From Agaricicola taiwanensis (GTDB lineage: Bacteria > Pseudomonadota > Alphaproteobacteria > Rhizobiales > Methylopilaceae): a DNA stretch of 64,000 nt. The stretch spans positions 806,001 through 870,000 of the forward strand of contig NZ_BMCP01000001.1 in assembly GCF_014635245.1 (NCBI RefSeq), written 5' to 3'. How positions within the stretch are numbered: position 1 is the first letter of the stretch; every line of letters begins with the position of its first letter. A model generated the notes under the pieces. It saw only the letters and a list, made by a program, of their open reading frames with translations, was not told the origin of the DNA and searched no databases. Made by a program: the position numbers and the translations under genes. Positions 1-64,000 of this stretch are shown here, one piece after another.

Positions 1-843
1 CAGACGGCGATCGTCATCGCCAAGCCGGCCATGGGCGCCGGGGCCGATGCCGGCCCATTCGCCGGATCGCCAGTAGACGAGATTGTGGCGGCTCTCGGCT
101 CCCGGTCGAGCATGGTTGGAGATTTCGTAAGCCGGCAAACCGGCCTGGCCGGTGAGGTCCTGCGTCACGTCCCAGAACGCCCGCGCAGTATCCTCGTCAG
201 GCATCTGGAGCTTGCCGGCCTTGAACAGCGCGGCAAAAGGCGTGCCCTCTTCGATGGTCAGTTGATAGAGGGACAGATGCTCGGTTCCGCGCGTGATGGC
301 TGTCGCAAGTTCGCGCTGCCACATCTCCGGCGTTTGCCGTGGGCGGGCATAGATCAGATCAAATGACACGCGCGGGAAAATGCGCTGTGCGATATCAAGC
401 GCGGACATGGCCTCGGCCCCGCTGTGCAGACGTCCAAGCGCTTTGAGGTCTTCGTCGTAAAGCGATTGGACGCCAAGCGAGACGCGATTGACACCGGCGG
501 CGCGATAGCCGGTGAAGCGGTCCGCTTCGACGCTGGTGGGGTTTGCCTCCAGGGTGATTTCCGCGTCCGCCTCCAGGCTCCAGTGTCCGGCGATGGCGTC
601 GATGATCGTCTGCGCGGTCGCCGGCTCCATCAGGGAGGGGGTGCCGCCGCCGAAAAAGATTGAGCGCACCTTCTTTCCCGGTGCGAGCGAGGCCATATGC
701 GCGATCTCCGCAACATAGGCCTTCGCATAGTCGGCCTGATCAACGCCGTTGTGGCGGACATGGCTGTTGAAGTCGCAATAGGGACATTTGGCGGCGCAGA
801 ACGGCCAATGCACATAGACGCCAAAGCCAGCATCGCCACTCAT
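1..843 (-). CDS. hemW: HemW, radical SAM heme chaperone (C-terminus cut by window edge)
   Basis: The product is a HemN-like radical SAM protein of the HemW family, which binds and hands on heme. Translated from 843, it begins [20 protein letters not shown] and carries the CxxxCxxC cluster motif (CAAKCPYC) around residues 16-23. The SAM-site stretch FFGGGTPSL lies near residue 65, EITLEANP near 95 and SLGVQSL follows. About 281 of roughly 385 residues are present and the rest lies beyond base 1. The ATG overlaps the rdgB stop by 4 bp (ATGA), which implies translational coupling in the rph-rdgB-hemW block. HemW lacks the HemN oxidase activity despite frequent annotation as coproporphyrinogen oxidase. 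Confidence 0.95.
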
Positions 844-1496
844 GGCAGCACCGGTTCGCCAAGGCAGCGGCCGGCAAGGGCGGCGAAGGCGCGGGCGCGG
901 TGTGACAGGCCGGTGCCTCCTTCGGCGCTCCAGCGAATGCCGTGCTTTTCCTCCGAGCTCATCTCGCCGAAGGTGCGCTGATGGTCGTCGGGTTGGAAAA
1001 TGGGGTCATAGCCAAAGCCGCGGTCGCCCCGTGGAGGCCACACCACAATGCCTTCCACAGCACCCTCGATTTCTTCCACATGACCGTCCGGCCAGGCGAG
1101 GCAAAGCGCGGCGACGAAAGCCGCGCGGCGCTGCTGCGGCTCGGTTTTCCCGCGTGCCTCGAGGTCCGCCGCCACTCGAGCCATAGCCGCCCCGAAATCC
1201 TTCTGCGGCCCGCCCCAACGCGCCGAAAAGATGCCGGGCGCGCCCCAGAGCGCCATCACCGCGATGCCGCTGTCATCAGCCAGCGCAGGCAGACCCGACG
1301 CCGTGGCGGCGGCCTCGGCCTTGATGCGCGCGTTTTCGGCAAAGGTGGTGCCGGTCTCCTCCGGCTCGGGAAGACCGAGCTCACCCGCTGAAACGGCCTC
1401 AACTCCGAACGGTGCCAGCAGCTCACGGATTTCCCGGAGCTTGCCCGCATTATGCGTGGCGACAACCAGCTTGGGTTCGGTCAGGCGGCGGCTCAC
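840..1496 (-). CDS. rdgB: XTP/dITP diphosphatase (RdgB/HAM1)
   Basis: This is a 218-residue Ham1/RdgB-family nucleotide pyrophosphatase that hydrolyses dITP, XTP and other non-canonical purine nucleotides, keeping them out of DNA and RNA. The N-terminal [13 protein letters not shown] signature is present, as is the mid-protein ADDSGI stretch and the C-terminal [10 protein letters not shown] block (SHR motif). Length is normal. The start is a GTG at 1496 that overlaps the rph stop as GTGA. The far end overlaps hemW by 4 bp, so all three genes are probably translated from one message. Confidence 0.96.
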
Positions 1497-2209
1497 GCGA
1501 TGGCTGCCTTCTGCAGTTCGATAAGGGCTGAGGTGCCTTTGCGGGCGAGGCCCAGCATATGGATCAACTGCTCCTCGGAAAAGGGCGCCGCTTCCGCCGT
1601 CCCCTGCACCTCGATCAGTCCGCCGGATCCGGTGATGACGAAGTTGACGTCCGATTCCGCTTCACTGTCCTCAGCGTAATCGAGATCCAGCACCGCAGCG
1701 CCCTTTGAAATGCCGCAGGAGACCGCCGCCACGTGGTCGCCGAGCGGTTTGCCCGATGCGATACCGCGCTCCAGCATCCAGTTAAGGCAATCATGCAGCG
1801 CCACCCAGGCACCCGTGATGGCCGCCGTCCGTGTCCCACCGTCGGCCTGGATCACATCGCAGTCGATGGTGATCTGGCGCTCTCCAAGCCCGCGCAGATT
1901 GACGACCGAGCGCATGGAACGGCCGATGAGGCGCTGAATTTCCTGAGTGCGGCCCGACGGTTTACCGGAGCTCGACTCGCGCCGCGTCCGGGTCAATGTC
2001 GCGCGCGGAAGCATGGAATATTCAGCCGTGACCCATCCCTTGCCGGTGCCGCGCAGCCATGCGGGCGCGCGCTCCTCCACGCTGGCAGTCACCAGCACAT
2101 GGGTTTCGCCGAACTTCACGAAACAGGAACCCTCGGCATAGCGGGCGACGCTGCGCTCAAGCGAAACGGCTCGCATTTCGTCGGGCGCGCGGTTGGATGG
2201 ACGGGTCAT
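1493..2209 (-). CDS. rph: Ribonuclease PH
   Basis: RNase PH is a phosphorolytic 3'-5' exoribonuclease that trims tRNA 3' ends and other structured RNA. Recognisable blocks are [45 protein letters not shown] and the C-terminal DLDYAEDS metal-site region. The ATG at 2209 (238 residues) is preferred over the GTG at 2215 because AAGAGG sits 6 nt upstream. It is the first gene of the rph-rdgB-hemW operon. In many Hyphomicrobiales rph is divergent from hrcA with little between them; here 10.7 kb of transport and catabolic genes separate the two. Confidence 0.96.
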
Positions 2210-2267
2210 TGGCACCTCTTGGGATCAAGGCGCCTTCTTTGCCGTGTTATGCCTCTCCCGACAAGGC

Positions 2268-4298
2268 CTATGCCGCCGCAACCGGCACTTGCCGCCACGC
2301 GACGATGTGGCGCGCGAGCACCGGCAGCGCCACAACGAGGCCGATCAGCGTGGAATAGAGCTCCGGCGCCACCATCAGAAGGGCTGCGATGCTGAGCACC
2401 CAGCGTTCCCAGTGTTTGGTGTCCACCAGCAGGTGCCCGGCGAAGGCGGCGGACAGGCACAGGATGCCCGCCACGGCGCCGAACAATCCGAGGAAGAAGC
2501 CGCTCCAGGAAAAGCCTTCGACCATGATGAGAAGCGAGGGCGAGAACACGAAGACGAAAGGCACCAGAACCTTGCCGATGCCGAGCCGGAAGGCGGTGTT
2601 GCCGGCGCGGAACGGATCGGCACCCGCCATGCCGGCCGCGGCATAGGCCGCAAGGGCCACCGGTGGGGTGATGTCGGCAAGCAGGCCGTAATAGAAGACG
2701 AAGAAATGCGCCACGATCGGCTGCACGCCCAGAAGCACCAGTGCGGGCGCAGCAATCGTCACCATGATGATGTAGTTCGCCGTGGTGGGAATGCCGCAGC
2801 CCATCAGGATGCAGACAATGCCGGTCATGATCAGCGTGAAGAGCAGCGTCAGCGTTCCCTGGTCGCCGAGGAACGCCGGCAACCATGACGTCGTCCAGAG
2901 AGCGAGGTCGTTGGCTGTTCCCGTCACGATGAAGGACAGTTTGAAGCCGACGCCGGTGAGGGTCACGACGCCTACCACGATGCCGACCGTCGCGGCCGCC
3001 GCACCAACGGCAAGGGCATATTTGGCGCCATCGCGGAACGCGACGAACAGATCCATCAGGCTCATGCGGCGGCGCGGATTGAGGAAGCCGACGGCGATGC
3101 AGAGCGTGATGCCCCAGAAGGCGGCGAGATAGGGCGTGTATCCCATGACCAGGATGGTGACGAGCGCGATCAGCGGGATCACCGTCGGCCAGTCGGTCTT
3201 GATGACCTCGCGGAGGTTTGGCAGCTCATCGCGGCGCAGGCCCCGCAGGCCCCGTTTCTTTGCTTCGAAATGTACCTGACAGAGGACGCCGAAGAAGTGC
3301 ATGCACGCCGGGACGATGGCCGCCACGATGATGCTCTGATACGGCACGCCCAGGAACTCGATCATCAGGAAGGCCGCGGCTCCCATGATCGGCGGCGTGA
3401 TCTGGCCGCCGGTGGATGAGGTCGCCTCCACGGCGGCGGCGATGTGCTTGGGGTAGCCCAGGCGGATCATCGCCGGGATCGTCAGCGATCCCACCGTTAC
3501 CGTATTGGCGATCGATGAGCCGGAAATCATGCCGAAGAGCGCCGAGCCGAAGATCGAAACCTTGGCGGGGCCGCCGGCGTAGCGCCCAGCCACCCAGGAT
3601 GCGACGTCGATGAAGAGCTGGCCGAGCCCGATCCGGGTCGCCAGCACGCCAAACAGCACGAAGTGGAAGACATAGGTAGCGACGACGCCGAGCGCGACAC
3701 CGTAGACGCCCTGGCTGGTGAGGTAGAGATGATTGATCAGGTTGGAAAAGGACGAGCCGGGGTGAACCAGGACACCCGGAGCATAGCGCCCGAACAGCGC
3801 ATAGGCCATGAAGATCATGGCGATGATCGGCAGGGGCCAGCCGATTGAACGGCGCGTGGCCTCCAGCAGGATGACGATCAGCGCTCCGCCCAACACCACA
3901 TCGGTCGTGTTCGGGTTGCCGACGCGGAACGCGATTTCCTGGAAGGTGAAGGGGACATAAAGCACGGCAACCACCGCCACGGCGGCAAGAAGCCAGTCGA
4001 TCAGGGGTATGCCGAGCGGCCTCAGGGCACTTCCGGCAAGAGAGCCGTCGTAGCCGCCCTTGGCCATGGGAAAGACAAGGAAGATCAGCCCCAGCACGAA
4101 GGCGAGATGGATGCCGCGATGGGTGACTTCCTGCAGGAGGCCGAAGCCAGCCGTGTAATAGTGGAACAGGGATAAGGCGACGAGCAGCACGCCCACAAGC
4201 TGGGTCGCCACAGGGCCGAGCTTCCGGAAGCGCACCTCCGAATCGAATTTTTCCTCAAGCGCCTGCGCCTTGGCTTCATCGAGCTCGACACGCGTCAT
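2268..4298 (-). CDS. TRAP transporter fused permease (4TM/12TM, TAXI type)
   Basis: This is a roughly 676-residue inner-membrane TRAP permease in which the small DctQ-like and large DctM-like subunits are fused, the arrangement typical of TAXI-TRAP systems. It uses an ion gradient to import organic acids delivered by the binding protein encoded just upstream. Membrane segments run throughout. The DctM core is visible in GMISGSSIANTVTVGSLTIPAM and EATSSTGGQITPPIMGAAAF, and again in GCGIPTTANYIIMVTIAAPA. The chosen ATG at 4298 has AGGGGA upstream; an in-frame TTG at 4331 lacks a ribosome site. The substrate is unknown. Confidence 0.93.
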   Translation of the reverse strand: MTRVELDEAKAQALEEKFDSEVRFRKLGPVATQLVGVLLVALSLFHYYTAGFGLLQEVTHRGIHLAFVLGLIFLVFPMAKGGYDGSLAGSALRPLGIPLIDWLLAAVAVVAVLYVPFTFQEIAFRVGNPNTTDVVLGGALIVILLEATRRSIGWPLPIIAMIFMAYALFGRYAPGVLVHPGSSFSNLINHLYLTSQGVYGVALGVVATYVFHFVLFGVLATRIGLGQLFIDVASWVAGRYAGGPAKVSIFGSALFGMISGSSIANTVTVGSLTIPAMIRLGYPKHIAAAVEATSSTGGQITPPIMGAAAFLMIEFLGVPYQSIIVAAIVPACMHFFGVLCQVHFEAKKRGLRGLRRDELPNLREVIKTDWPTVIPLIALVTILVMGYTPYLAAFWGITLCIAVGFLNPRRRMSLMDLFVAFRDGAKYALAVGAAAATVGIVVGVVTLTGVGFKLSFIVTGTANDLALWTTSWLPAFLGDQGTLTLLFTLIMTGIVCILMGCGIPTTANYIIMVTIAAPALVLLGVQPIVAHFFVFYYGLLADITPPVALAAYAAAGMAGADPFRAGNTAFRLGIGKVLVPFVFVFSPSLLIMVEGFSWSGFFLGLFGAVAGILCLSAAFAGHLLVDTKHWERWVLSIAALLMVAPELYSTLIGLVVALPVLARHIVAWRQVPVAAA

Positions 4299-4405
4299 CC
4301 GGGTCCCCTGGCTTAGCCGCCGCCGTGACAACAGACAGCCGGCACCTCCTGGCGCGCGGCTGCCGGCAAGGTCCCCGTGCCGGCACGCGGCACGGGATCA
4401 GGCTT

Positions 4406-5422
4406 TCACTTCAGAAGGCCGGCTTCCTTGTAGAACTTCTCCGCGCCGGCGTGCAGCGGCACACCAAGGCCCTGCAGGGCGGTATCGGTTTTGATCGCCT
4501 TGCCCTTGGCATGGCCGCTGTCGAGCAGCTTGCGAGTATTGTCGTTCCACAGCGCTTTGGTGATGCCGTAGATGAGCTCATCCGGCTGGCTGGCGCTGGT
4601 CACCCACTGGGCATTGACCGAAATGGTCTCCACCTGGCCGACGCCCTTGTAGGTGTCCGCCGGCACCGTGTCCTTGGCGAAGAACTTGTATTCACCGAGG
4701 ATCTTTTCCGCTTCGGGACCGGAGATGGGCACAAGATCGATGCCGCTGGAACTGGCAAGCTCGGCAATCGCGCCGGCCGGATAGCCGCCGACGAAGAAGA
4801 AAGCGTCCATGCCGCCATCGCGCATGCGCTCGCCGGCCTGGTTCGGCTTCAGATATTCCGCCTCGACATCCTTTTCCGTCAGACCATAAGCGGCGAGGAT
4901 CAGCTTCGCATCGACCAGTGTGCCCGATCCCGGCTCATCGAGCGAGACGCGCTTTCCCTTCAAATCCGCCACGGACTTGATGTTCGCGCCTTTGCGGGCG
5001 ACCAGATGAATGGTCTCGGGATAGAGATTGGCGATCACACGAAGGTTTTCCACCTTGGGTTTGCCTTCGTAGACGCCGGTGCCCGTATAGGCCCAGAAGG
5101 CGACGTCCGATTGGGTAAAGCCTGACTCCAGCGAGCCGCCCTGAATGGCGTTGATATTGCCGACCGAGCCGTTGGACGCGACCGCGGTTGCGATCAGGCC
5201 TTCGACACCGCAGGCGCCGCCATCGGCACAGGAGCGGCTTCCAGGCGGGCTTGATATGGCGTTGGCGAGCAGGCCGCCGATTGGAAAATAGGTGCCAGCG
5301 GTGCCGCCGGTGCCGATGCGGAAGAACTGCATCTGCTGGCCCACCGCAGCTGTGGCCACGGCAGCGGCGCCGAAGAGGGCCGCGCCTGCCGCCAGGCGTT
5401 TCATCGTCGTCAACATGCTCAT
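4406..5422 (-). CDS. TAXI family TRAP solute-binding protein
   Basis: This is a secreted periplasmic receptor of 338 residues for the adjacent fused TRAP permease. A signal peptide (MKRLAAGAALFGAAAVATAA) is followed by the TAXI-family opening FRIGTGGTAGTYFPIGG and later TQSDVAFWAYTGTGVYEG. VSLDEPGSGT and DAFFFVGGYPAGAI lie in the mature lobes. The ATG at 5422 is preceded by CAGGAG at 7 nt; the frame stays open to 5551 but without a plausible start. The gene is divergent from the GntR regulator and shares an operator-like palindrome with it. TAXI proteins bind organic acids such as glutamate or oxoacids; the ligand here is not evident. Confidence 0.93.
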   Translation of the reverse strand: MSMLTTMKRLAAGAALFGAAAVATAAVGQQMQFFRIGTGGTAGTYFPIGGLLANAISSPPGSRSCADGGACGVEGLIATAVASNGSVGNINAIQGGSLESGFTQSDVAFWAYTGTGVYEGKPKVENLRVIANLYPETIHLVARKGANIKSVADLKGKRVSLDEPGSGTLVDAKLILAAYGLTEKDVEAEYLKPNQAGERMRDGGMDAFFFVGGYPAGAIAELASSSGIDLVPISGPEAEKILGEYKFFAKDTVPADTYKGVGQVETISVNAQWVTSASQPDELIYGITKALWNDNTRKLLDSGHAKGKAIKTDTALQGLGVPLHAGAEKFYKEAGLLK

Positions 5423-5550
5423 CTGGAAGCTCCTGCCTGTTTCCGGTCTTGGGGCCGGTCGGTTCAGTATGAGCTGATGCTGACACGGTATTGCCATATG
5501 GATCAACAGCCGCAGATGAGCCACTTCGGCTGGCCAATTGCGGACAAACA

Positions 5551-5570
5551 TGTCGACATTATAGATATCT
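5551..5570. promoter_or_regulatory. Predicted GntR operator, site C (TAXI/gntR intergenic)
   Basis: TGTCGACATTATAGATATCT matches site A (6499-6518) at 15 of 20 positions. It lies in the divergent region between the TAXI binding protein and the GntR regulator. On the minus strand it contains a perfect TATAAT (5563 down to 5558), so a bound regulator would cover a likely -10 box of the transporter operon, although no good -35 is visible. Assignment to the neighbouring regulator is an inference. Confidence 0.5.
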
Positions 5571-5641
5571 GTTACATGAGTTGGCTCGGAGCGAGCGGCT
5601 CGCTAGAAGCAGCCGTGCGCTGCCGCTGACGGAATAACTCT

Positions 5642-6358
5642 ATGACCACGAGAACCAACGACATCGAAGCTCCTCAAAACAGCGGAGCGGAGGCCTCAAC
5701 CAACGGGGCTCGTGGTGGCATCATGGAAATCATCGCCCAGTTGCGCGAAATGATCGTCGCGGGCCGGCTCATGCCCCACGAACGCTTGATCGAAGCTGAT
5801 CTCGCGGCGTCGCTGCACACCAACAGGACGAACATCCGCACTGCTTTCGCGGTGCTCGAAGGCGAGGGCCTCGTCGTCCGCGAACCGAACCGCGGCGCTC
5901 GCGTGCGCAACATTTCGGAAGACGAAGCGATCGAGATCGCCGAGGCACGACAGGTGCTGGAGGGGCTGGTCGCGAAAAAGGCGGCGCAACGCGCAACCCC
6001 CGAAAACTGCAGGCCGTTGCAGGACACCATCGAGGCAATGCAGGCCGAGTATGAGACGGGAAATCTCCTGGCGATGTCCCATCTGAACGGGCGACTGCAC
6101 AGCCAGATACTCGAGATGGCGGATAATCGCACGCTGACAAAGCTGATCATGAATCTCAAGCATCAGCTGGTGCGGATTCAGTATCGGGCGATCCTGATGC
6201 CGGATCGCGCAGCTCAGTCGCTCAAGGAGCACAAGCGCATCGTCGCGGCGATCGTTTCACGCTCGGAACAGGAGGCGGAGGCGGCCATGCGCGACCACCT
6301 CAGTTCGGTTCTGGAAAATCTGCAGAAATCTTTCGAGATGACGCACTCCTTCGCTTAG
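5642..6358 (+). CDS. GntR family transcriptional regulator (FCD/FadR subfamily)
   Basis: This is a 238-residue regulator. A winged-helix GntR domain occupies about residues 25-95 (LREMIVAGRLMPHERLIEADLAASL, then EGEGLVVREPNRGARVRNIS). An all-helical FCD ligand-binding domain fills the rest (EIAEARQVLEGLVAKKAA, then HLNGRLHSQILEMADN). FCD regulators usually sense a small organic acid of the pathway they control. It sits between the TAXI-TRAP genes (divergent) and the ThDP enzyme operon (same strand). It is the obvious candidate to bind the palindrome repeated at 5551, 6499 and 12808, and therefore to govern the whole island. Confidence 0.93.
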   Translation: MTTRTNDIEAPQNSGAEASTNGARGGIMEIIAQLREMIVAGRLMPHERLIEADLAASLHTNRTNIRTAFAVLEGEGLVVREPNRGARVRNISEDEAIEIAEARQVLEGLVAKKAAQRATPENCRPLQDTIEAMQAEYETGNLLAMSHLNGRLHSQILEMADNRTLTKLIMNLKHQLVRIQYRAILMPDRAAQSLKEHKRIVAAIVSRSEQEAEAAMRDHLSSVLENLQKSFEMTHSFA

Positions 6359-6441
6359 TCGCGGTTCGAACTTCCGTCGAGCTGAGTTCTGCGCATTCAG
6401 CATGGCTTTCGGTTTCTGACCCGCCGCGGCCTGGTTCCAAA

Positions 6442-6458
6442 GAGCTGGGCCCCAGCTC
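6442..6458 (+). terminator. Possible weak hairpin after gntR
   Basis: GAGCTGGG and CCCAGCTC are inverted around a single C, so only about six pairs can form around a tight loop. No T-run follows. It lies 84 bp past the gntR stop and upstream of the promoter of the ThDP gene. Confidence 0.25.
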
Positions 6459-6498
6459 GCATGAACAGGCTGGGATCACAAGCTTCGCTTCTTGAGAT

Positions 6499-6541
6499 TG
6501 TCAACAATATAGTTGACTGGCTTGTCGGCATCGGATGTGAT
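6499..6541 (+). promoter_or_regulatory. Predicted promoter and operator, site A, of the ThDP-SBP-SDR operon
   Basis: The 20-bp near-palindrome TGTCAACAATATAGTTGACT (6499-6518) has perfect 6-bp arms GTCAAC/GTTGAC. Its right arm supplies TTGACT as a -35 element (6513-6518). After exactly 17 bp comes TGTGAT (6536-6541), matching four of six -10 positions. This predicts a start of transcription near 6548 and an 80-nt leader. A protein bound to the palindrome would block the -35, which fits repression by the upstream GntR protein. The same layout is found at site B (12808-12827). Confidence 0.6.
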
Positions 6542-6627
6542 TGGCTCCTGATCAGGCTTCGCAGCCTTTTGAACGCCGGCGAAATCGCCGCACAGCAAAG
6601 CAATTTCCAGGGCAGGACAGGTGAACC

Positions 6628-8304
6628 ATGAGCGGCTCAAAAATTTACAAGCTTCTTGCCGAGGCCTTTTTCCTTGAAGGTGTCGATACACACTTCACCC
6701 TGATGGGTGACGGCAACATGCATTGGGTGTCCACCCTTGCCGGCTATCAGGGCGTCCGGACGATTTATGTCCGGCATGAGCATTGTGCCTGCGCGGCAGC
6801 GTCCGCCTATGCCACAGCCACCGGAAAGGTGGGCGTTGCCTCGGTCACCTGCGGTCCAGGCCTCACTCAGCTCTCCACCGCGCTCGCAACGGCGGTCCGC
6901 GCGCGCATTCCGCTGGTGGTTTTTGCCGGCGAGAGCCCGTTGAATATGTCCTGGTATAATCAGGAGATCGACCAGGGCCCGATCGTTACGGCCACCGGTG
7001 CCCATTACATCCAGGCGCACAGCCTGCCCCGTATGCTGGAATATGTGCGCAACGCCTTTTTCATCGCGCGCATGGAACAGCGCCCGGTCGTGCTCGGCGT
7101 CCCCTATGATCTTCAGAAGCAGCTTCTGGAGCCCTCCAAGCCCTACGTTCCCTCGACCGAGTTCATCCCGGACACGGGCCGCATGGTGCCCAATCCCGCA
7201 TTCGTTGAGCGCGCGGCGGATCGAGTGGCGCAGGCCAAGCGCATCATCGTCATCGCCGGGCGTGGCGCGAAAAAGGCCGGGGCGCAGGAGGCGTGCCGGA
7301 AACTTGCCGGCATGGTGGACGCGCTGCTGGCAACCACGCTGCCGGTTCGCGGCCTGTTCGACGAGGACGAGTTCTCGCTCGGCGTCGCCGGCGGCTTCTC
7401 ATCGGAGGTCGCGCGCGAGAAGTTCGACGAATGCGACCTGGTCATCTCCGTTGGCGCCAGCATGACCCATCACACGGTCGATGGCGGAAAGCTGTTTCCC
7501 AATGCGGATGTGATCCAGATTGACTGTGACCCGGCCGGCATCCGCCAGGGCCTGAAGGTGGCCGACCTTTACGTGCGCGCCGACGCGAAAGCCGGTGTCG
7601 AGGCGCTCATCTCAGCCGTTGAAGCGCGCAAGGGTACGCGCGAGGCGTCGTGGCGCACCCCGGAGCTGGCACGTCGGATCATCGAGGAGCCGTCGGACAG
7701 TGAAAGCTTCCCGGAACAAAAGGGAATGCTGGATCCGCGGGACGCGATCGCAGCCCTCAACCGGGTCATTCCGAAAGACTGGGAGATCGTCAACTCCTCC
7801 GGGCATTGCTCGTTCTATCCGGCACAGATGCGCGGCCGCAGCGCGGAGCGCTTCCTGGTGATCCGGGAGTTCGGTGCAATCGGGAATGGCGTATCCTATG
7901 CCATTGGCATGGCGGCGGCCAAACCTGAAAAGACGATCGTTCTCATCGACGGCGATGGCAGCTTTTACATGCATGTCCAGGAGCTGGAGACGATCCGGCG
8001 GCACAATCTGCGCATTCTGATCTGTGTGCTGAACGATGGCGCGTTCGGCGCCGAAATACACAAGCTGCGATCGGATGGTATCGACGACAGCGGCTCCACC
8101 TTCGGCCGTGGCGACCTCGGCAAGCTCGCGCAGGGGTTTGGCCTTCGTGGATCCACCATCACCTCGCCCGACCAATTCGCCGAACGGCTCGAAGGCTTCA
8201 AGGGCGGCGCCGGCAGCGAAATCTGGGACATCCATGTCTCCGATCTCGTCATGTCTCCGGTCATGCGCCGCGCAGTGAAGAAGAAAATGGCGCCTGCAAA
8301 ATAA
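6628..8304 (+). CDS. ThDP-dependent enzyme, acetolactate synthase-like (copy 1)
   Basis: This 558-residue protein has the three-domain acetolactate synthase/decarboxylase architecture. It shows the catalytic cofactor-activating glutamate at about residue 51 (VRHEHCACAAAS), a central domain with VIAGRGAKKAGAQEA, and the ThDP-Mg motif GDGSFYMHVQELE near residue 442 ending in VLNDGAFGAE. It should make or break a C-C bond next to a carbonyl, for example by decarboxylating or condensing a 2-oxo acid, but the substrate cannot be named. The ribosome site is AGGTG before ATG. It leads an operon with the binding protein and SDR. A homologue of nearly equal length lies at 11065-12738, so true biosynthetic acetolactate synthase is unlikely: there is no small subunit nearby. 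Confidence 0.9.
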   Translation: MSGSKIYKLLAEAFFLEGVDTHFTLMGDGNMHWVSTLAGYQGVRTIYVRHEHCACAAASAYATATGKVGVASVTCGPGLTQLSTALATAVRARIPLVVFAGESPLNMSWYNQEIDQGPIVTATGAHYIQAHSLPRMLEYVRNAFFIARMEQRPVVLGVPYDLQKQLLEPSKPYVPSTEFIPDTGRMVPNPAFVERAADRVAQAKRIIVIAGRGAKKAGAQEACRKLAGMVDALLATTLPVRGLFDEDEFSLGVAGGFSSEVAREKFDECDLVISVGASMTHHTVDGGKLFPNADVIQIDCDPAGIRQGLKVADLYVRADAKAGVEALISAVEARKGTREASWRTPELARRIIEEPSDSESFPEQKGMLDPRDAIAALNRVIPKDWEIVNSSGHCSFYPAQMRGRSAERFLVIREFGAIGNGVSYAIGMAAAKPEKTIVLIDGDGSFYMHVQELETIRRHNLRILICVLNDGAFGAEIHKLRSDGIDDSGSTFGRGDLGKLAQGFGLRGSTITSPDQFAERLEGFKGGAGSEIWDIHVSDLVMSPVMRRAVKKKMAPAK

Positions 8305-8352
8305 AAAAAGACGGAGTGAAGAATTCGGACAATAAAATTTGGGAGGAAACAA

Positions 8353-9438
8353 ATGACATGGCATGGCGATAACAATGCCGGCACCCTTGCTGGTGCATGG
8401 GTCAGAAAGATCACGTCTTGTGCCGTTGCGATCGCGGCAGCACTGAGCCTGAGCACGGTCACGGCCGGCGCGCAGGAGAACTGGGATGAGGTCCTCGCCG
8501 GGGCGAAGAAGGAGGGCAAGGTCGTCCTCTACAGCAACCTGCAGCCCAATGGGGTCGAGGCTTTGCTGCAGAAGTTCCGTGAGGATCATCCGGACATTGC
8601 AACGGAGCAGATCAGGCTGGGTGCTCCCCCGATGCTGGAACGCTTCGTCGCGGAATATAATTCCGGCCGGCATATCGTCGACGTCATGATCACCTATCCC
8701 GACGAGCGCCTTCTGAAGGGCATCGACGAGGAGGACTGGGCGATGACATGGACGCCGCCGGAGCTGAAGAACTTTGCCCCCGAGCATAGCCGCAAGAACC
8801 AGCTCTTCACGCTGCAGCAGGCCAGAGAGGCGATCATCTGGAATAAGAACCTGGTGACCGATGACGAAGCGCCCAAGGAATGGACGGATCTCTTCGACCC
8901 CAAATGGAAGGGCAAGATCGGCTTCAATCCGCCCTGGCGTGCGCTCGCGATCCAGCAGATCATCGCCTACTGGGAGGACGAGCTGAAGCTGGGTGATACC
9001 GCAGCCAAGCTGAAAGCGCAGGATGTCCGATTCTTCGAAGGGTCGGGCGGCATCATCCAGGCGGTTGTACGCGGCGACGTCGCGGTGGCCGAACTGACCG
9101 ACATCCCCCTTCATCCGCTCCTGGAGGATGGGGCACCGGTCGGCTTCATCTATCCCAAGTCGGGAACGACGGTGACCAATGGCGTCGGTTTCGTCGCCGC
9201 GAAGGCCCCCCACCCGAATGCCGCGAAGGTGTTTTTGAACTGGCTGATGACCGAAAAGGGCCAGGAACAGCTGCTGACCTTTGGCGGCTTGTCCGTCACC
9301 CGTACGGGAGCAAAATCGCTTGAGCACCTTCCGGCAACGACCGAGCTTCCCAAGGTCGTCGATGGCCTGAGCCTGATCGATTCAGAAAGGCAGGCCAAGA
9401 TCGTCAACCACTACCGGACCACATTCGGCGTCCGCTGA
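8353..9438 (+). CDS. Orphan periplasmic solute-binding protein (type 2, Fe/AfuA-like)
   Basis: This is a 361-residue extracellular binding protein. A basic N-terminus and hydrophobic stretch end near VTAGAQENW as a signal peptide. The mature part shows the family blocks WDEVLAGAKKEGKVVLYSNL, AREAIIWNKNLV, WTDLFDPKWKGKIG and GTTVTNGVGFVAAKAPHPNAAK. A strong GGAGGAAACAA precedes the ATG. Relatives deliver ferric iron, thiamine or organic anions to ABC permeases, but no ABC permease or ATPase gene is nearby. It may serve a permease encoded elsewhere. It is co-directional with the ThDP gene (48-bp gap) and the SDR gene. Confidence 0.88.
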   Translation: MTWHGDNNAGTLAGAWVRKITSCAVAIAAALSLSTVTAGAQENWDEVLAGAKKEGKVVLYSNLQPNGVEALLQKFREDHPDIATEQIRLGAPPMLERFVAEYNSGRHIVDVMITYPDERLLKGIDEEDWAMTWTPPELKNFAPEHSRKNQLFTLQQAREAIIWNKNLVTDDEAPKEWTDLFDPKWKGKIGFNPPWRALAIQQIIAYWEDELKLGDTAAKLKAQDVRFFEGSGGIIQAVVRGDVAVAELTDIPLHPLLEDGAPVGFIYPKSGTTVTNGVGFVAAKAPHPNAAKVFLNWLMTEKGQEQLLTFGGLSVTRTGAKSLEHLPATTELPKVVDGLSLIDSERQAKIVNHYRTTFGVR

Positions 9439-9452
9439 CCAGAATACCGGAG

Positions 9453-9474
9453 CGACGCGGCCTCTGCCGCGTCG
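9453..9474 (+). terminator. Intercistronic hairpin between binding protein and SDR
   Basis: CGACGCGGC and GCCGCGTCG form a perfect 9-bp stem around the loop CTCT, 15 bp past the binding-protein stop. No T-run follows, so it may stabilise the upstream mRNA or attenuate read-through into the SDR gene rather than stop transcription. Confidence 0.45.
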
Positions 9475-9519
9475 TGCTTCCCATCATCCACCATATCGAT
9501 GCAGCAAGGGAGAAGCGGG

Positions 9520-10296
9520 ATGGACATCCGGCTTGACGGACGCTCGGCCATCATCACCGGGGGCAGCAAGGGTCTCGGTTTCGCCGCGGCGCAATCGCTT
9601 GCGACCTCGGGCGCCAATGTCGCCATATTCGCGCGGCGCGCGGATGTTCTGGAGGAAGCCTGCCACAGCCTGGCCGCCACCGCGCGTGGCAAGGTCGAGG
9701 GCTTTGTCTGCGATGTCGCGAAGAAGGAGGATATCGAAGCCTCCTTCGGAAAGGTCATAGCCGCATTCGGCGCCGTCGATATCCTCCTCAACAATGCGGG
9801 ACAAGGCCGCGCCAATCACTTCGAGACCGTCACGGACGAACTCTGGCAGGCCGATTTCGACCAGAAGCTCTTCGCGGCGATCCGGCTGGCGCGGCTGGCC
9901 TGGCCCGGCATGAAGGAGCGGCGCTGGGGCCGGATCATCAATGTGCTGAACATCGGGGCCAAGGCCCCTCGCGCCGCCAGCATGCCCACCAGCGTGACCC
10001 GCGCCGCAGGCATGGCCCTGACCAAGGCCATGGCCTGGGATGGCGGACCGCACAACATTCTCGTCAACGCACTGCTGATCGGAAAGATCGTCACCGACCA
10101 GATCGCGCGCCGTCATCCCGACGACCAGGCCGGTCTTGAAAAGGAAAAGCACTCGCTCGGCTCATCCGTGCCGCTCGGCCGCATGGGTGAGGCGGCGGAA
10201 TTTGCCAACATCGCCTGTTTCCTTGCCTCCGATGCGGCATCCTACATCAACGGCACCGCGATCAACGTCGATGGCGGCCTGTCGCCGGTGGCGTGA
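9520..10296 (+). CDS. SDR family NAD(P)-dependent oxidoreductase
   Basis: This is a 258-residue short-chain dehydrogenase. The Rossmann motif is ITGGSKGLGFAAA (about residues 12-24) and NNAGQG lies near residue 90. The usual Ser-Tyr-Lys triad is not canonical: where YxxxK is expected the sequence reads PTSVTRAAGMALTK, so the tyrosine appears to be missing. The C-terminal GTAINVDGGLSPVA is typical of SDRs. The ATG at 9520 has GGGAG upstream and is preferred to 9499. It is the last gene of the ThDP-SBP-SDR operon. Its stop lies 2 bp from the stop of the convergent cupin gene. The substrate is unknown, and the altered active site suggests unusual or lost redox chemistry. Confidence 0.9.
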   Translation: MDIRLDGRSAIITGGSKGLGFAAAQSLATSGANVAIFARRADVLEEACHSLAATARGKVEGFVCDVAKKEDIEASFGKVIAAFGAVDILLNNAGQGRANHFETVTDELWQADFDQKLFAAIRLARLAWPGMKERRWGRIINVLNIGAKAPRAASMPTSVTRAAGMALTKAMAWDGGPHNILVNALLIGKIVTDQIARRHPDDQAGLEKEKHSLGSSVPLGRMGEAAEFANIACFLASDAASYINGTAINVDGGLSPVA

Positions 10297-10298
10297 CG

Positions 10299-11021
10299 TC
10301 AGTGAAGGTGCGGCCGGGGAAACTGCATCAGGATCACCTCCGCGCCTTCCCCCCCGGCCATCGCCGAAACAGAGCTGTCCGCTGCCGCGTAGATGCACCC
10401 TCTGTCCTCGATGCTCTGATCGAGGTGCTGCAGGCTTCCTCGCAGCACCAACGCGAACTGACCGCCGCCGGCGCCTTTGGCGGGAGGAAGACTTTCGCCC
10501 GCTTTCAGATGAAATAGCGTCGCCTCGAGCCCGTCCTCCTGTGCCGCGATGAGTTCAACGCGGTCTTCATCACCGGACGTCACGAGATCGGTGGGCACGA
10601 TGACCGACACCATGTGCCGGTGGTGGCCATGTTTGCGCACCAGTTCGGCGCGCTGTTCGGGCATGAAGCGTGCACCGGGATCGAAGCCGTCGCGCAGGGT
10701 GAAATAATGCAGGCCCTCTTCGCCGGAGTTGATCGGCCCATATGGCGTATAGGCGTCCGTGTAATGCACGAGGACACCATTGATCTCCCTCTTGCCGAGA
10801 TGGCCGCCGCCCCTGACCATGACCTGGAATTGGTTGGCCTGGTGGAAATGGGCTGGGATCACGGAGGAGGGATCCTGCTCGATCAGGTAACAGGTGGGCC
10901 CCTCCGGCTTTCCTGAATTCTCATCGTTGACGTAACGCGATCGAAAATAGCCGGTGCCGTTCTTGAGGGATTTGCGAATGCGGGTATCTGCGGCCTGCGC
11001 TGCCGAAATGCCGATGGTCAT
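10299..11021 (-). CDS. Cupin domain protein
   Basis: This is a 240-residue cytoplasmic protein with a cupin fold. The first cupin motif is visible as IPAHFHQANQFQVMVRGGGHL, with the histidines that usually hold a metal, and a second cupin-like half with FHLKAGESLPP and FALVLRGSLQHLD near the C-terminus suggests a bicupin. Cupins of this type are oxygenases, isomerases or ligand sensors. AGGAGG precedes the ATG. It follows the second ThDP gene on the same strand after 43 bp and is probably co-transcribed with it. The exact reaction is not recognisable. Confidence 0.85.
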   Translation of the reverse strand: MTIGISAAQAADTRIRKSLKNGTGYFRSRYVNDENSGKPEGPTCYLIEQDPSSVIPAHFHQANQFQVMVRGGGHLGKREINGVLVHYTDAYTPYGPINSGEEGLHYFTLRDGFDPGARFMPEQRAELVRKHGHHRHMVSVIVPTDLVTSGDEDRVELIAAQEDGLEATLFHLKAGESLPPAKGAGGGQFALVLRGSLQHLDQSIEDRGCIYAAADSSVSAMAGGEGAEVILMQFPRPHLH

Positions 11022-11064
11022 TCTCTTTTCCTCCTGGCGAGGGCCGAGGTTCTTCCCGTGGCCT

Positions 11065-12738
11065 TCACGGCTGGGCGACAGAGCGAAGCAGCGGCGCCCT
11101 GTTGTCTTCGCCCAAATGCTGCCGGCGATAGGGATCGCTGATGGTGCTGGGAGAGACACGGGCATCGATGACGTAAAGCCCGCCTCTGCTCAGACCCGTG
11201 GCCAGCGCGTCCTTGATCTGCTGCTCATTATCAAGCACGATGCCGTCTCCTCCGAAGGCACGCGCGACACCGACGAAGTCGGGTGATGTCCATTGGGCGA
11301 ATGCGGGATTGAGGCCCTTCTGGCGCATCTTGTGCACCTCGGCGCCGTAGCCGGCATCGTTCCAGACCAGGACGGTCAGCTGCAGTCCCTCGCGCACCAC
11401 GGTCTCCAGCTCCTGCAGATGCTGCAGCAGGCTGCCGTCGCCTTCGATGAGGACGTGAGGGCGGTTGCGCGCGGCGACGCAGGATCCGATGGCATAGGGA
11501 AGACCCTGCCCGATGGCGCCGAAATGATGGGAGAACTGCATATCGCCATCAGGCGGCAGTTCCACATACATGGCGGGGAAGGCAAAGAAGTGCCCGATGC
11601 CGCAAGTGACGAGCACCTTGTCGGGAAGGGCCGGCGACATGCGCCGCATCAGAAGCCGCGGGTCGAGGCCATCGGTCGGCGTCTCGAATGCGCCGAAGTC
11701 GGTGGCGAGCACCTCATCCGTTTCAGATGTGCGGTAGCCGCTCCGTTGCACCTGCCGCAACTCCAGTTCATGGGCAAGAGCGAGGGCCGTCGCATGGGCA
11801 TCGCCCTGCACAAAGCGGCCGGGCAGCAGCGAGATGCTTTCGGCTGAAGACCTGATGTCGACGCGGGCGATCTCCGCCTTGGGGAACATCTTGCCCCCGT
11901 CGGCGGTGTGATAGCCAAGGTCGGCGCCGAAGCTCAGAACGAAATCGGCATCGGCCATAAGCCGTTCTGCCGGCGCATTGGCAAAGCCGCCGGCGATGCC
12001 GAGATCATAGGGGTGTCCGGTGAAGAGACCCTTCGCCAGAAGGGTCGTGGCCAAAAGTGCCCCCGCGCGATCAGCGAGTTGTTCGATGGCTTTCGCGGCA
12101 TCTCTGTCCGCACCCCGGCCGGCGATGATAACCGGCCGTTCCGATGCCATGAGGGCATCGGCAAGCGTGGCGATGGCGGCCGCGTCTGGACTTGTCACCT
12201 GCTGGGGCAGAAAGGCGGTCGAGGGCACGTAATTCCACGGCCGGTCGTAGGGACGCTCGTCGATGTCGGCCGGCAGGTTGAGGACCACGGGGCAGCGATG
12301 CGTCCGTGCGATGTAAAAGGCCTCTCGCACATCCTCAAGCACGGTGTCCGGCCGGGACGGCTGTTGGAAGCGCGCGTTGCAGGCCTCAGCGAACTTCCGT
12401 TGATCGATATCCTGGTGCCTGTTCTTGCTGCCAGGAGCGATGTCGCCTGCGATCAGCACCAGCGGTGAATGACCTTTGACTGCCGCGACAAGAGACGTCG
12501 CCGTATGGGTGAGGCCCGGTCCGCGCGTCACGGTCGCGACACCCACGCCTCCCGTCACGCGTCCATGGGCCTCGGCCATGGTGACGGCCGCGGCCTCGTG
12601 CCGTGCCGCATAAAGCGTTACCCCCGGCATGCCGCCGAAAGCGGCCCAGACACCCATATTGGCATCGCCGACGAGACCGAAGATGGAATCACAGCCTTCC
12701 GCCACGACGGCTGCCGCGACGGCCTCGTAAACTTTCAT
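11065..12738 (-). CDS. ThDP-dependent enzyme, acetolactate synthase-like (copy 2)
   Basis: This 557-residue paralogue of the protein at 6628-8304 has the same architecture. The activating glutamate is at about residue 48 ([13 protein letters not shown]), [15 protein letters not shown] lies in the central domain, and the ThDP-Mg motif [13 protein letters not shown] is near residue 432 followed by [21 protein letters not shown] precedes the ATG; the open frame above it is not expressed by any visible start. It leads a two-gene minus operon with the cupin. Both copies share features such as HLQELE/HVQELE and GAEVHK/GAEIHK, so they arose by duplication or form a heteromer. The substrate is unknown. 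Confidence 0.9.
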
Positions 12739-12784
12739 GGCGCTCCTCCGGTGAGCTTCAGTTTTGTTCTTGTGCAGGCGCGAT

Positions 12785-12827
12785 ATGCCACCACGCGACC
12801 TGGCAACTGTCAACAAAACTGTCGACT
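12785..12827 (-). promoter_or_regulatory. Predicted promoter and operator, site B, of the ThDP2-cupin operon
   Basis: On the plus strand 12808-12827 reads TGTCAACAAAACTGTCGACT, a near-palindrome sharing TGTCAACAA and the final GACT with site A. Read on the minus strand it supplies a perfect -35 TTGACA (12813 down to 12808). After 17 bp comes TGGCAT (12790 down to 12785), a weak -10. The predicted start lies about 40 nt before the ATG at 12738. As at site A, the palindrome arm doubles as the -35, so the two promoters share a design. Confidence 0.55.
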
Positions 12828-12887
12828 CTCCGTAGCGCGTGCCTGCGCGCAAGGCGCCGCTTGATTGCGCCAGCGCACGGGACGACA

Positions 12888-14003
12888 ATGACAGCTGGAA
12901 AGAAGGAATTGCCGCACGTGACGATCGAACGTCCGATCCTTGGATCAGGTCCTGCACTGCCCGCCCTTGACCGGCGGTCCCGCGAAGTCTTCCGACAGAT
13001 CGTAGAGACCTATCTGGCGACCGGGGAACCGGCGGGCTCACGCAACCTGTCGCGGATGCTGCCGATGACACTGTCGCCGGCATCCGTGCGCAACGTGATG
13101 TCGGACCTGGAGGTGGCGGGGCTGATCTACGCGCCCCACACCAGCGCCGGCCGGTTGCCCACCGAGACAGGCCTTCGCTTCTTCGTGGATGCCATGCTGG
13201 AGATCGGCGACATCAACCAGGACGACCGCCGCTCCATTGAGGCGCAGGTCCGGGGCGCTCCGGGAACGCGCTCCATGGAGCAGGTGCTCACCGAGGCCTC
13301 CACCATGCTCTCGGGCCTTTCGCGCGGCGCTGGGGTCGTGGTGACGTCGAAGCAGGACCAGCGCGTCAAGCACATCGAATTCGTGCCGCTGGAGCCAACT
13401 CGCGCGCTGGTGGTGCTGGTGGGTGAGGACGGCAGCGTGGAAAACCGCGTGCTGGCGGTGCCGTCGGGACTGCCCCCCTCGGCGCTGGTTGAGGCCTCAA
13501 ATTTCCTCAATGCCCGCATGCGCGGCCACACACTCGCCGAAACGCGCGCCGAGCTTGAACGCGCACACACTTCTGCTCAGGCCGAATTGGACGCGCTCAC
13601 CGCGAAGGTGGTGGAGGCGGGGCTTGCCATCTGGTCGAACGGCGACGACGACAGGCGGCAGCTGATCGTGCGCGGGCAGGCCAATCTTCTGGAGGACCTA
13701 AAGGCCCTGGAAGATCTGGAGCGCGTGCGCCTTCTGCTGGAGGATTTGGAAGGAAAGAAGGACGTGATCGATCTTCTGGGCCGAGCCGAGAGCGCCGATG
13801 GCGTGCGCATCTTCATCGGTTCGGAGAACAAGCTTTTTTCCCTGTCCGGCTCTTCCATGATCGCGGCGCCGTTCCACGACAGCGAGCAGAAGATCGTGGG
13901 AGTGCTTGGCGTCATCGGGCCAACGCGGCTTAACTACGCGCGTATCGTGCCGATGGTGGATTATACGGCCCGTTTGGTGGGGCGCCTGCTAGGGCAAGGG
14001 TGA
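12888..14003 (+). CDS. hrcA: Heat-inducible transcription repressor HrcA
   Basis: HrcA represses chaperone operons by binding the CIRCE operator. The 371-residue product shows the winged-helix region [20 protein letters not shown], then [26 protein letters not shown] and [20 protein letters not shown]. The C-terminal domain ends with [13 protein letters not shown] and [21 protein letters not shown]. The ATG at 12888 has a weak ribosome site; a GTG at 12918 preceded by AAGGA is an alternative start. No CIRCE repeat is visible upstream, and grpE, which often follows hrcA in this group, is not adjacent: the next genes lie on the other strand. Confidence 0.95.
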
Positions 14004-14006
14004 GGG

Positions 14007-14033
14007 CCTGCGCGGCCGTTGCCGCCGCGCAGG
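14007..14033. terminator. Convergent hairpin between hrcA and VOC gene
   Basis: CCTGCGCGG pairs perfectly with CCGCGCAGG across a 9-nt loop, and the site fills the 34-bp gap between the convergent hrcA and VOC stops. It lacks a T-run but can act in both directions. Confidence 0.5.
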
Positions 14034-14037
14034 TGAT

Positions 14038-14508
14038 TCAGGCTGCAGCTTGCTCAAGAGCTCTGACATCGAGCTTCACCATCTGCAGCATGGCTTCGGT
14101 GACACGCCGGGCCTTTTCGGCATCCTTGTCCTTCACCAGCTCCAGCAGCCGCTTCGGCACGATCTGCCAGGAAAGGCCGAAGCGGTCGGTCAGCCAGCCA
14201 CACTGCTGCGGTGCCCCGCCTTCAAGAAGCGCCTCCCAAAGGCGATCGACTTCCGCCTGATCCTCGCAGGTGACGGAAATCGAAACCGCCGGTGAAAGGT
14301 GAAAGTAAGGGCCGCCGTTGAGGGCGATGTAGTGCTGTCCGGCCAGCGTGAACTCCACCGTCATGACGCCGCCAGGACCGCCGCTCGGCGTCTCGGCCGG
14401 GAAGGGGAGAACGAAGTCGATGGTGGAACCAGGCAGAAGCGATACATAAAAGCGCGCCGCTTCTTCAGCCTGCTTGTCGAACCAGAGGCATGTCGCGACC
14501 TGTGACAT
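14038..14508 (-). CDS. VOC/PhnB-like protein (3-demethylubiquinone methyltransferase-like domain)
   Basis: This is a 156-residue protein of the PhnB-type glyoxalase superfamily. It opens MSQVATCLWFDKQAEEAARF and contains GGPYFHLSPAVSISVTCEDQ and GWLTDRFGLSWQIVPKRL, the standard signature. The older name 3-demethylubiquinone-9 3-methyltransferase comes from sequence similarity only; no methyltransferase activity is implied. It is the last gene of a four-gene minus operon with DUF1428, AHSA1 and a second VOC protein, controlled probably by the divergent HxlR regulator. The ligand is unknown. Confidence 0.88.
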   Translation of the reverse strand: MSQVATCLWFDKQAEEAARFYVSLLPGSTIDFVLPFPAETPSGGPGGVMTVEFTLAGQHYIALNGGPYFHLSPAVSISVTCEDQAEVDRLWEALLEGGAPQQCGWLTDRFGLSWQIVPKRLLELVKDKDAEKARRVTEAMLQMVKLDVRALEQAAA

Positions 14509-14512
14509 GTGA

Positions 14513-14866
14513 CTATCCCTTCAGGTCGAGCAGCGGCGAAAAACCGCCATAGATCATGCGCTTGCCGTCGAAAGGCATGTTGTCCATCGACATGCGCGGA
14601 TCGTCCATCATCTTCTTGTAGCCCGCATCGCGCAGGTCCTTGGACGGCCATTCGATCCATGCGAAGACGACGGTTTCGTCATCCTTTGCTTGAACCGACC
14701 TCTGAAAGTCGGTGATTTTGCCAGCGGGCACGTCGTCGCCCCAGCATTCCACCATGCGCGTGGCGCCGTAGTCCCTGAACATGTCCCACGCCTCCTTCGC
14801 ATGCCTCGTGTAGATGTCCTTGTTCGCCGTAGGAACGGCGGCGACGAATCCATCAATATAGCTCAT
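14513..14866 (-). CDS. DUF1428 family protein
   Basis: This 117-residue protein matches the DUF1428 family throughout: MSYIDGFVAAVPTANKDIY at the start, then YGATRMVECWGDDVPAGKIT, and DPRMSMDNMPFDGKRMIYGG at the C-terminus. It is a ferredoxin-like dimeric alpha/beta-barrel fold of unknown biochemical role. It lies 4 bp upstream of the PhnB-like VOC gene and downstream of the AHSA1 gene, so it is almost certainly co-transcribed. Such genes often travel with VOC and SRPBCC genes under HxlR or ArsR regulators. Confidence 0.9.
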   Translation of the reverse strand: MSYIDGFVAAVPTANKDIYTRHAKEAWDMFRDYGATRMVECWGDDVPAGKITDFQRSVQAKDDETVVFAWIEWPSKDLRDAGYKKMMDDPRMSMDNMPFDGKRMIYGGFSPLLDLKG

Positions 14867-14902
14867 GTCTTCTTCTCCTCTTGGTTGGGTGTCACGTCCC
14901 GG

Positions 14903-15343
14903 TCAGTTGCGCTCTGCCAGTTCGGCGAGTTGGTCGCATACCTGGCCCCAGCCGGCTTCGAAGCCCATTTCCTCATGGGTCTTCTTGTCTTCCTCGCGCC
15001 AGTGGCGCACCACGGCGGTGTAGCGTGTTCCAGAGCCTTCCGGTTCGAAGGTGAAGATCGAGACCATGAACGGCCCCTGGGGCACCCAGCCGGGAGCGAA
15101 GGCATCGGTCGTGACGATCTTCCGGTTGGGAACGACCTCCAGAAAGACGCCCTCATGCGGATGAAGCGTACCATCGGGCGCCTGCATCTCCATCCAGCTG
15201 CGCCCGCCGGGGCGAAGGTCGAATTCGAGCCGCGGCGTCGTGTAAGGCTTGGGCGCAAACCATTCCTGCGTCCGTGTCGTCCAGACGCGATAGACGGTTT
15301 CCGGTGAAGCATTGATCAACCGGGTGACGGTAAGCTCGTGCAT
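14903..15343 (-). CDS. SRPBCC/AHSA1 (activator of Hsp90-like) domain protein
   Basis: This 146-residue cytosolic protein has an AHSA1-type START fold. It begins MHELTVTRLINASPETVYRV with the following WTTRTQEWFAPKPY, and has DLRPGGRSWMEMQAPDG, TDAFAPGWVPQGPFMVSIFT and a C-terminal GWGQVCDQLAELAE. The hydrophobic cavity of this fold binds small lipids or aromatic compounds. AGGGAG precedes the ATG at 15343; the frame is open further upstream without a better start. It is the second gene of the VOC-AHSA1-DUF1428-VOC operon. Confidence 0.9.
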   Translation of the reverse strand: MHELTVTRLINASPETVYRVWTTRTQEWFAPKPYTTPRLEFDLRPGGRSWMEMQAPDGTLHPHEGVFLEVVPNRKIVTTDAFAPGWVPQGPFMVSIFTFEPEGSGTRYTAVVRHWREEDKKTHEEMGFEAGWGQVCDQLAELAERN

Positions 15344-15372
15344 GACAGACACTCCCTGGTGCGAGCTCGGTC

Positions 15373-15795
15373 TCAGGCCGAAGCCATGGCTTCCTTGGCG
15401 GCTTCCATGTCCATCCACATCGTCTCCCAGATGTGGCCGTCGAGGTCCTCGAAGCTGCGGCCGTACATGAAGCCGAAGTCCTGCGTGGGCGTGGGATCGC
15501 CCTTGCCGCCGGCGTTCACGGCCTTGTCGACCAGGCCGTCAACCTCGCCACGGCTGTCCGCTGAAAGGCAGATCAGCACCTCGCTCGTGGTCCGTGCGTC
15601 GGCGATGGCCTTAGGTGTGAACTGACGAAATTTCTCATGCGTCAGCAGCATCACGTGGATGGTATCCGACAATACCATGCAGGCAGCCGTGTCGTCGGTG
15701 AACTGCGGGTTGTTGGTGGCGCCGACCGCCTCATAGAAAGCCTTGGAACGGGAGAGGTCGGTGACGGGCAGGTTGATGAAAACAAGCTTGGGCAT
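15373..15795 (-). CDS. VOC family protein (glyoxalase/bleomycin-resistance fold)
   Basis: This 140-residue protein begins MPKLVFINLPVTDLSRSKAF, a typical opening of lactoylglutathione lyase-like proteins, and ends with DFGFMYGRSFEDLDGHIWET, the second metal-side motif. AGAGG lies 7 nt before the ATG. It is the first gene of the four-gene minus operon, 68 bp from the divergent HxlR regulator. The product may detoxify an electrophile or act as an immunity-type binding protein; the sequence does not say which. Confidence 0.9.
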   Translation of the reverse strand: MPKLVFINLPVTDLSRSKAFYEAVGATNNPQFTDDTAACMVLSDTIHVMLLTHEKFRQFTPKAIADARTTSEVLICLSADSRGEVDGLVDKAVNAGGKGDPTPTQDFGFMYGRSFEDLDGHIWETMWMDMEAAKEAMASA

Positions 15796-15826
15796 GGCGT
15801 TTCCTCTTTGATCTCGCTCGTGACGT

Positions 15827-15855
15827 TTGACACCTTTAGTCCCGTGAGTTATAAA
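15827..15855 (+). promoter_or_regulatory. Near-consensus promoter of the HxlR gene, implying a leaderless mRNA
   Basis: TTGACA at 15827-15832 is followed after 17 bp by TATAAA at 15850-15855. Transcription should start about 15861-15863, next to the ATG at 15864. No ribosome-binding sequence lies before that ATG, so the message appears leaderless. The opposite strand of the same region carries TTGCTT with 17 bp to TAAAGG, a possible promoter for the divergent VOC operon, so one bound regulator could affect both. Confidence 0.7.
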
Positions 15856-15863
15856 AAGCAACC

Positions 15864-16565
15864 ATGAAGTTAGAAAAAATAACTAAAAGAAGTGAAGCAG
15901 GCTCCCGGCGCACTTATGACGACGCCTGCGGCCTTGCTCATGCCCTTGATCTTGTTGGTGAACGCTGGTCGTTGATGGTGGTGCGCGAGCTGATGCTCGG
16001 ACCCAAACGGTTCAGCGACCTGAGAGCGGACCTGCCCGGCATCAGCGCCAATGTGCTGACCCAGCGCCTGGAGGGCCTGGAGGCGAATGGCATTCTGATC
16101 CGCCGCAAGCTGCCGCCTCCTGCGTCGGCGCATGTCTATGAGCTCACGCCCTGGGGCTACGAGGCCGAACCCTTGATCAAGGTCATGGGGCGGTGGGCAG
16201 CGCGCTCGCCCCGACACGACCCCAGTCTGCCGCTCAGCGCGGTCTCGCTTATGTTGTCGTTTCGCACCATGTTCGATGCGGCGAAGGCGGAAGGTTTCGA
16301 TGCAACTGTCGGCATCCGCATCGGTGAGGAAAGCTTCCTTGCGCGGATCGCCGACGGCACGCTGGACCTGAAGCGCTCACCGCTCGAAGGAGCCGATGCG
16401 ACGATCGCGGGAGAAGCGACCTCGCTGGCCGCTGTCGTCTACGGCGGCCAGCCCTTCGACACGATGATCTCAGTCGGAGCCCTGGCCGTGGAAGGCGACC
16501 GGGCCGTGGCCGAGCGTTTTGCGACACTCTTCACGCTGCCGCCGAAGGTTGAGACCGCCGTCTAA
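15864..16565 (+). CDS. HxlR family regulator with C-terminal SCP2-like domain
   Basis: This 233-residue protein starts with an HxlR winged helix (DACGLAHALDLVGERWSLMV, then LMLGPKRFSDLRADLPGISANVLTQRL and RKLPPPASAHVYELTPWG; residues 20-110). About 110 further residues follow, ending ISVGALAVEGDRAVAERFAT, which resembles a sterol-carrier SCP2 domain that may bind a hydrophobic ligand. HxlR regulators respond to electrophiles or small aromatics. It is divergent from the four-gene VOC/AHSA1/DUF1428 operon, its probable target. There is no ribosome site before the ATG and the next in-frame ATG would destroy the HTH, which supports leaderless translation. Confidence 0.9.
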   Translation: MKLEKITKRSEAGSRRTYDDACGLAHALDLVGERWSLMVVRELMLGPKRFSDLRADLPGISANVLTQRLEGLEANGILIRRKLPPPASAHVYELTPWGYEAEPLIKVMGRWAARSPRHDPSLPLSAVSLMLSFRTMFDAAKAEGFDATVGIRIGEESFLARIADGTLDLKRSPLEGADATIAGEATSLAAVVYGGQPFDTMISVGALAVEGDRAVAERFATLFTLPPKVETAV

Positions 16566-16568
16566 GCG

Positions 16569-17444
16569 TCAGCCGCCGTTGCTCTGCGTCCAGAGCGCGT
16601 GGAGGCCTTCGCGATAGGTGGGATAGGTCAGCGTGACGCCAAGCCGATCGCGAATGCCGCGGTTGGCAACGCGCTTGTTGTCCGCCCAAAACGACTGCGC
16701 CATGTCAGACAGTTGCGCCTCTTCGAAAAGCACGGCCGGCGGCGGCTCCAGGCCCATCAACCGGGCGGCATAGGTCACCACGTCCTGCGGCGGAGCCGGT
16801 TCGTCATCGGCAACGTTCCAGATGCGTCCGGCCGAAGGATTGAGAAGGGCGGCCGCCACGGCGTCCGCGAGATCGTCCACATGGATGCGGCTGAACACCT
16901 GCCCTGGCTTGACGATCCTTTTGGCCGTGCCGGCGCGAAGCTGCATGAGCGTATTGCGCCCGGGGCCATAGATGCCGGGGAGGCGCAATATGATCGCGGT
17001 GGCGCCGCTGCCCTCGGCGAAGGCGCGCCACTGGTTCTCGGCCTGGAGGCGGCGATGGCCGCGCGGCCCGTTCGGCTGCGGTTCGGTATCCTCATCGACC
17101 CAGGCCCCCAACCGGTCGCCATAGACCCCCGTGGTCGACAGATATCCCACGGCGGCAAGGTTTGGAGAACGGGCGAGCTCCGGGGCGAGGGCTGCGAGCA
17201 CCGGGTCACTGGCTTCGGCGGGCGGAATGGACGAAACCACATGGGTCACCGGCCGGAGCGCCAGGGAGAGTTCCGCCGAAACACCGGTGCCGTCAAAAAG
17301 GTAGGCGTCGAGGCCCCGGGCCCTCAATGCATCGACGTTATCGGCTGATCGCGCCGTGACGATGAGTTTGCCAAAACGGTCCGCATGTCTTTCAGCGATC
17401 CGCTCGGCGGCATAGCCGTATCCGAGAAGGAGCAGTGTCGTCAT
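16569..17444 (-). CDS. NAD-dependent epimerase/SDR (YeeZ-like)
   Basis: This 291-residue extended SDR begins [20 protein letters not shown], with an atypical GYGYAA nucleotide-binding loop, and includes [20 protein letters not shown] (the YGD region of the active site) and [11 protein letters not shown]. Homologues are annotated as SDR family oxidoreductases with unknown substrate. The ATG at 17444 overlaps the queG stop as ATGA; an ATG at 17453 in the same frame is an alternative. It is translationally coupled to queG and on the minus strand with GST further upstream. Confidence 0.9.
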
Positions 17445-18580
17445 GCCGCGCATTTATCCCACTCTGCCTGAACCCCCACATCGTCCTCTTTGAAACGATG
17501 GGCAATGGCGAGAGCCGTAAAATCGTCCCGTGAAAGCAGTCGCGACAGCGCCCAGACCGCAGCCCCCCGCACCAGCGGCGAGGCATCGTTCAGGAGCGGG
17601 CGGACTGGGGGCACGAGCTCTGCCAGCCCGGAATTGCCAGCGCCGATCAGCACGTTCCGCAGGAACCGGTCGCGGCCGATCCGCTTCACCGGGCTCTTGC
17701 GAAAGAGGGCGCGGAAGGCAGCGTCGTCCAACCGCAGAAGTTCCGCGAGGCGCGGCGCGTCCAGCTCCTGCCGTCCCCGCAAGCGGATCTCGCGGGCTTC
17801 CTGAGCGAATTTGTTCCAGGGACAGGCGGCGAGGCAGTCGTCGCAGCCATAGATGCGATTGCCGATGGCGGGGCGGAACTCGTCCGGGATCGGACCCTGA
17901 TGCTCTATGGTGAGATAGGAAATGCAACGGCGCGCATCGAGCCGGTAGGGCGCGGGAAAGGCATCGGTGGGGCAGGCGGCAAGGCAGGCCCGGCACGAGC
18001 CGCAGCGGTTCTGGTCAGGCTCGTCCGTCGGCAGTTCCAGAGTGGTGAAGATCGACCCGAGAAAGAGCCAGGAGCCGAATTCGCGGCTGACGAGGTTGGT
18101 ATGCTTGCCCTGCCAGCCGAGGCCGGCGGCCTCCGCCAGCGGCTTCTCCATGACCGGCGCCGTATCGACGAAGACCTTCACCTCGGCTTGGCCGGCGTGG
18201 GCGAGCCACTGCGCCAGCCGCTTCAGCTTGCCCTTGATGACGTCGTGATAGTCGTCGCCCTGCGCGTAGACGGAGATGTGGCCACGGTCGGCGCGCTCAA
18301 GGTTGCCGCGTGGATCGCGTGCCGGGCCGTAATTCTGGCCCAGCATGATGATCGAGCGTGCCTCCGGCCAGAGCACGGCGGGGTTGCCGCGCCATTCGCG
18401 CCGCTCGGCAAGCCATGCCATGGTGCCGTGATGGCCCTCGTCCAGAAAGGCCGTCAGCCCGGCGGCGGCGCTGGGGATGGCGTCGGGACGGGTGATGCGG
18501 AGGACGTCGAAATCCTCCTCCGCCGCCCGTGCGAGCAGGAGAGCCTTGAGCTTGTCGGGAGCCGGGCGCGCGGCCGTCAT
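17441..18580 (-). CDS. queG: Epoxyqueuosine reductase QueG
   Basis: QueG performs the last step of queuosine synthesis in tRNA, reducing epoxyqueuosine with a cobalamin and two [4Fe-4S] clusters. The 379-residue product shows [16 protein letters not shown] and [14 protein letters not shown], the two cluster motifs, plus [16 protein letters not shown] between them and a C-terminal HEAT-like extension. GGGAGG precedes the ATG at 18580; upstream open frame is ignored. It is followed by the 4-bp-overlapping epimerase gene and preceded by a GST gene on the same strand. Confidence 0.96.
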
Positions 18581-18605
18581 GGCGCGCCTCCCGAATGTAT
18601 GGAGG

Positions 18606-19298
18606 TCAGAAGTCGGGGTCTGCGTAGCTGTCGGGCGGGGAGATGCCGGCGATCCGATCGGCGAGCAGGGCACGGAAGGACGGGCGCGACTTCACGCGCG
18701 CATACCATTCCTTTGCCCGTTGATCCTCGTCCCATGGGGTGTCGCCCAGATAGTCCGTCACCGAAAGATGGGCCGCTGCGGCAAGATCGGCATAGGTCAA
18801 CCGCTCGCCCGCGAGCCAGTGCCGCCGTCCTACCAGATGGCCGATGTACTGCATATGGTAACGGATGTTGGCGCGCGCAGCCCGGATGCCGGCAGGATTG
18901 GGAGGGCCGCCGCCGACATCGGCCGGCATGAAGCGCTTATAGGCCTTCTCATGCACCAGATGCAGCGAGACTTCCTCGAAGAATTTTACGTTGAACCACT
19001 CCACCAGCCGGCGCACCTCGATGCGCTCCTGGGGCGCCTCCGGCAGCAGCCGATGCTCGCCGAGCGCTAGCCCGCGCGTCTCATCCAGCCATTCCGCCGC
19101 GATACAGGCTCCCGGCACCGCTGACCCCTCGTCCTCCACCAGCACGGGGGTCTGTCCGGCGGGATTGAGAACGAGGAACTCCCTCCGGCGCTCCCAGACC
19201 CGCTCTTCGACAAGGTCGTGCTCAACGCCAAGCTCACCAAGGATCAGGCGCACGAAGCGGGAATGCGGGCACAAAGGGTGATGGTATAAAATCGCCAT
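18606..19298 (-). CDS. Glutathione S-transferase family protein
   Basis: This 230-residue protein has a thioredoxin-like N-terminal domain ([20 protein letters not shown], then [18 protein letters not shown] with the cis-proline and glutathione-site residues) and a helical C-terminal domain ([20 protein letters not shown] with the conserved N-capping box). It probably conjugates or reduces electrophiles using glutathione. The start at 19298 gives the canonical N-terminus; the open frame to 19400 adds an unrelated sequence. It lies 25 bp upstream of queG. Confidence 0.92.
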
Positions 19299-19443
19299 GA
19301 ATGGATGTCGCCGCGGAAACCGGCCAATGAAGCCTCGATGATACTCGTGAGGTGGCGCGGATCGCCGTCCCCGTATAGAACCGCGCCCGAAGCCGGGCAA
19401 CCCGAATCGGGCTGCCGTCCCCTGTTCTAAAGGATAAACACCC

Positions 19444-20250
19444 GTGGACTATGGCCGTATCGTGGAAGCCCTGTTTCTGGGCCTCGTGGAAGGTTTGACC
19501 GAATTCATCCCGGTGTCCTCGACCGGGCATCTGCTTCTCCTCACCCATTTCCTGGGCTTCTCGACCAGCGGCAACACCTTCGAGGTTTTGATCCAGCTGG
19601 GTGCGATCCTCGCCATCCTCTCGGTCTATGCCGCAAGGCTCACCAATGTGGCCCTTCGGCTCCCGACCGACCCGTCGGCACGCAACTTCGTGATCGGCGT
19701 TCTGATCGCCTTCCTGCCGGCAGCCGTGATCGGCGCGTTGGCGCATGACTTCATCAAGACCGTGCTGTTCGAGACGCCGGCCGTGGTGTGCATCGCGCTC
19801 ATCATCGGCGGGTTTGCCCTGCTCTGGATCGATCGGCGCACCATCGAGCCGCGTCACACCGATGCCATGGCCTATCCCTGGAAGCTCTGCCTCGCCATTG
19901 GCTTCTGCCAGGTGCTGGCGATGATCCCCGGCGTCTCGCGCTCCGGCTCCACCATCGGCGGGGCGCTGCTTCTCGGCTGCGACAAGCGCTCGGCGGCGGA
20001 GTTCTCGTTCTTCCTTGCCATGCCCACCATGGCCGGCGCCTTCGCCTATGACCTCTATAAAAACCGCGACGTCATCACGGTGGATGATCTGACGGTGATC
20101 GCCGCCGGGTTCATCGCAGCCTTCATCGCCGGCGTTTTCGTGGTGCGCTCGCTGCTCGACTTCGTCTCGCGCCACGGTTTCGCGCCTTTCGCCTGGTGGC
20201 GCATCCTCGTCGGCACGGTCGGCCTTGCCGCCCTCGTGCTGGTCGGCTGA
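19444..20250 (+). CDS. uppP: Undecaprenyl-diphosphatase UppP/BacA
   Basis: This 268-residue inner-membrane enzyme removes phosphate from undecaprenyl diphosphate to recycle the lipid carrier for peptidoglycan, and confers bacitracin resistance. The two catalytic blocks are [18 protein letters not shown] near residue 17 and [17 protein letters not shown] near residue 160. Multiple membrane segments run through the protein and the length is typical. The start is GTG with AAAGGA about 9 nt upstream. It is divergent from the GST gene and convergent with the NDUFA9-like gene. Confidence 0.97.
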
Positions 20251-20254
20251 TACG

Positions 20255-20278
20255 GCCGGAGGCCCTCAGGCCTCTGGC
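20255..20278. terminator. Convergent hairpin between uppP and NDUFA9-like gene
   Basis: GCCGGAGGCC and GGCCTCTGGC form a 10-bp stem with one G-U pair around CTCA. It lies just past the uppP stop and overlaps the stop of the opposite gene. No T-run is present. Confidence 0.45.
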
Positions 20279-21240
20279 GCACGCTCGAACTGTCCGCTCT
20301 TGCGGAAGCGGTAAAGATAGCTCGGCACGATCGCCTCGATAGACGTCGGCGCAACGCCCATGCCTGGCAGGCTGCGCTTCTGCGCGATGGCTTCCGGTGA
20401 GACCACATTGTCCTCACGCAAGAGCTCCACCTGATCGACCGTCAGCAATGGCTTGGGCAGCAGCTGCAGCACATGGGCCTTCATCTTGGCGAGGCCGAAA
20501 GGCACCGGTACGAGGAAGCGCTTTCGGTAGGTCGTCTTCAACACATAGTCCATCAGCTCCCGGAAGGTCTTCACCTCCGGCCCGCCCAGCTCATAGACGG
20601 TGCGTGGCTTCAATCGGCCCTCGACGCCCAAGGTGACGGCGGCCGCCACATCGCCGACGAAGACCGGCTGGAACTTCGTCTCGCCGCCGCCGATGAGCGG
20701 CAGGAAGGGCGAGATGCGCGCAAGAGAGGCGAACCGGTTGAAGAAATCGTCCTCCGGCCCGAACACGACCGAAGGGCGCAGGATCACGGCGTTGGGGAAG
20801 GCTTCGGCCACACGGGCCTCGCCCTCGGCCTTGGTGCGGGCATAGGATGACGGCGAATTGGCGTCGGCCCCAATGGCCGAGATATGCACCAGGGTGCGCG
20901 CGCCCGCCTCACGGGCCGCATCGGCCACCATGCGCGCGCCGAAGGCGTGGACGGCGTCGAAGCTCTGCCGGCCGGACGGCGCCAGGATGCCGACGAGGTT
21001 GACCACCGCTTCGGAGCCCTCGGCGGCGCGCAGCACCGAATCACGGTAGCGCAGGTTGGCCTGCACGGCATGGATCTGGCCGACGGCGCCCAGTGGCTGC
21101 AAATGGTTGGCAAGGTCCGGCCGCCGCACGGCGACCCGTATCCGCCAGCCGTGCTGCGCCAGAAGGCGCACAACATGGCGGCCGATGAAGCCTGATCCCC
21201 CGTAAACCGTGACCAGCCGATCCGATATCGCCGCTCTCAT
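20266..21240 (-). CDS. Complex I NDUFA9 subunit family protein (NAD-dependent epimerase fold)
   Basis: This is a 324-residue atypical SDR similar to the NDUFA9 accessory subunit of mitochondrial complex I. The Rossmann loop YGGSGFIGRHVVRLLA is at residues 13-28. VNLVGILAPSGRQSFDAVHA, SAIGADANSPSSYARTKAEG (SSYARTK) and ILRPSVVFGPEDDFFNRFA follow. In alphaproteobacteria such proteins are conserved, but a structural role in complex I is not shown by sequence. GAGGG precedes the ATG at 21240. The next gene upstream is the tRNA-Leu on the other strand. Confidence 0.92.
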   Translation of the reverse strand: MRAAISDRLVTVYGGSGFIGRHVVRLLAQHGWRIRVAVRRPDLANHLQPLGAVGQIHAVQANLRYRDSVLRAAEGSEAVVNLVGILAPSGRQSFDAVHAFGARMVADAAREAGARTLVHISAIGADANSPSSYARTKAEGEARVAEAFPNAVILRPSVVFGPEDDFFNRFASLARISPFLPLIGGGETKFQPVFVGDVAAAVTLGVEGRLKPRTVYELGGPEVKTFRELMDYVLKTTYRKRFLVPVPFGLAKMKAHVLQLLPKPLLTVDQVELLREDNVVSPEAIAQKRSLPGMGVAPTSIEAIVPSYLYRFRKSGQFERAPEA

Positions 21241-21386
21241 GGTTTTGCCCTCGCGATCTTGGCGTGATGTGTGTCTTGGGCACTGTCCTAATCGACCCAC
21301 CGCAGGGCGTCCAGAGCGCCGGGGCGCGATGTCGCGCCGCGCCCCTCGTTGACAGGCGTCGAGCCGGGCCTTATGAGGGCGCCAAT

Positions 21387-21471
21387 GCCCAGGTGGCGGA
21401 ACTGGTAGACGCGCACGGTTCAGGTCCGTGTGGAGCAATCCGTGGAGGTTCGAGTCCTCTCCTGGGCACCA
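21387..21471 (+). tRNA. tRNA-Leu (anticodon CAG), CCA encoded
   Basis: The cloverleaf is complete. The acceptor stem is GCCCAGG/CCTGGGC and the D-arm has GGTAGAC. The anticodon stem CACGG/CCGTG holds the loop TTCAGGT with anticodon CAG. A long class II variable arm (TGGAGCAATCCG), a TTCGAGT T-loop, discriminator A and an encoded CCA end at 21471. The class II arm and anticodon make leucine certain. The 3' side abuts the autotransporter gene region. Confidence 0.97.
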
Positions 21472-21682
21472 ATATCTTTCATAGTTAGACCGGACGCGCC
21501 AACGCCGAGTGACACTCCGCGGGGGGCGTAGATGACATTAGCGCTGGCACGTTTTCCAGCTTTGGAACGCGGCTATTTACGCGCCGAGAGTGACAAGCCG
21601 GATGAACTGCGCGCCCTCGTCCGCCGTAGTCAGGGAATAGACGCTCTGCTGCTCCACAAGAGCAAGGCCGACATGAGTCGCC

Positions 21683-24600
21683 TCAGAAGCGCGCGCGGAA
21701 CCCGGCAGTGCCGTTGACGCTGTAGCTGTCGCCGATGGCTGCGAGGCTGGTGTTCAGGCCCACCTCGCCATAGACGGAGTATTTGTTGTCAGCCCAGTTG
21801 TAGCTGCCGCCGAGGCCGAGACCGCCCCACAGCGGCTCGCTCTCTTGGGTAAAGTCGATGGCGGCAACCTTGGTGCGGCTGCCATCGAGGAACTCATAGT
21901 AGAGATTGGCAATGCCGTAGACGCTTGAGCGGGCAAGCTGACCGGCACCGTTGCGCCATTCGTTGTCGTAATTTGCCGCAAGGCCAAGACGACTCACGAG
22001 GCTGCCGCCACGTTCGGAGGAGACCCTTGCGCCGAAGGCGTCGGTGAAGCTGTCGAAGTCGATGGTTGAATAGGCAAGCTGCGCCTGCGGCGTCAGCGAC
22101 CAGTGCGGATCAAGCGCAATGCGCTGACCGCTTTCCAGGCTGAAGCCATAACCGAAGCCGTCGTTGCCGTCCGCGAGTGACAGCCGCGCGGTGTCGGAGG
22201 CAAGGTCGCTGCTGTACCAGGTCGCTTCCGCCTGAGTATCGACATAGAAGCCTGACGCGCCATACCAGGTCAGCGTACCGCCGAGGCCGTAGCCGGTGGT
22301 GTCGATGTCGCCGTCGCCCGAGGGGGACTCGATCTGTGCCGACACGAGGCCGTAGCGCGCCGACAGCGCGCCGATCAGGCGGCCGGCGCCGCTCTCGTGA
22401 AGGAGCCGGTCCGCGCCGAACTGCATCTTCCAGGTATCGGCGTTGAAAGAGGCGCCCGACGTGGAATGCTCCGGTTCGAAGTGGGCGTGCGACGCGACCA
22501 CGCGGCCCCAGATGCCGTTGCCCTCGATCGCCCCGGTCTCGCCGCCGGGTGCGGCGCCCATCCACGAGCGGTTGCCGACACGCTGATGCAGGCTGTCCAG
22601 CGTGTTGAAGCGCTGCAGCACACGGGCATAGCTCTCGTAGAGCGGCACGCCGGGCTGGTAGAGGTGACCGGCGGATCCATCGGGAGCCACCAGGGCCGAG
22701 CGCAGGTACCAGTCGCCATCGGCCGGCGTTGAGACACCACCCTGATGAAGCCGATAGGCATAGGCGCCCGAGACCACGGCCTGATCGCCCTCGAAGACGT
22801 AGTCGCCACGAAGCGCGAAGGTGCCGGTCGAGGCGCCGCCGACATCGACGAGCTTGATGCCCTCAGCCGTCGGTGCGCCGCTGCCGCCGACATTGGTCAC
22901 GTGGATGTTGCTGTTGCCTGTGCTGTTGCCGGTAACGACCAGCCGGTCCGTGGACGACCCGTCGCCATCAAGCGTCGTGTTCATATAGAGCGTGCCGCCG
23001 CTGCCGGCATAATCGCCGTTCACGGTGAGCGTGGTGCCCGGTGCGCCGCCGAAGCGCACGGCGCCACCAGCGTCGAACCCGCCGACGGTCTGGTCGAGGC
23101 CGTCCAGATCGAGCGTGCCGCCGGCAGCCACCGCATAGCCTCCCACGGCACTCAACACGTTGGCCCCGCCGGTGCGCCAGATGCCCTGGCGGATGGTCGT
23201 CGTACCGGTCTGAAGGCTCGCACTTTGCTGGAGAACCGTTCCGACGCCGATCTTGTCGAGCGACCCGGCGCCCGTGAGGACCCCGGCAAGTGTCAGGCTC
23301 GTCGCAGCGTCGGTGTTGATCGCGCCGCCACCGGCAGATGCCGTGAGCGCGCGGGTGGTGGTGAAATTGCTGGTGGTGCGTAGGGTGCCGCCGTCAAACT
23401 CCACGGACCCCAATCCGAGATTGGCGTCCTCGGAAATCTGTAGAGTGCCGCCGCTGATGCGGGTTCCGCCGGTATAGCTATTGGCCGCCGTCAGGACGAG
23501 GGTGCCGGCATCCGTCTTGTTCAGGCCGGACGCGCCAGTGAGTTCCGAAGCGATCGTGGCCGTCATGGTCGTGCCGCCGGCGGTGCCATCACCGACGCGG
23601 ATGTCGGACCAGGTAGCGCCAACCAGATTGAGGGCGTCGCCCTCAATGCGATAGCCGTCGGTCATGAACTGCATGCCGGAGGCATTGACCGCGCCGGGGC
23701 TGTCATCGACCTCGATCGTGCCGGCTGTGCCCATGAAGATCGCGAAGGCGGAATCCAGAAATCCCGCATTGGGCACGTTATCCGGATCGACCCAATTGTC
23801 GTTCCCGCTGAAATCCTGCCAGATGCCATTGCCGCCGTCGGGTGTGCCATCGTTCTTGGGTCCGGCATCGCCGTCCCAATAGCGCAGCGCTAGGCCGGAT
23901 GTGTTGACGAGATTGACCTGATGGTCGATCGAGGTCTGGACATAGAGGGTCGGGCTGGGGCTGCCGAGCTCGAGAATATTGTTGGCGATGATATCGCCGG
24001 AGTAGTTGATGACCCGATAGATGCCGGTGTCGAAGGTGCCGCCGGGCGTGGTGGTCACGTTCAGGGTGCCGTCCAGCGTCAGGTCACCGTTGACGTTGAC
24101 GAGGTCGTTGAACGCGCCGCCCTCAATATTGGACTGGCCAAAATTGAAATCCAGGATCGAGCCGCCGGAGAGGGTCAGGTCGCCGTCGATCGTGAGCGTG
24201 TCAGCCTGTGTGTTGGAGGCGCCCGGCGACAGGATCCCGCCGTCGTCGATGATGACGTCGCCGCCCACCGTGCCCGAGCCGCCGAGCGTGGCTCCACTCC
24301 CAGTCGTCGTCAGGCCGTCCGCCGCAGATTGATCGCCGTTGACGAGGAGCGTGCCGGCCGAAATCGTGGTCGCGCCGGCATAGTCGTTGTTGCCGTTCAG
24401 GATGAGGGTGCCGAGACCGGTCTTGTCCAATCCTCCGATGCCCGAGATCACGCCGTTGAGGGTGAGGTTCGCGCCGGTGTCGAAGGTGCCGCCTCCGGCA
24501 TTCAGCCCCACCGCGCGGTTTGAGGTGAAGGCCGCGGTGTTCTCCAGCGTGCCCCCATCGAAAACGAGCGCCCCTGCGGCATTGCCGAGATTGGCATCCG

Positions 24601-26371
24601 CCGCGACGGAGATAGTGCCATCGTCGATAAGGGTGCCGCCGGCATAGGTATTGGTGCCTGTCAGGGTAAGCTTGCCCGTTCCGGTCTTGGTCAATCCGCC
24701 GGCGCCGTCAATCATGCCCGAGAGTGTCAGATCGGCATCGGTCTTGAACGTGCCTCCCGCGGCATTGATGGTCATCGCGCGCGACGTCGTGAAGGCCGCG
24801 GTGTTCTCCAGGGTGCCGCCGGAAAAGGTCAGGCGGCCTGAAAGGGCGCCGAGATTGCTGTCCTGCGCCACCGACAGCATGCCGTCGACGATTTCCCAGG
24901 GCGTCACCGCCGCCGTGGTGCCGGTGAGCGTCCAGGTGCTGCTGCCGATCTTCTGGTAGCGGCCGAAGCCGCGATAGGTCTGATTGGAAGCGATGAGCGC
25001 GGTGTTGAACGTCTCATTCGTGGTGCCGCCCAGGGCGAGCGTATCGGTGGCGGTGGCCGTGACAAGGCCGTTGATGGTCGAGCCGGCCCGCAATTCGAGC
25101 GTGTTGCCGCCATTGGTCAGTTGAATGGCGATGGCATTCTGGACGCCGTTGCTCGCAAGCCCGCCGTCGACCATGCCCCCGTTGACGATCTTCGCGCCAC
25201 CCGTGCCGCTGATGCCGATGCCCCCCACGCCTCCCGTGGTGCCGCCCGCGTTGCCGCCCGTGATCGTGCCGAAGTTCTCCAGGGTGCTGTTCGCCGCGGT
25301 CGCGCCGAGGCCGCCGCTGCCGCCGCGCGTGGTGTTGGTCTCGATGTTGCCGTCGCCGCCAATGATGGCGCCGTTGTTGACGAAGGTGCCGCCGCCGGCC
25401 AGCGCAAGTCCGGTGCCGCCAAGGCCACTGCCTATACCTCCGATATTTCTGCCGATGCCACCCTGGCCACCTGTGATGGTGCCGCTGTTGGCATGGGTGC
25501 CGCCGGTCAGGAAGGCGCCGACCCCGCCCGCGCCGGCGAAATGGTTGTCGGCATTCCCCGGCGAATTGAGGATGTCTCCGCCATCGCCACCGGTGATGGT
25601 GCCCTGATTGTCGAGCGATCCGCCGGTCATGATGAGGCCCGCTCCACCCGCACCGCCCCCCAAGTTTGTTCCAGAGCCTGAGTTACCTAAGGAATCCGTA
25701 TAACCACCTTGACCGCCGGTGATTGAACCCGCGGCGCCGTTGACCAACACACTGTCGGTCAGGGACATGCCGGAACCGCCGACGCCTGCGATACGTCCTG
25801 CGGGGCTCGTGAGGCTGGTGCTGCCTCCGGCGCCGCCGGTGACGGCCGCGCTATTGTCGATGGAGCCGCCCGTCAGGGAGATCGCGCTGCCTCCGCTGCC
25901 ATTGCTGTTGGCAGAGGCAGCATTGCCGCCCTCAAATGTGCCGGTGAGCACCATGCTGCCACCGGAAAACGACAAGGGGCTGCCATTGGCTGCGCCCACC
26001 GCGACGTCAGGGCCCGACAACGTGAATGCCCCCGCGTCGATCGTCACCGGTTTAGTCAATGCCGGGAAGGCTGCTGGATCGCTGATCGCGATATTACCGG
26101 TCAGCGTGATCGTGGCGGTCGGGTCCGCATCCGCGTTGGCGTCGGCGATCCTGTCACGCAGTTCTTGCTCCGTCGAGGCCGTGTAACTGGCGGCCAGTGC
26201 CTGCTGACTGGCGAAGACCAATGCGACCGAGGAAGTGGTGACGAAAAGAGCGAACCTTCCTCCGGTCCTTGGCCTACGAGCTGACGAAGTAAAACGAGAA
26301 ATCGTCAAGCCAGAAACCCCCAACTCACTCCAAGCCAACAAACAAGGCAAGCTATCGCAGAAACAGCACAA
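21683..26371 (-). CDS. Large type V autotransporter with PATR repeats
   Basis: This outer-membrane autotransporter spans up to 1562 residues. A signal-like segment (FALFVTTSSVALVFASQQALAA) ends near residue 60. A glycine-rich passenger follows with many GGxGG and ITGGxGG turns (about 110-420). Repeated autotransporter-associated beta-strand units come next (such as LTKTGTGKLTLTGTNTYAGG and LDKTGLGTLILNGNNDYAG). The last 280 or so residues form the beta-barrel, ending in FRARF with a terminal aromatic as needed for BAM insertion. No ATG lies at or before the signal peptide: TTG codons at 26371 or 26308 are the likely starts, so the exact start is unsure. It probably displays an adhesive passenger on the cell surface. 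Confidence 0.88.
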   Translation of the reverse strand: MCCFCDSLPCLLAWSELGVSGLTISRFTSSARRPRTGGRFALFVTTSSVALVFASQQALAASYTASTEQELRDRIADANADADPTATITLTGNIAISDPAAFPALTKPVTIDAGAFTLSGPDVAVGAANGSPLSFSGGSMVLTGTFEGGNAASANSNGSGGSAISLTGGSIDNSAAVTGGAGGSTSLTSPAGRIAGVGGSGMSLTDSVLVNGAAGSITGGQGGYTDSLGNSGSGTNLGGGAGGAGLIMTGGSLDNQGTITGGDGGDILNSPGNADNHFAGAGGVGAFLTGGTHANSGTITGGQGGIGRNIGGIGSGLGGTGLALAGGGTFVNNGAIIGGDGNIETNTTRGGSGGLGATAANSTLENFGTITGGNAGGTTGGVGGIGISGTGGAKIVNGGMVDGGLASNGVQNAIAIQLTNGGNTLELRAGSTINGLVTATATDTLALGGTTNETFNTALIASNQTYRGFGRYQKIGSSTWTLTGTTAAVTPWEIVDGMLSVAQDSNLGALSGRLTFSGGTLENTAAFTTSRAMTINAAGGTFKTDADLTLSGMIDGAGGLTKTGTGKLTLTGTNTYAGGTLIDDGTISVAADANLGNAAGALVFDGGTLENTAAFTSNRAVGLNAGGGTFDTGANLTLNGVISGIGGLDKTGLGTLILNGNNDYAGATTISAGTLLVNGDQSAADGLTTTGSGATLGGSGTVGGDVIIDDGGILSPGASNTQADTLTIDGDLTLSGGSILDFNFGQSNIEGGAFNDLVNVNGDLTLDGTLNVTTTPGGTFDTGIYRVINYSGDIIANNILELGSPSPTLYVQTSIDHQVNLVNTSGLALRYWDGDAGPKNDGTPDGGNGIWQDFSGNDNWVDPDNVPNAGFLDSAFAIFMGTAGTIEVDDSPGAVNASGMQFMTDGYRIEGDALNLVGATWSDIRVGDGTAGGTTMTATIASELTGASGLNKTDAGTLVLTAANSYTGGTRISGGTLQISEDANLGLGSVEFDGGTLRTTSNFTTTRALTASAGGGAINTDAATSLTLAGVLTGAGSLDKIGVGTVLQQSASLQTGTTTIRQGIWRTGGANVLSAVGGYAVAAGGTLDLDGLDQTVGGFDAGGAVRFGGAPGTTLTVNGDYAGSGGTLYMNTTLDGDGSSTDRLVVTGNSTGNSNIHVTNVGGSGAPTAEGIKLVDVGGASTGTFALRGDYVFEGDQAVVSGAYAYRLHQGGVSTPADGDWYLRSALVAPDGSAGHLYQPGVPLYESYARVLQRFNTLDSLHQRVGNRSWMGAAPGGETGAIEGNGIWGRVVASHAHFEPEHSTSGASFNADTWKMQFGADRLLHESGAGRLIGALSARYGLVSAQIESPSGDGDIDTTGYGLGGTLTWYGASGFYVDTQAEATWYSSDLASDTARLSLADGNDGFGYGFSLESGQRIALDPHWSLTPQAQLAYSTIDFDSFTDAFGARVSSERGGSLVSRLGLAANYDNEWRNGAGQLARSSVYGIANLYYEFLDGSRTKVAAIDFTQESEPLWGGLGLGGSYNWADNKYSVYGEVGLNTSLAAIGDSYSVNGTAGFRARF

Positions 26372-26617
26372 TTCTGCCGCGATTTGTAGAGTTCAATCCT
26401 TGACGAGGCGTGAATTTCCACAGCTCGGGAAGAGCAAGGCGTAGGCAAGATTTGGCGTGAGTCGAATGGCGCCTAAAAGAAAGATTGCTCGCGACTTGGC
26501 GGTAGCAGGTAATCGCCTTAGACCGTGTCGAGAGCAGCACTGGCAGTCCGGCCACATGGAACATTGCCGCACCCGTCCGGGTTCTTTCCGCAAGAGACAG
26601 CCGGGTGGGAGAATTTC

Positions 26618-26704
26618 ATGTTGAGAGTCCTGGGTATCATCATCCTGATCATCTTTCTGATCGGCCTTGCCGTCGTGTTCGGCATCTTCGACCTGATCTT
26701 CTGA
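26618..26704 (+). CDS. 28-residue hydrophobic membrane peptide
   Basis: The ORF MLRVLGIIILIIFLIGLAVV plus GIFDLIF encodes a single membrane-spanning peptide with almost no soluble part. GGGTGGGAG stands 6 nt before the ATG, and a perfect 10-bp hairpin lies 17 nt past the stop. Ribosome site, all-hydrophobic content and terminator together argue for a real small membrane protein. The role is unknown; the gene is convergent with the phospholipid-repair fusion gene. Confidence 0.55.
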   Translation: MLRVLGIIILIIFLIGLAVVFGIFDLIF

Positions 26705-26720
26705 TCCCGATGAATTTGGC

Positions 26721-26748
26721 GTCCCGACGCGACAGCTTGCGTCGGGAC
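26721..26748. terminator. Perfect 10-bp hairpin between the mini-ORF and acyltransferase gene
   Basis: GTCCCGACGC pairs with GCGTCGGGAC across the 8-nt loop GACAGCTT. It lies between convergent genes and probably stops both, although neither side has a T-run. Confidence 0.6.
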
Positions 26749-26753
26749 CGCGT

Positions 26754-29700
26754 TCATGCCGCGGCGCTGTCCGCCGCCATCTCGCGCACCATGCGGTTGA
26801 CGCCGGCAAAGTCGAGCTTGCCCGATCCCAGTACCGGCACCGCAGGCACCACGAGCACCTCCGAAGGCACCGTCAGGTCCGCCGCACCCCTGGATTTCGC
26901 GAAGACCTGGAAATCGCCTTTCGTCGCGTCCTTCCTCTCCGTCACCATGACGAGGCGCTCGCCCTTGCGCGGATCGGGCACGCTGGCAACGGCCGAAAGA
27001 GCATCGGGCCACAGTTCCGCCGCCATGGTCTCGATGGCCGCCAGCGACACCATTTCGCCGGCGATCTTGGCAAAGCGCTTGGCGCGGCCCTTGATGGTGA
27101 TGAAGCCTTGGGCATCGATGGTGACGATGTCGCCCGTGTCGTGCCAGCCCTCGGCGGGAGGCTCCAGCACGCCCGGATTGTCCGCCTTGAGGTAGCCCAG
27201 CATGATGTTGGGCCCGCGCACGTAAAGACGACCGCCCTCATCGACACCGGGCACCGGCTCCAGCCGTGCCTCCATGCCCGGCATCAGGCGGCCGACCGTG
27301 CCGAAGCGGTTGAACATCGGCGTGTTGATGGCCAGCACCGGCGCGGTCTCTGTGACGCCGTAGCCCTCCAGGATACGCAGGCCGAACTTTTCCATATAGG
27401 TCCGGCGGGTGGACTCCTTGACCGGCTCGGCGCCGGCGAGGATGTAGCGCAGCGATCTCAGGTCATAGGCATGGGCCGCCCGGGCATAGCCCGACAGGAA
27501 GGTGTCGGTGCCGAAGAGGATGGTGGCGTTGGAGCCGTAAACCAACTCCGGCACGATCCGGTAGTGCAGCGGGGAGGGATAGAGATAGACCGGCACGCCC
27601 GAGACCAGCGGCAGCACCAGGCCGACCGTGAGCCCGAAGGAGTGGAACACTGGCAGCACGTTGAACACCTTGTCGCGGCGGCCGAAGTCGATGCGGGCGG
27701 CCGCCTGCGCCGCATTGGCCAGCATGTTGGTGTGGGAGAGCACCACGCCTTTTGGCGTTCCCTCCGATCCCGAGGTGAAGAGGATGGCGGCGCGGTCTTG
27801 GCCTTGGGCGGCGGCGATGGGCTTGTCCCAGTTCCACAGCGCCTTCAGCTTGTCCGTCGTGGTGACAGCCTCCCTGACATCCTCGAGGTAAAGAATCTCG
27901 ACGTTCTCACGCAGCGCCTCGATCAGCCCCTGAAGGCGGCCGCGCTCCACGAAGGCGCGCGAGGTTACGATGGTGCGGATCTCCGCCCCTTTGCAGGACG
28001 CCAGGATGTTGGTGGCGCCGGCGGTGAAGTTGATCATGGCCGGCACACGACCCGATGACATCAGCGCCAGCACGGCCACGGCCGCGCCATTGGCATTGGG
28101 CAGCATGACGCCGACCGCCTGACCATGCCCTGCGAGATGACCGAGCTTCAGGCCCAGCGCCCGCGCGCCGACGAGGAGCTTGCGGTAGCTGAGCGATCCC
28201 GTGACGGGATCCTCCACCGCCGTGCGTCCCTTGCCGTGGATCTTCGCGGCCTCGACGACAGCATCGAAGACGCTGCGGTCGATGGTAGTCGTCTTGAAGA
28301 TGAGATCGGACATGATCTCATAGAGGGCGGCGCCTGCCGCGTGCCGGCGCTGCTTGCCCTTGAGGCTGTCATCCACCGACAGGGTGACGGGCTCGGTGAT
28401 GGTGACGCGCACCCTGGGGAACCAGCGGCGGCGGACCTGCTCGCGCGTCAGGCGGGAGAAGATCGTCGCCTCCAGCCCCTCGATGCGCACCGGAACCAGC
28501 TTGGCGCCGGATTTCTCCGCGATCATGGCCGCGCCGTCGTAGACCTTCATCAAGCTGCCGGTCACCGTCAGGCGGCCTTCCGGGAAGATGATCAGGCTCT
28601 CGCCGTCCTTGACGGCATTGATCAGCGAGCGCGTCGCCAGCGGGCGGGTCGGATCGAGCGGCATGGCCCGTGTCAGCTTGAGGAAAGGCTTCACCCACCA
28701 GCGCTGTGCGATGGTGTGGTCGATGGCGAAGACCGGGTCTTTGTCGAGGATCGAGAGGGCAACGGCTGCATCGAGAAAGCTGACGTGGTTCAGCGTGATG
28801 ATGGCATTGGGCCCGGCTTTCGCGACGTTCTCATGGCCGATCACTTCGAGCCGGTAGAAGGCGCGCAGCAGGATCGAGATAAAGTCGCGCAGAGGATTGG
28901 TCGGCAGCACCCTGAAGATCCAGACGGCCGCGCCCAGCGTGGCAAGGCCCACCACCAGGAAAAGCTGCGAGAGACTAAGGCCGGCAGCCTGCAGGACGGC
29001 GACGGTCACGGCGCCGCCCACCATGAAGGCCGCCGACAGCACATTGACGGCGGCGATGATGCGCGCCCGCCTTTCAGCCGGCGCCCAGGCCTGGACGGCG
29101 GCAAAGGAGGGCACGATGAACACGCCGCCGGCCAGCGCCAGCATGGCGAGGTCGAATCCCACGCGCCAGGCGACGGATGTTGCGAAGAAGCCGGAGATGT
29201 CCTGCGCGGGCTGAAGCGCGATGACGCCCGAGATGGCCCAGCCGAGATCGAGCGCGAAGATGGCCATGACCACGGCGGCGACAGGAACGGGCAGCAGCAC
29301 GATGCGGCCGCTGGAGAGGAACGAGCCGATGCCGGAGCCCACCGCGATGGCGATGGCGAAGAGGCCGAGGTAGGTGGAAACCACCATTTCGGTGCCGCCC
29401 ATGCCGTTCTTCACAAGCGAGGGCAGCAGCGACATGACAACGGCGCCGATCAGCCAGAACATGCTGACCATGACGCCGAGCCGCCACAGCCGCGTATCGC
29501 TCCAGAGGTCTGTGAGGAGGTCGCCTGTGGAGCGGAAGATGTTGCGATCGATCCGGAGATCCGGCGCGGCGGGGCCGGTCTTGGGGATGAACAGGGTCGC
29601 GATCCAGCACAGCGCGGCAAAGCCGAGGATGAGCAGGCTGAGGGAGGCCGGATCGCCGCCATCGCGGGAGGCGAGGCCGCCGGCGATGGTGCCGAGCAGG

Positions 29701-30152
29701 ATTGCGATGAAGGTCGCGCCCTCGATCAGCGCGTTGCCGGCCGGCAGTTCCTCGCGTTTCAGATGGTCCGGCAGGATGCCGTATTTGATGGGTCCGAACA
29801 GGGCCGAGATCACGCCGAACAGAAACAGTGCCACGAAGAGTACGGGCACCGACTGCAGCGAGAATCCGAGGACGGCGACGCCGGCTGCACCCAGTTCCGC
29901 AAGCTTCAGCCGCTGCGCCACGAAGGCCTTGTCGAACCGGTCGGCGAGTTGGCCGCCGAGGCCGGAGAGCAGGAAGAAGGGAGCGATGAAGATGCCGCCG
30001 GCAAGCGTGACGAGGGCTTCGCCGTGGCTGCCGCTGAGCTTGTAGAGAATGAGGAAGACCAGCGCATTCTTGAGGAAGTTGTCGTTGAAGGCGGAGAAGA
30101 ACTGCGCCCAGAACAGCGGGGCGAAACGGCGCTTCATAAGGAGTGTGGTCAT
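26754..30152 (-). CDS. LplT-PlsC-acyl-ACP ligase fusion (lysophospholipid transport and re-acylation)
   Basis: This is an inner-membrane protein of 1132 residues with three parts. The first 400 or so residues are an MFS/LplT-type flippase (FWAQFFSAFNDNFLKNALVF). Next, at about 430-620, is a PlsC acyltransferase with the HX4D motif NHVSFLD and FPEGRLTVTGSLMKV. Last is an AMP-forming acyl ligase (ILFTSGSEGTPKGVVLSH, EGYGVTETAPV and HDTGDIVTID). E. coli splits this into LplT and Aas, which flip and re-acylate lysophosphatidylethanolamine. The ATG at 30152 is preceded by GGCGAG. The gene is divergent from a TetR regulator across three 13-bp palindromes, which probably control it. Confidence 0.93.
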   Translation of the reverse strand: MTTLLMKRRFAPLFWAQFFSAFNDNFLKNALVFLILYKLSGSHGEALVTLAGGIFIAPFFLLSGLGGQLADRFDKAFVAQRLKLAELGAAGVAVLGFSLQSVPVLFVALFLFGVISALFGPIKYGILPDHLKREELPAGNALIEGATFIAILLGTIAGGLASRDGGDPASLSLLILGFAALCWIATLFIPKTGPAAPDLRIDRNIFRSTGDLLTDLWSDTRLWRLGVMVSMFWLIGAVVMSLLPSLVKNGMGGTEMVVSTYLGLFAIAIAVGSGIGSFLSSGRIVLLPVPVAAVVMAIFALDLGWAISGVIALQPAQDISGFFATSVAWRVGFDLAMLALAGGVFIVPSFAAVQAWAPAERRARIIAAVNVLSAAFMVGGAVTVAVLQAAGLSLSQLFLVVGLATLGAAVWIFRVLPTNPLRDFISILLRAFYRLEVIGHENVAKAGPNAIITLNHVSFLDAAVALSILDKDPVFAIDHTIAQRWWVKPFLKLTRAMPLDPTRPLATRSLINAVKDGESLIIFPEGRLTVTGSLMKVYDGAAMIAEKSGAKLVPVRIEGLEATIFSRLTREQVRRRWFPRVRVTITEPVTLSVDDSLKGKQRRHAAGAALYEIMSDLIFKTTTIDRSVFDAVVEAAKIHGKGRTAVEDPVTGSLSYRKLLVGARALGLKLGHLAGHGQAVGVMLPNANGAAVAVLALMSSGRVPAMINFTAGATNILASCKGAEIRTIVTSRAFVERGRLQGLIEALRENVEILYLEDVREAVTTTDKLKALWNWDKPIAAAQGQDRAAILFTSGSEGTPKGVVLSHTNMLANAAQAAARIDFGRRDKVFNVLPVFHSFGLTVGLVLPLVSGVPVYLYPSPLHYRIVPELVYGSNATILFGTDTFLSGYARAAHAYDLRSLRYILAGAEPVKESTRRTYMEKFGLRILEGYGVTETAPVLAINTPMFNRFGTVGRLMPGMEARLEPVPGVDEGGRLYVRGPNIMLGYLKADNPGVLEPPAEGWHDTGDIVTIDAQGFITIKGRAKRFAKIAGEMVSLAAIETMAAELWPDALSAVASVPDPRKGERLVMVTERKDATKGDFQVFAKSRGAADLTVPSEVLVVPAVPVLGSGKLDFAGVNRMVREMAADSAAA

Positions 30153-30302
30153 GATGTGCTCGCCAGGGTTTGGGAGGACAATTGCATCGTCACGGCAAAT
30201 CAAACGTTTCTGGCGCGGAAGCGATGCAATTTTGAGGTTGAGAAGCGCTTACCGCTGGACAGTTGAAGTCTAAAACCCTTGAACATCGACGCGCTCCTGA
30301 TA

Positions 30303-30367
30303 TGAACGATGTTCACGTCTATATCACGTTATGAACGGCGTTCAACAGGAAATATGAACGTCGTTCA
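30303..30367. promoter_or_regulatory. Three 13-bp palindromes: predicted TetR operators
   Basis: TGAACGATGTTCA (30303-30315), TGAACGGCGTTCA (30332-30344) and TGAACGTCGTTCA (30355-30367) share TGAAC-N3-GTTCA with near-perfect symmetry. They are spaced 29 and 23 bp start to start. They lie in the divergent intergenic region next to the tetR start, and the last one overlaps the ribosome region of that gene. This is a typical TetR autoregulatory and target layout. Binding by the neighbouring product is inferred. Confidence 0.75.
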
Positions 30368-30378
30368 TGGGAGTATCG

Positions 30379-31020
30379 ATGCGGAGCACTGTTGAACGCC
30401 GCGAAAGGCAACGGGAGGCCCTGATCGACGCCGCCGAGGCGGCGATCGCCGCCGAAGGTGCAGCCGGGCTGAAGGCGCGCGAACTGGCGCGGGAGGTGGG
30501 CTGCGCCGTGGGCGCGATCTACAACCTTGTGTCTGACATGGATGAGTTGGTTCTGCGGGTCGGCTCCCGCACCCTGGCGCGTCTTGATGAGGCGCTCACC
30601 GCCGCCGCGATGGAAGAGCCGCCAGCCTCGCTTGTGGAAGCAAGTGACAGCCTCGTGGCCCTGGCTTTGGCTTACTGCGCCTTCGCCCGAGAAAACCTCC
30701 AGCTCTGGCGCATCCTGTTCGAGCATCGCATAGCCGAAGGTGCGGAATTGCCCGATTGGTCTGTGACGGACCAGATGATTCTGTTCCGGCATATTGCCCG
30801 GCCGCTGGCACGCCTTGCGCCGGGGATGAGCGAGGCAGAACGCGCGGTTTTCGCCCGCACGCTCTTCTCCGCCGTCCATGGTGTGATCGCCATAGGGCTG
30901 GAGGACAAGCTTGTGGCCGTCCCGAGGCGTCAGCTCGAAAGCCAGATCGAGACCCTCGTGCGGCTGATCTGTGCGGGGTTGCAAGCCCGGGGCGAAAAAA
31001 ATCAGGGCACCTCGGATTAA
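30379..31020 (+). CDS. TetR family transcriptional regulator
   Basis: This 213-residue protein starts MRSTVERRERQREALIDAAE. The HTH region is LKARELAREVGCAVGAIYNL and the following VSDMDELVLRVGSRTLARL (residues 35-65). The remaining helices are a ligand-binding domain with a TetR_C-like end. GGGAG lies 5 nt before the ATG at 30379, making it preferable to the in-frame ATG at 30367, which is embedded in the third palindrome. The gene is divergent from the phospholipid-repair fusion and probably represses it in response to a lipid or acyl ligand. Confidence 0.92.
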   Translation: MRSTVERRERQREALIDAAEAAIAAEGAAGLKARELAREVGCAVGAIYNLVSDMDELVLRVGSRTLARLDEALTAAAMEEPPASLVEASDSLVALALAYCAFARENLQLWRILFEHRIAEGAELPDWSVTDQMILFRHIARPLARLAPGMSEAERAVFARTLFSAVHGVIAIGLEDKLVAVPRRQLESQIETLVRLICAGLQARGEKNQGTSD

Positions 31021-31047
31021 AGCCGCTGGCGGCTCCGTATATTCAGC

Positions 31048-31590
31048 ATGACATCGCCCAAGGCACCCTTCGACGTCCTCGGCCAACTCGGCGCACTCCG
31101 GCGTTACGCCGGATCTCTGACGCGCGACGCCGCCGATGCCGAAGATCTCGTGCACGACACGCTGGTGCGTGCCTATGAGCGGCGCGGCACCTTCCGGCGT
31201 GGCGGCAACATCCGCGCCTGGCTGCTCTCCATCCTGCACAACACATTCGTCGACCGCATCCGCAGCCATCGTTCCGCCGCGGCCCGCGAGGAGCAGGCCG
31301 GTGTTCTTGCCGACATGGCCGGTGATCCCACGCAGGAGCATTCGGTTCGTCTGACGCAGATCCGTGAGGCGTTCCTTGCCTTGCCGGAGCCGCAGCGGGC
31401 GGCGCTGCACCTCGTTGCCATCGAGGGCCTGTCCTATCAGGAGGCGGCCGACGCGCTCGGCATATCCATCGGCACGCTCATGTCCCGGATCGGCCGGGCG
31501 CGGGCGGCCTTGCGGCAGATGGAGGAGGGCGGCGCATCCGCCGCAAGACACCTCAGGATCGTCGGAGGACGCGATGACGAAAGCGCTTGA
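31048..31590 (+). CDS. ECF-type sigma-70 family RNA polymerase sigma factor
   Basis: This is a 180-residue two-domain ECF sigma factor. Region 2 is visible as LGALRRYAGSLTRDAADAED, then TLVRAYERRGTFRRGGNIRA and WLLSILHNTFVDRIRSHRS. Region 4 follows as LPEPQRAALHLVAIEGLSYQ and EAADALGISIGTLMSRIGRAR. It should direct RNA polymerase to stress promoters when its anti-sigma partner releases it. The following gene overlaps by 17 bp and encodes a one-TM anti-sigma-like protein. No ribosome site is obvious before the ATG. Confidence 0.92.
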   Translation: MTSPKAPFDVLGQLGALRRYAGSLTRDAADAEDLVHDTLVRAYERRGTFRRGGNIRAWLLSILHNTFVDRIRSHRSAAAREEQAGVLADMAGDPTQEHSVRLTQIREAFLALPEPQRAALHLVAIEGLSYQEAADALGISIGTLMSRIGRARAALRQMEEGGASAARHLRIVGGRDDESA

Positions 31591-32347
31591 TCCCATCACC
31601 CCGGCGGATTTCGACTCTTATGTGGACGATCAGCTCGATGTCACCCGCCGCATCGAGGTTGAAGCCTATCTTTCCGCCCGGCCTGACGATGCCGCCAAGG
31701 TCATGGCCGACTTGAGGCTGCGCGATGAGCTGCGCCTTGCCACGGCCGGCCCGCACGGGCTGCCGCGCACCCGCATCCAGGTTGCGGCGCGGCGGCTGGA
31801 ACGCGGGCTCTACCGCGACCGGCTGTTCAGCCGCTTGCAGCGTGCCGCGGCCATCACCGTCTTCATTGCCGCCGGCTGGCTCGCCCATGAGATGGCGGGG
31901 CCGCTTTCGGTGACGGAGGTCGTCGCCTCCACGCCCCCTCCGGCCTATGTGGAGGATGCCGCGCGAGCACACGGCACCATGGTGCTGCGCGCCTCCATGC
32001 AGTCGCAGCCGGAGGTCACCAACTACGACCCCGAGGAGATCCGTGCCGCCACCGCCATTGTCATGCCGGAGCTGCCGAAGAGCTGGCATGTGCGCGACGT
32101 GCAGATCTATCCCTCACGCTTCGGACCCAGCGTCGAACTCGCGGTCGACAGCAAGGACTTCGGCCTGATGTCGCTCTTTGCGGTGCGTCCCGGCACCTTC
32201 GACGTCGTCCGCCCGACACAGGCGACCTCCGAAGAGACCTCTTCCGCCTATTTCCAGATCGGCGAGGTGGCCTATGCCCTTGTCGCGGCAGGAAAGACGA
32301 AAGACCTGAGCCGCGCCGCAGAGCGGCTCGCCGATACCCTTTATTGA
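31574..32347 (+). CDS. Transmembrane anti-sigma factor
   Basis: The 257-residue product has a cytosolic N-terminal stretch (DFDSYVDDQLDVTRRIEVEA and YLSARPDDAAKVMADLRLRD) as in ZAS-like anti-sigma factors, although without the His-Cys zinc motif. One membrane helix (AAAITVFIAAGWLAHEMAG, about residue 95) and a 150-residue periplasmic domain follow. It overlaps the sigma gene by 17 bp, the usual sign of a stoichiometric pair. It probably senses an envelope signal and releases the ECF factor. The periplasmic part has no recognisable domain. Confidence 0.88.
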   Translation: MTKALDPITPADFDSYVDDQLDVTRRIEVEAYLSARPDDAAKVMADLRLRDELRLATAGPHGLPRTRIQVAARRLERGLYRDRLFSRLQRAAAITVFIAAGWLAHEMAGPLSVTEVVASTPPPAYVEDAARAHGTMVLRASMQSQPEVTNYDPEEIRAATAIVMPELPKSWHVRDVQIYPSRFGPSVELAVDSKDFGLMSLFAVRPGTFDVVRPTQATSEETSSAYFQIGEVAYALVAAGKTKDLSRAAERLADTLY

Positions 32348-32369
32348 GTGATCCATCCAGGAGATACGC

Positions 32370-33083
32370 ATGAACACTCCCAACTACGGCTATCAGACCG
32401 GCTATGCCCGCTCCGGCGCCATCTTCGACGAGGGCCTGCGCCAGCACATGCTGCGCGTCTATAACTACATGGCTCTCGGCCTGGTGCTGACCGGCCTCGT
32501 TGCCTTCACGGTGTCCTCGGTGCCGGCGCTCTATGTGCCGATCTTCTCATCCCCGCTGAAGTGGGTGGTGATGCTGGCGCCGCTGGCCTTTGTGTTCTTC
32601 TTCTCTTTCCGTCTCCAGACCATGTCGGCATCGGGCGCGCAGATGATGTTCTGGGCCTTCTGCGCCGTCATGGGCCTTTCCATGGCCTCGGTGTTCCTGG
32701 TCTTCACCGGAACCTCCATCGCGCGCACCTTCTTCATCGCCGCGTCCATGTTCGGTGCCATGAGCCTCTACGGCTACACCACCAAGACCGACATGACGAA
32801 GTTCTCGTCGTTCCTGATCATGGGCCTCATCGGCGTGGTGATCGCGAGCATCGTCAACATCTTCCTGGGCTCCTCGGCCCTGCAGTTTGTGATCTCGGTG
32901 GTCGGCATCCTGGTCTTCCTCGGCCTCACCGCGTGGGACACGCAGACCATCAAGGAACAGTACGCCGAGAACATCGACGCTGAATCGCAGCAGAAGATGG
33001 CGGTCTGGGGCGCGCTCTCGCTCTACCTGAACTTCGTCAACATCTTCCAGTTGCTGCTGAACTTCACCGGCGAGCGCGAGTAA
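32370..33083 (+). CDS. Bax inhibitor-1/YccA family membrane protein
   Basis: This 237-residue protein has seven predicted membrane helices. The family features are MYNYMALGLVLTGLVA-type starts (here RVYNYMALGLVLTGLVAFTV), GAMSLYGYTTKTDMTKFSSF, then FLIMGLIGVVIASIVN, and the C-terminal LTAWDTQTIKEQYAENID with conserved acidic residues of the Ca2+/pH-sensing site. Bacterial members leak or regulate Ca2+ and modulate membrane proteases. It follows the anti-sigma gene after 22 bp and is followed by a DUF2076 gene after 15 bp, so it may belong to the sigma regulon. Confidence 0.95.
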   Translation: MNTPNYGYQTGYARSGAIFDEGLRQHMLRVYNYMALGLVLTGLVAFTVSSVPALYVPIFSSPLKWVVMLAPLAFVFFFSFRLQTMSASGAQMMFWAFCAVMGLSMASVFLVFTGTSIARTFFIAASMFGAMSLYGYTTKTDMTKFSSFLIMGLIGVVIASIVNIFLGSSALQFVISVVGILVFLGLTAWDTQTIKEQYAENIDAESQQKMAVWGALSLYLNFVNIFQLLLNFTGERE

Positions 33084-33098
33084 CCGGTGGGCGGAACC

Positions 33099-33665
33099 AT
33101 GGACAGGAACGACCAGCAGGCGATCGATTCGCTGTTCGGTAAGCTCTCCGCTGTTGAGCGGCAGTCGCCCTCGCGCGATCCGCAGTCGGAGGACTTCATC
33201 CGGGAGCGGATCGCGCAGCAGCCCCATGCGCCCTACTACATGGCCCAGACCATCGTGGTGCAGCAGCAGGCTCTCGAGGCGGCGCAGGCCCGCATCGAGG
33301 AACTGGAGGGACGCGGCCAGCCGCAGGCTTCGGCATCGGGCGGCCTGTTCGGCGGTCTCCTCGGCTCCGGCCGGCAACCGGTCCGGTCTTCCGGCTCCGT
33401 TCCGCGGGTGGCCCGCGGCGGTGAGGCGCAGCCCGCCTCGCCCTGGAACCAGTCCCAGCGCGGCATGGGCGGTGGCGGCTTCCTTGCCGGCGCGGCGCAG
33501 ACCGCCATGGGCGTGGCCGGCGGCGTCCTGCTCGGCAACGCCATCGCCGGCATGCTCGGTGGCGGGGAGGCGCAGGCAGCCGAAACGCCAGCGCCCGCCG
33601 AGGAGGAACCGCAGGCCGATGACGCCGGCTTCGACGATGCCGGTTTCGACGACAACGAATTCTGA
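33099..33665 (+). CDS. DUF2076 domain-containing protein
   Basis: This 188-residue protein matches DUF2076. The N-terminal helical part reads MDRNDQQAIDSLFGKLSAVE, then FIRERIAQQPHAPYYMAQTI and QEAALEAAQ-like coiled-coil residues (VVQQQALEAAQARIEELE). A glycine-rich linker and a hydrophobic FLAGAAQTAMGVAGGVLLGN segment follow. It ends in an acidic DDAGFDDAGFDDNEF tail. Relatives are uncharacterised and often co-occur with stress genes. ATG at 33099 is chosen over the GTG at 33087. Confidence 0.9.
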   Translation: MDRNDQQAIDSLFGKLSAVERQSPSRDPQSEDFIRERIAQQPHAPYYMAQTIVVQQQALEAAQARIEELEGRGQPQASASGGLFGGLLGSGRQPVRSSGSVPRVARGGEAQPASPWNQSQRGMGGGGFLAGAAQTAMGVAGGVLLGNAIAGMLGGGEAQAAETPAPAEEEPQADDAGFDDAGFDDNEF

Positions 33666-33679
33666 GTCGCAAAACAAGG

Positions 33680-33702
33680 GAGCCGGATTTTCCGGCTCTC
33701 TT
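33680..33702. terminator. Rho-independent-like terminator after DUF2076 gene
   Basis: GAGCCGGA-TTT-TCCGGCTC forms an 8-bp stem, extendable by G-U and G-C pairs, and is followed by TTGATCTCTC. It separates the DUF2076 gene from the convergent MFS gene. Confidence 0.65.
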
Positions 33703-33708
33703 GATCTC

Positions 33709-34896
33709 TCAGCGCAGCGGCGCGCGCGCCAACGCGAAGGCCACCACCGCCACTACGCCGAGACCAGCCAGCACCAGCATGATGCCGGCATAGGACATCG
33801 GTAAAAGCAGAAGCGCCGCGGCGGACAGGGGCGCGATCGCCCGGGCCAGGAGAGCGACGGCGGACATGGCGCCCCCGATACGCCCCAGGCTCGTGCGCCC
33901 GAAATATTCAGGCAGCAGGCTGCCACGGATGATCGACACCAACCCGTTGGCGGCGCCGAACAGCACGGCGAAGATGATCAGTTCCGCCGTTGTGGAGGCG
34001 AAGGCGAAGAGCCCGAAGGAAAGCGGCAGTCCACAGAGTATCACCATGCCGAGGGGATGCGGACGCAGTCTTTTGCCGAAGGTGACGAAGGCAAGTCGTC
34101 CCGCCACCTGCGCCGGTCCCACCCAGACCAGCACGGCCATGCTTTCCGCCGTATCAAGGCCCTTGAAGGCCAGCGCGGGAATGACATGTGCCCAAAGCGC
34201 CGCGGCGGCGAAGGAGTAAAGCGCAAAAGTGGCGGTCAGAAGCCAGAAGGCGGCAGTGCGGCGCGCCTCGTTCACGGTGAAGCCTGTCTCCGCCGCGGGC
34301 TCCCCGGACGCGGCAGCAGTCGCCGGGACAAGCTCTCCGCCGCCCCGCAGCGCCAGGAAGTGGATCGGTGCGATGACGGCGATCAGCACGATACCGATCA
34401 CCAGGACGGCGGCGCGCCAGTCCACGACGGCGAGCAAGGCTGCGGCCGCGGGAAAACCGACGGTCGAGGCAAAGCCGCCGATCAGGGTCAGCGTCGTGAT
34501 CCCCTGTCGGTAGCGCGTCGGGTAGCGCCGCGTCAGGATGGTGAAGGCGGGCTCGTAAAGCGTCATGGCCATGGCGCAGCCGATGAAGCACCACGCAAGA
34601 TAGAACATCCACGGCTCGCTGGTCTGCGACCAGATCAGAAAGCCGATGCCGCCGAGGACGGAACCGCCCGTCATCAGCGCCCGGCCGTAGCCCGCGTCGA
34701 TCACGGCGCCGGCCCCGTAGGTGGCGAGGCTCCAGACAGCGAGCCCAAGCGAAAAGGCACCCATCAGGGTCGCTTTGTCCCAGCCGAGGCTGGTCTGCAT
34801 GGGCAGCACGAAGGAGGAGAAGGAATAGTAGAAGGCGGCCCAGCTGATGAGCTGTCCCATGCCGAGGAGTGTCAGGACGAGGCGGTACGGAAGCAC
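33709..34896 (-). CDS. MFS transporter
   Basis: This is a twelve-helix MFS permease of about 395 residues. Helix 1 carries YRLVLTLLGMGQLISWAAFY and YSFSSFVLPMQTSLGW. It also has YEPAFTILTRRYPTRYRQGI as the loop after helix 4, and AANGLVSIIRGSLLPEYFGR, the repeated MFS motif of the second half. It resembles oxalate/formate antiporter or monocarboxylate-type MFS proteins, but the substrate cannot be assigned. The GTG at 34896 is a tentative start; the frame is open to a TTG at 34959. Confidence 0.88.
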   Translation of the reverse strand: MLPYRLVLTLLGMGQLISWAAFYYSFSSFVLPMQTSLGWDKATLMGAFSLGLAVWSLATYGAGAVIDAGYGRALMTGGSVLGGIGFLIWSQTSEPWMFYLAWCFIGCAMAMTLYEPAFTILTRRYPTRYRQGITTLTLIGGFASTVGFPAAAALLAVVDWRAAVLVIGIVLIAVIAPIHFLALRGGGELVPATAAASGEPAAETGFTVNEARRTAAFWLLTATFALYSFAAAALWAHVIPALAFKGLDTAESMAVLVWVGPAQVAGRLAFVTFGKRLRPHPLGMVILCGLPLSFGLFAFASTTAELIIFAVLFGAANGLVSIIRGSLLPEYFGRTSLGRIGGAMSAVALLARAIAPLSAAALLLLPMSYAGIMLVLAGLGVVAVVAFALARAPLR

Positions 34897-34971
34897 GTCG
34901 GCAGACTCGCAAGCGTCAATGGCTTTGATGCCATGGAGCGGCGCGAGCCCGCCTGTCAACCATCGACAGCG

Positions 34972-35151
34972 TCAGGCAACGGGATGGACCGTCACGGCAA
35001 AGGTCGGGCGATCGGCAGCCATGCGGGTGCTGAAGGCGATCAGGCTCAGGAAGCCGGCCGCCATGAGAAGACCGATGAGGAAGGTGAAAATAAGCGCACG
35101 TGTCGCCGCGCGTTCACGCGCCGGACTGCGCGCGAGAGCATGCCGAGCCAT
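34972..35151 (-). CDS. Small single-pass membrane protein
   Basis: This 59-residue ORF has a basic N-terminus (MARHALARSPARERAATR), one membrane helix (ALIFTFLIGLLMAAGFLSLIA) and a short outer tail. AGGA stands 8 nt before the ATG at 35151. It is upstream of the MFS gene on the same strand. The basic cytosolic flank and clean helix support a real gene, but no family is recognised. Confidence 0.5.
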   Translation of the reverse strand: MARHALARSPARERAATRALIFTFLIGLLMAAGFLSLIAFSTRMAADRPTFAVTVHPVA

Positions 35152-35336
35152 AGGTCTCATCCTGTAAGAAATGCCTTACCGCCGTAGTGGGGGTGCATCC
35201 TGCACGCGCGTCTGAGAAAACGAATATAGTCGAAAAAAGGGCCATCAGCCCGGTAATACAGTCCGGCAGCCAACTTTACTCAATGTCATGGTTTATTCTT
35301 TGTTGAGCGGCCGGAAGCGCACGGCGACAAAGCCGG

Positions 35337-36308
35337 CTAAGGCATCGGATGGTTGCTGCGGCACATGGCGGTGACCTCCGCCACCCGGGCCTGCGCCACA
35401 TCGTTCATCCGGCCGGACATGAGAGCGCCCCAAAGGCCTTCCCGCTTCAGGCTGTCTGCGGCGCAACCACAGAACGCCGTGCAGAATTCAGCATCGCTGC
35501 CCGCTGACGTGCAGCTCTGCTGGCAGCTCTGGGCGAAGGATTGATCGTCGGCCGCTGGCGCAGGCCCAAGTTCCTGCGCCACCAGCCACAGAACGGCCAG
35601 TAGCACCGGCTGGTGAATGAGATAGACCCAGAGGCTTCGCTTCCCGCCCCAGACCAGAAGCCGTCCGACGTTGGACGTCGGCTTTCGTTCCGCCCACCGC
35701 AGCCGGTCCGGGAATGCCAGCGCCAGCCGTGCGGCAACGACACCGGCAAGCACGACGCCGAACCAGGGAAACAGCGGCACATAATCATTGGTGACGGGCG
35801 GCACGGGAGCAAGCCCGGTCCACAGGAGCGCAGGCTGCGCGAAGACATCATGCGTGAAGAAGAAGGGGAGCGCGAAGACCGCGGCGGCGATGACGGCGGT
35901 CACAGAAATCGGCGCCTTTAGGAAAGGCAGCGCGAGCAGGCTTGCGAGGGCGATGTGGTGGAGAATGCCGAAAAAGATGAAGCTCGACGGAAACGCGTAC
36001 CATGTCGCGAGCGTGATCAAGGCCGCCGCGCCTGCCACCAGCGCCAGACGGCGCAGGAAGGCGGCACGGGACAGGCCGCCCCGGGAGGCCAGCACGAGGC
36101 TGACGCCCACAAGGAAAAGGAAGGAGCCCGCGATCAGCCGCGCAAAGAGGCGCCAGCCGGGCTCGCCCGAGACATTGACCTCAATGAGCCTGAAGAAGCT
36201 GAGATCCCAGGAGAAATGATAGACCGCCATGGCAACGAGCGCGAGACCTCGCGCCAGATCGATCATGGGCAGGCGAGGCTTCAGGTCGGTGCGCGGCACG
36301 TGGGTCAT
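35337..36308 (-). CDS. DUF1624 (heparan-alpha-glucosaminide acetyltransferase-like) membrane protein with cysteine-rich tail
   Basis: This 323-residue membrane protein matches DUF1624. It has the early PRLPMIDLARGLALVAMAVY and HFSWDLSFFRL, then SLVLASRGGLSRAAFLRRLA and HHIALASLLALPFL, and YVPLFPWFGVVLAGVVAARL. About 65 C-terminal residues are unusual: CQQSC, then FCTAFCGCAADS and finally MCRSNHPMP. The tail has seven cysteines and follows the last helix, so it probably faces the periplasm. The family is thought to acetylate sugars at membranes, but bacterial members have no proven substrate. No strong ribosome site is visible. Confidence 0.85.
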   Translation of the reverse strand: MTHVPRTDLKPRLPMIDLARGLALVAMAVYHFSWDLSFFRLIEVNVSGEPGWRLFARLIAGSFLFLVGVSLVLASRGGLSRAAFLRRLALVAGAAALITLATWYAFPSSFIFFGILHHIALASLLALPFLKAPISVTAVIAAAVFALPFFFTHDVFAQPALLWTGLAPVPPVTNDYVPLFPWFGVVLAGVVAARLALAFPDRLRWAERKPTSNVGRLLVWGGKRSLWVYLIHQPVLLAVLWLVAQELGPAPAADDQSFAQSCQQSCTSAGSDAEFCTAFCGCAADSLKREGLWGALMSGRMNDVAQARVAEVTAMCRSNHPMP

Positions 36309-36380
36309 CGATGTTGTTACAAGGCAGGAGCGACCCTCGGTGTGCCGCGTGACCGTGCCAAGAGCAAGGCGGGAATGCCG

Positions 36381-36412
36381 AAAAGAAACGCCGGAGCCTT
36401 TCGGCCCCGGCG
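36381..36412 (-). terminator. Rho-independent terminator of the chemoreceptor gene
   Basis: Read on the minus strand, CGCCGGGGCC-GAAA-GGCTCCGGCG is followed by TTTCTTTT. The 10-bp stem with one mispaired G-U and a GAAA tetraloop is a strong terminator 24 bp past the stop at 36437. Confidence 0.8.
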
Positions 36413-36436
36413 TCGCGACTGATCAGGCTCAAGCTT

Positions 36437-38110
36437 TTATGCGGCGCGAACGGTGCGCAAGAAACCCGCCACCTGCTCCCGCAGGTTGGTCGCCTCGGCT
36501 GCCAAGGCCTGCGAGGCCTGGAACAGGCCGGAAGCGGATGCACCTGTACCTTCGGCCATCGACCGAACGGCAGAGATACCGCTGTTGAGCTCGCCGGTTC
36601 CCTGCGCGGCTTGCGAGATGGAGCGGGCGATGTCCTGTGAAGCGGCGGCCTGCTCCTCGGTCGCGCCGGCGATGGCCGCGGCGATCTCGTTGAGGTTCTG
36701 GATGCGTCCGCCGATGGCGTTTATCGAAGAGACCGTGCGGCTGGTGGCATTTTGGATCTGCGCGATGTGCGTCTCGATCTCCTCCGTCGCCTTGCCGGTC
36801 TGGCTGGCAAGAGCCTTCACTTCGCTCGCCACCACAGCGAAACCGCGTCCGGCTTCACCGGCCCGGGCAGCCTCGATCGTCGCGTTGAGCGCGAGGAGAT
36901 TGGTCTGCTCGGCGATGTCGCGGATGATGCCGATGATGCTTTCGACCTTGCGCGCGCTGTCGGCCAGTTCCTGCACTTCCTGGTCGGTCTCGCGAGCCTG
37001 ATCGGCAGAGGCCGAGATCAACTGGGCGGCGTTCGCCACCTGCTGGCCGATCTCGTTGATCGACGCCGAGAGCTGTTCGGAGGCGCTGGCGACCGACTGC
37101 ACGCTGGACGAGGTCTGCTCCGAAGCGCTGGCGACGATGGTGGATTGATGGGTGGTTTCCTCGGCGCTGCGCGACATGCTTTCCGCCGCGCCGACGATCT
37201 GGGACGACGAGGACGACACCGTCTGGATGATCATGCCGACGCCGTCTTCGAAGTCCTTGGCCATCGACATGAGGGCCTGCTTGCGTGCCTCCGCCTGACG
37301 CTGCTCCGACTGCGCCTGCTCGGCTTTCAGCGTCTCCGTTTGAACAAGGACATCGCGGAATCGCTCAACCGTCTTCCAGATTTCTCCAATCTCGTCCTTG
37401 GAACGACGGACCTGGATCGGTGTATCGAGATCGCCATCGGAGATGCGCTTCAAGGTTCCGGTGAGCCGCTGCAGCGGGCGGCTCATATGAGCGGAGCCGA
37501 TATAAGTTGCAAAAGCAACGCTTACGACGATGCCTGCGACCGCCGTGCCGACGACGAGGTAGAAGATATTGTTGCCGAATGCCGAGAGCTCTTCCTTGAT
37601 GGCCGCATGGCGCGCCAGATTGTCGGCGACGAGGGCGTCGATCGAGGCCTGCAATTCCTTGCGGCTTGCCCGATTGGTTTCATTGTTGCCCTGTATGGAT
37701 GCCGCCTCCGGCGATACCTCGGTTCCAAGGCGAGCAGTTTCCGTACGGAACTCCTTGAACTTCATGAGATCGCGTTTCATGGCTTCATACGCGTCTCTTT
37801 CACGCGGATGCACGAGAGGCTCCCATTGGGCCATCAGGGTGTCGATCTGCCCCAGTGTCTTTACGATGCCGTCGGCGAAGGGACGTGCCTCCTTGGTGCC
37901 GGGCGACATATAGACACCGCGTGACTCCGAAACCACCTGGGAAACCAGCCGGTTGAGGTTCTCTCCGATGAACGTGCGGGCGGAGATGCTTTCAAGGCGT
38001 CCGGTGTGCTGCTCATAAGACTGGAGCGCATAGATCGACAGTCCTGTAATCGCAATTGCGGTCAGCCCCATTGCGGCGACAATGGAATAAACCTTCGCCC
38101 GAATATTCAT
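36437..38110 (-). CDS. Methyl-accepting chemotaxis protein
   Basis: This is a 557-residue transmembrane chemoreceptor. TM1 is at residues 10-30 ([20 protein letters not shown]), followed by a periplasmic helical sensor of roughly 160 residues, and TM2 near 185-205. A HAMP domain follows ([20 protein letters not shown]). The signalling tip [20 protein letters not shown] plus [15 protein letters not shown] is canonical. The sensor looks like a 4-helix bundle, without a recognisable PAS or dCACHE domain. It transmits ligand or redox signals to CheA/CheW. A terminator follows at 36381. Confidence 0.96.
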
Positions 38111-38294
38111 CGTTTAGTTCCTATTAAAGTGACTCCGTCGTCGTTTACTAAACCCGCGCAAGTAAATGCCGATATAACGCTCTGCAACCAACGCGGGCTT
38201 TTTCTCGGGAATGGAGGCGGTGAAAAAAACTTCCCGCGCGCGCCAAATGCCCTAGATTGAAGAGGGCAGAATTGACGCCGAGGAAGGTTGCTTC

Positions 38295-38924
38295 ATGCAG
38301 ATTGCCGGTTCACGCCGGATTTCGGCCTCGCCCGCAAATGTCTGGGCGGTCATAGACGACCCTGAGATGCTAAGAGCTTGCTTGCCCGGCTGCGAGGGCC
38401 TCGATCGCGTGACGGCCACCCATATGATCGCCTCAGGCAGCGTTCACGTCGGTGGCTTCAGGGACCGCTTCACCAGCCGGGTTGCACTGTCGGACATCGA
38501 TCCGCCTCATGGCCTCAGCCTCGTTTACGATGGATCATGCGGAGCATCGGGCTTCACGAAAGGCGTGGCCGCACTGCGGCTGACGCCAGAGGGGACGCGA
38601 ACCCGGGTTGACTACACATGGCGGGCCGAGTTCGATGGCAGGATCGCCGGCCTTGGAGACCGGGCGCTCGAGGATGCGGCCCAGAAGGCCGCGGAAGACT
38701 TTCTCGATGCCCTGTCGGCGAGATGCGCCTCCTCCTTCGAAGGGCCACTGCCTCTGACCGACGCGCCGCCCCTGGCCTATGGGTTGGATCCGATCGCACC
38801 GACTGTGGTTTCCTCGACACCCGATCCCGTCGAAACGGGCATAACACTCTGGCGCTGGCGGAACATTGCCATGTTCGCCGTCTTCCTGGCGATGGTCTTC
38901 GTCCTCGTCATCATGAATGGATAA
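38295..38924 (+). CDS. CoxG-like SRPBCC protein with C-terminal membrane anchor
   Basis: This 209-residue protein is of the carbon monoxide dehydrogenase subunit G family. It begins [20 protein letters not shown] with [20 protein letters not shown] next, as in CoxG. It ends with a single hydrophobic helix ([18 protein letters not shown]), which fits CoxG's role in tethering the enzyme to the membrane. It stands 3 bp upstream of the coxS-type gene, with coxM after that. The molybdenum large subunit expected in this gene set is missing here. Confidence 0.9.
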
Positions 38925-38927
38925 GCA

Positions 38928-39392
38928 ATGAGCACCGTCGCCATAACCGTAAACGGCACCCTGCGAAGCGAAGAGATTGAGGACCGGCTGTTGCTGGTGA
39001 CCTTCCTGCGCGAGCGGCTGGGCCTGACGGGGACGCATGTCGGTTGTGACACCAGCCAATGTGGCGCCTGCGTGATCCACCTCGACGGTCGCGCCGTGAA
39101 GTCATGCACCTTGCTGGCCGCGCAGGCCGACGGCTGCGAAGTGACGACCATCGAGGGGCTCTCGCGGGATGGCCTCCTGCATCCCATGCAGGAAGCGTTT
39201 CGCGAGCATCATGGCCTGCAATGCGGCTTCTGCACGCCCGGGATGATCATGTCGGCGGTGGATGTGCTGCGGCGGATCCCTCATCCCGATGAAGAGACGG
39301 TACGGCACGAGCTGGAAGGCAACATCTGCCGCTGCACGGGCTACCAGAACATCGTGAAGGCCGTCCTTGCGGCGAGCGGGGCCGCGGCATGA
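38928..39392 (+). CDS. (2Fe-2S) small subunit of xanthine dehydrogenase/CO dehydrogenase family (CoxS-like)
   Basis: This is a 154-residue two-cluster iron-sulfur protein. The plant-ferredoxin-type motif [20 protein letters not shown] then KSC sits at about residues 39-61, and the second [11 protein letters not shown] and [11 protein letters not shown] blocks follow. Such proteins pass electrons from a molybdopterin large subunit to the FAD subunit. The stop overlaps an ATG (ATGA) that opens an 11-codon ORF rather than a coxL gene. Partner subunits are coxG upstream and coxM downstream. Confidence 0.95.
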
Positions 39393-39416
39393 CCGAGGTG
39401 CTGCGGGAGGGCCGCC

Positions 39417-40220
39417 ATGGATAACGTCACCTACCATCGCGCAAAGACGCTTGCGGAGGCCGAGCGGCTGCTGGCCGCCCATCCGGACGCAAAACTCTTG
39501 GCAGGGGGACAGACGCTGCTGCCGATCATGAAGGATCGGCGGCTGTCGCCGGCGAATGTGATCGACATAGCGCGTATCCCCGAGTTGAAGGGCATGCGTG
39601 ATGAGGGGGATGCGCTTGTCATTGGCGCCAACACCCTGCATGCGGATGTTCTCACGGATCCGGTGGTCCGGGGCCGGATTCCTGCGCTGACCGATCTCGT
39701 CGCTGTGCTCGGTGACCCGCATGTCCGGCATCTCGGCACGCTTGGCGGAGCGGTCGCCACCAATGATCCTGCCGGGGATTACACCGCTGCGCTCGTTGCC
39801 CTTGACGCAACCATCTCCACCAATCGCCGTGACGTCGAGGCCGAGGCCTTCTTTGTCGGTCCGTTTCAAACGGTGCTGGGGGAAGGTGAAATCGTCACCT
39901 CGGTCCGCTTCCCTGTGCCGCGCCGCGCCGGATACGAAAAATTCCGGCATCCGACGTCCCGCTACGCCTTGGCCGGTGTCTTCGTGGCTGAACTTGCCGG
40001 CGGAACCGTGCGTGTGGCGGTGACGGGCGCGGGGCCTCGCGTCTTTCGCCTGCCGGCCATGGAAGCGGCCTTGAAAGCGAACTTCAGCCCGGATGCGGTG
40101 AAGCAGGCGGAAGTACCTGCGAGCTGCCTCGGTTCAGACATCCACGCGGACAGGGATTACCGCGCCCATCTGATCCATGTCATGGCGGAGAAGGCCATCG
40201 TGAAGGCGCTCGCCATGTGA
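39417..40220 (+). CDS. FAD-binding medium subunit of xanthine/CO dehydrogenase family (CoxM-like)
   Basis: This 267-residue protein binds FAD. It shows the motif AGGQTLLPIMKDRRLSPANV (AGGQ-type), the later GDPHVRHLGTLGGAVATNDP (TLGG), and EKFRHPTSRYALAGVFVAE in the C-terminal CO_deh_flav domain. GGGAGG stands 6 nt before the ATG. It should pass electrons between the iron-sulfur subunit and NAD or quinone. No large molybdenum subunit lies next to it, so the complex must use one encoded elsewhere or is incomplete. Confidence 0.93.
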   Translation: MDNVTYHRAKTLAEAERLLAAHPDAKLLAGGQTLLPIMKDRRLSPANVIDIARIPELKGMRDEGDALVIGANTLHADVLTDPVVRGRIPALTDLVAVLGDPHVRHLGTLGGAVATNDPAGDYTAALVALDATISTNRRDVEAEAFFVGPFQTVLGEGEIVTSVRFPVPRRAGYEKFRHPTSRYALAGVFVAELAGGTVRVAVTGAGPRVFRLPAMEAALKANFSPDAVKQAEVPASCLGSDIHADRDYRAHLIHVMAEKAIVKALAM

Positions 40221-40262
40221 CGCGACGCGGTTCTGCGAGAATTCAGGAAAGAGGAACACGCC

Positions 40263-42005
40263 ATGCTTCGCCTTCTTGCTCTCCTCATCCCGCTTATGGC
40301 CGCGGCGCCCGTCATGGCGCAGCAGGCCTCCGACGTGGTGGTGCCGGAAGGCGCCTCCGGGCTTGCCGAAAAGAAGGCAGTCACCGCAAAAAAATGGATG
40401 GTGACGGCGGCAAATCCCACCGCCGCGGAAGCCGGCGCTGAAATCCTGAGGGCCGGTGGCAATGCCATCGATGCCCTTGTCGCCGTCCAACTGGTGCTTG
40501 GCCTGGTCGAACCGCAATCCTCCGGCCTCGGCGGCGGCGCTTTCCTTGTCTATTGGGACGCAAACGAGAAGCGCCTCACAACGTTTGACGGGCGTGAGAC
40601 GGCGCCGGCGGAGGCAACGCCGACACTGTTTCAGGATGAAAAGGGCGAACCTCTGAAATTTGCCGATGCCGTGGTCGGCGGTCGCTCTGTCGGCACGCCC
40701 GGCACGCCGCGCCTTCTGGAAACGGTGCACCGCAGGTACGGCAGGCTTGCCTGGGGCCGAATGTTCCTGCGGCCGATCCAGCTGGCGGAAGGGGGCTTTC
40801 CCGTGCCGCAGCGCCTGGCGGCTCTCGTGGCCGCCGAAGGCGACAAGCTGAAGCGCTATGACGGCCCGGCGGAATACTTCTTTGACGCCTCTGGCGCGCC
40901 CCTCGCCGCTGGTGCCCTGCTTAAAAATCCGGAATATGGCCAGACCTTGCGTCTTCTTGCCGAGGAAGGCGCGGATGCTTTTTACGAAGGGCCGATCGCG
41001 GCCGACATCGTCGCGACGGTGCGGGGCGCTGAAGGTAATCCCGGCGTCCTCTCGCTGGACGATCTCAGGAACTATCGCGTCAAGGAGCGCGAAGCTGTCT
41101 GCGCGCCCTATCGCACCTATGACGTCTGCGGCATGGGGCCGCCGAGTTCCGGCGCTTTAACCGTCGGCCAGATTCTCGGCCTGCTGGAGCCATTCGATCT
41201 GACGGCGATGGATTCCAACTCCGCGGAGGCGTGGCAGCTTATTGGCGACGCCTCGCGCCTCGCCTTCGCTGATCGCGATCGCTACATGGCCGATAGTGAT
41301 TTCGTACCGATGCCGGTCAAAGGACTTGTCGAGCGGGACTACCTCAGGGATCGCTCCGGGGCCCTGAAACCCGGCCAGCGCCTGACGGATGCCAAGCCCG
41401 GCAATCCGAAATGGACCCATGCCAGTCTCTGGGCGGATGACGAGGCGCTCGAGCTTCCCTCCACCAGCCACATCTCCATTGTGGACGGAGAAGGCAATGT
41501 GGTCGCTATGACAACGACCATCGAGGCCGGTTTCGGCTCCCGCCTCATGGTGCACGGTTTCCTCCTCAACAATGAGCTCACCGACTTCTCCTTCAAAACC
41601 CACGCGAACGGCGTGCCGATCGCCAATCGGGTTGAGCCAGGCAAAAGACCTCGGTCATCCATGTCGCCCACCATCGTGATGCGTGAGGGTGCTCCTTACA
41701 TGTCGGTCGGCTCTCCTGGCGGCAGCCAGATCATCGGCTATGTGGCGAAGACGCTGATCGCTCACCTTGACTGGGGCATGGACATCCAGGCGGCGATCTC
41801 CCTTCCCAATATTCTGAGCCGGACCGGCCCCATGGAGATCGAGTGGGGAACTCAAGCCGAAGCTCTCAAGGCGCCGCTCGAGGCGATGGGCTACGAGGTA
41901 AGGGCGGCGGAAATGACCTCTGGGCTGCAAGGCATTGTCATCACGCCCGAAGGGCTCGTCGGCGGGGCGGATCCACGGCGGGAGGGCTTGGCCGTAGGAG
42001 AGTAA
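40263..42005 (+). CDS. ggt: Gamma-glutamyltransferase (periplasmic)
   Basis: This 580-residue enzyme cleaves or transfers gamma-glutamyl groups of glutathione. A signal peptide (MLRLLALLIPLMAAAPVMA) leads to SGLGGGAFLVYWD. The auto-processing threonine is in STSHISIVDGEGNVVAMTTT (about residue 404), where the precursor splits into large and small subunits. SSMSPTIVMREGAPYMSVGS and PGGSQIIGYV follow. AGAGGAA precedes the ATG. It lies 42 bp past coxM on the same strand, but a functional link to the cox genes is not evident. Confidence 0.95.
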   Translation: MLRLLALLIPLMAAAPVMAQQASDVVVPEGASGLAEKKAVTAKKWMVTAANPTAAEAGAEILRAGGNAIDALVAVQLVLGLVEPQSSGLGGGAFLVYWDANEKRLTTFDGRETAPAEATPTLFQDEKGEPLKFADAVVGGRSVGTPGTPRLLETVHRRYGRLAWGRMFLRPIQLAEGGFPVPQRLAALVAAEGDKLKRYDGPAEYFFDASGAPLAAGALLKNPEYGQTLRLLAEEGADAFYEGPIAADIVATVRGAEGNPGVLSLDDLRNYRVKEREAVCAPYRTYDVCGMGPPSSGALTVGQILGLLEPFDLTAMDSNSAEAWQLIGDASRLAFADRDRYMADSDFVPMPVKGLVERDYLRDRSGALKPGQRLTDAKPGNPKWTHASLWADDEALELPSTSHISIVDGEGNVVAMTTTIEAGFGSRLMVHGFLLNNELTDFSFKTHANGVPIANRVEPGKRPRSSMSPTIVMREGAPYMSVGSPGGSQIIGYVAKTLIAHLDWGMDIQAAISLPNILSRTGPMEIEWGTQAEALKAPLEAMGYEVRAAEMTSGLQGIVITPEGLVGGADPRREGLAVGE

Positions 42006-42105
42006 CTTCCGCGCTACAAACCAGCAGGCGGATAAATCAGCTTGCACTTTTGAACCATTCCAATTTAGAGCCGTTCCAAAGTAAGCTTTGTGATGGAGTG
42101 AACCG

Positions 42106-42297
42106 ATGAACAAGTCAGCCACCTGCAGCGCCTGCGTTTTCTTTGATGAGCACAGCCGCAACGCCGCCGCGCCGTCGGACGGCCTGTGCCGTTACAACCC
42201 GCCGGTCTCGCAGCCGAACGAGACCTCGCACGGCCTGTGGCCCGTGGTGACTCAGGCTGACTGGTGCGGCCATTTCACGGCGGACCGCTCGGCCTGA
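42106..42297 (+). CDS. 63-residue protein with CxxC and WCG motifs
   Basis: The product reads MNKSATCSACVFFDEHSRNA, then GLCRYNPPVSQPNETSHGLW and PVVTQADWCGHFTADRSA. Two cysteines as CSAC, then CR and WCGxF, resemble a small family with four cysteines that may hold a metal or iron-sulfur site. GGAG lies 7 nt before the ATG and a strong terminator follows at 42325. The role is unknown. Its 101-bp gap from ggt suggests a separate transcript. Confidence 0.75.
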   Translation: MNKSATCSACVFFDEHSRNAAAPSDGLCRYNPPVSQPNETSHGLWPVVTQADWCGHFTADRSA

Positions 42298-42324
42298 TCC
42301 TATCAAGCGAACAGTGTGATCAAG

Positions 42325-42349
42325 GCCCGGCAACACGCCGGGCTTTTTT
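42325..42349 (+). terminator. Rho-independent terminator after the CxxC miniprotein gene
   Basis: GCCCGGC-AACAC-GCCGGGC-TTTTTT is a perfect 7-bp GC stem with a six-T run, 27 bp past the stop at 42297. Confidence 0.9.
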
Positions 42350-42379
42350 CATGGCTTTTGCTCGCCGTGGCGGCACGAT

Positions 42380-44839
42380 ATGGGCATGTCGATGACATTC
42401 GATACCGCCCTTCCGATTGATGATGTGCTGCCCACCCTGGATGCGGCGCTGGCGCATCAGTCGAACGCCGTTTTGGTGGCTCCTCCAGGTGCCGGCAAGA
42501 CCACGCGCGTGCCCTTGGTCCTGCTTGACGCGCCGTGGCGTCGTGACGGGCGGATCATCGTGCTGGAGCCGCGGCGTCTCGCCGCCCGCGGTGCCGCCAC
42601 GCGAATGGCGCAAACCCTTGGGGTAAACCTGGGCGATCTTGTCGGTCTTCGTGTCAGGCTCGGCTCCAGGATATCGGCGCGCACACGCATCGAAGTTGTG
42701 ACCGAGGGTGTCTTTACCCGGATGATTCTCGACGACCCCGCTCTGGAGGGGATCGCCGCCGTTCTCTTCGACGAGTTCCATGAGCGAAGCCTCGATGCTG
42801 ATCTCGGGCTGGCCCTGGCCTTGGAAGCGCAGGCTGCTCTGCGTCCGGACCTGCGCATCCTGGTGATGTCGGCCACGCTCGACGGCGCACGCGTCGCGAA
42901 GCTGCTGGGTGACGCGCCTGTCATCGAAAGCCAAGGCCGCAGCTTTCCGGTCGAAACCCGCCATTTGCCGCGCGATCCACGAGGACGGCTGGAAGATCAG
43001 GTTGCCGATGCCGTCATGCTTGCCCTGCGCGAGGAGACCGGGAGCATTCTCGTCTTCCTGCCCGGACAGGCGGAAATCCGGCGGGTGCACGATCGTCTGG
43101 CAGAGCGGATCGATCCGGCGGTGACGCTTGCCGACCTTCACGGGGGACTTGATCCTCGCGACCAGGACCTTGCCGTGAGACCGGCGGAACCCGGCAGGCG
43201 CAAAGTCGTATTGGCTACCTCCATCGCCGAGACCAGCCTCACCATCGAGGGCGTGCGCGTTGTGGTCGATGCCGGCCTCTCGCGCGTGCCGGTTTACGAG
43301 CCCTCGGCCGGGCTGACGAGGCTTGCGACAGTGAAGGTGTCGCGCGCCGCGGCCGATCAGAGGCGCGGCCGCGCCGGGCGCACGGAACCTGGTGTCTGCT
43401 ACCGGCTATGGGAAGAAGCTGCGACGGGAAGCCTTGAGCCCTTCGCAAAGCCTGAGATCCTCAGCAGCGATCTTTCCGGCCTCGCTCTTGATCTTGCCGG
43501 ATGGGGTGCGGCTGATCCGGCTCAGTTGTCCTGGCTTGATCCGCCGCCTGCGTCCGCCATGGCTGAAGCGAAGGGGCTTCTGCGCGCTCTCGGAGCGCTC
43601 GATCAGAATGATCGGCTGACCGAAGGTGGCCAAACCATCCGGGCCCTGCCGCTTCCGCCCCGTCTCGCCGCTATGATCGTTGCCGTGCCCGGCCAGCGCA
43701 GCCTCGCGGCCGAACTGGCGGTGCTTGTTGTGGAACGCGGCCTTGGCGGCAGCGAAATCGACATCGCCTTGCGGCTCACCAACTTCAGGCGTGACCGGTC
43801 ACGCCGCGCTGAGGATGCGCGGCAGCTGGCGCGGCGCTGGGCGCCGACGGAGAACGAGGCCCCCACCACGTCCAGTCCTGGCGTGCTGCTCGCCCGCGCC
43901 TATCCCGACCGAATCGCGCAGGCTCGGGGGAAATCGGGAAGCTTCCGCCTCGCCAACGGGCGAGGGGCCAACCTCGATCCAGTCGAGGCGCTGGCGCGTG
44001 AACCCTATGTCGTCGCCGCGGAACTGACGGGATCGGCCGCCTCAGCGCGCATCCAGCTCGCGGCGGCCATCAGCCGCGAGGACATCGAGGAGATGTTCGC
44101 TGATCGCATTACCGCCGGCGAAGAGATCAGCTTTGACCGAAACAGCGCGTCATTGCGGGCCCGCTTTGTCCGGCGTCTGGACGCGCTCGTTCTGGACGAG
44201 CAGCCCCGATCCGTTCCCCTCGGCGATGAGGCCGCCAAGACCCTTGCCGAAGGCATCATATCGCTCGGTATCGAGCGGCTTCCCTGGAACAAATCGCTCG
44301 GCCAGTGGCGCGAGCGCGTCATGTTCCTGCGTCGCGCCGAGGGAGACGAGTGGCCCGATCTGAGCGATCAGAACCTGGCCGAGACAGCCTTCGGCTGGCT
44401 CGCTCCGTTCCTCATCGGGAAAACGGCATTGGCGCAGATAAGCGAAGGCGATCTCGACACGGCGCTGAAGGCCCTGCTGCCCTATAATCTGTCCCGGCGG
44501 TTGGAAGCCGAGGCGCCGACACATTTCCCGGCACCCTCGGGATCACGCGTTCCCATCGATTACGGCGGCGATGAGCCAGTCTTGTCCATTCGGGTGCAGG
44601 AACTCTTCGGTCTCGGCGAACATCCGGCGATCGCGGCGGGTCGCGTGCCCCTGGTGCTGGAACTGCTCTCGCCAGCTCACCGCCCTGTTCAGGTGACGCG
44701 GGACCTTCCGGGCTTTTGGCGCGGCTCCTGGAACTCGGTGCGCGCCGAGATGCGCGGCCGCTATCCGAAGCATCCCTGGCCTGAAGATCCTCTAAACGCT
44801 CCGGCAACCAATCGAACCAAGCGACGGATGGAGATGTGA
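42380..44839 (+). CDS. hrpB: ATP-dependent helicase HrpB
   Basis: This is an 819-residue DEAH-type helicase of the HrpB family. Motif I is APPGAGKTTRVPLVLLD near residue 35, motif II is FDEFHERSLDADLGLALALE (DEFH, a HrpB variant), motif III is MSATLDGARV and motif VI is DQRRGRAGRTEPGVCYRLWE. The C-terminal HrpB-specific domain runs to residue 819 (EAPTHFPAPSGSRVPIDYGG). The function in bacteria is unclear beyond RNA or DNA unwinding. The start at 42380 has no clear ribosome site; ATG codons at 42386 and 42392 are also possible. Confidence 0.95.
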   Translation: MGMSMTFDTALPIDDVLPTLDAALAHQSNAVLVAPPGAGKTTRVPLVLLDAPWRRDGRIIVLEPRRLAARGAATRMAQTLGVNLGDLVGLRVRLGSRISARTRIEVVTEGVFTRMILDDPALEGIAAVLFDEFHERSLDADLGLALALEAQAALRPDLRILVMSATLDGARVAKLLGDAPVIESQGRSFPVETRHLPRDPRGRLEDQVADAVMLALREETGSILVFLPGQAEIRRVHDRLAERIDPAVTLADLHGGLDPRDQDLAVRPAEPGRRKVVLATSIAETSLTIEGVRVVVDAGLSRVPVYEPSAGLTRLATVKVSRAAADQRRGRAGRTEPGVCYRLWEEAATGSLEPFAKPEILSSDLSGLALDLAGWGAADPAQLSWLDPPPASAMAEAKGLLRALGALDQNDRLTEGGQTIRALPLPPRLAAMIVAVPGQRSLAAELAVLVVERGLGGSEIDIALRLTNFRRDRSRRAEDARQLARRWAPTENEAPTTSSPGVLLARAYPDRIAQARGKSGSFRLANGRGANLDPVEALAREPYVVAAELTGSAASARIQLAAAISREDIEEMFADRITAGEEISFDRNSASLRARFVRRLDALVLDEQPRSVPLGDEAAKTLAEGIISLGIERLPWNKSLGQWRERVMFLRRAEGDEWPDLSDQNLAETAFGWLAPFLIGKTALAQISEGDLDTALKALLPYNLSRRLEAEAPTHFPAPSGSRVPIDYGGDEPVLSIRVQELFGLGEHPAIAAGRVPLVLELLSPAHRPVQVTRDLPGFWRGSWNSVRAEMRGRYPKHPWPEDPLNAPATNRTKRRMEM

Positions 44840-44894
44840 ACGAAATCTGACGCCGCGCGTTAAAGGATACCCTTTACGTAAACGAGGATCATTC

Positions 44895-45164
44895 ATGCGC
44901 TTCGCCCTTATCGCCACAGCTGCAACACTGTTCGCGTTGCCGGCTGCCGCGGATTTTCAGGACCGGCCGCCCCAAGGCGCAAAGATGTTGTCCGAAATCG
45001 TGAGCATCGTTGAGAAGCGGGAAAAATTCGCCTTCATCGATGAAATCGATATCGAAAAAGGCATTTATGAGATCACTTACTTCATGACCGACGGAGCAGA
45101 GGTGAAGCTGCATCTGGATGCCCGCACCGGTCAGCCGCCGTCGGCTGATCAGGCAACGCGCTGA
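44895..45164 (+). CDS. PepSY domain-containing periplasmic protein
   Basis: This 89-residue protein has a signal peptide ([19 protein letters not shown]) and a short PepSY module ([20 protein letters not shown], then [20 protein letters not shown]). PepSY domains inhibit or scaffold other extracytoplasmic proteins. CGAGGA lies 6 nt before the ATG. Its last 16 bp overlap the end of the convergent methylglyoxal synthase gene. Confidence 0.85.
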
Positions 45165-45562
45165 TTTTTCAGGATCTGAACAATGAGCAGTTCGGCCGTG
45201 GCGCGGTTCAGGGCCATGGCGATGTCGTAAAGGACAGCCAGCCGCGTGAGCGCCTTGACATCCACATCGTGAGGGTGGGGCGACAGGGGGTCGATGAAGA
45301 AGATCAGGACGTCGACTTTGCCGTCCGCGATCCGGGCGCCGATCTGCTGGTCGCCGCCAAGAGGGCCGCTCTTGAACCGCGTTACCGAAAGATCAGGGCA
45401 TGCCTCCTTGATCCTGCCACCGGTGGTTCCCGTGGCGATGAGGTCGCAGCCGACCAGAACACGACGATGCTGGCTGCAAAAGGTGACGAGATCATCTTTC
45501 TTGGCGTCATGCGCGACGAGCGCCACACATGGCCGATCCGCTGTCGCTGTCATCAAGTTCAC
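45149..45562 (-). CDS. mgsA: Methylglyoxal synthase
   Basis: MgsA converts dihydroxyacetone phosphate to methylglyoxal, relieving sugar-phosphate stress. The 137-residue product has [51 protein letters not shown] and [20 protein letters not shown], with the catalytic Asp and His in those blocks. The GTG at 45562 overlaps the upstream stop as GTGA and has AGAGG 8 nt upstream, so it is preferred to the ATG at 45553. It follows the DUF1194 gene, to which it is translationally coupled. Confidence 0.95.
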
Positions 45563-46371
45563 TTACCGTACCTCTGCCGCCAGAGCCGTTCGCCCGCCGT
45601 GCAGGCCCAGACCTCCGGTGTGGTGGCCTGAGCCGCCATGACCCGTGCACCATCCCTGTGTTGCAGGGATCGATTGCCCGCGATTTCCAGCACCAGCTTG
45701 GTTCGGATGGCTTCCGAAAACTGCGATTTGTCGGACACGGGAATCACGAAAGCTCCGGGCCCGCCGATCACACAAGACGTATAATAGGCGGCAAGATCCT
45801 CGATATCCATCAGCGAATAGCTGGGCCGCTTGAACACGAGGGGAAGCCCATTGATCACGATGCCCTTCGCCAGCACCTCGTCCCGGACCCCGGTTACGAT
45901 TGGCCCTTGGTTGTTGGGCCCGTCGCCAGAAATGTCGATGACCCTGCGGATGCCTTCGAAATCGTTTCGGTCGAAAAGCCCGCTGCTGAAGACGAGAGCG
46001 CTTGAGATCGAGGTTCGAAAGGCGCGCTGGATCGGCGCCTCACCTATGATGGCGGCAAAGGCGGACGCGCTTTCCGGGCTGTCGATGATCTTCCAGCCGA
46101 CCACGACATTCTGCGTTTCCGACCCGGCCCACTCCACATAGGTAACCGCGATCTTTCCGAGAACGCCGTCTCGGATGGCGGTCAAAACCTCCGGCGAGGT
46201 GAGGGCGGAGATATAGCCCTCTCGCTGGATGTTCAATTCGTCGGGATCCATGGAATAGGAAATGTCGACCGCCAGCACGAGCTCAAGATCAACTTCGGTT
46301 GCTGCGATGGCTGGCTGATGACCTGCGATCAGACCGGCGAAAATCAAGGAAACAAGACGCCAGGTGGGCAT
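45559..46371 (-). CDS. DUF1194 family periplasmic VWA-like protein
   Basis: The 270-residue product starts with a signal peptide ([20 protein letters not shown]) and contains a von Willebrand A-like fold. The MIDAS-type DxSxS is in [40 protein letters not shown] comes next, and [18 protein letters not shown] holds the second acidic site. DUF1194 proteins are common in rhizobia and unstudied. GGAGG lies 8 nt before the ATG; longer open frame above 46371 is not used. It is coupled to mgsA by a 4-bp overlap, and divergent from the TIGR02281 protease. Confidence 0.92.
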
Positions 46372-46518
46372 TACGACACCTCCTGCGGTCAGCTGACGAC
46401 TCGGGATAACCTCAGCACAACGAGTGTGCCGCGAAATAGTTCTGTAGAAAACCGTTTCGTTAACGGCCTGTTTGGCCGCGGAACCCATGCTTGGCAGCGG
46501 GTTTTCGCGAGGCTTCAC

Positions 46519-47028
46519 ATGTTGCGCACATTTGCCATGCTGGCGGGCGTCACGGCCTGTGCCGCCGTTCTGGCCCCGCGGTTGTTGGAAGGAATGGACA
46601 AGCCGGCCGTGTCCGCTGCCAGGCTGACCGATGACGGCGATGACGCCAGCAATACCCAATCCACCGTGACGCTGCGCGCGAGCCGCAATAACCATTACTT
46701 CACCGAAGCCGTCCTGAACGGTCTGTCCGTGCCATTCATGGTGGACACGGGGGCGTCGACGATCGCGCTCAGCTATGAGGAAGGCCGCCGGCTCGGGGTC
46801 ATCCGGCCGGGAGACCGCTGGGACGTTCAGATGCGCACGGCGAATGGCATCGCACGGGGCAAGCGCGTGACGCTCGACAGTGTCCGTGTCGGCGGCATCG
46901 TCGTGCGCAATGTCAGCGCGACCGTCTCCGAGGAAGGCGCCCTGTCCGGCAATCTGCTTGGCATGAGCTTCCTCAGCCAGCTGGGACGTTTCGAGATCCG
47001 CAACGGCCTGCTGGTCATGGAACAATAA
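46519..47028 (+). CDS. TIGR02281 family clan AA aspartic protease (retropepsin-like)
   Basis: This 169-residue protein has an N-terminal membrane or signal segment (MLRTFAMLAGVTACAAVLAP) and a single retropepsin domain. The catalytic motif VDTGASTIALSYEEG is at about residue 75, and the flap and C-terminal GNLLGMSFLSQLGRFEIRNG follow. Such membrane-anchored, probably dimeric proteases face the periplasm in alphaproteobacteria. The start at 46519 has AGG upstream; the open frame above is spurious. It is divergent from the DUF1194 gene. Confidence 0.9.
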   Translation: MLRTFAMLAGVTACAAVLAPRLLEGMDKPAVSAARLTDDGDDASNTQSTVTLRASRNNHYFTEAVLNGLSVPFMVDTGASTIALSYEEGRRLGVIRPGDRWDVQMRTANGIARGKRVTLDSVRVGGIVVRNVSATVSEEGALSGNLLGMSFLSQLGRFEIRNGLLVMEQ

Positions 47029-47119
47029 AAACGCGCCGCCACTTTGCCGTAATGGTGTAGTTTCACATTCCTGCCCTACCTTTTGTCTCACGCCCTTTCT
47101 GCGCGAGGAGTTTCCTTTG

Positions 47120-48619
47120 ATGTTTCCGAAGCCCGAGCCCGTTCTCAAGCCCAACACCTATGCCTATGAGAGCAGGCCCATGGTGAAGCCCACGGGCTTC
47201 CGCGAATACGACGCCCGCTGGCTCTATGAGAAAGAAATCAATCTCATGGGCGTTCAGGCGCTCGGCATGGGCATCGGCACTCTTGTGCATGCCATGGGAC
47301 AGCGCCCGGAAATCGTGGTCGGACACGACTTCCGCAGCTATTCCGCCGCCATCAAGGTGGCGCTTGTGTCGGGTCTCATGGCCGCGGGGATGAAGGTGCA
47401 CGACATCGGTCTCGTCACCTCGCCCATGGCCTATTTCGCGCAGTTCGACCTTGATGTTCCCTGCGTGGCCATGGTCACCGCCTCCCACAACGACAACGGC
47501 TGGACGGGCGTGAAGATGGGCGCCAACCGCCCGCTGACCTTCGGCCCCGATGAGATGACCCGTCTGAAGGAGATCGTGCTCAACGCGGCCTTCGAGCTGC
47601 GTGAAGGCGGCGCCTATCGCTTCGTTCAGGATTTTCCTGAGCGCTACATCGCCGATCTCACCTCGCGGCCGAAGATCAAGAACAAGCTGAAGGTCGTGGC
47701 CGCCTGCGGCAACGGCACCGCTGGCGCCTTCGCCCCGCGTATCCTCGAAGCGCTCGGCTGTGAAGTGGTGCCGCTCGATTGCGAGCTCGATCATACCTTC
47801 CCGAAATACAATCCGAACCCGGAAGACATGAAGATGCTTCATGCCATCCGCGACGCCGTGCTTGAGCACAAAGCGGACGTGGGCCTCGGCTTCGACGGTG
47901 ACGGCGATCGCTGCGGCGTGGTCGACGACGAAGGTGAAGAGATCTTCGCGGATAAGGTCGGCGTCATGCTGGCGCGGGATCTTTCGGCGCTGCATCCGAA
48001 TGCAACCTTTGTGGTCGACGTGAAATCCACCGGTCTCTTCGCTACCGACCCGGTGCTGATCGCCAATAAGGTGAAGGCCGACTACTGGAAGACCGGCCAC
48101 TCCTATATGAAGCGCCGGGTCAACGAGACCGGTGCCCTCGTCGGTTTTGAAAAGTCGGGCCACTACTTCTTCAATGAGCCAATCGGACGCGGTTATGACG
48201 ATGGGCTCGTCTCCGCCATAGCGATCATCGACATGCTGGATCGCAATCCCGGAAAGAAGATGTCCGATCTGCGCAAGGCTCTGCCGAAGACCTGGGGATC
48301 ACCCACCATGAGCCCGCATTGTGCCGACGAGGCAAAATACGGCATCGTGGATCAGGTTGTCGCGCACTTTGAAAAAGCCAGCAGCGAGGGTGCCCTGGTC
48401 GCGGGCCAGAAGATCCGCGATCTCGTCACGGTTAATGGCGTCCGCGTGACCGCGGAAGACGGCACCTGGGGCCTGGTGCGCGCCTCCTCCAACAAGCCCG
48501 AACTTGTGGTTGTGGTGGAAAGCCCGGTGTCGGAGGCACGGATGCGCGAGATGTTCGCCGCTGTCGATGGTGTGCTGCGCGCACATCCGGAAGTGGGCGA
48601 ATACAACCAGACGATATGA
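47120..48619 (+). CDS. Phosphomannomutase/phosphoglucomutase
   Basis: This 499-residue alpha-D-phosphohexomutase interconverts hexose-6- and hexose-1-phosphates for surface polysaccharide synthesis. The phosphoserine site is MVTASHNDNGWTGVKMG near residue 125, the metal site GFDGDGDRCGVVDDEGEEIF near residue 260, and the sugar-binding GFEKSGHYFFNEP near 350. The C-terminal RASSNKPELVVVVESPVSEA binds phosphate. GAGGAG precedes the ATG at 47120; a TTG 3 nt earlier is unlikely. It may act on mannose or glucose phosphates; the sequence alone does not decide. Confidence 0.94.
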   Translation: MFPKPEPVLKPNTYAYESRPMVKPTGFREYDARWLYEKEINLMGVQALGMGIGTLVHAMGQRPEIVVGHDFRSYSAAIKVALVSGLMAAGMKVHDIGLVTSPMAYFAQFDLDVPCVAMVTASHNDNGWTGVKMGANRPLTFGPDEMTRLKEIVLNAAFELREGGAYRFVQDFPERYIADLTSRPKIKNKLKVVAACGNGTAGAFAPRILEALGCEVVPLDCELDHTFPKYNPNPEDMKMLHAIRDAVLEHKADVGLGFDGDGDRCGVVDDEGEEIFADKVGVMLARDLSALHPNATFVVDVKSTGLFATDPVLIANKVKADYWKTGHSYMKRRVNETGALVGFEKSGHYFFNEPIGRGYDDGLVSAIAIIDMLDRNPGKKMSDLRKALPKTWGSPTMSPHCADEAKYGIVDQVVAHFEKASSEGALVAGQKIRDLVTVNGVRVTAEDGTWGLVRASSNKPELVVVVESPVSEARMREMFAAVDGVLRAHPEVGEYNQTI

Positions 48620-48648
48620 GCTGCCCGCAAACTTAAACGAAAATTTCC

Positions 48649-48678
48649 AATGGGGGCGACCGCAACTTAACCCCCATT
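48649..48678 (+). terminator. Hairpin after the phosphohexomutase gene
   Basis: AATGGGGG pairs with CCCCCATT across a 14-nt loop, 30 bp past the stop at 48619. It has no T-run, so termination is uncertain. Confidence 0.4.
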
Positions 48679-48725
48679 TAAGTCAAGTCCTGAACACTTG
48701 CCCGTGACCAACAACAAACACGGAC

Positions 48726-48751
48726 ACCGGGGCCCCTTGTAAGGCCCCGGT
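48726..48751 (+). promoter_or_regulatory. Strong 9-bp hairpin immediately before the GGDEF-EAL start
   Basis: ACCGGGGCC pairs perfectly with GGCCCCGGT across an 8-nt loop, ending 7 nt before the GTG at 48758. It occupies the place of the ribosome site. It could terminate the upstream transcript or block translation of the c-di-GMP gene until opened. CCGTG (about 48700) and CACGG (about 48718) form another short stem just upstream. Confidence 0.5.
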
Positions 48752-48757
48752 CCCCGG

Positions 48758-50872
48758 GTGACGGGATCGACGGTGACGCGCGCATTTCTGGACCGCCTCG
48801 CGGTAGGGCAAATAAGCCTGACAGCGCAATGTACGGCGTTGATCGCGGCCGTCGCCGTCGCTTTGATTTCGCTTATGCTGGTCATGCAAAGTCTCGACGG
48901 CCAGCGTGCCTCGCGCGAGATGGTGGAGCGCCGGGTCGATCTCATGGTCAGCAGCATCGAGACCATCGTCTCCGATGCCGATCATTCCGAAGCGCGGGAG
49001 CAGATCGCCGCCGTCCTTGATCGGCTGGACTTTGATGGTCTGGTGGTCGAGCAGGAGTATGTTTCCTTCACCGAAGAAGCGTCATCCTCGGTGAACAGCC
49101 CCAAACAGCTGATCCTCGCGCGGTTGCGGCAGGATCAGCAAACGGTGGTCCGTCGTTTTGGAGATCAAGTAGCCCTCGCGGTTCCTGTTCCGGGAAACGG
49201 CGGCCCCGTGGCCGCCTATTATTTTGCTTTGAGCACAGCCCCTCTCGAGGCATCCCCGTTTGGCAGTTTGCCACACAAGGCGATGATGCTCGCCATTCTG
49301 CTGCTGGTGATCGTGCCGCTCGCCGTCGCGGCTATGCTCAACATCACATCGCCGCTCAGGAAACTCGTCTCGGCAGCCCGCGGAGCAGATCAGGACCGGA
49401 CAACGCTGGAGCTGATCGGTCGGCGCACGGATGAGATCGGGGATCTCTCCCGCGCATTTCAAGATCTGCAAGACCGAATGGATTCGGCCGCTCGGACGGT
49501 CGAGAAGCTCACCACCACCGATGTTCTGACGGGCCTGCCGAACACACAGGGTCTGCGCCGGCAAATGACGCGCCACCTTGAAAGCGGCATCCACTTCGCT
49601 TTGTTCATCGTCAATGTCGAACGGCTGAGCCAGCTCAATGTCGAGCTTGGCGGCGATATGGGGGAGAAAGTGATCGCCGCCTCCGCTGAGCGCCTGAGCG
49701 AGGCCCTGGCGAGCTTCCAGCCCATGGTCGAACGATCGCCGGTCGCCTTCGGCGCCCCCCAGGATCGTTTCATCGCGCGCCTTGGTGGCGATGAGTTCGC
49801 GATCCTTATACCCGGAACGGAGATCGGCGAAGAGGCCGCGGAGGTGGCCACACAGCTTCTCATGGCCTTCCACAATCCCCTCGATATCAACGGCCGCTCG
49901 GTGGTGGTAACGGTTTCTGCGGGCATCGCGCTGGCGCCCGCCGACGGCGCGGACCACTCGGCTATGAAGCGCAATGCGCACCTGGCGTTGCACGAGGCGC
50001 GGTCTCAAGGATCCGGTCATTTCTGCTTTGCCCGCAGCGATCTTGCGGCCCGGGCCGATCGTCGCCTGGCGATCGAACAGGAACTGCGCCTGGCGCTGGA
50101 GCGGAATGAGCTCGTTGTCTTCTATCAGCCTCAAGTCGATCTTCGTGACGGCGCCTTCATCGGCGCCGAGGCGCTGGTGCGCTGGATCCACCCCTCGCGC
50201 GGCCTCGTCGGCCCCATGGAATTCATCGACGTTGCGGAAGACGTAGGCCTGATCGACCAGCTCGGCAGTTATGTGCTGCAGTCAGTCGCGGCTCAGCTCG
50301 CCGCATGGGGCCGCAAAGGGCTCTACCCCAAGGTGGCGGTCAATGTGTCCGCCAGCCAATGCATGCAGCCCGATTTCTGCTCGGGGATTTTCGACGTGCT
50401 GTCAAAGAGCGGCGTGCCGACGACCTCGTTGCAGATCGAACTGACCGAGAGCGTCGCCATGCGCGACCCGGTTCGCACGGCGCGCGAGCTTGCTCCTCTG
50501 CGGGCAGCGGGCGTCCGGCTCGCGATCGATGACTTCGGCACTGGCTATTCCAACCTCGCCACCATCACGCGCCTGCCTTTCGACGTCCTGAAGATCGACC
50601 GGTCCTTCGTAAGCGAATGCGTCCGCGATGGTGCCTCCCGTGTCGTGGTGGCAACCATCCTCAGCATGGCGCAGAATCTCGGCTACCAGACCGTGGCGGA
50701 GGGCGTGGAAACGGAACTGCAGCGAGAATTCCTGCTGCGTTACGGCTGCACCTTTGCGCAGGGCTATCTCTTCGGAAAGCCGATGCCGGCGCCGGAATTC
50801 GAAGCGGCCTTCATCGAGCAGCGGCGTATCGATGCCCGGGATCTGCAGGAACAGGTCCGCAGCGTCGTTTGA
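48758..50872 (+). CDS. Membrane GGDEF-EAL protein (c-di-GMP cyclase/phosphodiesterase)
   Basis: This 704-residue protein has two membrane helices (about residues 18-45 and 175-195) around a periplasmic sensor. A HAMP-like linker follows, then GGDEF (RLGGDEFAILIPG, residue near 348, preceded by TTDVLTGLPNTQGLRRQM) and EAL (GAEALVRWIHPSRGLVGPME, later ELTESVAM, DDFGTGYSNLATITRLPFDV and KIDRSF). Both active-site signatures are intact, so synthesis or breakdown is possible. The GTG start is preceded by strong hairpins rather than a ribosome site, so the start may lie at a second GTG at 48773. It may set c-di-GMP in line with the downstream Flp pilus genes. Confidence 0.92.
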   Translation: MTGSTVTRAFLDRLAVGQISLTAQCTALIAAVAVALISLMLVMQSLDGQRASREMVERRVDLMVSSIETIVSDADHSEAREQIAAVLDRLDFDGLVVEQEYVSFTEEASSSVNSPKQLILARLRQDQQTVVRRFGDQVALAVPVPGNGGPVAAYYFALSTAPLEASPFGSLPHKAMMLAILLLVIVPLAVAAMLNITSPLRKLVSAARGADQDRTTLELIGRRTDEIGDLSRAFQDLQDRMDSAARTVEKLTTTDVLTGLPNTQGLRRQMTRHLESGIHFALFIVNVERLSQLNVELGGDMGEKVIAASAERLSEALASFQPMVERSPVAFGAPQDRFIARLGGDEFAILIPGTEIGEEAAEVATQLLMAFHNPLDINGRSVVVTVSAGIALAPADGADHSAMKRNAHLALHEARSQGSGHFCFARSDLAARADRRLAIEQELRLALERNELVVFYQPQVDLRDGAFIGAEALVRWIHPSRGLVGPMEFIDVAEDVGLIDQLGSYVLQSVAAQLAAWGRKGLYPKVAVNVSASQCMQPDFCSGIFDVLSKSGVPTTSLQIELTESVAMRDPVRTARELAPLRAAGVRLAIDDFGTGYSNLATITRLPFDVLKIDRSFVSECVRDGASRVVVATILSMAQNLGYQTVAEGVETELQREFLLRYGCTFAQGYLFGKPMPAPEFEAAFIEQRRIDARDLQEQVRSVV

Positions 50873-50923
50873 GCCGTGCTGAAACTGTCATCCTGTCTGG
50901 GAAGCACATAGCTCAGTACAGGT

Positions 50924-51199
50924 TCAATCCTGTCCGTATCGCAAAACAGAGATCGCCTGAACACCAGCCAGCATGTCTGCCGTCTCCACCGGAAGAGCCA
51001 TGCTGCACATGTCGCGGGTGAGCCGATGCCAGGGTTCGGCAGCCGGAAATGATGCGTCAAAGGCGATGCGGCAGTCCGATCCCACTTGGCGGAAGCAGGG
51101 ACAGGAAGCCGCCTCGAGCGGAAGAGGGCTGACGGAGGAGGCTATCCGATGCGCCAGACTGATCGCCGGCAACGAACTACTGCGGCGCGTTGATCTCAT
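50924..51199 (-). CDS. Hypothetical protein after the TadE/G genes (uncertain)
   Basis: An ORF of 91 codons begins inside the end of the TadG-like gene and runs to 50924. It has a few cysteines (ASCPCFRQVGSDCRIAFDAS, then RDMCSMALPVETADMLAG) and a reasonable codon look, but no ribosome site or recognised family. The 305-bp gap 50873-51176 between the GGDEF-EAL and TadG genes contains nothing else I can recognise. Confidence 0.3.
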   Translation of the reverse strand: MRSTRRSSSLPAISLAHRIASSVSPLPLEAASCPCFRQVGSDCRIAFDASFPAAEPWHRLTRDMCSMALPVETADMLAGVQAISVLRYGQD

Positions 51200-51719
51200 A
51201 GACCAGGCGAGGCCGCATATAGATCGTTTCGGACAGGTTTATCGGGTCAATATAGGCCGAGCCGAAGGTGGGCACATAGCGGTATTTGGCTTCCGCCATA
51301 ATCAGCGATGTATTCGCAACGGCCATGGCGGGGGACGGGAAGGTGATTGGTTCTCCTGCTCCTCGCTCCGTGCTGTTCCTCTGCCGGGACCAGGTGACGG
51401 ATCCGTTCTGACTGCCATCGATCGCGACGCTGGAAACCGTGACGCCGAGGTTCTCGACTGGATAGGGAGCCATGATGGCATCAGCGGCCGCGAAAATGGC
51501 GTTCAGCTCGGCAACGGTGATGTCTTCGGAGCTCTGGGCCACGAGATCGCTGACGACGCGCGAGACCAGCGTCACCTTGCGGTTGATCGCAACCGCCTGG
51601 CTGATCTCGATGCCGCCGAGATAGAGGATCAGCATGAAAGGCAGGACCAGCGCGAATTCCACCGCCGAGACCCCACGGGCGTCGCGGGCAAAGCGGGATG
51701 TGAGAAGAGCGTGCAGCAT
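51177..51719 (-). CDS. TadE/TadG-like pseudopilin
   Basis: This 180-residue protein has a type IVb pilin-like N-terminus (MLHALLTSRFARDARGVSAV and EFALVLPFMLILYLGG with the conserved Glu five past the cleavage site) and a beta-rich C-terminal domain. TadE/TadG-like proteins are minor pseudopilins needed for Flp pilus assembly. AGGAGAGC precedes the ATG. It is 11 bp downstream of another TadE-like gene. Both lie on the strand opposite to the main cpa operon. Confidence 0.9.
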   Translation of the reverse strand: MLHALLTSRFARDARGVSAVEFALVLPFMLILYLGGIEISQAVAINRKVTLVSRVVSDLVAQSSEDITVAELNAIFAAADAIMAPYPVENLGVTVSSVAIDGSQNGSVTWSRQRNSTERGAGEPITFPSPAMAVANTSLIMAEAKYRYVPTFGSAYIDPINLSETIYMRPRLVYEINAPQ

Positions 51720-51730
51720 TGTGTGCTCTC

Positions 51731-52288
51731 CTAGTTGGCGGCGACGGGCGTGCCGAAAGGCTCGTTCCGGAAGGCGCTCGTTGCCATCAAAAGCCGATTG
51801 CCGTTCGGCAGGTCGGCGAGATTGAAGCCCATCAATGAGACGTAGACAGGCCACTCATACATCACGCGGACAAGCACGATGTCGCCGCCGTTGCCGGGAT
51901 TGTAGCCGAATCCCGATGAATCAGGATTTCCATCCTCGTCCCTGGGCGGACCTGACGGCGGGGTGAAACTGCCCAGAACCTGGACGTCCACCTGGAGCCC
52001 CGCGCAATCTTCCCCGAACAGATCTATTGTCCGCTCGCATATCTGCTCCTTGAACCAGGACTGATCTTGTCCTTGCGCCTGGCCCGTCAGAATGAGTCGG
52101 CTTGCATCGGCGGTAGCACTTTCCAGGAGCTGTCCGGCGAAGAAAACCAGTGCTGTTTCGATAATGGCAAAGATCAAGGCAAAGAACGGCACGCTGACAA
52201 GAGCAAACTCGACAGCGGTGGCACCTTCGGTGTCCTGACCAAGTGCTCTCGCCGCGACCGCAAGGTTCTTCTGGCGCTTAATTCTCAT
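51731..52288 (-). CDS. TadE/TadG-like pilus assembly protein
   Basis: This 185-residue protein has a short cytosolic part and the motif GATAVEFALVSVPFFALIFA with the following IIETALVFFAGQLLESATAD, typical of TadE-like pseudopilins; the prepilin peptidase cleaves before the hydrophobic helix. Two cysteines (EQICERTIDLFGEDC) in the C-terminal part may form a disulfide. It is the middle gene of a minus operon between the CpaC-N-like protein and the second pseudopilin. Confidence 0.9.
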   Translation of the reverse strand: MRIKRQKNLAVAARALGQDTEGATAVEFALVSVPFFALIFAIIETALVFFAGQLLESATADASRLILTGQAQGQDQSWFKEQICERTIDLFGEDCAGLQVDVQVLGSFTPPSGPPRDEDGNPDSSGFGYNPGNGGDIVLVRVMYEWPVYVSLMGFNLADLPNGNRLLMATSAFRNEPFGTPVAAN

Positions 52289-52380
52289 TTCACCAAGCTC
52301 CGCTGAGCGCGAAGTCGCGCATGATCGGCTTGGTGAATATCAGTTAAAGTTTTCGATAGTGTTATCGCGATCGCCGAAAG

Positions 52381-52854
52381 TCAGCGTGATTGGCCCTGAC
52401 CGGCCTGTCCCTGCTGGGCAAAACCATTGCGTGCGCCGAATTGTGCGCCGACCTGATCGAAGAAGGCGGGCGAGTCTCCCATGCGCAACGTGCGCTCGCA
52501 TGTGGGCCTGCAGGAATAGGATTCCCGCTCTGTGCCGCGGTGCACGGTGACGACACTGTCTTCGGGGCTGCGCACCGTGACCAGCATCTCCTCGATGGTC
52601 TTTCCGGAGGAGTCGATGGCGATCAGATTGGTTGTGCCGTAGCTCTTGCCGGTGAGCACGATGACATTGTTGCGCTGGATGGAGGTGTCGGCGATGGCGG
52701 GATTGCCGACCACCAGCGTCGTCGTGCCCTGAGGGGCGGGAATGACGAGCGCGCGGTCTACGACCACCGTAACAGTCTTCATGTTTTCCGCGGACGCATG
52801 ATGCCCCACGACAAGAGAGGCGATCAGTGTGGCAGATAAAACGAGCGGCCGCAT
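52381..52854 (-). CDS. Pilus assembly protein with CpaC/RcpA N-terminal-like domain
   Basis: This is a 157-residue secreted protein. A signal peptide (MRPLVLSATLIASLVVGHHA) is followed by a pilus-formation N-terminal domain (VDRALVIPAPQGTTTLVVGN, then PAIADTSIQRNNVIVLTGKS and YGTTNLIAIDSSGKTIEEML), the same fold as the N-terminus of the secretin CpaC at 54873. It then has TCERTLRMGDSPAF and a glutamine-rich end. It lacks a secretin domain, so it may dock with the secretin or pilotin. Start chosen at 52854; the frame is open to 52881. Confidence 0.85.
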   Translation of the reverse strand: MRPLVLSATLIASLVVGHHASAENMKTVTVVVDRALVIPAPQGTTTLVVGNPAIADTSIQRNNVIVLTGKSYGTTNLIAIDSSGKTIEEMLVTVRSPEDSVVTVHRGTERESYSCRPTCERTLRMGDSPAFFDQVGAQFGARNGFAQQGQAGQGQSR

Positions 52855-53174
52855 GATGTTGCATCCGTGGAGGACAATCACTTGCGGAGATACTGATCCA
52901 TAATGGTGAATGAAGGGCTAATTTTCCTGATGCAATTTAGTTAAATTGGAAAACAGTAAAACAAGAAATTATCGCTTTTCCGTTGAGGGGCTAACGGAAT
53001 AGGAGGTTGTGCTGCAACAATAGTTTCGACTGAAACACAACATTAATCCTCTTTCTGTGACCAGTTTAACCTTGCCTCAACAGATTATACGTAAAATGCG
53101 CTCATTCCGATATCGCGGGTTGGGCCCGACGTAGGCGGAAAAGCAACACGCTTAGGATGACACAAGAGGGTCTA

Positions 53175-53351
53175 ATGACGAAGCTTATCGCACGTTTTTC
53201 GAAGGACGAATCCGGCGCGACCGCGATTGAATATGGTCTGATCGCAGCGCTGATCGCAGTGGTTTTGATTGGCACCTTGCAGACCCTTGGTGGCGATCTT
53301 CAGGACAAATTTACCGCCGTTTCCACTGCATTGACCGGTGCAGGCGACTGA
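53175..53351 (+). CDS. flp: Flp family type IVb pilin
   Basis: This is the 58-residue major pilin precursor. A short leader MTKLIARFSKDESGA ends at the prepilin peptidase site before ATAIEYGLIAALIAVVLIGT, with the family Glu and Tyr in TAIEYGLIAALI. The mature pilin of about 44 residues ends in TALTGAGD. GAGGG lies 4 nt before the ATG. A strong perfect hairpin at 53365 follows, which would make flp mRNA abundant relative to the cpaA-tadC genes behind it. The 293-bp upstream region is AT-rich and likely holds its promoter. Confidence 0.97.
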   Translation: MTKLIARFSKDESGATAIEYGLIAALIAVVLIGTLQTLGGDLQDKFTAVSTALTGAGD

Positions 53352-53364
53352 TCGTCTTCACGAG

Positions 53365-53390
53365 AAAAGGCCGCCACGTGGCGGCCTTTT
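53365..53390 (+). terminator. Perfect 26-bp palindromic terminator after flp
   Basis: AAAAGGCCGCCAC is followed immediately by its reverse complement GTGGCGGCCTTTT. The stem is perfect and ends in TTTT, so it should stop most transcripts after flp. Read-through would feed the pilus assembly genes downstream. Confidence 0.85.
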
Positions 53391-53408
53391 ATATTTAGGA
53401 GGGGGGAG

Positions 53409-53909
53409 ATGGCTAGCACTATTGTCATCTCTTTTATTGTCGCGGCGCTTGGATTTTGCGCGTTGAGCGACTTTTTCACGATGAAGATTCCCAACAGTGT
53501 TACCCTGACATTCGCAGCGATGTTCCCTTTGGCGGCTGCAGCCTTGAACATGGGTACCACGCCGGTTGTCTGGCACATCGCGGCTGGCAGTGTAGTTTTA
53601 ATAGTTTGCTTTTTCTTATTTTCGATGGGGTGGCTTGGTGGCGGAGACGCAAAACTTGCCGCAGGTGTAGCCCTTTGGATCGGCTTTGATCTGCTAATGC
53701 CTTGGCTTCTGATGACCGCGATAATCGGAGGCGCCCTCACATTACTTGTCTTGTTCGCCCGTAGGCTTCCCTTGCCTACATTATTGCATCGACAGGAATG
53801 GGCGCTCCGCTTACATGATATTGCAAATGGTATTCCATATGGCATAGCCATCTCTGCAGGAGCATTATGGGTTCTCCCCATGTCGTTCTGGGCCAAAGCA
53901 TTAAGCTGA
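53409..53909 (+). CDS. cpaA: Prepilin peptidase CpaA/TadV
   Basis: This is a 166-residue A24-family aspartic peptidase that cleaves the flp pilin leader. The two catalytic aspartates are in CALSDFFTMKIPNSVTL (residue about 21) and WLGGGDAKLAAGVALWIG (GxGD, about 79). Several membrane helices run through it. Base composition looks lower in GC than its neighbours, but only by eye. The ribosome site is GGGGGGAG. It is separated from flp by the terminator, and from cpaB by 113 bp. Confidence 0.95.
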   Translation: MASTIVISFIVAALGFCALSDFFTMKIPNSVTLTFAAMFPLAAAALNMGTTPVVWHIAAGSVVLIVCFFLFSMGWLGGGDAKLAAGVALWIGFDLLMPWLLMTAIIGGALTLLVLFARRLPLPTLLHRQEWALRLHDIANGIPYGIAISAGALWVLPMSFWAKALS

Positions 53910-54022
53910 TCCTGAAGATCAGCAAAAAACGATACGTCTCATTAACCATACATTGACCTTTCCTTGGTCAAATCTGCCATGACTCGCGATCTGCGCGGTC
54001 TTGATGCCAAGGGTAACGGCGT

Positions 54023-54835
54023 ATGAGAGGCTCACGTCTTCTGGTTCTTGGGGTTGCCATCGTGGCGGGCGGTGCTGCTGCGCTGTTGTCGCGCGGCGGA
54101 GATGCGCCTGCCCCGGTCGTGGTCAAGCAGGAAGCCGCTGCTCCGGCGATGGAAACGACTAAGGTTCTGGTCGCCGGCAGCGAGATTCCCATGGGCAGCG
54201 CCATCAAGGCGGAGCAACTCACCTGGAGAACCTGGCCCAGCGCGGATGCCGCGAGCTTTATCAAGCAACAGCCCGGAACCGATCAGAAGGGTGAATATGT
54301 CGGTGCCATCGCCAGGCAATCTTTCGTGGCGGGCGAGCCGATCAACGACAACAAGCTGATCAAATCCGGATCAGGCTTTATGTCCGCCATTCTGCCGTCA
54401 GGCATGCGTGCCATCGCAACCGAGATCTCGGCCGAAACAGGTGCGGGCGGCTTCATTCTGCCGAACGATCGTGTCGACGTTCTTCTGACGCGCCGCGAGA
54501 ACATCAACGGTGTGGAGCAGTTCGTTTCCTCGACCCTGCTTACAAACGTGCGCACCCTCGCCATCGACCAGACCGTCGAGGACCAGAACGGCAAGAAAGT
54601 GGTCGTCGGCCGCACGGCCACGCTCGAACTTCTGCCCAAGCAAGCCGAGGCGCTCGCTCTTTCTCGGCAGCTGGGAACCATTTCGCTGGCTCTGCGCCCG
54701 ATGGTCGACACCAATCCAGAAGGCTTGGTGGGTGGCGCGCTCCCGCAATTCGGTGAAGCGCTGCAAGGTAAACCCGGTGAAGCCAATCGCCTCAATGTCG
54801 TGCGCTACGGTGTGACAACGCAGGCCGTACAGTGA
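54023..54835 (+). CDS. cpaB: Flp pilus assembly protein CpaB/RcpC
   Basis: This 270-residue periplasmic protein has an N-terminal hydrophobic signal (MRGSRLLVLGVAIVAGGAAA) and an SAF domain (TTKVLVAGSEIPMGSAIKAE then QLTWRTWPS; AIARQSFVAGEPINDNKLIK). The RcpC/CpaB domain SGMRAIATEISAETGAGGFI and LPNDRVDVLLTRRENING follows. It works with the secretin CpaC at the outer membrane. It leads the assembly operon cpaB-cpaC-cpaD-cpaE-cpaF-tadB-tadC. Confidence 0.95.
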   Translation: MRGSRLLVLGVAIVAGGAAALLSRGGDAPAPVVVKQEAAAPAMETTKVLVAGSEIPMGSAIKAEQLTWRTWPSADAASFIKQQPGTDQKGEYVGAIARQSFVAGEPINDNKLIKSGSGFMSAILPSGMRAIATEISAETGAGGFILPNDRVDVLLTRRENINGVEQFVSSTLLTNVRTLAIDQTVEDQNGKKVVVGRTATLELLPKQAEALALSRQLGTISLALRPMVDTNPEGLVGGALPQFGEALQGKPGEANRLNVVRYGVTTQAVQ

Positions 54836-54872
54836 TTTCAGGAAGGCCGCAGGCCTTGAAGGGGATGGGGAA

Positions 54873-56303
54873 ATGAGCATTGGGGGCAAGATCGGCAGGA
54901 TCGTCCTGGCCGCCGCGATCGCCTGCGCACCAGGTGCCGTGCCGGCGCAGGCCGCGGACGCGCCGGTCGGCGGCGGGATGCTGCATTATGGCGGCTCCAA
55001 GCAGGTCGAGCTCGGCATCGGCAAATCCATGGTCGTCGAACTGCCGCGGGATGCCAGCGAAGTCATCGTCGCCGATCCCAAGATCGCCAATGCCGTCGTG
55101 CGGTCGGCACGGCGGGCTTTCCTCATCGGTGTCGCCGGCGGCGCCACGAGCATCATCTTCATCGACGCGCAGGGCCAGCAGATCGTCGCGCTCGATGTGG
55201 TGGTCGCACGCGACGTCGGTGCGCTGCAAGCTTCGCTGCGCACGATACTTCCCGAGTCTCCGATCGACGTGCGCTCTGTGGGCGATTCCATCATGGTCAC
55301 CGGCTCGGTACGCTCGGCCCAGGACGCTCAGACTGCCGTCGCGCTCGCCGGCCAGTTTGTGGGGGATCCCGCGAAGGTCATCAATTCTCTGGCTGTTACC
55401 GAACGTGATCAGGTTCTTCTGAAGGTCACGGTTGCTGAAGTGCAGCGCAATATAGCCAAGCAGCTCGGCATCAATTGGGATGCAGCCTATCAAATCGGAA
55501 CGACGATCATCGGCGGAGGCTCCAATCCTGGCTTCGCCTTTGGCGATGCTTTGGCCAACATTATCGATCCCACCACGGGCAACGTTATCGCCGGTGGTAA
55601 CGGCATCGGCGCGGCGTTTCAGAACTCTCGTGGAGAGGGCGCTGTCAATCTTCGCGCGCTGGAAGAAAATGGCGTGATGCGGACTTTGGCGGAGCCAAAT
55701 CTCACCGCCATCTCCGGTGAAACCGCACAGTTCCTTGCTGGCGGCGAGTTCCCGGTGCCAACCGGCCGCACCTGTACGCCTGATAACGGCTGTAACGTCA
55801 GCATCGAATTCAAGAAGTTCGGCGTCTCGCTCGGATTCACACCTGTGGTCCTTACAGGCGGACGCATCAGCCTGAAGGTCAACACGGAAGTCAGCGAGCT
55901 CTCCAACGAAGGCGCTTTCACTCAGACCGACGGCTTTACCATTCCAAGTCTTCGCGTGCGCCGTGCCGATACGACTGTTGAGGTCCCCTCCGGCGGCGCC
56001 ATTGCACTCGCCGGCATGATACAGCAGTCGACCCGACAGGCTATGGCTGGCATCCCAGGCGCCAAGGACATTCCCATCATCGGCACGCTGTTCCGCAGCC
56101 GGGACTTCCTGAAGGCTGAAACCGAGCTTGTGATCTTCGTGACGCCCTACATTGCGAAAGCGACTCGGCCGGATGCCATGGCGCGGCCCGATGATGGGTT
56201 CATCACGTCCAGCGACGGTGAAGCCTACTTCCTGGGGCGGATGAACAAGGTTTACGGCATCCGGCCCACGGACGCCTCGCAGGTTGGATTTATCGTCGAC
56301 TGA
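54873..56303 (+). CDS. cpaC: Secretin CpaC/RcpA
   Basis: This 476-residue outer-membrane secretin forms the channel for the Flp pilus. A signal peptide is followed by an N-terminal pilus-formation domain (LGIGKSMVVELPRDASEVIV), a BON-like part, and the secretin core (VLLKVTVAEVQRNIAKQLGI, then LEENGVMRTLAEPNLTAISG, ETAQFLAGGEFPVPTG, and VPSGGAIALAGMIQQSTRQA). Its tail is ELVIFVTPYIAKATRPD. The stop overlaps the start of cpaD. It pairs with the CpaC-N-like protein at 52381 on the opposite strand. Confidence 0.96.
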   Translation: MSIGGKIGRIVLAAAIACAPGAVPAQAADAPVGGGMLHYGGSKQVELGIGKSMVVELPRDASEVIVADPKIANAVVRSARRAFLIGVAGGATSIIFIDAQGQQIVALDVVVARDVGALQASLRTILPESPIDVRSVGDSIMVTGSVRSAQDAQTAVALAGQFVGDPAKVINSLAVTERDQVLLKVTVAEVQRNIAKQLGINWDAAYQIGTTIIGGGSNPGFAFGDALANIIDPTTGNVIAGGNGIGAAFQNSRGEGAVNLRALEENGVMRTLAEPNLTAISGETAQFLAGGEFPVPTGRTCTPDNGCNVSIEFKKFGVSLGFTPVVLTGGRISLKVNTEVSELSNEGAFTQTDGFTIPSLRVRRADTTVEVPSGGAIALAGMIQQSTRQAMAGIPGAKDIPIIGTLFRSRDFLKAETELVIFVTPYIAKATRPDAMARPDDGFITSSDGEAYFLGRMNKVYGIRPTDASQVGFIVD

Positions 56304-57052
56304 TGTCGTGGAGCTTCGAGATGATACGAACTGAAGACATCAGAAGATCGGGGCAGATCATGGTGCTCGCCGCCATGGCGTTCGGGCTTGGTGCCTGCGC
56401 ATCCGATCCCGTCACGACCGCTTCGCTCGCGCAGACCTACAGGGACCGGCATCCGATCGTGGTCACGGAAGCTGCCGAGACGCTGGATCTCGTGCCGGGC
56501 GGTGGTCCGGGTGGTCTGACCGAGCGGCAGCGCGAGGACATCCGCGGCTTCGCGAAGGAGTGGCGGGAACAGGGCCGCGGGTTGGTCCGGATCGAAATGC
56601 CGAAGGGCGGCGCGACGGATACGGCCGCGGCTCACACAGTGCGGGGCATTAGGACTGAGCTAACCGCTGGCGGCATACCCTCTCGGGCTATGACAACCTC
56701 AACCTATCCAGCAAGCCATCCGGCGCAGCTTGCGCCGGTCCGGCTGTCGTTTCCCAAACTGGCGGCCGATGTTGCCTCAGTATGTGGGCAATGGCCGGAA
56801 GATATCGGCAATAGCCTGACATCGCGCCAAGGTCGAAACAATGGCGACTACAGCAACTTCGGCTGCGCCTATCAAAAGAATATGGCGGCCATGATCGCGG
56901 ATCCTGAAGATATTATCCGCCCGCGTGCCGAAACTCCGGCGAGCGGCGCCCGTCGCGCCACCATCATGGACAAATACATCAAGGGCGAGGCCACAGGTGC
57001 GCAGCCGCCGATCGGTTCGGAAGACACCTCCATCAGCGAGGTCGGACAATGA
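56303..57052 (+). CDS. cpaD: Pilus assembly lipoprotein CpaD
   Basis: This 249-residue protein has a hydrophobic segment ending LGACASDPVTTASLA, a lipobox-like cysteine, so it is probably an outer-membrane lipoprotein. The CpaD family region is IRTELTAGGIPSRAMTTSTY and later DIGNSLTSRQGRNNGDYSNF with GCAYQKNMAAMIADPEDIIR. It supports assembly of the secretin CpaC, whose gene overlaps it. The start overlaps the CpaC stop (TGATG), and its stop overlaps cpaE by 4 bp. Confidence 0.93.
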   Translation: MSWSFEMIRTEDIRRSGQIMVLAAMAFGLGACASDPVTTASLAQTYRDRHPIVVTEAAETLDLVPGGGPGGLTERQREDIRGFAKEWREQGRGLVRIEMPKGGATDTAAAHTVRGIRTELTAGGIPSRAMTTSTYPASHPAQLAPVRLSFPKLAADVASVCGQWPEDIGNSLTSRQGRNNGDYSNFGCAYQKNMAAMIADPEDIIRPRAETPASGARRATIMDKYIKGEATGAQPPIGSEDTSISEVGQ

Positions 57053-58320
57053 GCCAGATCGGTCATGGCGATGACGACAACAATCAAGCGGCGGAGCACA
57101 ATGTCATCGCTCCGCTTCCGAGGGTGTCGATCCAGGCCTTTTGTGAGACGCCGGCGATCGCCCAATTGATGCAGTCCGCCGCGCTCGACCGTCGCATGTC
57201 GAAGGCGCACGTCAAGGTGCAGATGGGCGGCATACCAGCGGCAGTTGAGGCTTATCGAAGCGCGCCAACGCCCAACGTTATCGTGCTCGAAAGCGATGCG
57301 AAGCGCGAGGTTGTGCTTGAGGGCCTCGACAAGCTTTCCGCCTTCTGCGATGCCGGCACCAAGGTTGTTATCATCGGCAAGCTCAATGATGTGGTGCTCT
57401 ATCGCGAGCTCATGCGCCGCGGGGTCAGTGAATATCTGGTTGGTCCGATCACGGAACTTGAGCTGATCGCCACGCTTTCCGAGATCTTCCGCGCACCTGA
57501 TTCCGAGCCCGTCGGCCGAACCATTGCCTTCGTCGGCGCGAAAGGTGGCTCAGGCGCTTCGACGGTTGCTCACAATGTGTCCTGGGCCATTGCCCGGGAC
57601 ATGGCGCTGGATTCGGTGATCGTCGATCTCGACCTCGCCTTTGGAACGGCCGGTCTCGATTTCAATCAGGATCCTCCACAGGGCGTGGCCGAAGCGGTCT
57701 TCACCGCGGACAGGCTCGACAGCAATGTCGTCGATCGGCTCCTGGCAAAGTGCACGGAACACCTCAGTCTGCTTGCCGCACCCTCGACGCTCGATCGGCC
57801 CTATGACTTTCGAGAGGACGCGTTCGATCCACTGCTTGATATCCTGCGCGCGAACATTCCTTGCATCGTTCTTGATGTCCCTCACGTGTGGAGCTCCTGG
57901 GCGAAGCGCTCTCTCGTTATCGCCGATGAGATCGTCGTAGTCGCCGAGCCGGACCTGGCAAACTTGCGCAATGCGAAGAACATCTTCGACAAGCTGAAGG
58001 CCGAGCGCCCGAACGACGCGCAACCGAGGCTTGTTCTGAATAAGATCGGTTTGACCAAACGCCCCGAGATCAAGCCATCGGATTTCGCCAAGGCGCTCGA
58101 TACCGATCCCATCGGAACGATCGGTTTCGACGCGCAGGTCTTCGGCACCGCGTCGAACAACGGCCAGATGATCGCCGAAACATCAGCCTCTCATAAGGCT
58201 AACGAAGGCTTTCTCGACATCGCGCGGGTGGTGACAGGGCGAGCGGAAGTGCGTGTCCAGAAACGTGGCATCATGTCCCTGGCTCCGATCCTGACCAAGC
58301 TTTCCAAGAAATCAGCCTGA
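57049..58320 (+). CDS. cpaE: Pilus assembly MinD-like ATPase CpaE/TadZ
   Basis: This is a 423-residue protein with an N-terminal receiver-like domain (residues about 25-145, VIVLESDAKREVVLEGLDKL and then VVIIGKLNDVVLYRELMRRG) and a ParA/MinD ATPase domain (AFVGAKGGSGASTVAHNVSW as the deviant Walker A). VIVDLDLAFGTAGLDFNQDP and later VLDVPHVWSSWAKRSLVIAD follow. It positions the pilus machine at the cell pole. It overlaps cpaD by 4 bp and lies 14 bp before cpaF. Confidence 0.95.
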   Translation: MSQIGHGDDDNNQAAEHNVIAPLPRVSIQAFCETPAIAQLMQSAALDRRMSKAHVKVQMGGIPAAVEAYRSAPTPNVIVLESDAKREVVLEGLDKLSAFCDAGTKVVIIGKLNDVVLYRELMRRGVSEYLVGPITELELIATLSEIFRAPDSEPVGRTIAFVGAKGGSGASTVAHNVSWAIARDMALDSVIVDLDLAFGTAGLDFNQDPPQGVAEAVFTADRLDSNVVDRLLAKCTEHLSLLAAPSTLDRPYDFREDAFDPLLDILRANIPCIVLDVPHVWSSWAKRSLVIADEIVVVAEPDLANLRNAKNIFDKLKAERPNDAQPRLVLNKIGLTKRPEIKPSDFAKALDTDPIGTIGFDAQVFGTASNNGQMIAETSASHKANEGFLDIARVVTGRAEVRVQKRGIMSLAPILTKLSKKSA

Positions 58321-58334
58321 CAGTCGGTACATTC

Positions 58335-59783
58335 ATGTTCGGCAAACGTGGCCCCTCAGATAGCTCCTCGATCCAGCCGGTGCCGGCGAAGCCGGCGGCT
58401 GCGGAGCCGGCCGCCGTTCCCGCTCCTGAGCGCCGCACCAACCAGGTCATAGCGCCCGAAGTCGTTCATGATGCGGGCGCGCCCAAAAGATCCGCCGCCT
58501 ATTACACGATGAAAAGCGCGATCTTTTCGGCGCTTATCGAAGCCATCGATATCGCTCAGCTCGGGCGCCTCGATCAGGATGCCGCTCGCGAGGAGATCCG
58601 CGATGTCGTGAACGACATCATCTCCATCAAGAACATCGTGATGTCGATCGCCGAGCAGGAGGAGCTGCTCGACGACATCTGCAATGACGTTCTCGGCTAT
58701 GGTCCCCTCGAGCCATTGCTAGCGCGCGATGACATCGCCGACATCATGGTCAATGGCGCCAGCAAGACCTACATCGAAGTTGGCGGCAAGATTCAGCTGA
58801 CGAACATTCGTTTCCGCGACAACGCGCAGCTTCTGAACATCTGCCAGCGCATCGTGAGCCAAGTCGGCCGCCGCGTCGATGAATCATCTCCCATATGCGA
58901 TGCCCGCCTGCAGGACGGCAGCCGCGTCAACGTCATCGCGCCGCCGCTCGCCATCGATGGCGCGGCCCTGACCATCCGCAAGTTCAAAAAGGACAAGCTC
59001 ACGCTCGATCAGCTCGTGCGCTTCGGCTCCATCTCGGCCGAGGGCGCGGAAATCCTGCGCATCATCGGGCGTGTTCGCTGCAACAGCATCGTCTCCGGCG
59101 GCACGGGTTCGGGAAAAACCACGCTCCTGAACTGCCTGACGCGTGCCATCGACCTCGATGAGCGCATCATCACCTGCGAGGATACGGCGGAACTGCAACT
59201 GCAGCAGCCTCATGTGGTCCGGCTGGAGACACGCCCGCCGAATATTGAAGGTGAGGGCGAGATCACCATGCGCGATCTCGTCAAGAACTGCCTGCGTATG
59301 CGTCCTGAACGCATCATTGTGGGTGAGGTGCGTGGGCCGGAGGCCTTCGACCTCCTGCAGGCCATGAACACGGGCCACGATGGTTCCATGGGCACGCTGC
59401 ATGCCAACAGCCCGCGCGAAGCCCTTTCCCGTATGGAAGGCATGATCTCCATGGGCGGGTTTAATCTGCCCGTCCGGACGATCCGCGAAATGATCTGCAG
59501 CTCCGTCGACGTCATCATCCAGACGCAGCGCCTGCGCGATGGTTCACGTCGCATCACCCACGTAACGGAAGTGCTGGGCATGGAGGGTGATGTCATCACC
59601 ACCCAGGATCTCTTCGTCTATGAGATCGTTGGTGAGGATGCGAACGGAAAGTTCATCGGCCACCATAAGTCGACGGGCATCGGCCGCCCCAATTTTTGGG
59701 ATCGCGCCCGCTACTATGGCGAAGAGCACAATCTGGCGCGGGCGCTCGATGAATCAGAGCGCCGCCAAGCCGGCGCTGCCTAA
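58335..59783 (+). CDS. cpaF: Pilus assembly ATPase CpaF/TadA
   Basis: This 482-residue type II/IV secretion ATPase powers Flp pilus assembly. It carries Walker A ([20 protein letters not shown], residue about 256), an acidic [20 protein letters not shown], Walker B and His boxes ([20 protein letters not shown], then [20 protein letters not shown]). The N-terminal part has [20 protein letters not shown]. The ATP-binding protein faces the cytosol and drives TadB/TadC. It is followed by tadB after 11 bp. Confidence 0.97.
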
Positions 59784-59794
59784 GGGGCCCGGGT

Positions 59795-60772
59795 ATGGAC
59801 CTCAGATTCGCCCTCACTTTCGTTCTGGTCGCGGTGTCCGTGGCGAGCGTTGCCTGGGTGATCCTGCCCTATCTCACGGGTGAGATACGCGCCGAGCGCC
59901 GCACGCAGGACATCGCCAGACGCGATGCCACCAGGCTTGCCGCTGCAAAGCCGCGCGACGCTGCCATGCGGCGCACACAGGTGGCGGAAAGCATGAAGGA
60001 GCTTGAAGACCGCCAAAAGCGGCGCAAGAACCCCTCGCTCAACCAACGCCTCGATCAGGCGGGCCTGGAGATCAGCAGGCCGCAGTTCTTCCTGTTCAGT
60101 GCGGTTGCCGCAGTCATTTTAGGCCTTGCCGTTATGGTAACGCTCAGCTCCCCGATCTATGGCCTTGCGGCGGCCTTCGCAGGCGGGCTCGGTTTCCCTC
60201 GTTGGTTCCTCAGCTATCGGCGTAAGAAGCGGCAGCAGAAGTTCCTGGATGAATTCCCCAATGCTATCGACGCCATCGTGCGCGGCGTCAAAGCCGGCTT
60301 GCCGTTGGCCGATTCTCTGCGGATCGTATCAACGGAATCCCAGGAACCGGTGCGGTCGGAATTCAAGCAGGTCATCGAGCTTCAGACAGTCGGTGTTCCT
60401 GTCGCAGAGGCCTGCGAAAAGCTCTACGAACGGGTTGGTGTGACCGAGGCGAATTTCTTCGGCATCGTTATCGCCATTCAGCAGAAGACGGGCGGCAGCC
60501 TCGCCGATACCTTGGGCAATCTTTCGAAGGTTCTGCGTGACCGAAAGAAGATGCAGGCGAAGATCAAGGCCGTCAGCATGGAGGCCAAGGCTTCGGCGAG
60601 TATCATCGGTTCGCTCCCTATCGTGATCATGGTGCTCGTCTATCTCACCAGCCCTGATTACATCGAGCTTCTGTGGACGCAGCCGCTTGGTCAAGTCATG
60701 CTCGGGTGCAGCGCCTTCTGGATGTTTTGCGGCGTGATGGTCATGCGCAAGATGATCAACTTCGATTTCTGA
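59795..60772 (+). CDS. tadB: Type II secretion F family protein TadB
   Basis: This is a 325-residue inner-membrane platform protein. A first membrane helix (LTFVLVAVSVASVAWVILPY), a cytosolic region and the T2SF domain (FLDEFPNAIDAIVRGVKAGL and PLADSLRIVSTESQEPVRSE; then FGIVIAIQQKTGGSLADTLG) are visible. Helices near 260-325 end the protein. It partners with TadC and the CpaF ATPase. Confidence 0.95.
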   Translation: MDLRFALTFVLVAVSVASVAWVILPYLTGEIRAERRTQDIARRDATRLAAAKPRDAAMRRTQVAESMKELEDRQKRRKNPSLNQRLDQAGLEISRPQFFLFSAVAAVILGLAVMVTLSSPIYGLAAAFAGGLGFPRWFLSYRRKKRQQKFLDEFPNAIDAIVRGVKAGLPLADSLRIVSTESQEPVRSEFKQVIELQTVGVPVAEACEKLYERVGVTEANFFGIVIAIQQKTGGSLADTLGNLSKVLRDRKKMQAKIKAVSMEAKASASIIGSLPIVIMVLVYLTSPDYIELLWTQPLGQVMLGCSAFWMFCGVMVMRKMINFDF

Positions 60773-60782
60773 GAGACGAGAG

Positions 60783-61757
60783 ATGTTCGATCTCATCATC
60801 GAAAAACTGCGCGACACTGATTTTCTGGTGATGACGTTCACGGCCATCGCCGCCATGGCGACGGTTCTGACCCTCGGCCTTCCCCTGCTCGCTGGCGATG
60901 ACCTGAACCGCCGCATGAAAACGGTGGCCCTGGAGCGCGACAAGATTCGGGCTCGCGAACGCGAGCGGCTGGCGCGGGAAGATCGCAGCATCGCGCGCCA
61001 GGAACCCAAAGCCTATATGAGGAAGATCGTCGAACAGCTCAAACTGTCGAAATACATCGACGCTGAGGTGGTTCGCGAACAACTCGCCATGGCCGGCTAC
61101 CGCGGACAAGCCCCTCTTGTGGCCTTCACCTTCTTCCGCTTTGCCATTCCTATCCTGGTCTTCAGCACCGCGCTGATCTACCTCTTCGTGATCGTCAAGT
61201 TGGACCAGCCTCCGCTGATCGTGCTGGGCATTGCCATAGGCGCCGCCTTCGTCGGCGTGAAGCTTCCTGATCTCTACATCAAGAATGTCGTTCAAAAGCG
61301 ACAGCTTTCGATCCGGCGGGCCTTTCCCGATGCACTGGACCTCCTTCTGATCTGCGTGGAATCGGGCATGTCCATTGAAGCGGCATTGCGCCGTGTGTCC
61401 GATGAAATCGGCGAGCAGTCACCGGCCCTGGCGGAGGAGCTCATCATCACCACGGCCGAAATGTCCTATCTGCAGGATCGGCGCCTGGCCTACGAGAACC
61501 TCGGCAAACGTACCGGTCTGGAAACAGTCCGTTCCGTTGTCGCCGCGTTGATCCAGGCGGAGAAGTTCGGCACCCCGATCGGGCAGGCCATGCGGGTGCT
61601 GGCGCAGGAAAGCCGTGACATGCGCATGGCGGATGCCGAGAAGAAGGCAGCCGGCCTGCCACCGAAGCTGACAGTGCCGATGGTCCTGTTCTTCCTGCCG
61701 GTGATTTTTATCGTGATCCTCGGCCCGGCCGCCATCCGCGTGATGGGCATCAACTAG
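60783..61757 (+). CDS. tadC: Type II secretion F family protein TadC
   Basis: This 324-residue protein is the second platform protein. Membrane helices and the T2SF domain are visible (RRAFPDALDLLLICVESGMS with IEAALRRVSDEIGEQSPALA, then LAYENLGKRTGLETVRSVVA and ALIQAEKFGTPIGQAMRVLA). It ends in two helices around LPVIFIVILGPAAIRVMGIN. It follows tadB after 10 bp and is last in the cpa-tad plus operon. The convergent tadD lies 51 bp away with only a weak T-rich hairpin between. Confidence 0.95.
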   Translation: MFDLIIEKLRDTDFLVMTFTAIAAMATVLTLGLPLLAGDDLNRRMKTVALERDKIRARERERLAREDRSIARQEPKAYMRKIVEQLKLSKYIDAEVVREQLAMAGYRGQAPLVAFTFFRFAIPILVFSTALIYLFVIVKLDQPPLIVLGIAIGAAFVGVKLPDLYIKNVVQKRQLSIRRAFPDALDLLLICVESGMSIEAALRRVSDEIGEQSPALAEELIITTAEMSYLQDRRLAYENLGKRTGLETVRSVVAALIQAEKFGTPIGQAMRVLAQESRDMRMADAEKKAAGLPPKLTVPMVLFFLPVIFIVILGPAAIRVMGIN

Positions 61758-61808
61758 AGAAAGCGCGAACACAGCGGCGATTTTTTTCGCTGCGGCCTTT
61801 CCGACGTG

Positions 61809-62579
61809 TCAGCTGTGCTGCTTGCTTGAGAGGGCGGCAACCATTTCGGCCGCACCTTTCGCGCCGAGATCAGCCGCAACCGCGGCCTCGGCGTCCGCGC
61901 GCCGGCCCTGCAGCACAAGAACCAGCGCAAGGTTCTGGCGGATGCGGGAGGTCGCCCCCGGCTGTGCCACTGCCTGCTTCAGTGCGGCCTCGGCTTTGGC
62001 AAGGTCCTTGCTGAGCACGTAGGACAGGCCGAGGTTCGACAGGATCGCCGGCTCGTTCGGCGCGATCTTGAGTGCCGTTTCGTAATAGTCGCGCGCGGCG
62101 TGAGGGCGCCCCAACTGGTCGAGGATGGCACCCTGTGCGTTCAGGATGGTCCAGTCGGGCTTCGCGGGGCTGTGCGCTTGCTTGAGCACATCCAGCGCCT
62201 GCTCCAGGCGGCCGGCGTCCGCCAGTGCGCGGCCGAAGGCGGCCAGGATGTCCTGGTTGCCCGGGTGGCGTATGGCCGCCTGTTGAAGCACCGCCACGGC
62301 CTGTGCGCTTTGGCCGGTGGCGCGAAGGGCAGAACCATAGGCCAGCGCCACACCTGCGTCGGACGGATCGGCCTCATAGCGCCGGCTGGCACGTTCTGCC
62401 AGCTGCCGCCACTCCTGCGGGCTGCGTTCCGCGGCGAGCGCACGCGAGACCGAACCGGTGGTCTCGGGGGATCGCGTGGTGGTACAGGCAGCAAGAAGAA
62501 GCGCAGTGAGAGATACCGTTAAAAGGGAAAGCTGTGGCGTCCGCACGGCAGAACTCCAGGTCGAAGACACCGTAGTCAT
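61809..62579 (-). CDS. tadD: Tetratricopeptide repeat lipoprotein TadD-like
   Basis: This is a 256-residue protein with a lipoprotein-like N-terminus (LSLLTVSLTALLLAACTTTR) and TPR repeats (GVALAYGSALRATGQSAQAV, then DILAAFGRALADAGRLEQAL, LNAQGAILDQLGRPHAARDY and NLGLSYVLSKDLAKAEAALK). TadD is a pilotin-like lipoprotein that helps secretin or pilus assembly. It is convergent with tadC and divergent from the aminopeptidase gene. Confidence 0.92.
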   Translation of the reverse strand: MTTVSSTWSSAVRTPQLSLLTVSLTALLLAACTTTRSPETTGSVSRALAAERSPQEWRQLAERASRRYEADPSDAGVALAYGSALRATGQSAQAVAVLQQAAIRHPGNQDILAAFGRALADAGRLEQALDVLKQAHSPAKPDWTILNAQGAILDQLGRPHAARDYYETALKIAPNEPAILSNLGLSYVLSKDLAKAEAALKQAVAQPGATSRIRQNLALVLVLQGRRADAEAAVAADLGAKGAAEMVAALSSKQHS

Positions 62580-62687
62580 GAACTATTAACCTTAACGCCT
62601 GATTAACCATGAGCGGGTGCGGCATCTGGCTCTGGAGGCGCGGGCCCCGGGACATGCTAGGGCGGACTGACAGCAGGAGATGCTTCC

Positions 62688-64000
62688 GTGACCGATCTGA
62701 TCGCATCCGCCGGCAGCGGCGAAGACGCCACTCCCCTCTGGTTTGTGTCCAAGGGGGACGATCTTCCCGCCGATCTCCCCAAATTGGCGGCGGCCTGGAT
62801 GAAATCGACGGGCGCTGAGGCGGAGCCTGGCCGTGCGGTCATGCTGCCGTCCGAGACGGGAGCACTCGCGGGTGTATTGTTCGGCGTCGATCCGAAAGGT
62901 GATCCTTTCGCGCCGGGTGCCGTGGCCGCTTCGCTCGGCGCCGGTCTATACCGCTTTGCTCTTCCCCCGCAGGACCGTCGCCTCGCCGCGCTTGGCTACG
63001 TGCTGCACTCCTATCGCTACGACCGCTATTCGCGGGGCAAGACCACCCAGGCCCGGCTCGAAGTGCCGCAGGGCGTCGATGAGGCGTGGCTGCGCTACAC
63101 CATTGAGGCCGTCACGCTGGCGCGCGACCTCATCAACACGCCTGCGAACGATATGGGTCCCCAGGAGCTGGAAGATGCGGCCCGCCGTCTGGCCGGCAAA
63201 CATGAAGCCGATATTTCGGTAATCACCGGCGATGCGCTGCTGCAGCAGGGCTTTCCCATGATCCACGCAGTCGGCCGTGCCTCGGATCGCGCACCGCGCC
63301 TTATCGATATGGCCTGGGGGGCGGATGATGCGCCGAAAGTGACGCTGGTAGGCAAGGGCGTGTGCTTCGACACCGGCGGTGTCAACGTGAAGCCGGATGC
63401 CGCCATGCGCAACATGAAGAAGGACATGGGCGGCGCGGCCACCGTGCTGGCCCTGGCGCATTTGGTGATGGCGGCGAAACTGCCGATCCGCCTTCGGGTG
63501 CTCATTCCGGCGGTGGAGAACGCCATTGGCGGCTCATCCTTCCGTCCGGGAGACATTCTCCACAGTCGCAAGGGCCTCACCGTGGAGATCGGTCACACCG
63601 ATGCCGAAGGTCGGCTCGTGCTGGGCGATGCCCTCGCGCTTGCCGATGAAGAAGCGCCCGAGCTTCTGCTTGACTTCGCTACGCTGACCGGCGCCGCGCG
63701 TGTCGCGCTTGGACCTGATCTGCCGCCCTTCTACACTGATGACGATCAGGTGGCTGCGGATCTTGCCCGCCACGCCACCACCGAAAATGACCCCCTCTGG
63801 CGCCTGCCCCTCTGGCAGCCCTACAACAAGATGATCGAGCCGAAGATCGCCGATCTCACCAACTCCGCCAGCGGCGGCTTCGCCGGCTCCATCACGGCAG
63901 CCCTGTTCCTTGCGCATTTCGTCGAGAAGGCGAAAACCTGGGTCCATTTCGACGTGTTCGGCTGGACCCCGACCGCGAAACCCGGCCGTCCCGAGGGAGG
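62688..64000 (+). CDS. Leucyl aminopeptidase family protein (M17), C-terminus cut by window end
   Basis: The GTG start at 62688 is preceded by AGCAGGAG. The first 160 or so residues (ATPLWFVSKGDDLPADLPKL and following) are the M17 N-terminal domain. The catalytic domain shows VGKGVCFDTGGVNVKPDAAM (Lys and Asp ligands), MGGAATVLALAHLV, then EIGHTDAEGRLVLGDALALA with the Asp and Glu of the TDAEGR motif, and LLDFATLTGAARVALG. The protein is unfinished at 64000 after HFDVFGWTPTAKPGRPEGG. It trims N-terminal residues from peptides in the cytosol. Confidence 0.93.
   Translation, partial: MTDLIASAGSGEDATPLWFVSKGDDLPADLPKLAAAWMKSTGAEAEPGRAVMLPSETGALAGVLFGVDPKGDPFAPGAVAASLGAGLYRFALPPQDRRLAALGYVLHSYRYDRYSRGKTTQARLEVPQGVDEAWLRYTIEAVTLARDLINTPANDMGPQELEDAARRLAGKHEADISVITGDALLQQGFPMIHAVGRASDRAPRLIDMAWGADDAPKVTLVGKGVCFDTGGVNVKPDAAMRNMKKDMGGAATVLALAHLVMAAKLPIRLRVLIPAVENAIGGSSFRPGDILHSRKGLTVEIGHTDAEGRLVLGDALALADEEAPELLLDFATLTGAARVALGPDLPPFYTDDDQVAADLARHATTENDPLWRLPLWQPYNKMIEPKIADLTNSASGGFAGSITAALFLAHFVEKAKTWVHFDVFGWTPTAKPGRPEG

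Follow-up and report, generated by a model that had tools for sequence, protein, structure and literature searches.

Is the island described here, with its transporter genes, its two thiamine-diphosphate enzymes and a regulator of the GntR type, governed by that regulator from three promoters at once? The window (the whole stretch of DNA analysed, 64 kb long) carries short boxes, repeated every 12 bp, at these promoters. We judge it likely, at roughly four chances in five, that they are the operators of the GntR/FCD protein and that this protein governs the island as one three-promoter regulon, a reading that rests on sequence comparison.

Genes of the island and the proposed regulator

The island includes, on the minus strand, a TRAP fused permease (positions 2268..4298; TIGR02123, 730 bits) and a TAXI-family TRAP solute-binding protein (4406..5422; TIGR02122, 339 bits). 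The gntR gene lies on the plus strand (5642..6358) and its product, the proposed binder of sites A, B and C, has a winged helix of GntR type (PF00392, 50.4 bits for a cut-off of 27) and an FCD domain (PF07729, 96.7 bits for a cut-off of 24.3), i.e., it belongs to the FCD (FadR) subfamily. Also on the plus strand are ThDP1, an acetolactate-synthase-like thiamine-diphosphate enzyme (6628..8304; PF02776, PF00205, PF02775) for which no NCBIfam cut-off was reached among the 25 of 54 matches listed, an ABC-type solute-binding protein (8353..9438; PF13416, PF13343) and an SDR oxidoreductase (9520..10296; PF13561). A cupin-like protein (10299..11021; PF12973 at 25.3 bits, under the cut-off of 27) and ThDP2, the second thiamine-diphosphate enzyme (11065..12738; PF02775, PF02776, PF00205), are encoded on the minus strand. 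These are the eight genes scanned around gntR; no prp (2-methylcitrate) genes were found among them, and by this neighbourhood the regulator does not qualify as an orthologue of PrpR.

From 20-mers to rows of short boxes

The preliminary description of this DNA had reported one 20-bp near-palindrome at three promoters. The three sequences are present letter for letter (TGTCGACATTATAGATATCT at 5551, TGTCAACAATATAGTTGACT at 6499 and TGTCAACAAAACTGTCGACT at 12808) and precede the units named for them (the transporter/gntR divergon, ThDP1 and ThDP2). Their shared ends are real: within the 64 kb, TGTC[AG]ACA-N10-CT is confined to these places, and TGTCNACA occurs only at the same three 20-mer sites. 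The palindrome holds best for B, where 16 of 20 positions are self-complementary; C has 12 such positions, and A fails. With only 6 of 20 in A, and with boxes that recur every 12 bp, the 20-mer is ruled out as a single palindrome. The crude pattern is not exclusive to the island either: a scan of the 3.76-Mb genome gave 13 places (10 of them outside the island) versus 6 for the reversed control, a frequency that rules it out as proof of specificity.

A motif learned elsewhere gives a different anatomy. The regions upstream of 38 non-redundant GntR/FCD homologues, chosen so that training left out the window and genomes G000 and G004, yielded ATTGTCNACAAT, with a log-likelihood gain of 188.4 in palindromic EM versus 15.0-18.8 in five shuffles. 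When all short palindromes were counted in the DNA preceding 49 gntR homologues, TTGT-N2-ACAA came out on top (18 of 49, versus 1.3 expected). Neighbouring boxes in the relatives are centred at offsets of +12 (z 6.5), +24 (z 4.2) and -12 (z 4.0), and the array statistic is -13.4 versus a null of -22.8 (sd 0.75, 500 flank shuffles). Offsets of +/-9 and +/-10 are likewise high (z 3.4-4.8), which we read as self-overlap of the box. In 10 of the 38 relatives no box of at least 10 bits was found upstream, and for L015, the nearest regulator, the region before its gene scores just 7.3 bits.

When the window is scored with this matrix, each site becomes a candidate operator array, to which no strand is assigned. 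Array A (5537..5572), in the TAXI/gntR divergon, has boxes at 5537-5548 (13.3 bits), 5549-5560 (7.4 bits) and 5561-5572 (weak, -7.8 bits). Array B (6497..6532), upstream of ThDP1, has the best single box of the window, ATTGTCAACAAT at 6497-6508 (22.7 bits), and the best triple, with a second box that is weak by the matrix (6509-6520, -4.2 bits) and a third at 6521-6532 (0.5 bits). Array C (12806..12829), upstream of ThDP2 and of the divergent hrcA, has boxes at 12806-12817 (11.4 bits) and 12818-12829 (3.4 bits). Site A thus reaches 14 bp further upstream and site B 14 bp further downstream than first described, and the strongest box of A lies just beyond the original 20-mer. The ORF caller lays over-long frames across A and C. 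The palindrome of FCD operators (NyGTM-N0-1-KACNy, or TKGT..ACMA) is present in these promoters, exactly in B as ATTGTCAACAAT; in the best box of A, ATTGCGGACAAA, GC replaces GT on one side. Adjacent repeats at a fixed spacing, as in arrays of NanR type, are found at 12 bp both in the window and in relatives.

Pairs of boxes 12 bp apart set the three sites apart from the rest of the window: A, B and C rank first, second and third (20.6, 18.5 and 14.8 bits), and the next pairs score 12.1 and 5.4. Simulated windows contain on average 0.005 pairs of at least 14.7 bits, and 1 of 200 contains any. Genome-wide, where the ranking covered places within 3 mismatches of one box-pair pattern, the three island promoters hold ranks 1-3 among 63 matches. 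The resemblance might still have arisen by chance, from -35 hexamers (TGTCAA is TTGACA reversed) in AT-rich intergenic DNA. The 10 further genome matches of the crude pattern would fit this explanation, as would single-box scores that are locally only moderately rare (P 0.0044 for A, 0.0037 for C), but 20,000 composition-keeping shuffles per region never equalled the pair scores of A, B and C, and the motif comes from other organisms, which show the spacing too. We consider chance extremely improbable.

Single boxes carry much less information. With up to 2 mismatches, ATTGTCRACAAT matches the genome at 214 forward and 194 reverse places (versus 19 and 17 in the control), numbers that rule out such a box as proof of specificity; box 1 of C departs from ATTGTCRACAAT by 2 mismatches. 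Across 61 genomes, exact ATTGTCAACAAT has 36 matches versus 4 in the control. We followed up 30 of these loci (28 of the 34 sites outside G000, with L082 and L083 of G000): an FCD-coding match starts 99-177 bp from the box at 6 loci, the box overlaps predicted frames at 19 (five of these at the 5' end of the frame only), and at 5 it is intergenic with no FCD match. None of the six FCD genes has an evident neighbour box at 12 bp. Judged by these 30 loci, one box on its own has little predictive value.

Recurrence in relatives and possible competing regulators

Corresponding promoters of the nearest relative, G004, carry such arrays too. This genome had no part in deriving the motif, and the two top-scoring arrays in a 19-kb locus (26.4 and 16.1) lie upstream of a transporter-gntR operon and in the divergon between the ThDP1 homologue and an aldehyde dehydrogenase. 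At five ThDP1 homologues in more distant genomes no arrays were seen, apart from one FCD-type box in G166. In G166 (L134) the pair at the ThDP1 promoter is third-best (13.4), behind pairs of 22.4 and 17.7 inside predicted frames, and no pair exceeds 7.0 at L135-L138. The regulator itself is present in 2 of 61 genomes, its own and G004, and a search at E 1e-32 of 385 same-class and 398 same-phylum genomes, with at most 7 candidates scored per genome, returned its own copy only.

Might the sites be genuine FCD operators that serve, in full or in part, a different FCD protein encoded elsewhere in this genome? The FCD genes C1:157011-157610 and C2:739414-740175 have upstream boxes that share ATTGTCAACAA; ATTGTCAACAAA lies 98 bp ahead of the FCD-coding match at C1:157011, and the sole other exact ATTGTCAACAAT of the genome is directly before the FCD gene on C2. 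Judging from relatives L063, L065 and L067, a TG/CA centre is also compatible with Ser-37, the residue that the C1 protein has. However, by eye, the second box at C1:156913 is 11 bp away instead of 12, and C2:740190 has no second box. The next FCD protein of the genome shares only 31% identity, and all three arrays share the island with a gntR gene, a linkage repeated in the nearest relative. We thus regard control by another regulator as improbable. Since this core box is also found upstream of two or more further FCD genes, cross-recognition is possible and the island GntR may not be the only user of the sites.

The DNA-contact residues of the island GntR (E-A-N-R-T-N) are close to those of relatives with exact ATTGTCAACAAT (E-A/T-N-R-A-N/H). 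Among tabulated homologues with exact ATTGTC[AG]ACAAT boxes, Asn-37 goes with a CA centre in 8/8 and Gly with CG in 8/8, counts that include near-copies; nine further rows with Asn-37 have no exact box. In a tree of 28 hand-chosen rows, the CA and CG groups fall on opposite sides of one well-supported branch. Because this single branch divides both groups, the split amounts to one event; the covariation is only suggestive, and we reject it as demonstration of a recognition code.

Promoter elements, possible mode of action and known systems

Two of the sites had been described as doubling as -35 boxes. The hexamers are there, TTGACT in B and TTGACA in C, with poor -10 partners: by eye, TTGACT-17-TGTGAT on the plus strand of B (4/6) and TTGACA-17-TGGCAT on the minus strand of C (3/6). 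A consensus scan of the B and C regions found no sigma-70 promoter. The minus-strand TATAAT reported at A is present within it (by eye) and straddles boxes 2 and 3, and the -35-like hexamers sit in the second box of B and the first box of C. Because these elements fall inside boxes, repression, relieved by a small carboxylate in the FCD pocket, would be the simplest mode. GntR might instead activate some of the three promoters, with the boxes at B and C placed for -35-proximal contact with polymerase. The weak -35/-10 matches, as at activator-dependent promoters, are consistent with activation, and so is site B, whose strongest box precedes its -35-like hexamer. In six relatives, however, TTGAC starts exactly 18 bp before the box (by eye), which would place the -10 within it, and PrpR of Pseudomonas aeruginosa, an FCD protein whose published 12-nt motif is the same, is a repressor (PMC9765439). 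Activation is unlikely, if somewhat less so than control by another FCD protein.

In the favoured reading, the island GntR would control three units: the TAXI-TRAP/gntR divergon, ThDP1-SBP-SDR and ThDP2-cupin. Each operator would be a row of FCD boxes of 8-12 bp, each a strong or a degenerate copy of ATTGTCNACAAT, centred 12 bp from one another, and FCD dimers would probably occupy one strong box, aiding occupancy of its neighbours. The operator proposed in the preliminary description is thus supported as a set of candidate sites, its anatomy changed from one 20-bp palindrome to a phased array.

The closest published systems share parts of this arrangement. PrpR (PA0797) represses the 2-methylcitrate operon; a 12-nt palindrome, ATTGTCGACAAT, is predicted upstream of its own gene, and EMSA showed a shift of the upstream fragment (PMC9765439). 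Like the island GntR it has an FCD domain, and it represses a linked carboxylate-catabolic operon. It differs in its pathway (propionate), in the centre of the box (CG versus CA in the best box of the window) and in that the accessible account mentions no array (PMC9765439), whereas the window has arrays at 12 bp. FCD operators of GT..AC type with extra boxes are already published: FadR-subfamily operators can have a GT..AC distance of 2 nt, and in 13 FadR groups weaker extra boxes lie 7-12 nt from the site centre (PMC4494728). The extra boxes described there are confined to 7-12 nt, whereas here the spacing is exactly 12 bp and a further neighbour occurs at +24 bp in relatives. NanR of E. coli is an FCD-type repressor of which several dimers cooperatively bind adjacent repeats, but these are direct GGTATA repeats and cooperativity depends on a 32-residue N-terminal extension (PMC8012715); about 28 residues, any role of which would be hypothetical, precede the GntR domain in the island protein. 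Finally, Atu1419 of Agrobacterium fabrum (6z74), an FCD repressor of the VanR group, binds a 10-bp palindrome, ATGTATACAT, that overlaps the -10 in two promoters (PMC7797058). Its zinc ligands (Asn and three His) align by eye with N149, H153, H197 and H219 of the island GntR, but its tetramer can loop palindromes 190 bp apart instead of binding a 12-bp array, and the centre differs (PMC7797058). In the open-licence literature searched we found no 12-bp array for the FCD subfamily.

More tentatively, and at less than even odds, a cross-phylum branch of FCD regulators may use phased operators, with boxes at 0, +/-12 and +24 bp and dimers bound as a short filament. One strong box would nucleate binding, degenerate neighbours would tune affinity at each promoter, and Asn or Gly in the recognition helix would set the CA or CG centre. 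For FCD regulators, the motif and its arrays offer a testable 12-bp spacing rule and a candidate residue-base pairing. For the organism, a three-promoter regulon defined with a motif learned elsewhere would tie one sensor to two uncharacterised ThDP enzymes, a TAXI-TRAP transporter, an ABC-type binding protein, an SDR and a cupin-like protein, and would make the regulator a route for seeking the substrate of the island.

Corrected anatomy of the three sites

The preliminary description placed three 20-mers, at 5551, 6499 and 12808, at the starts of the transporter/gntR pair and of two ThDP operons. Their letters were found exactly as described in the window sequence; with the units defined by domain searches, they lie at the divergent TAXI/gntR promoter and at the promoters of the ThDP1-SBP-SDR and ThDP2-cupin units. 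The 8-mer TGTCNACA is absent from the rest of the 64-kb window. The 20-bp near-palindrome proved uneven (16/20 self-complementary positions at the ThDP1 site, B; 12/20 at the ThDP2 site, C; 6/20 at the divergent site, A), and the quoted -35 and -10 letters are present in the sequence, but none was accepted by the promoter scan. The interpretation of the sites as operators of the GntR/FCD protein is supported by sequence comparison and binding is predicted, although the anatomy needed correction, to boxes 12 bp apart. In the ThDP2 unit, the cupin-like protein (10299-11021) lies below all curated Pfam and NCBIfam cut-offs, and a PDB sequence search returned no significant relative.

The regulator has GntR and FCD domains, and its DNA contacts are presumably E51, A52, N61, R62, T63 and N64, the residues that align with the contact positions of E. 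coli FadR. Relatives with an exact box have a CA centre when position 37 (N61 of the island regulator) is Asn (8/8) and a CG centre when it is Gly (8/8), which is one split in the regulator tree of 28 chosen rows. The contact positions in FadR numbering are those of PMC4494728.

Box motif and array in relatives and in the window

We fetched 63 loci with regulator homologues from genome contigs. TTGT-N2-ACAA came out first in an enumeration of all 4+4 palindromes (gaps of 0 to 3) upstream of 49 homologues, of which two were from the nearest relative genome, G004, and none was from the window; 18/49 upstream regions contain it, for 1.3 expected. Palindromic EM was applied to 38 regions, left from 47 homologues with an identity of 40% or more once nine near-copies had been removed, excluding the window, its genome and G004. 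The motif obtained is ATTGTCNACAAT; its log-likelihood gain was 188.4 (25 seeds), against 15.0-18.8 in five mononucleotide shuffles (six seeds each). With the resulting matrix (PWM), 28/38 of these loci have a box scoring 10 bits or more. Among single boxes of the window, 6497 ranks first (22.7 bits), 5537 third (13.3), 12806 fourth (11.4) and 5549 twentieth (7.4); the second, at 23978 (14.5 bits), is outside the island.

The 12-bp spacing was first spotted in the window's own sites and afterwards tested in relatives. Exact cores are present in 16/38 loci (17 cores), and GT..AC letters were counted in their surroundings; the mean number of matches was highest at +12 (2.25), +24 (2.19) and -12 (2.0), followed by -21 (1.76), with the remainder at most 1.47. 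The mean PWM scores of neighbouring boxes gave z values of 6.5 at +12, 4.2 at +24 and 4.0 at -12, with no excess at -24; offsets of +/-9 and +/-10 also scored high, which we take for self-overlap of the box. The combined array statistic was -13.4, against a null of -22.8 (sd 0.75; 500 flank shuffles, best -20.2). The best pairs of boxes 12 bp apart in the window were 5537 (20.6), 6497 (18.5), 12806 (14.8) and 53409 (12.1), the next scoring 5.4. Simulated first-order windows (200) held on average 0.005 pairs scoring at least 14.7, and when each region was shuffled 20,000 times, its pair score was never reached. We thus delimit, from PWM pairs, array A at 5537-5560 (a weak third box would extend it to 5572), array B as three boxes at 6497-6532, and array C at 12806-12829. 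Array C lies ~60 bp upstream of a candidate hrcA start in the opposite direction (ATG 12888; 12806-12888), and the regulator might affect hrcA transcription.

The regulator's sister is L015 of G004, same family (support 99/99 in the tree of 28 chosen rows); the genome G004 had no part in deriving the motif. The best pair of its 19-kb locus (L139:4465, 26.4) is upstream of a putative TctC-like gene (assigned by reading), TctA (PF01970) and a gntR homologue (47%), and the second-best separate pair (L139:12150, 16.1) is in the interval that separates the ThDP1 homologue (54%) from an aldehyde dehydrogenase gene (PF00171). Elsewhere in G004, TCTGCTGACAAGTCTGTTGACAATCCTGTTAGTCAT (L140 4562-4597) lies upstream of a different FCD gene (30%), its boxes again 12 bp apart. 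More distant ThDP1 homologues add little: in G166, another FCD-type box, ATTGTATACAAT, lies upstream of a 56% homologue, its pair (13.4) being third in L134 after two within predicted frames, and the homologue loci L135-L138 have no pair above 7.0.

Specificity within the genome

The crude pattern of the three sites is not exclusive to the island, with 13 matches in the 3.76-Mb genome (3 in the island, 10 further) against 6 for its reversed control. Single boxes with at most 2 mismatches are frequent: the forward strand has 214 and the reverse strand 194, against 19 and 17 in the control. The pair pattern, i.e., a box plus GT..AC at 12 bp with 3 mismatches allowed, was fixed after the sites were known, so that A was kept; it gave 63 matches (strands counted separately) against 4 in the control. 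PWM ranking of these places with at most 3 mismatches puts the three island arrays on top, B with 32.2, C with 19.1 and A with 18.2. Ranks four and five score 16.7 and 16.2, and rank six (15.8) is again C, on the opposite strand. Among the next ten distinct places, 8/10 are within predicted genes, C1:1328134 and C1:1514961 being intergenic.

The main rival explanation is that other FCD proteins of the genome cross-read the sites. Exact ATTGTCRACAAT occurs at two places, box 1 of B and C2:740190, the latter directly preceding another FCD gene, and the same core at C1:156913 is 98 bp before an FCD-coding match; yet the second box is at 11 bp at C1:156913 and missing at C2:740190. At C1:156913 (L132 4915), TGTCAACAAACCGTTGACAG is of the same box type, with 11-bp centre spacing, and is flanked by an SDR gene on one side and by another FCD gntR on the other. 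A ThDP1 paralogue (51-52%; G000:C2:928078-929706, L131 9043-10725) follows genes for a TctA-type transporter, a CoA-transferase and HpcH/HpaI; the first transporter gene has a single box of 13.1 bits across its start (L131 7048), for which the listed pairs include no strong partner at 12 bp.

Proposed regulation by phased boxes

The simplest model for control by the island regulator is repression. FCD dimers would occupy a strong box, giving help to or receiving it from neighbours at a distance of 12 bp, and would keep the core promoter covered until released by an organic acid of the pathway. By eye, N149, H153, H197 and H219 align with the zinc ligands of Atu1419 (PMC7797058), which suggests a metal-held carboxylate as the effector. 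In six relatives (L018, L021, L037, L043, L064, L066), TTGAC, located by eye, starts exactly 18 bp before TTGTCAACAA. Given a spacer of 17 bp, the -10 would fall inside the box, as if box and gntR promoter overlapped there; B has no TTGAC at that position. Activation rather than repression is possible. PrpR, a published FCD regulator with the same palindrome, acts as a repressor, and the fragment upstream of its own gene is shifted by it (PMC9765439). Several FCD dimers bind adjacent repeats in NanR (PMC8012715), and the subfamily is known to have additional boxes at 7-12 nt (PMC4494728).

Operators of this kind, belonging to a local regulator, have been published; what deserves the attention of specialists is the phasing of the boxes and the distribution of such arrays across phyla.
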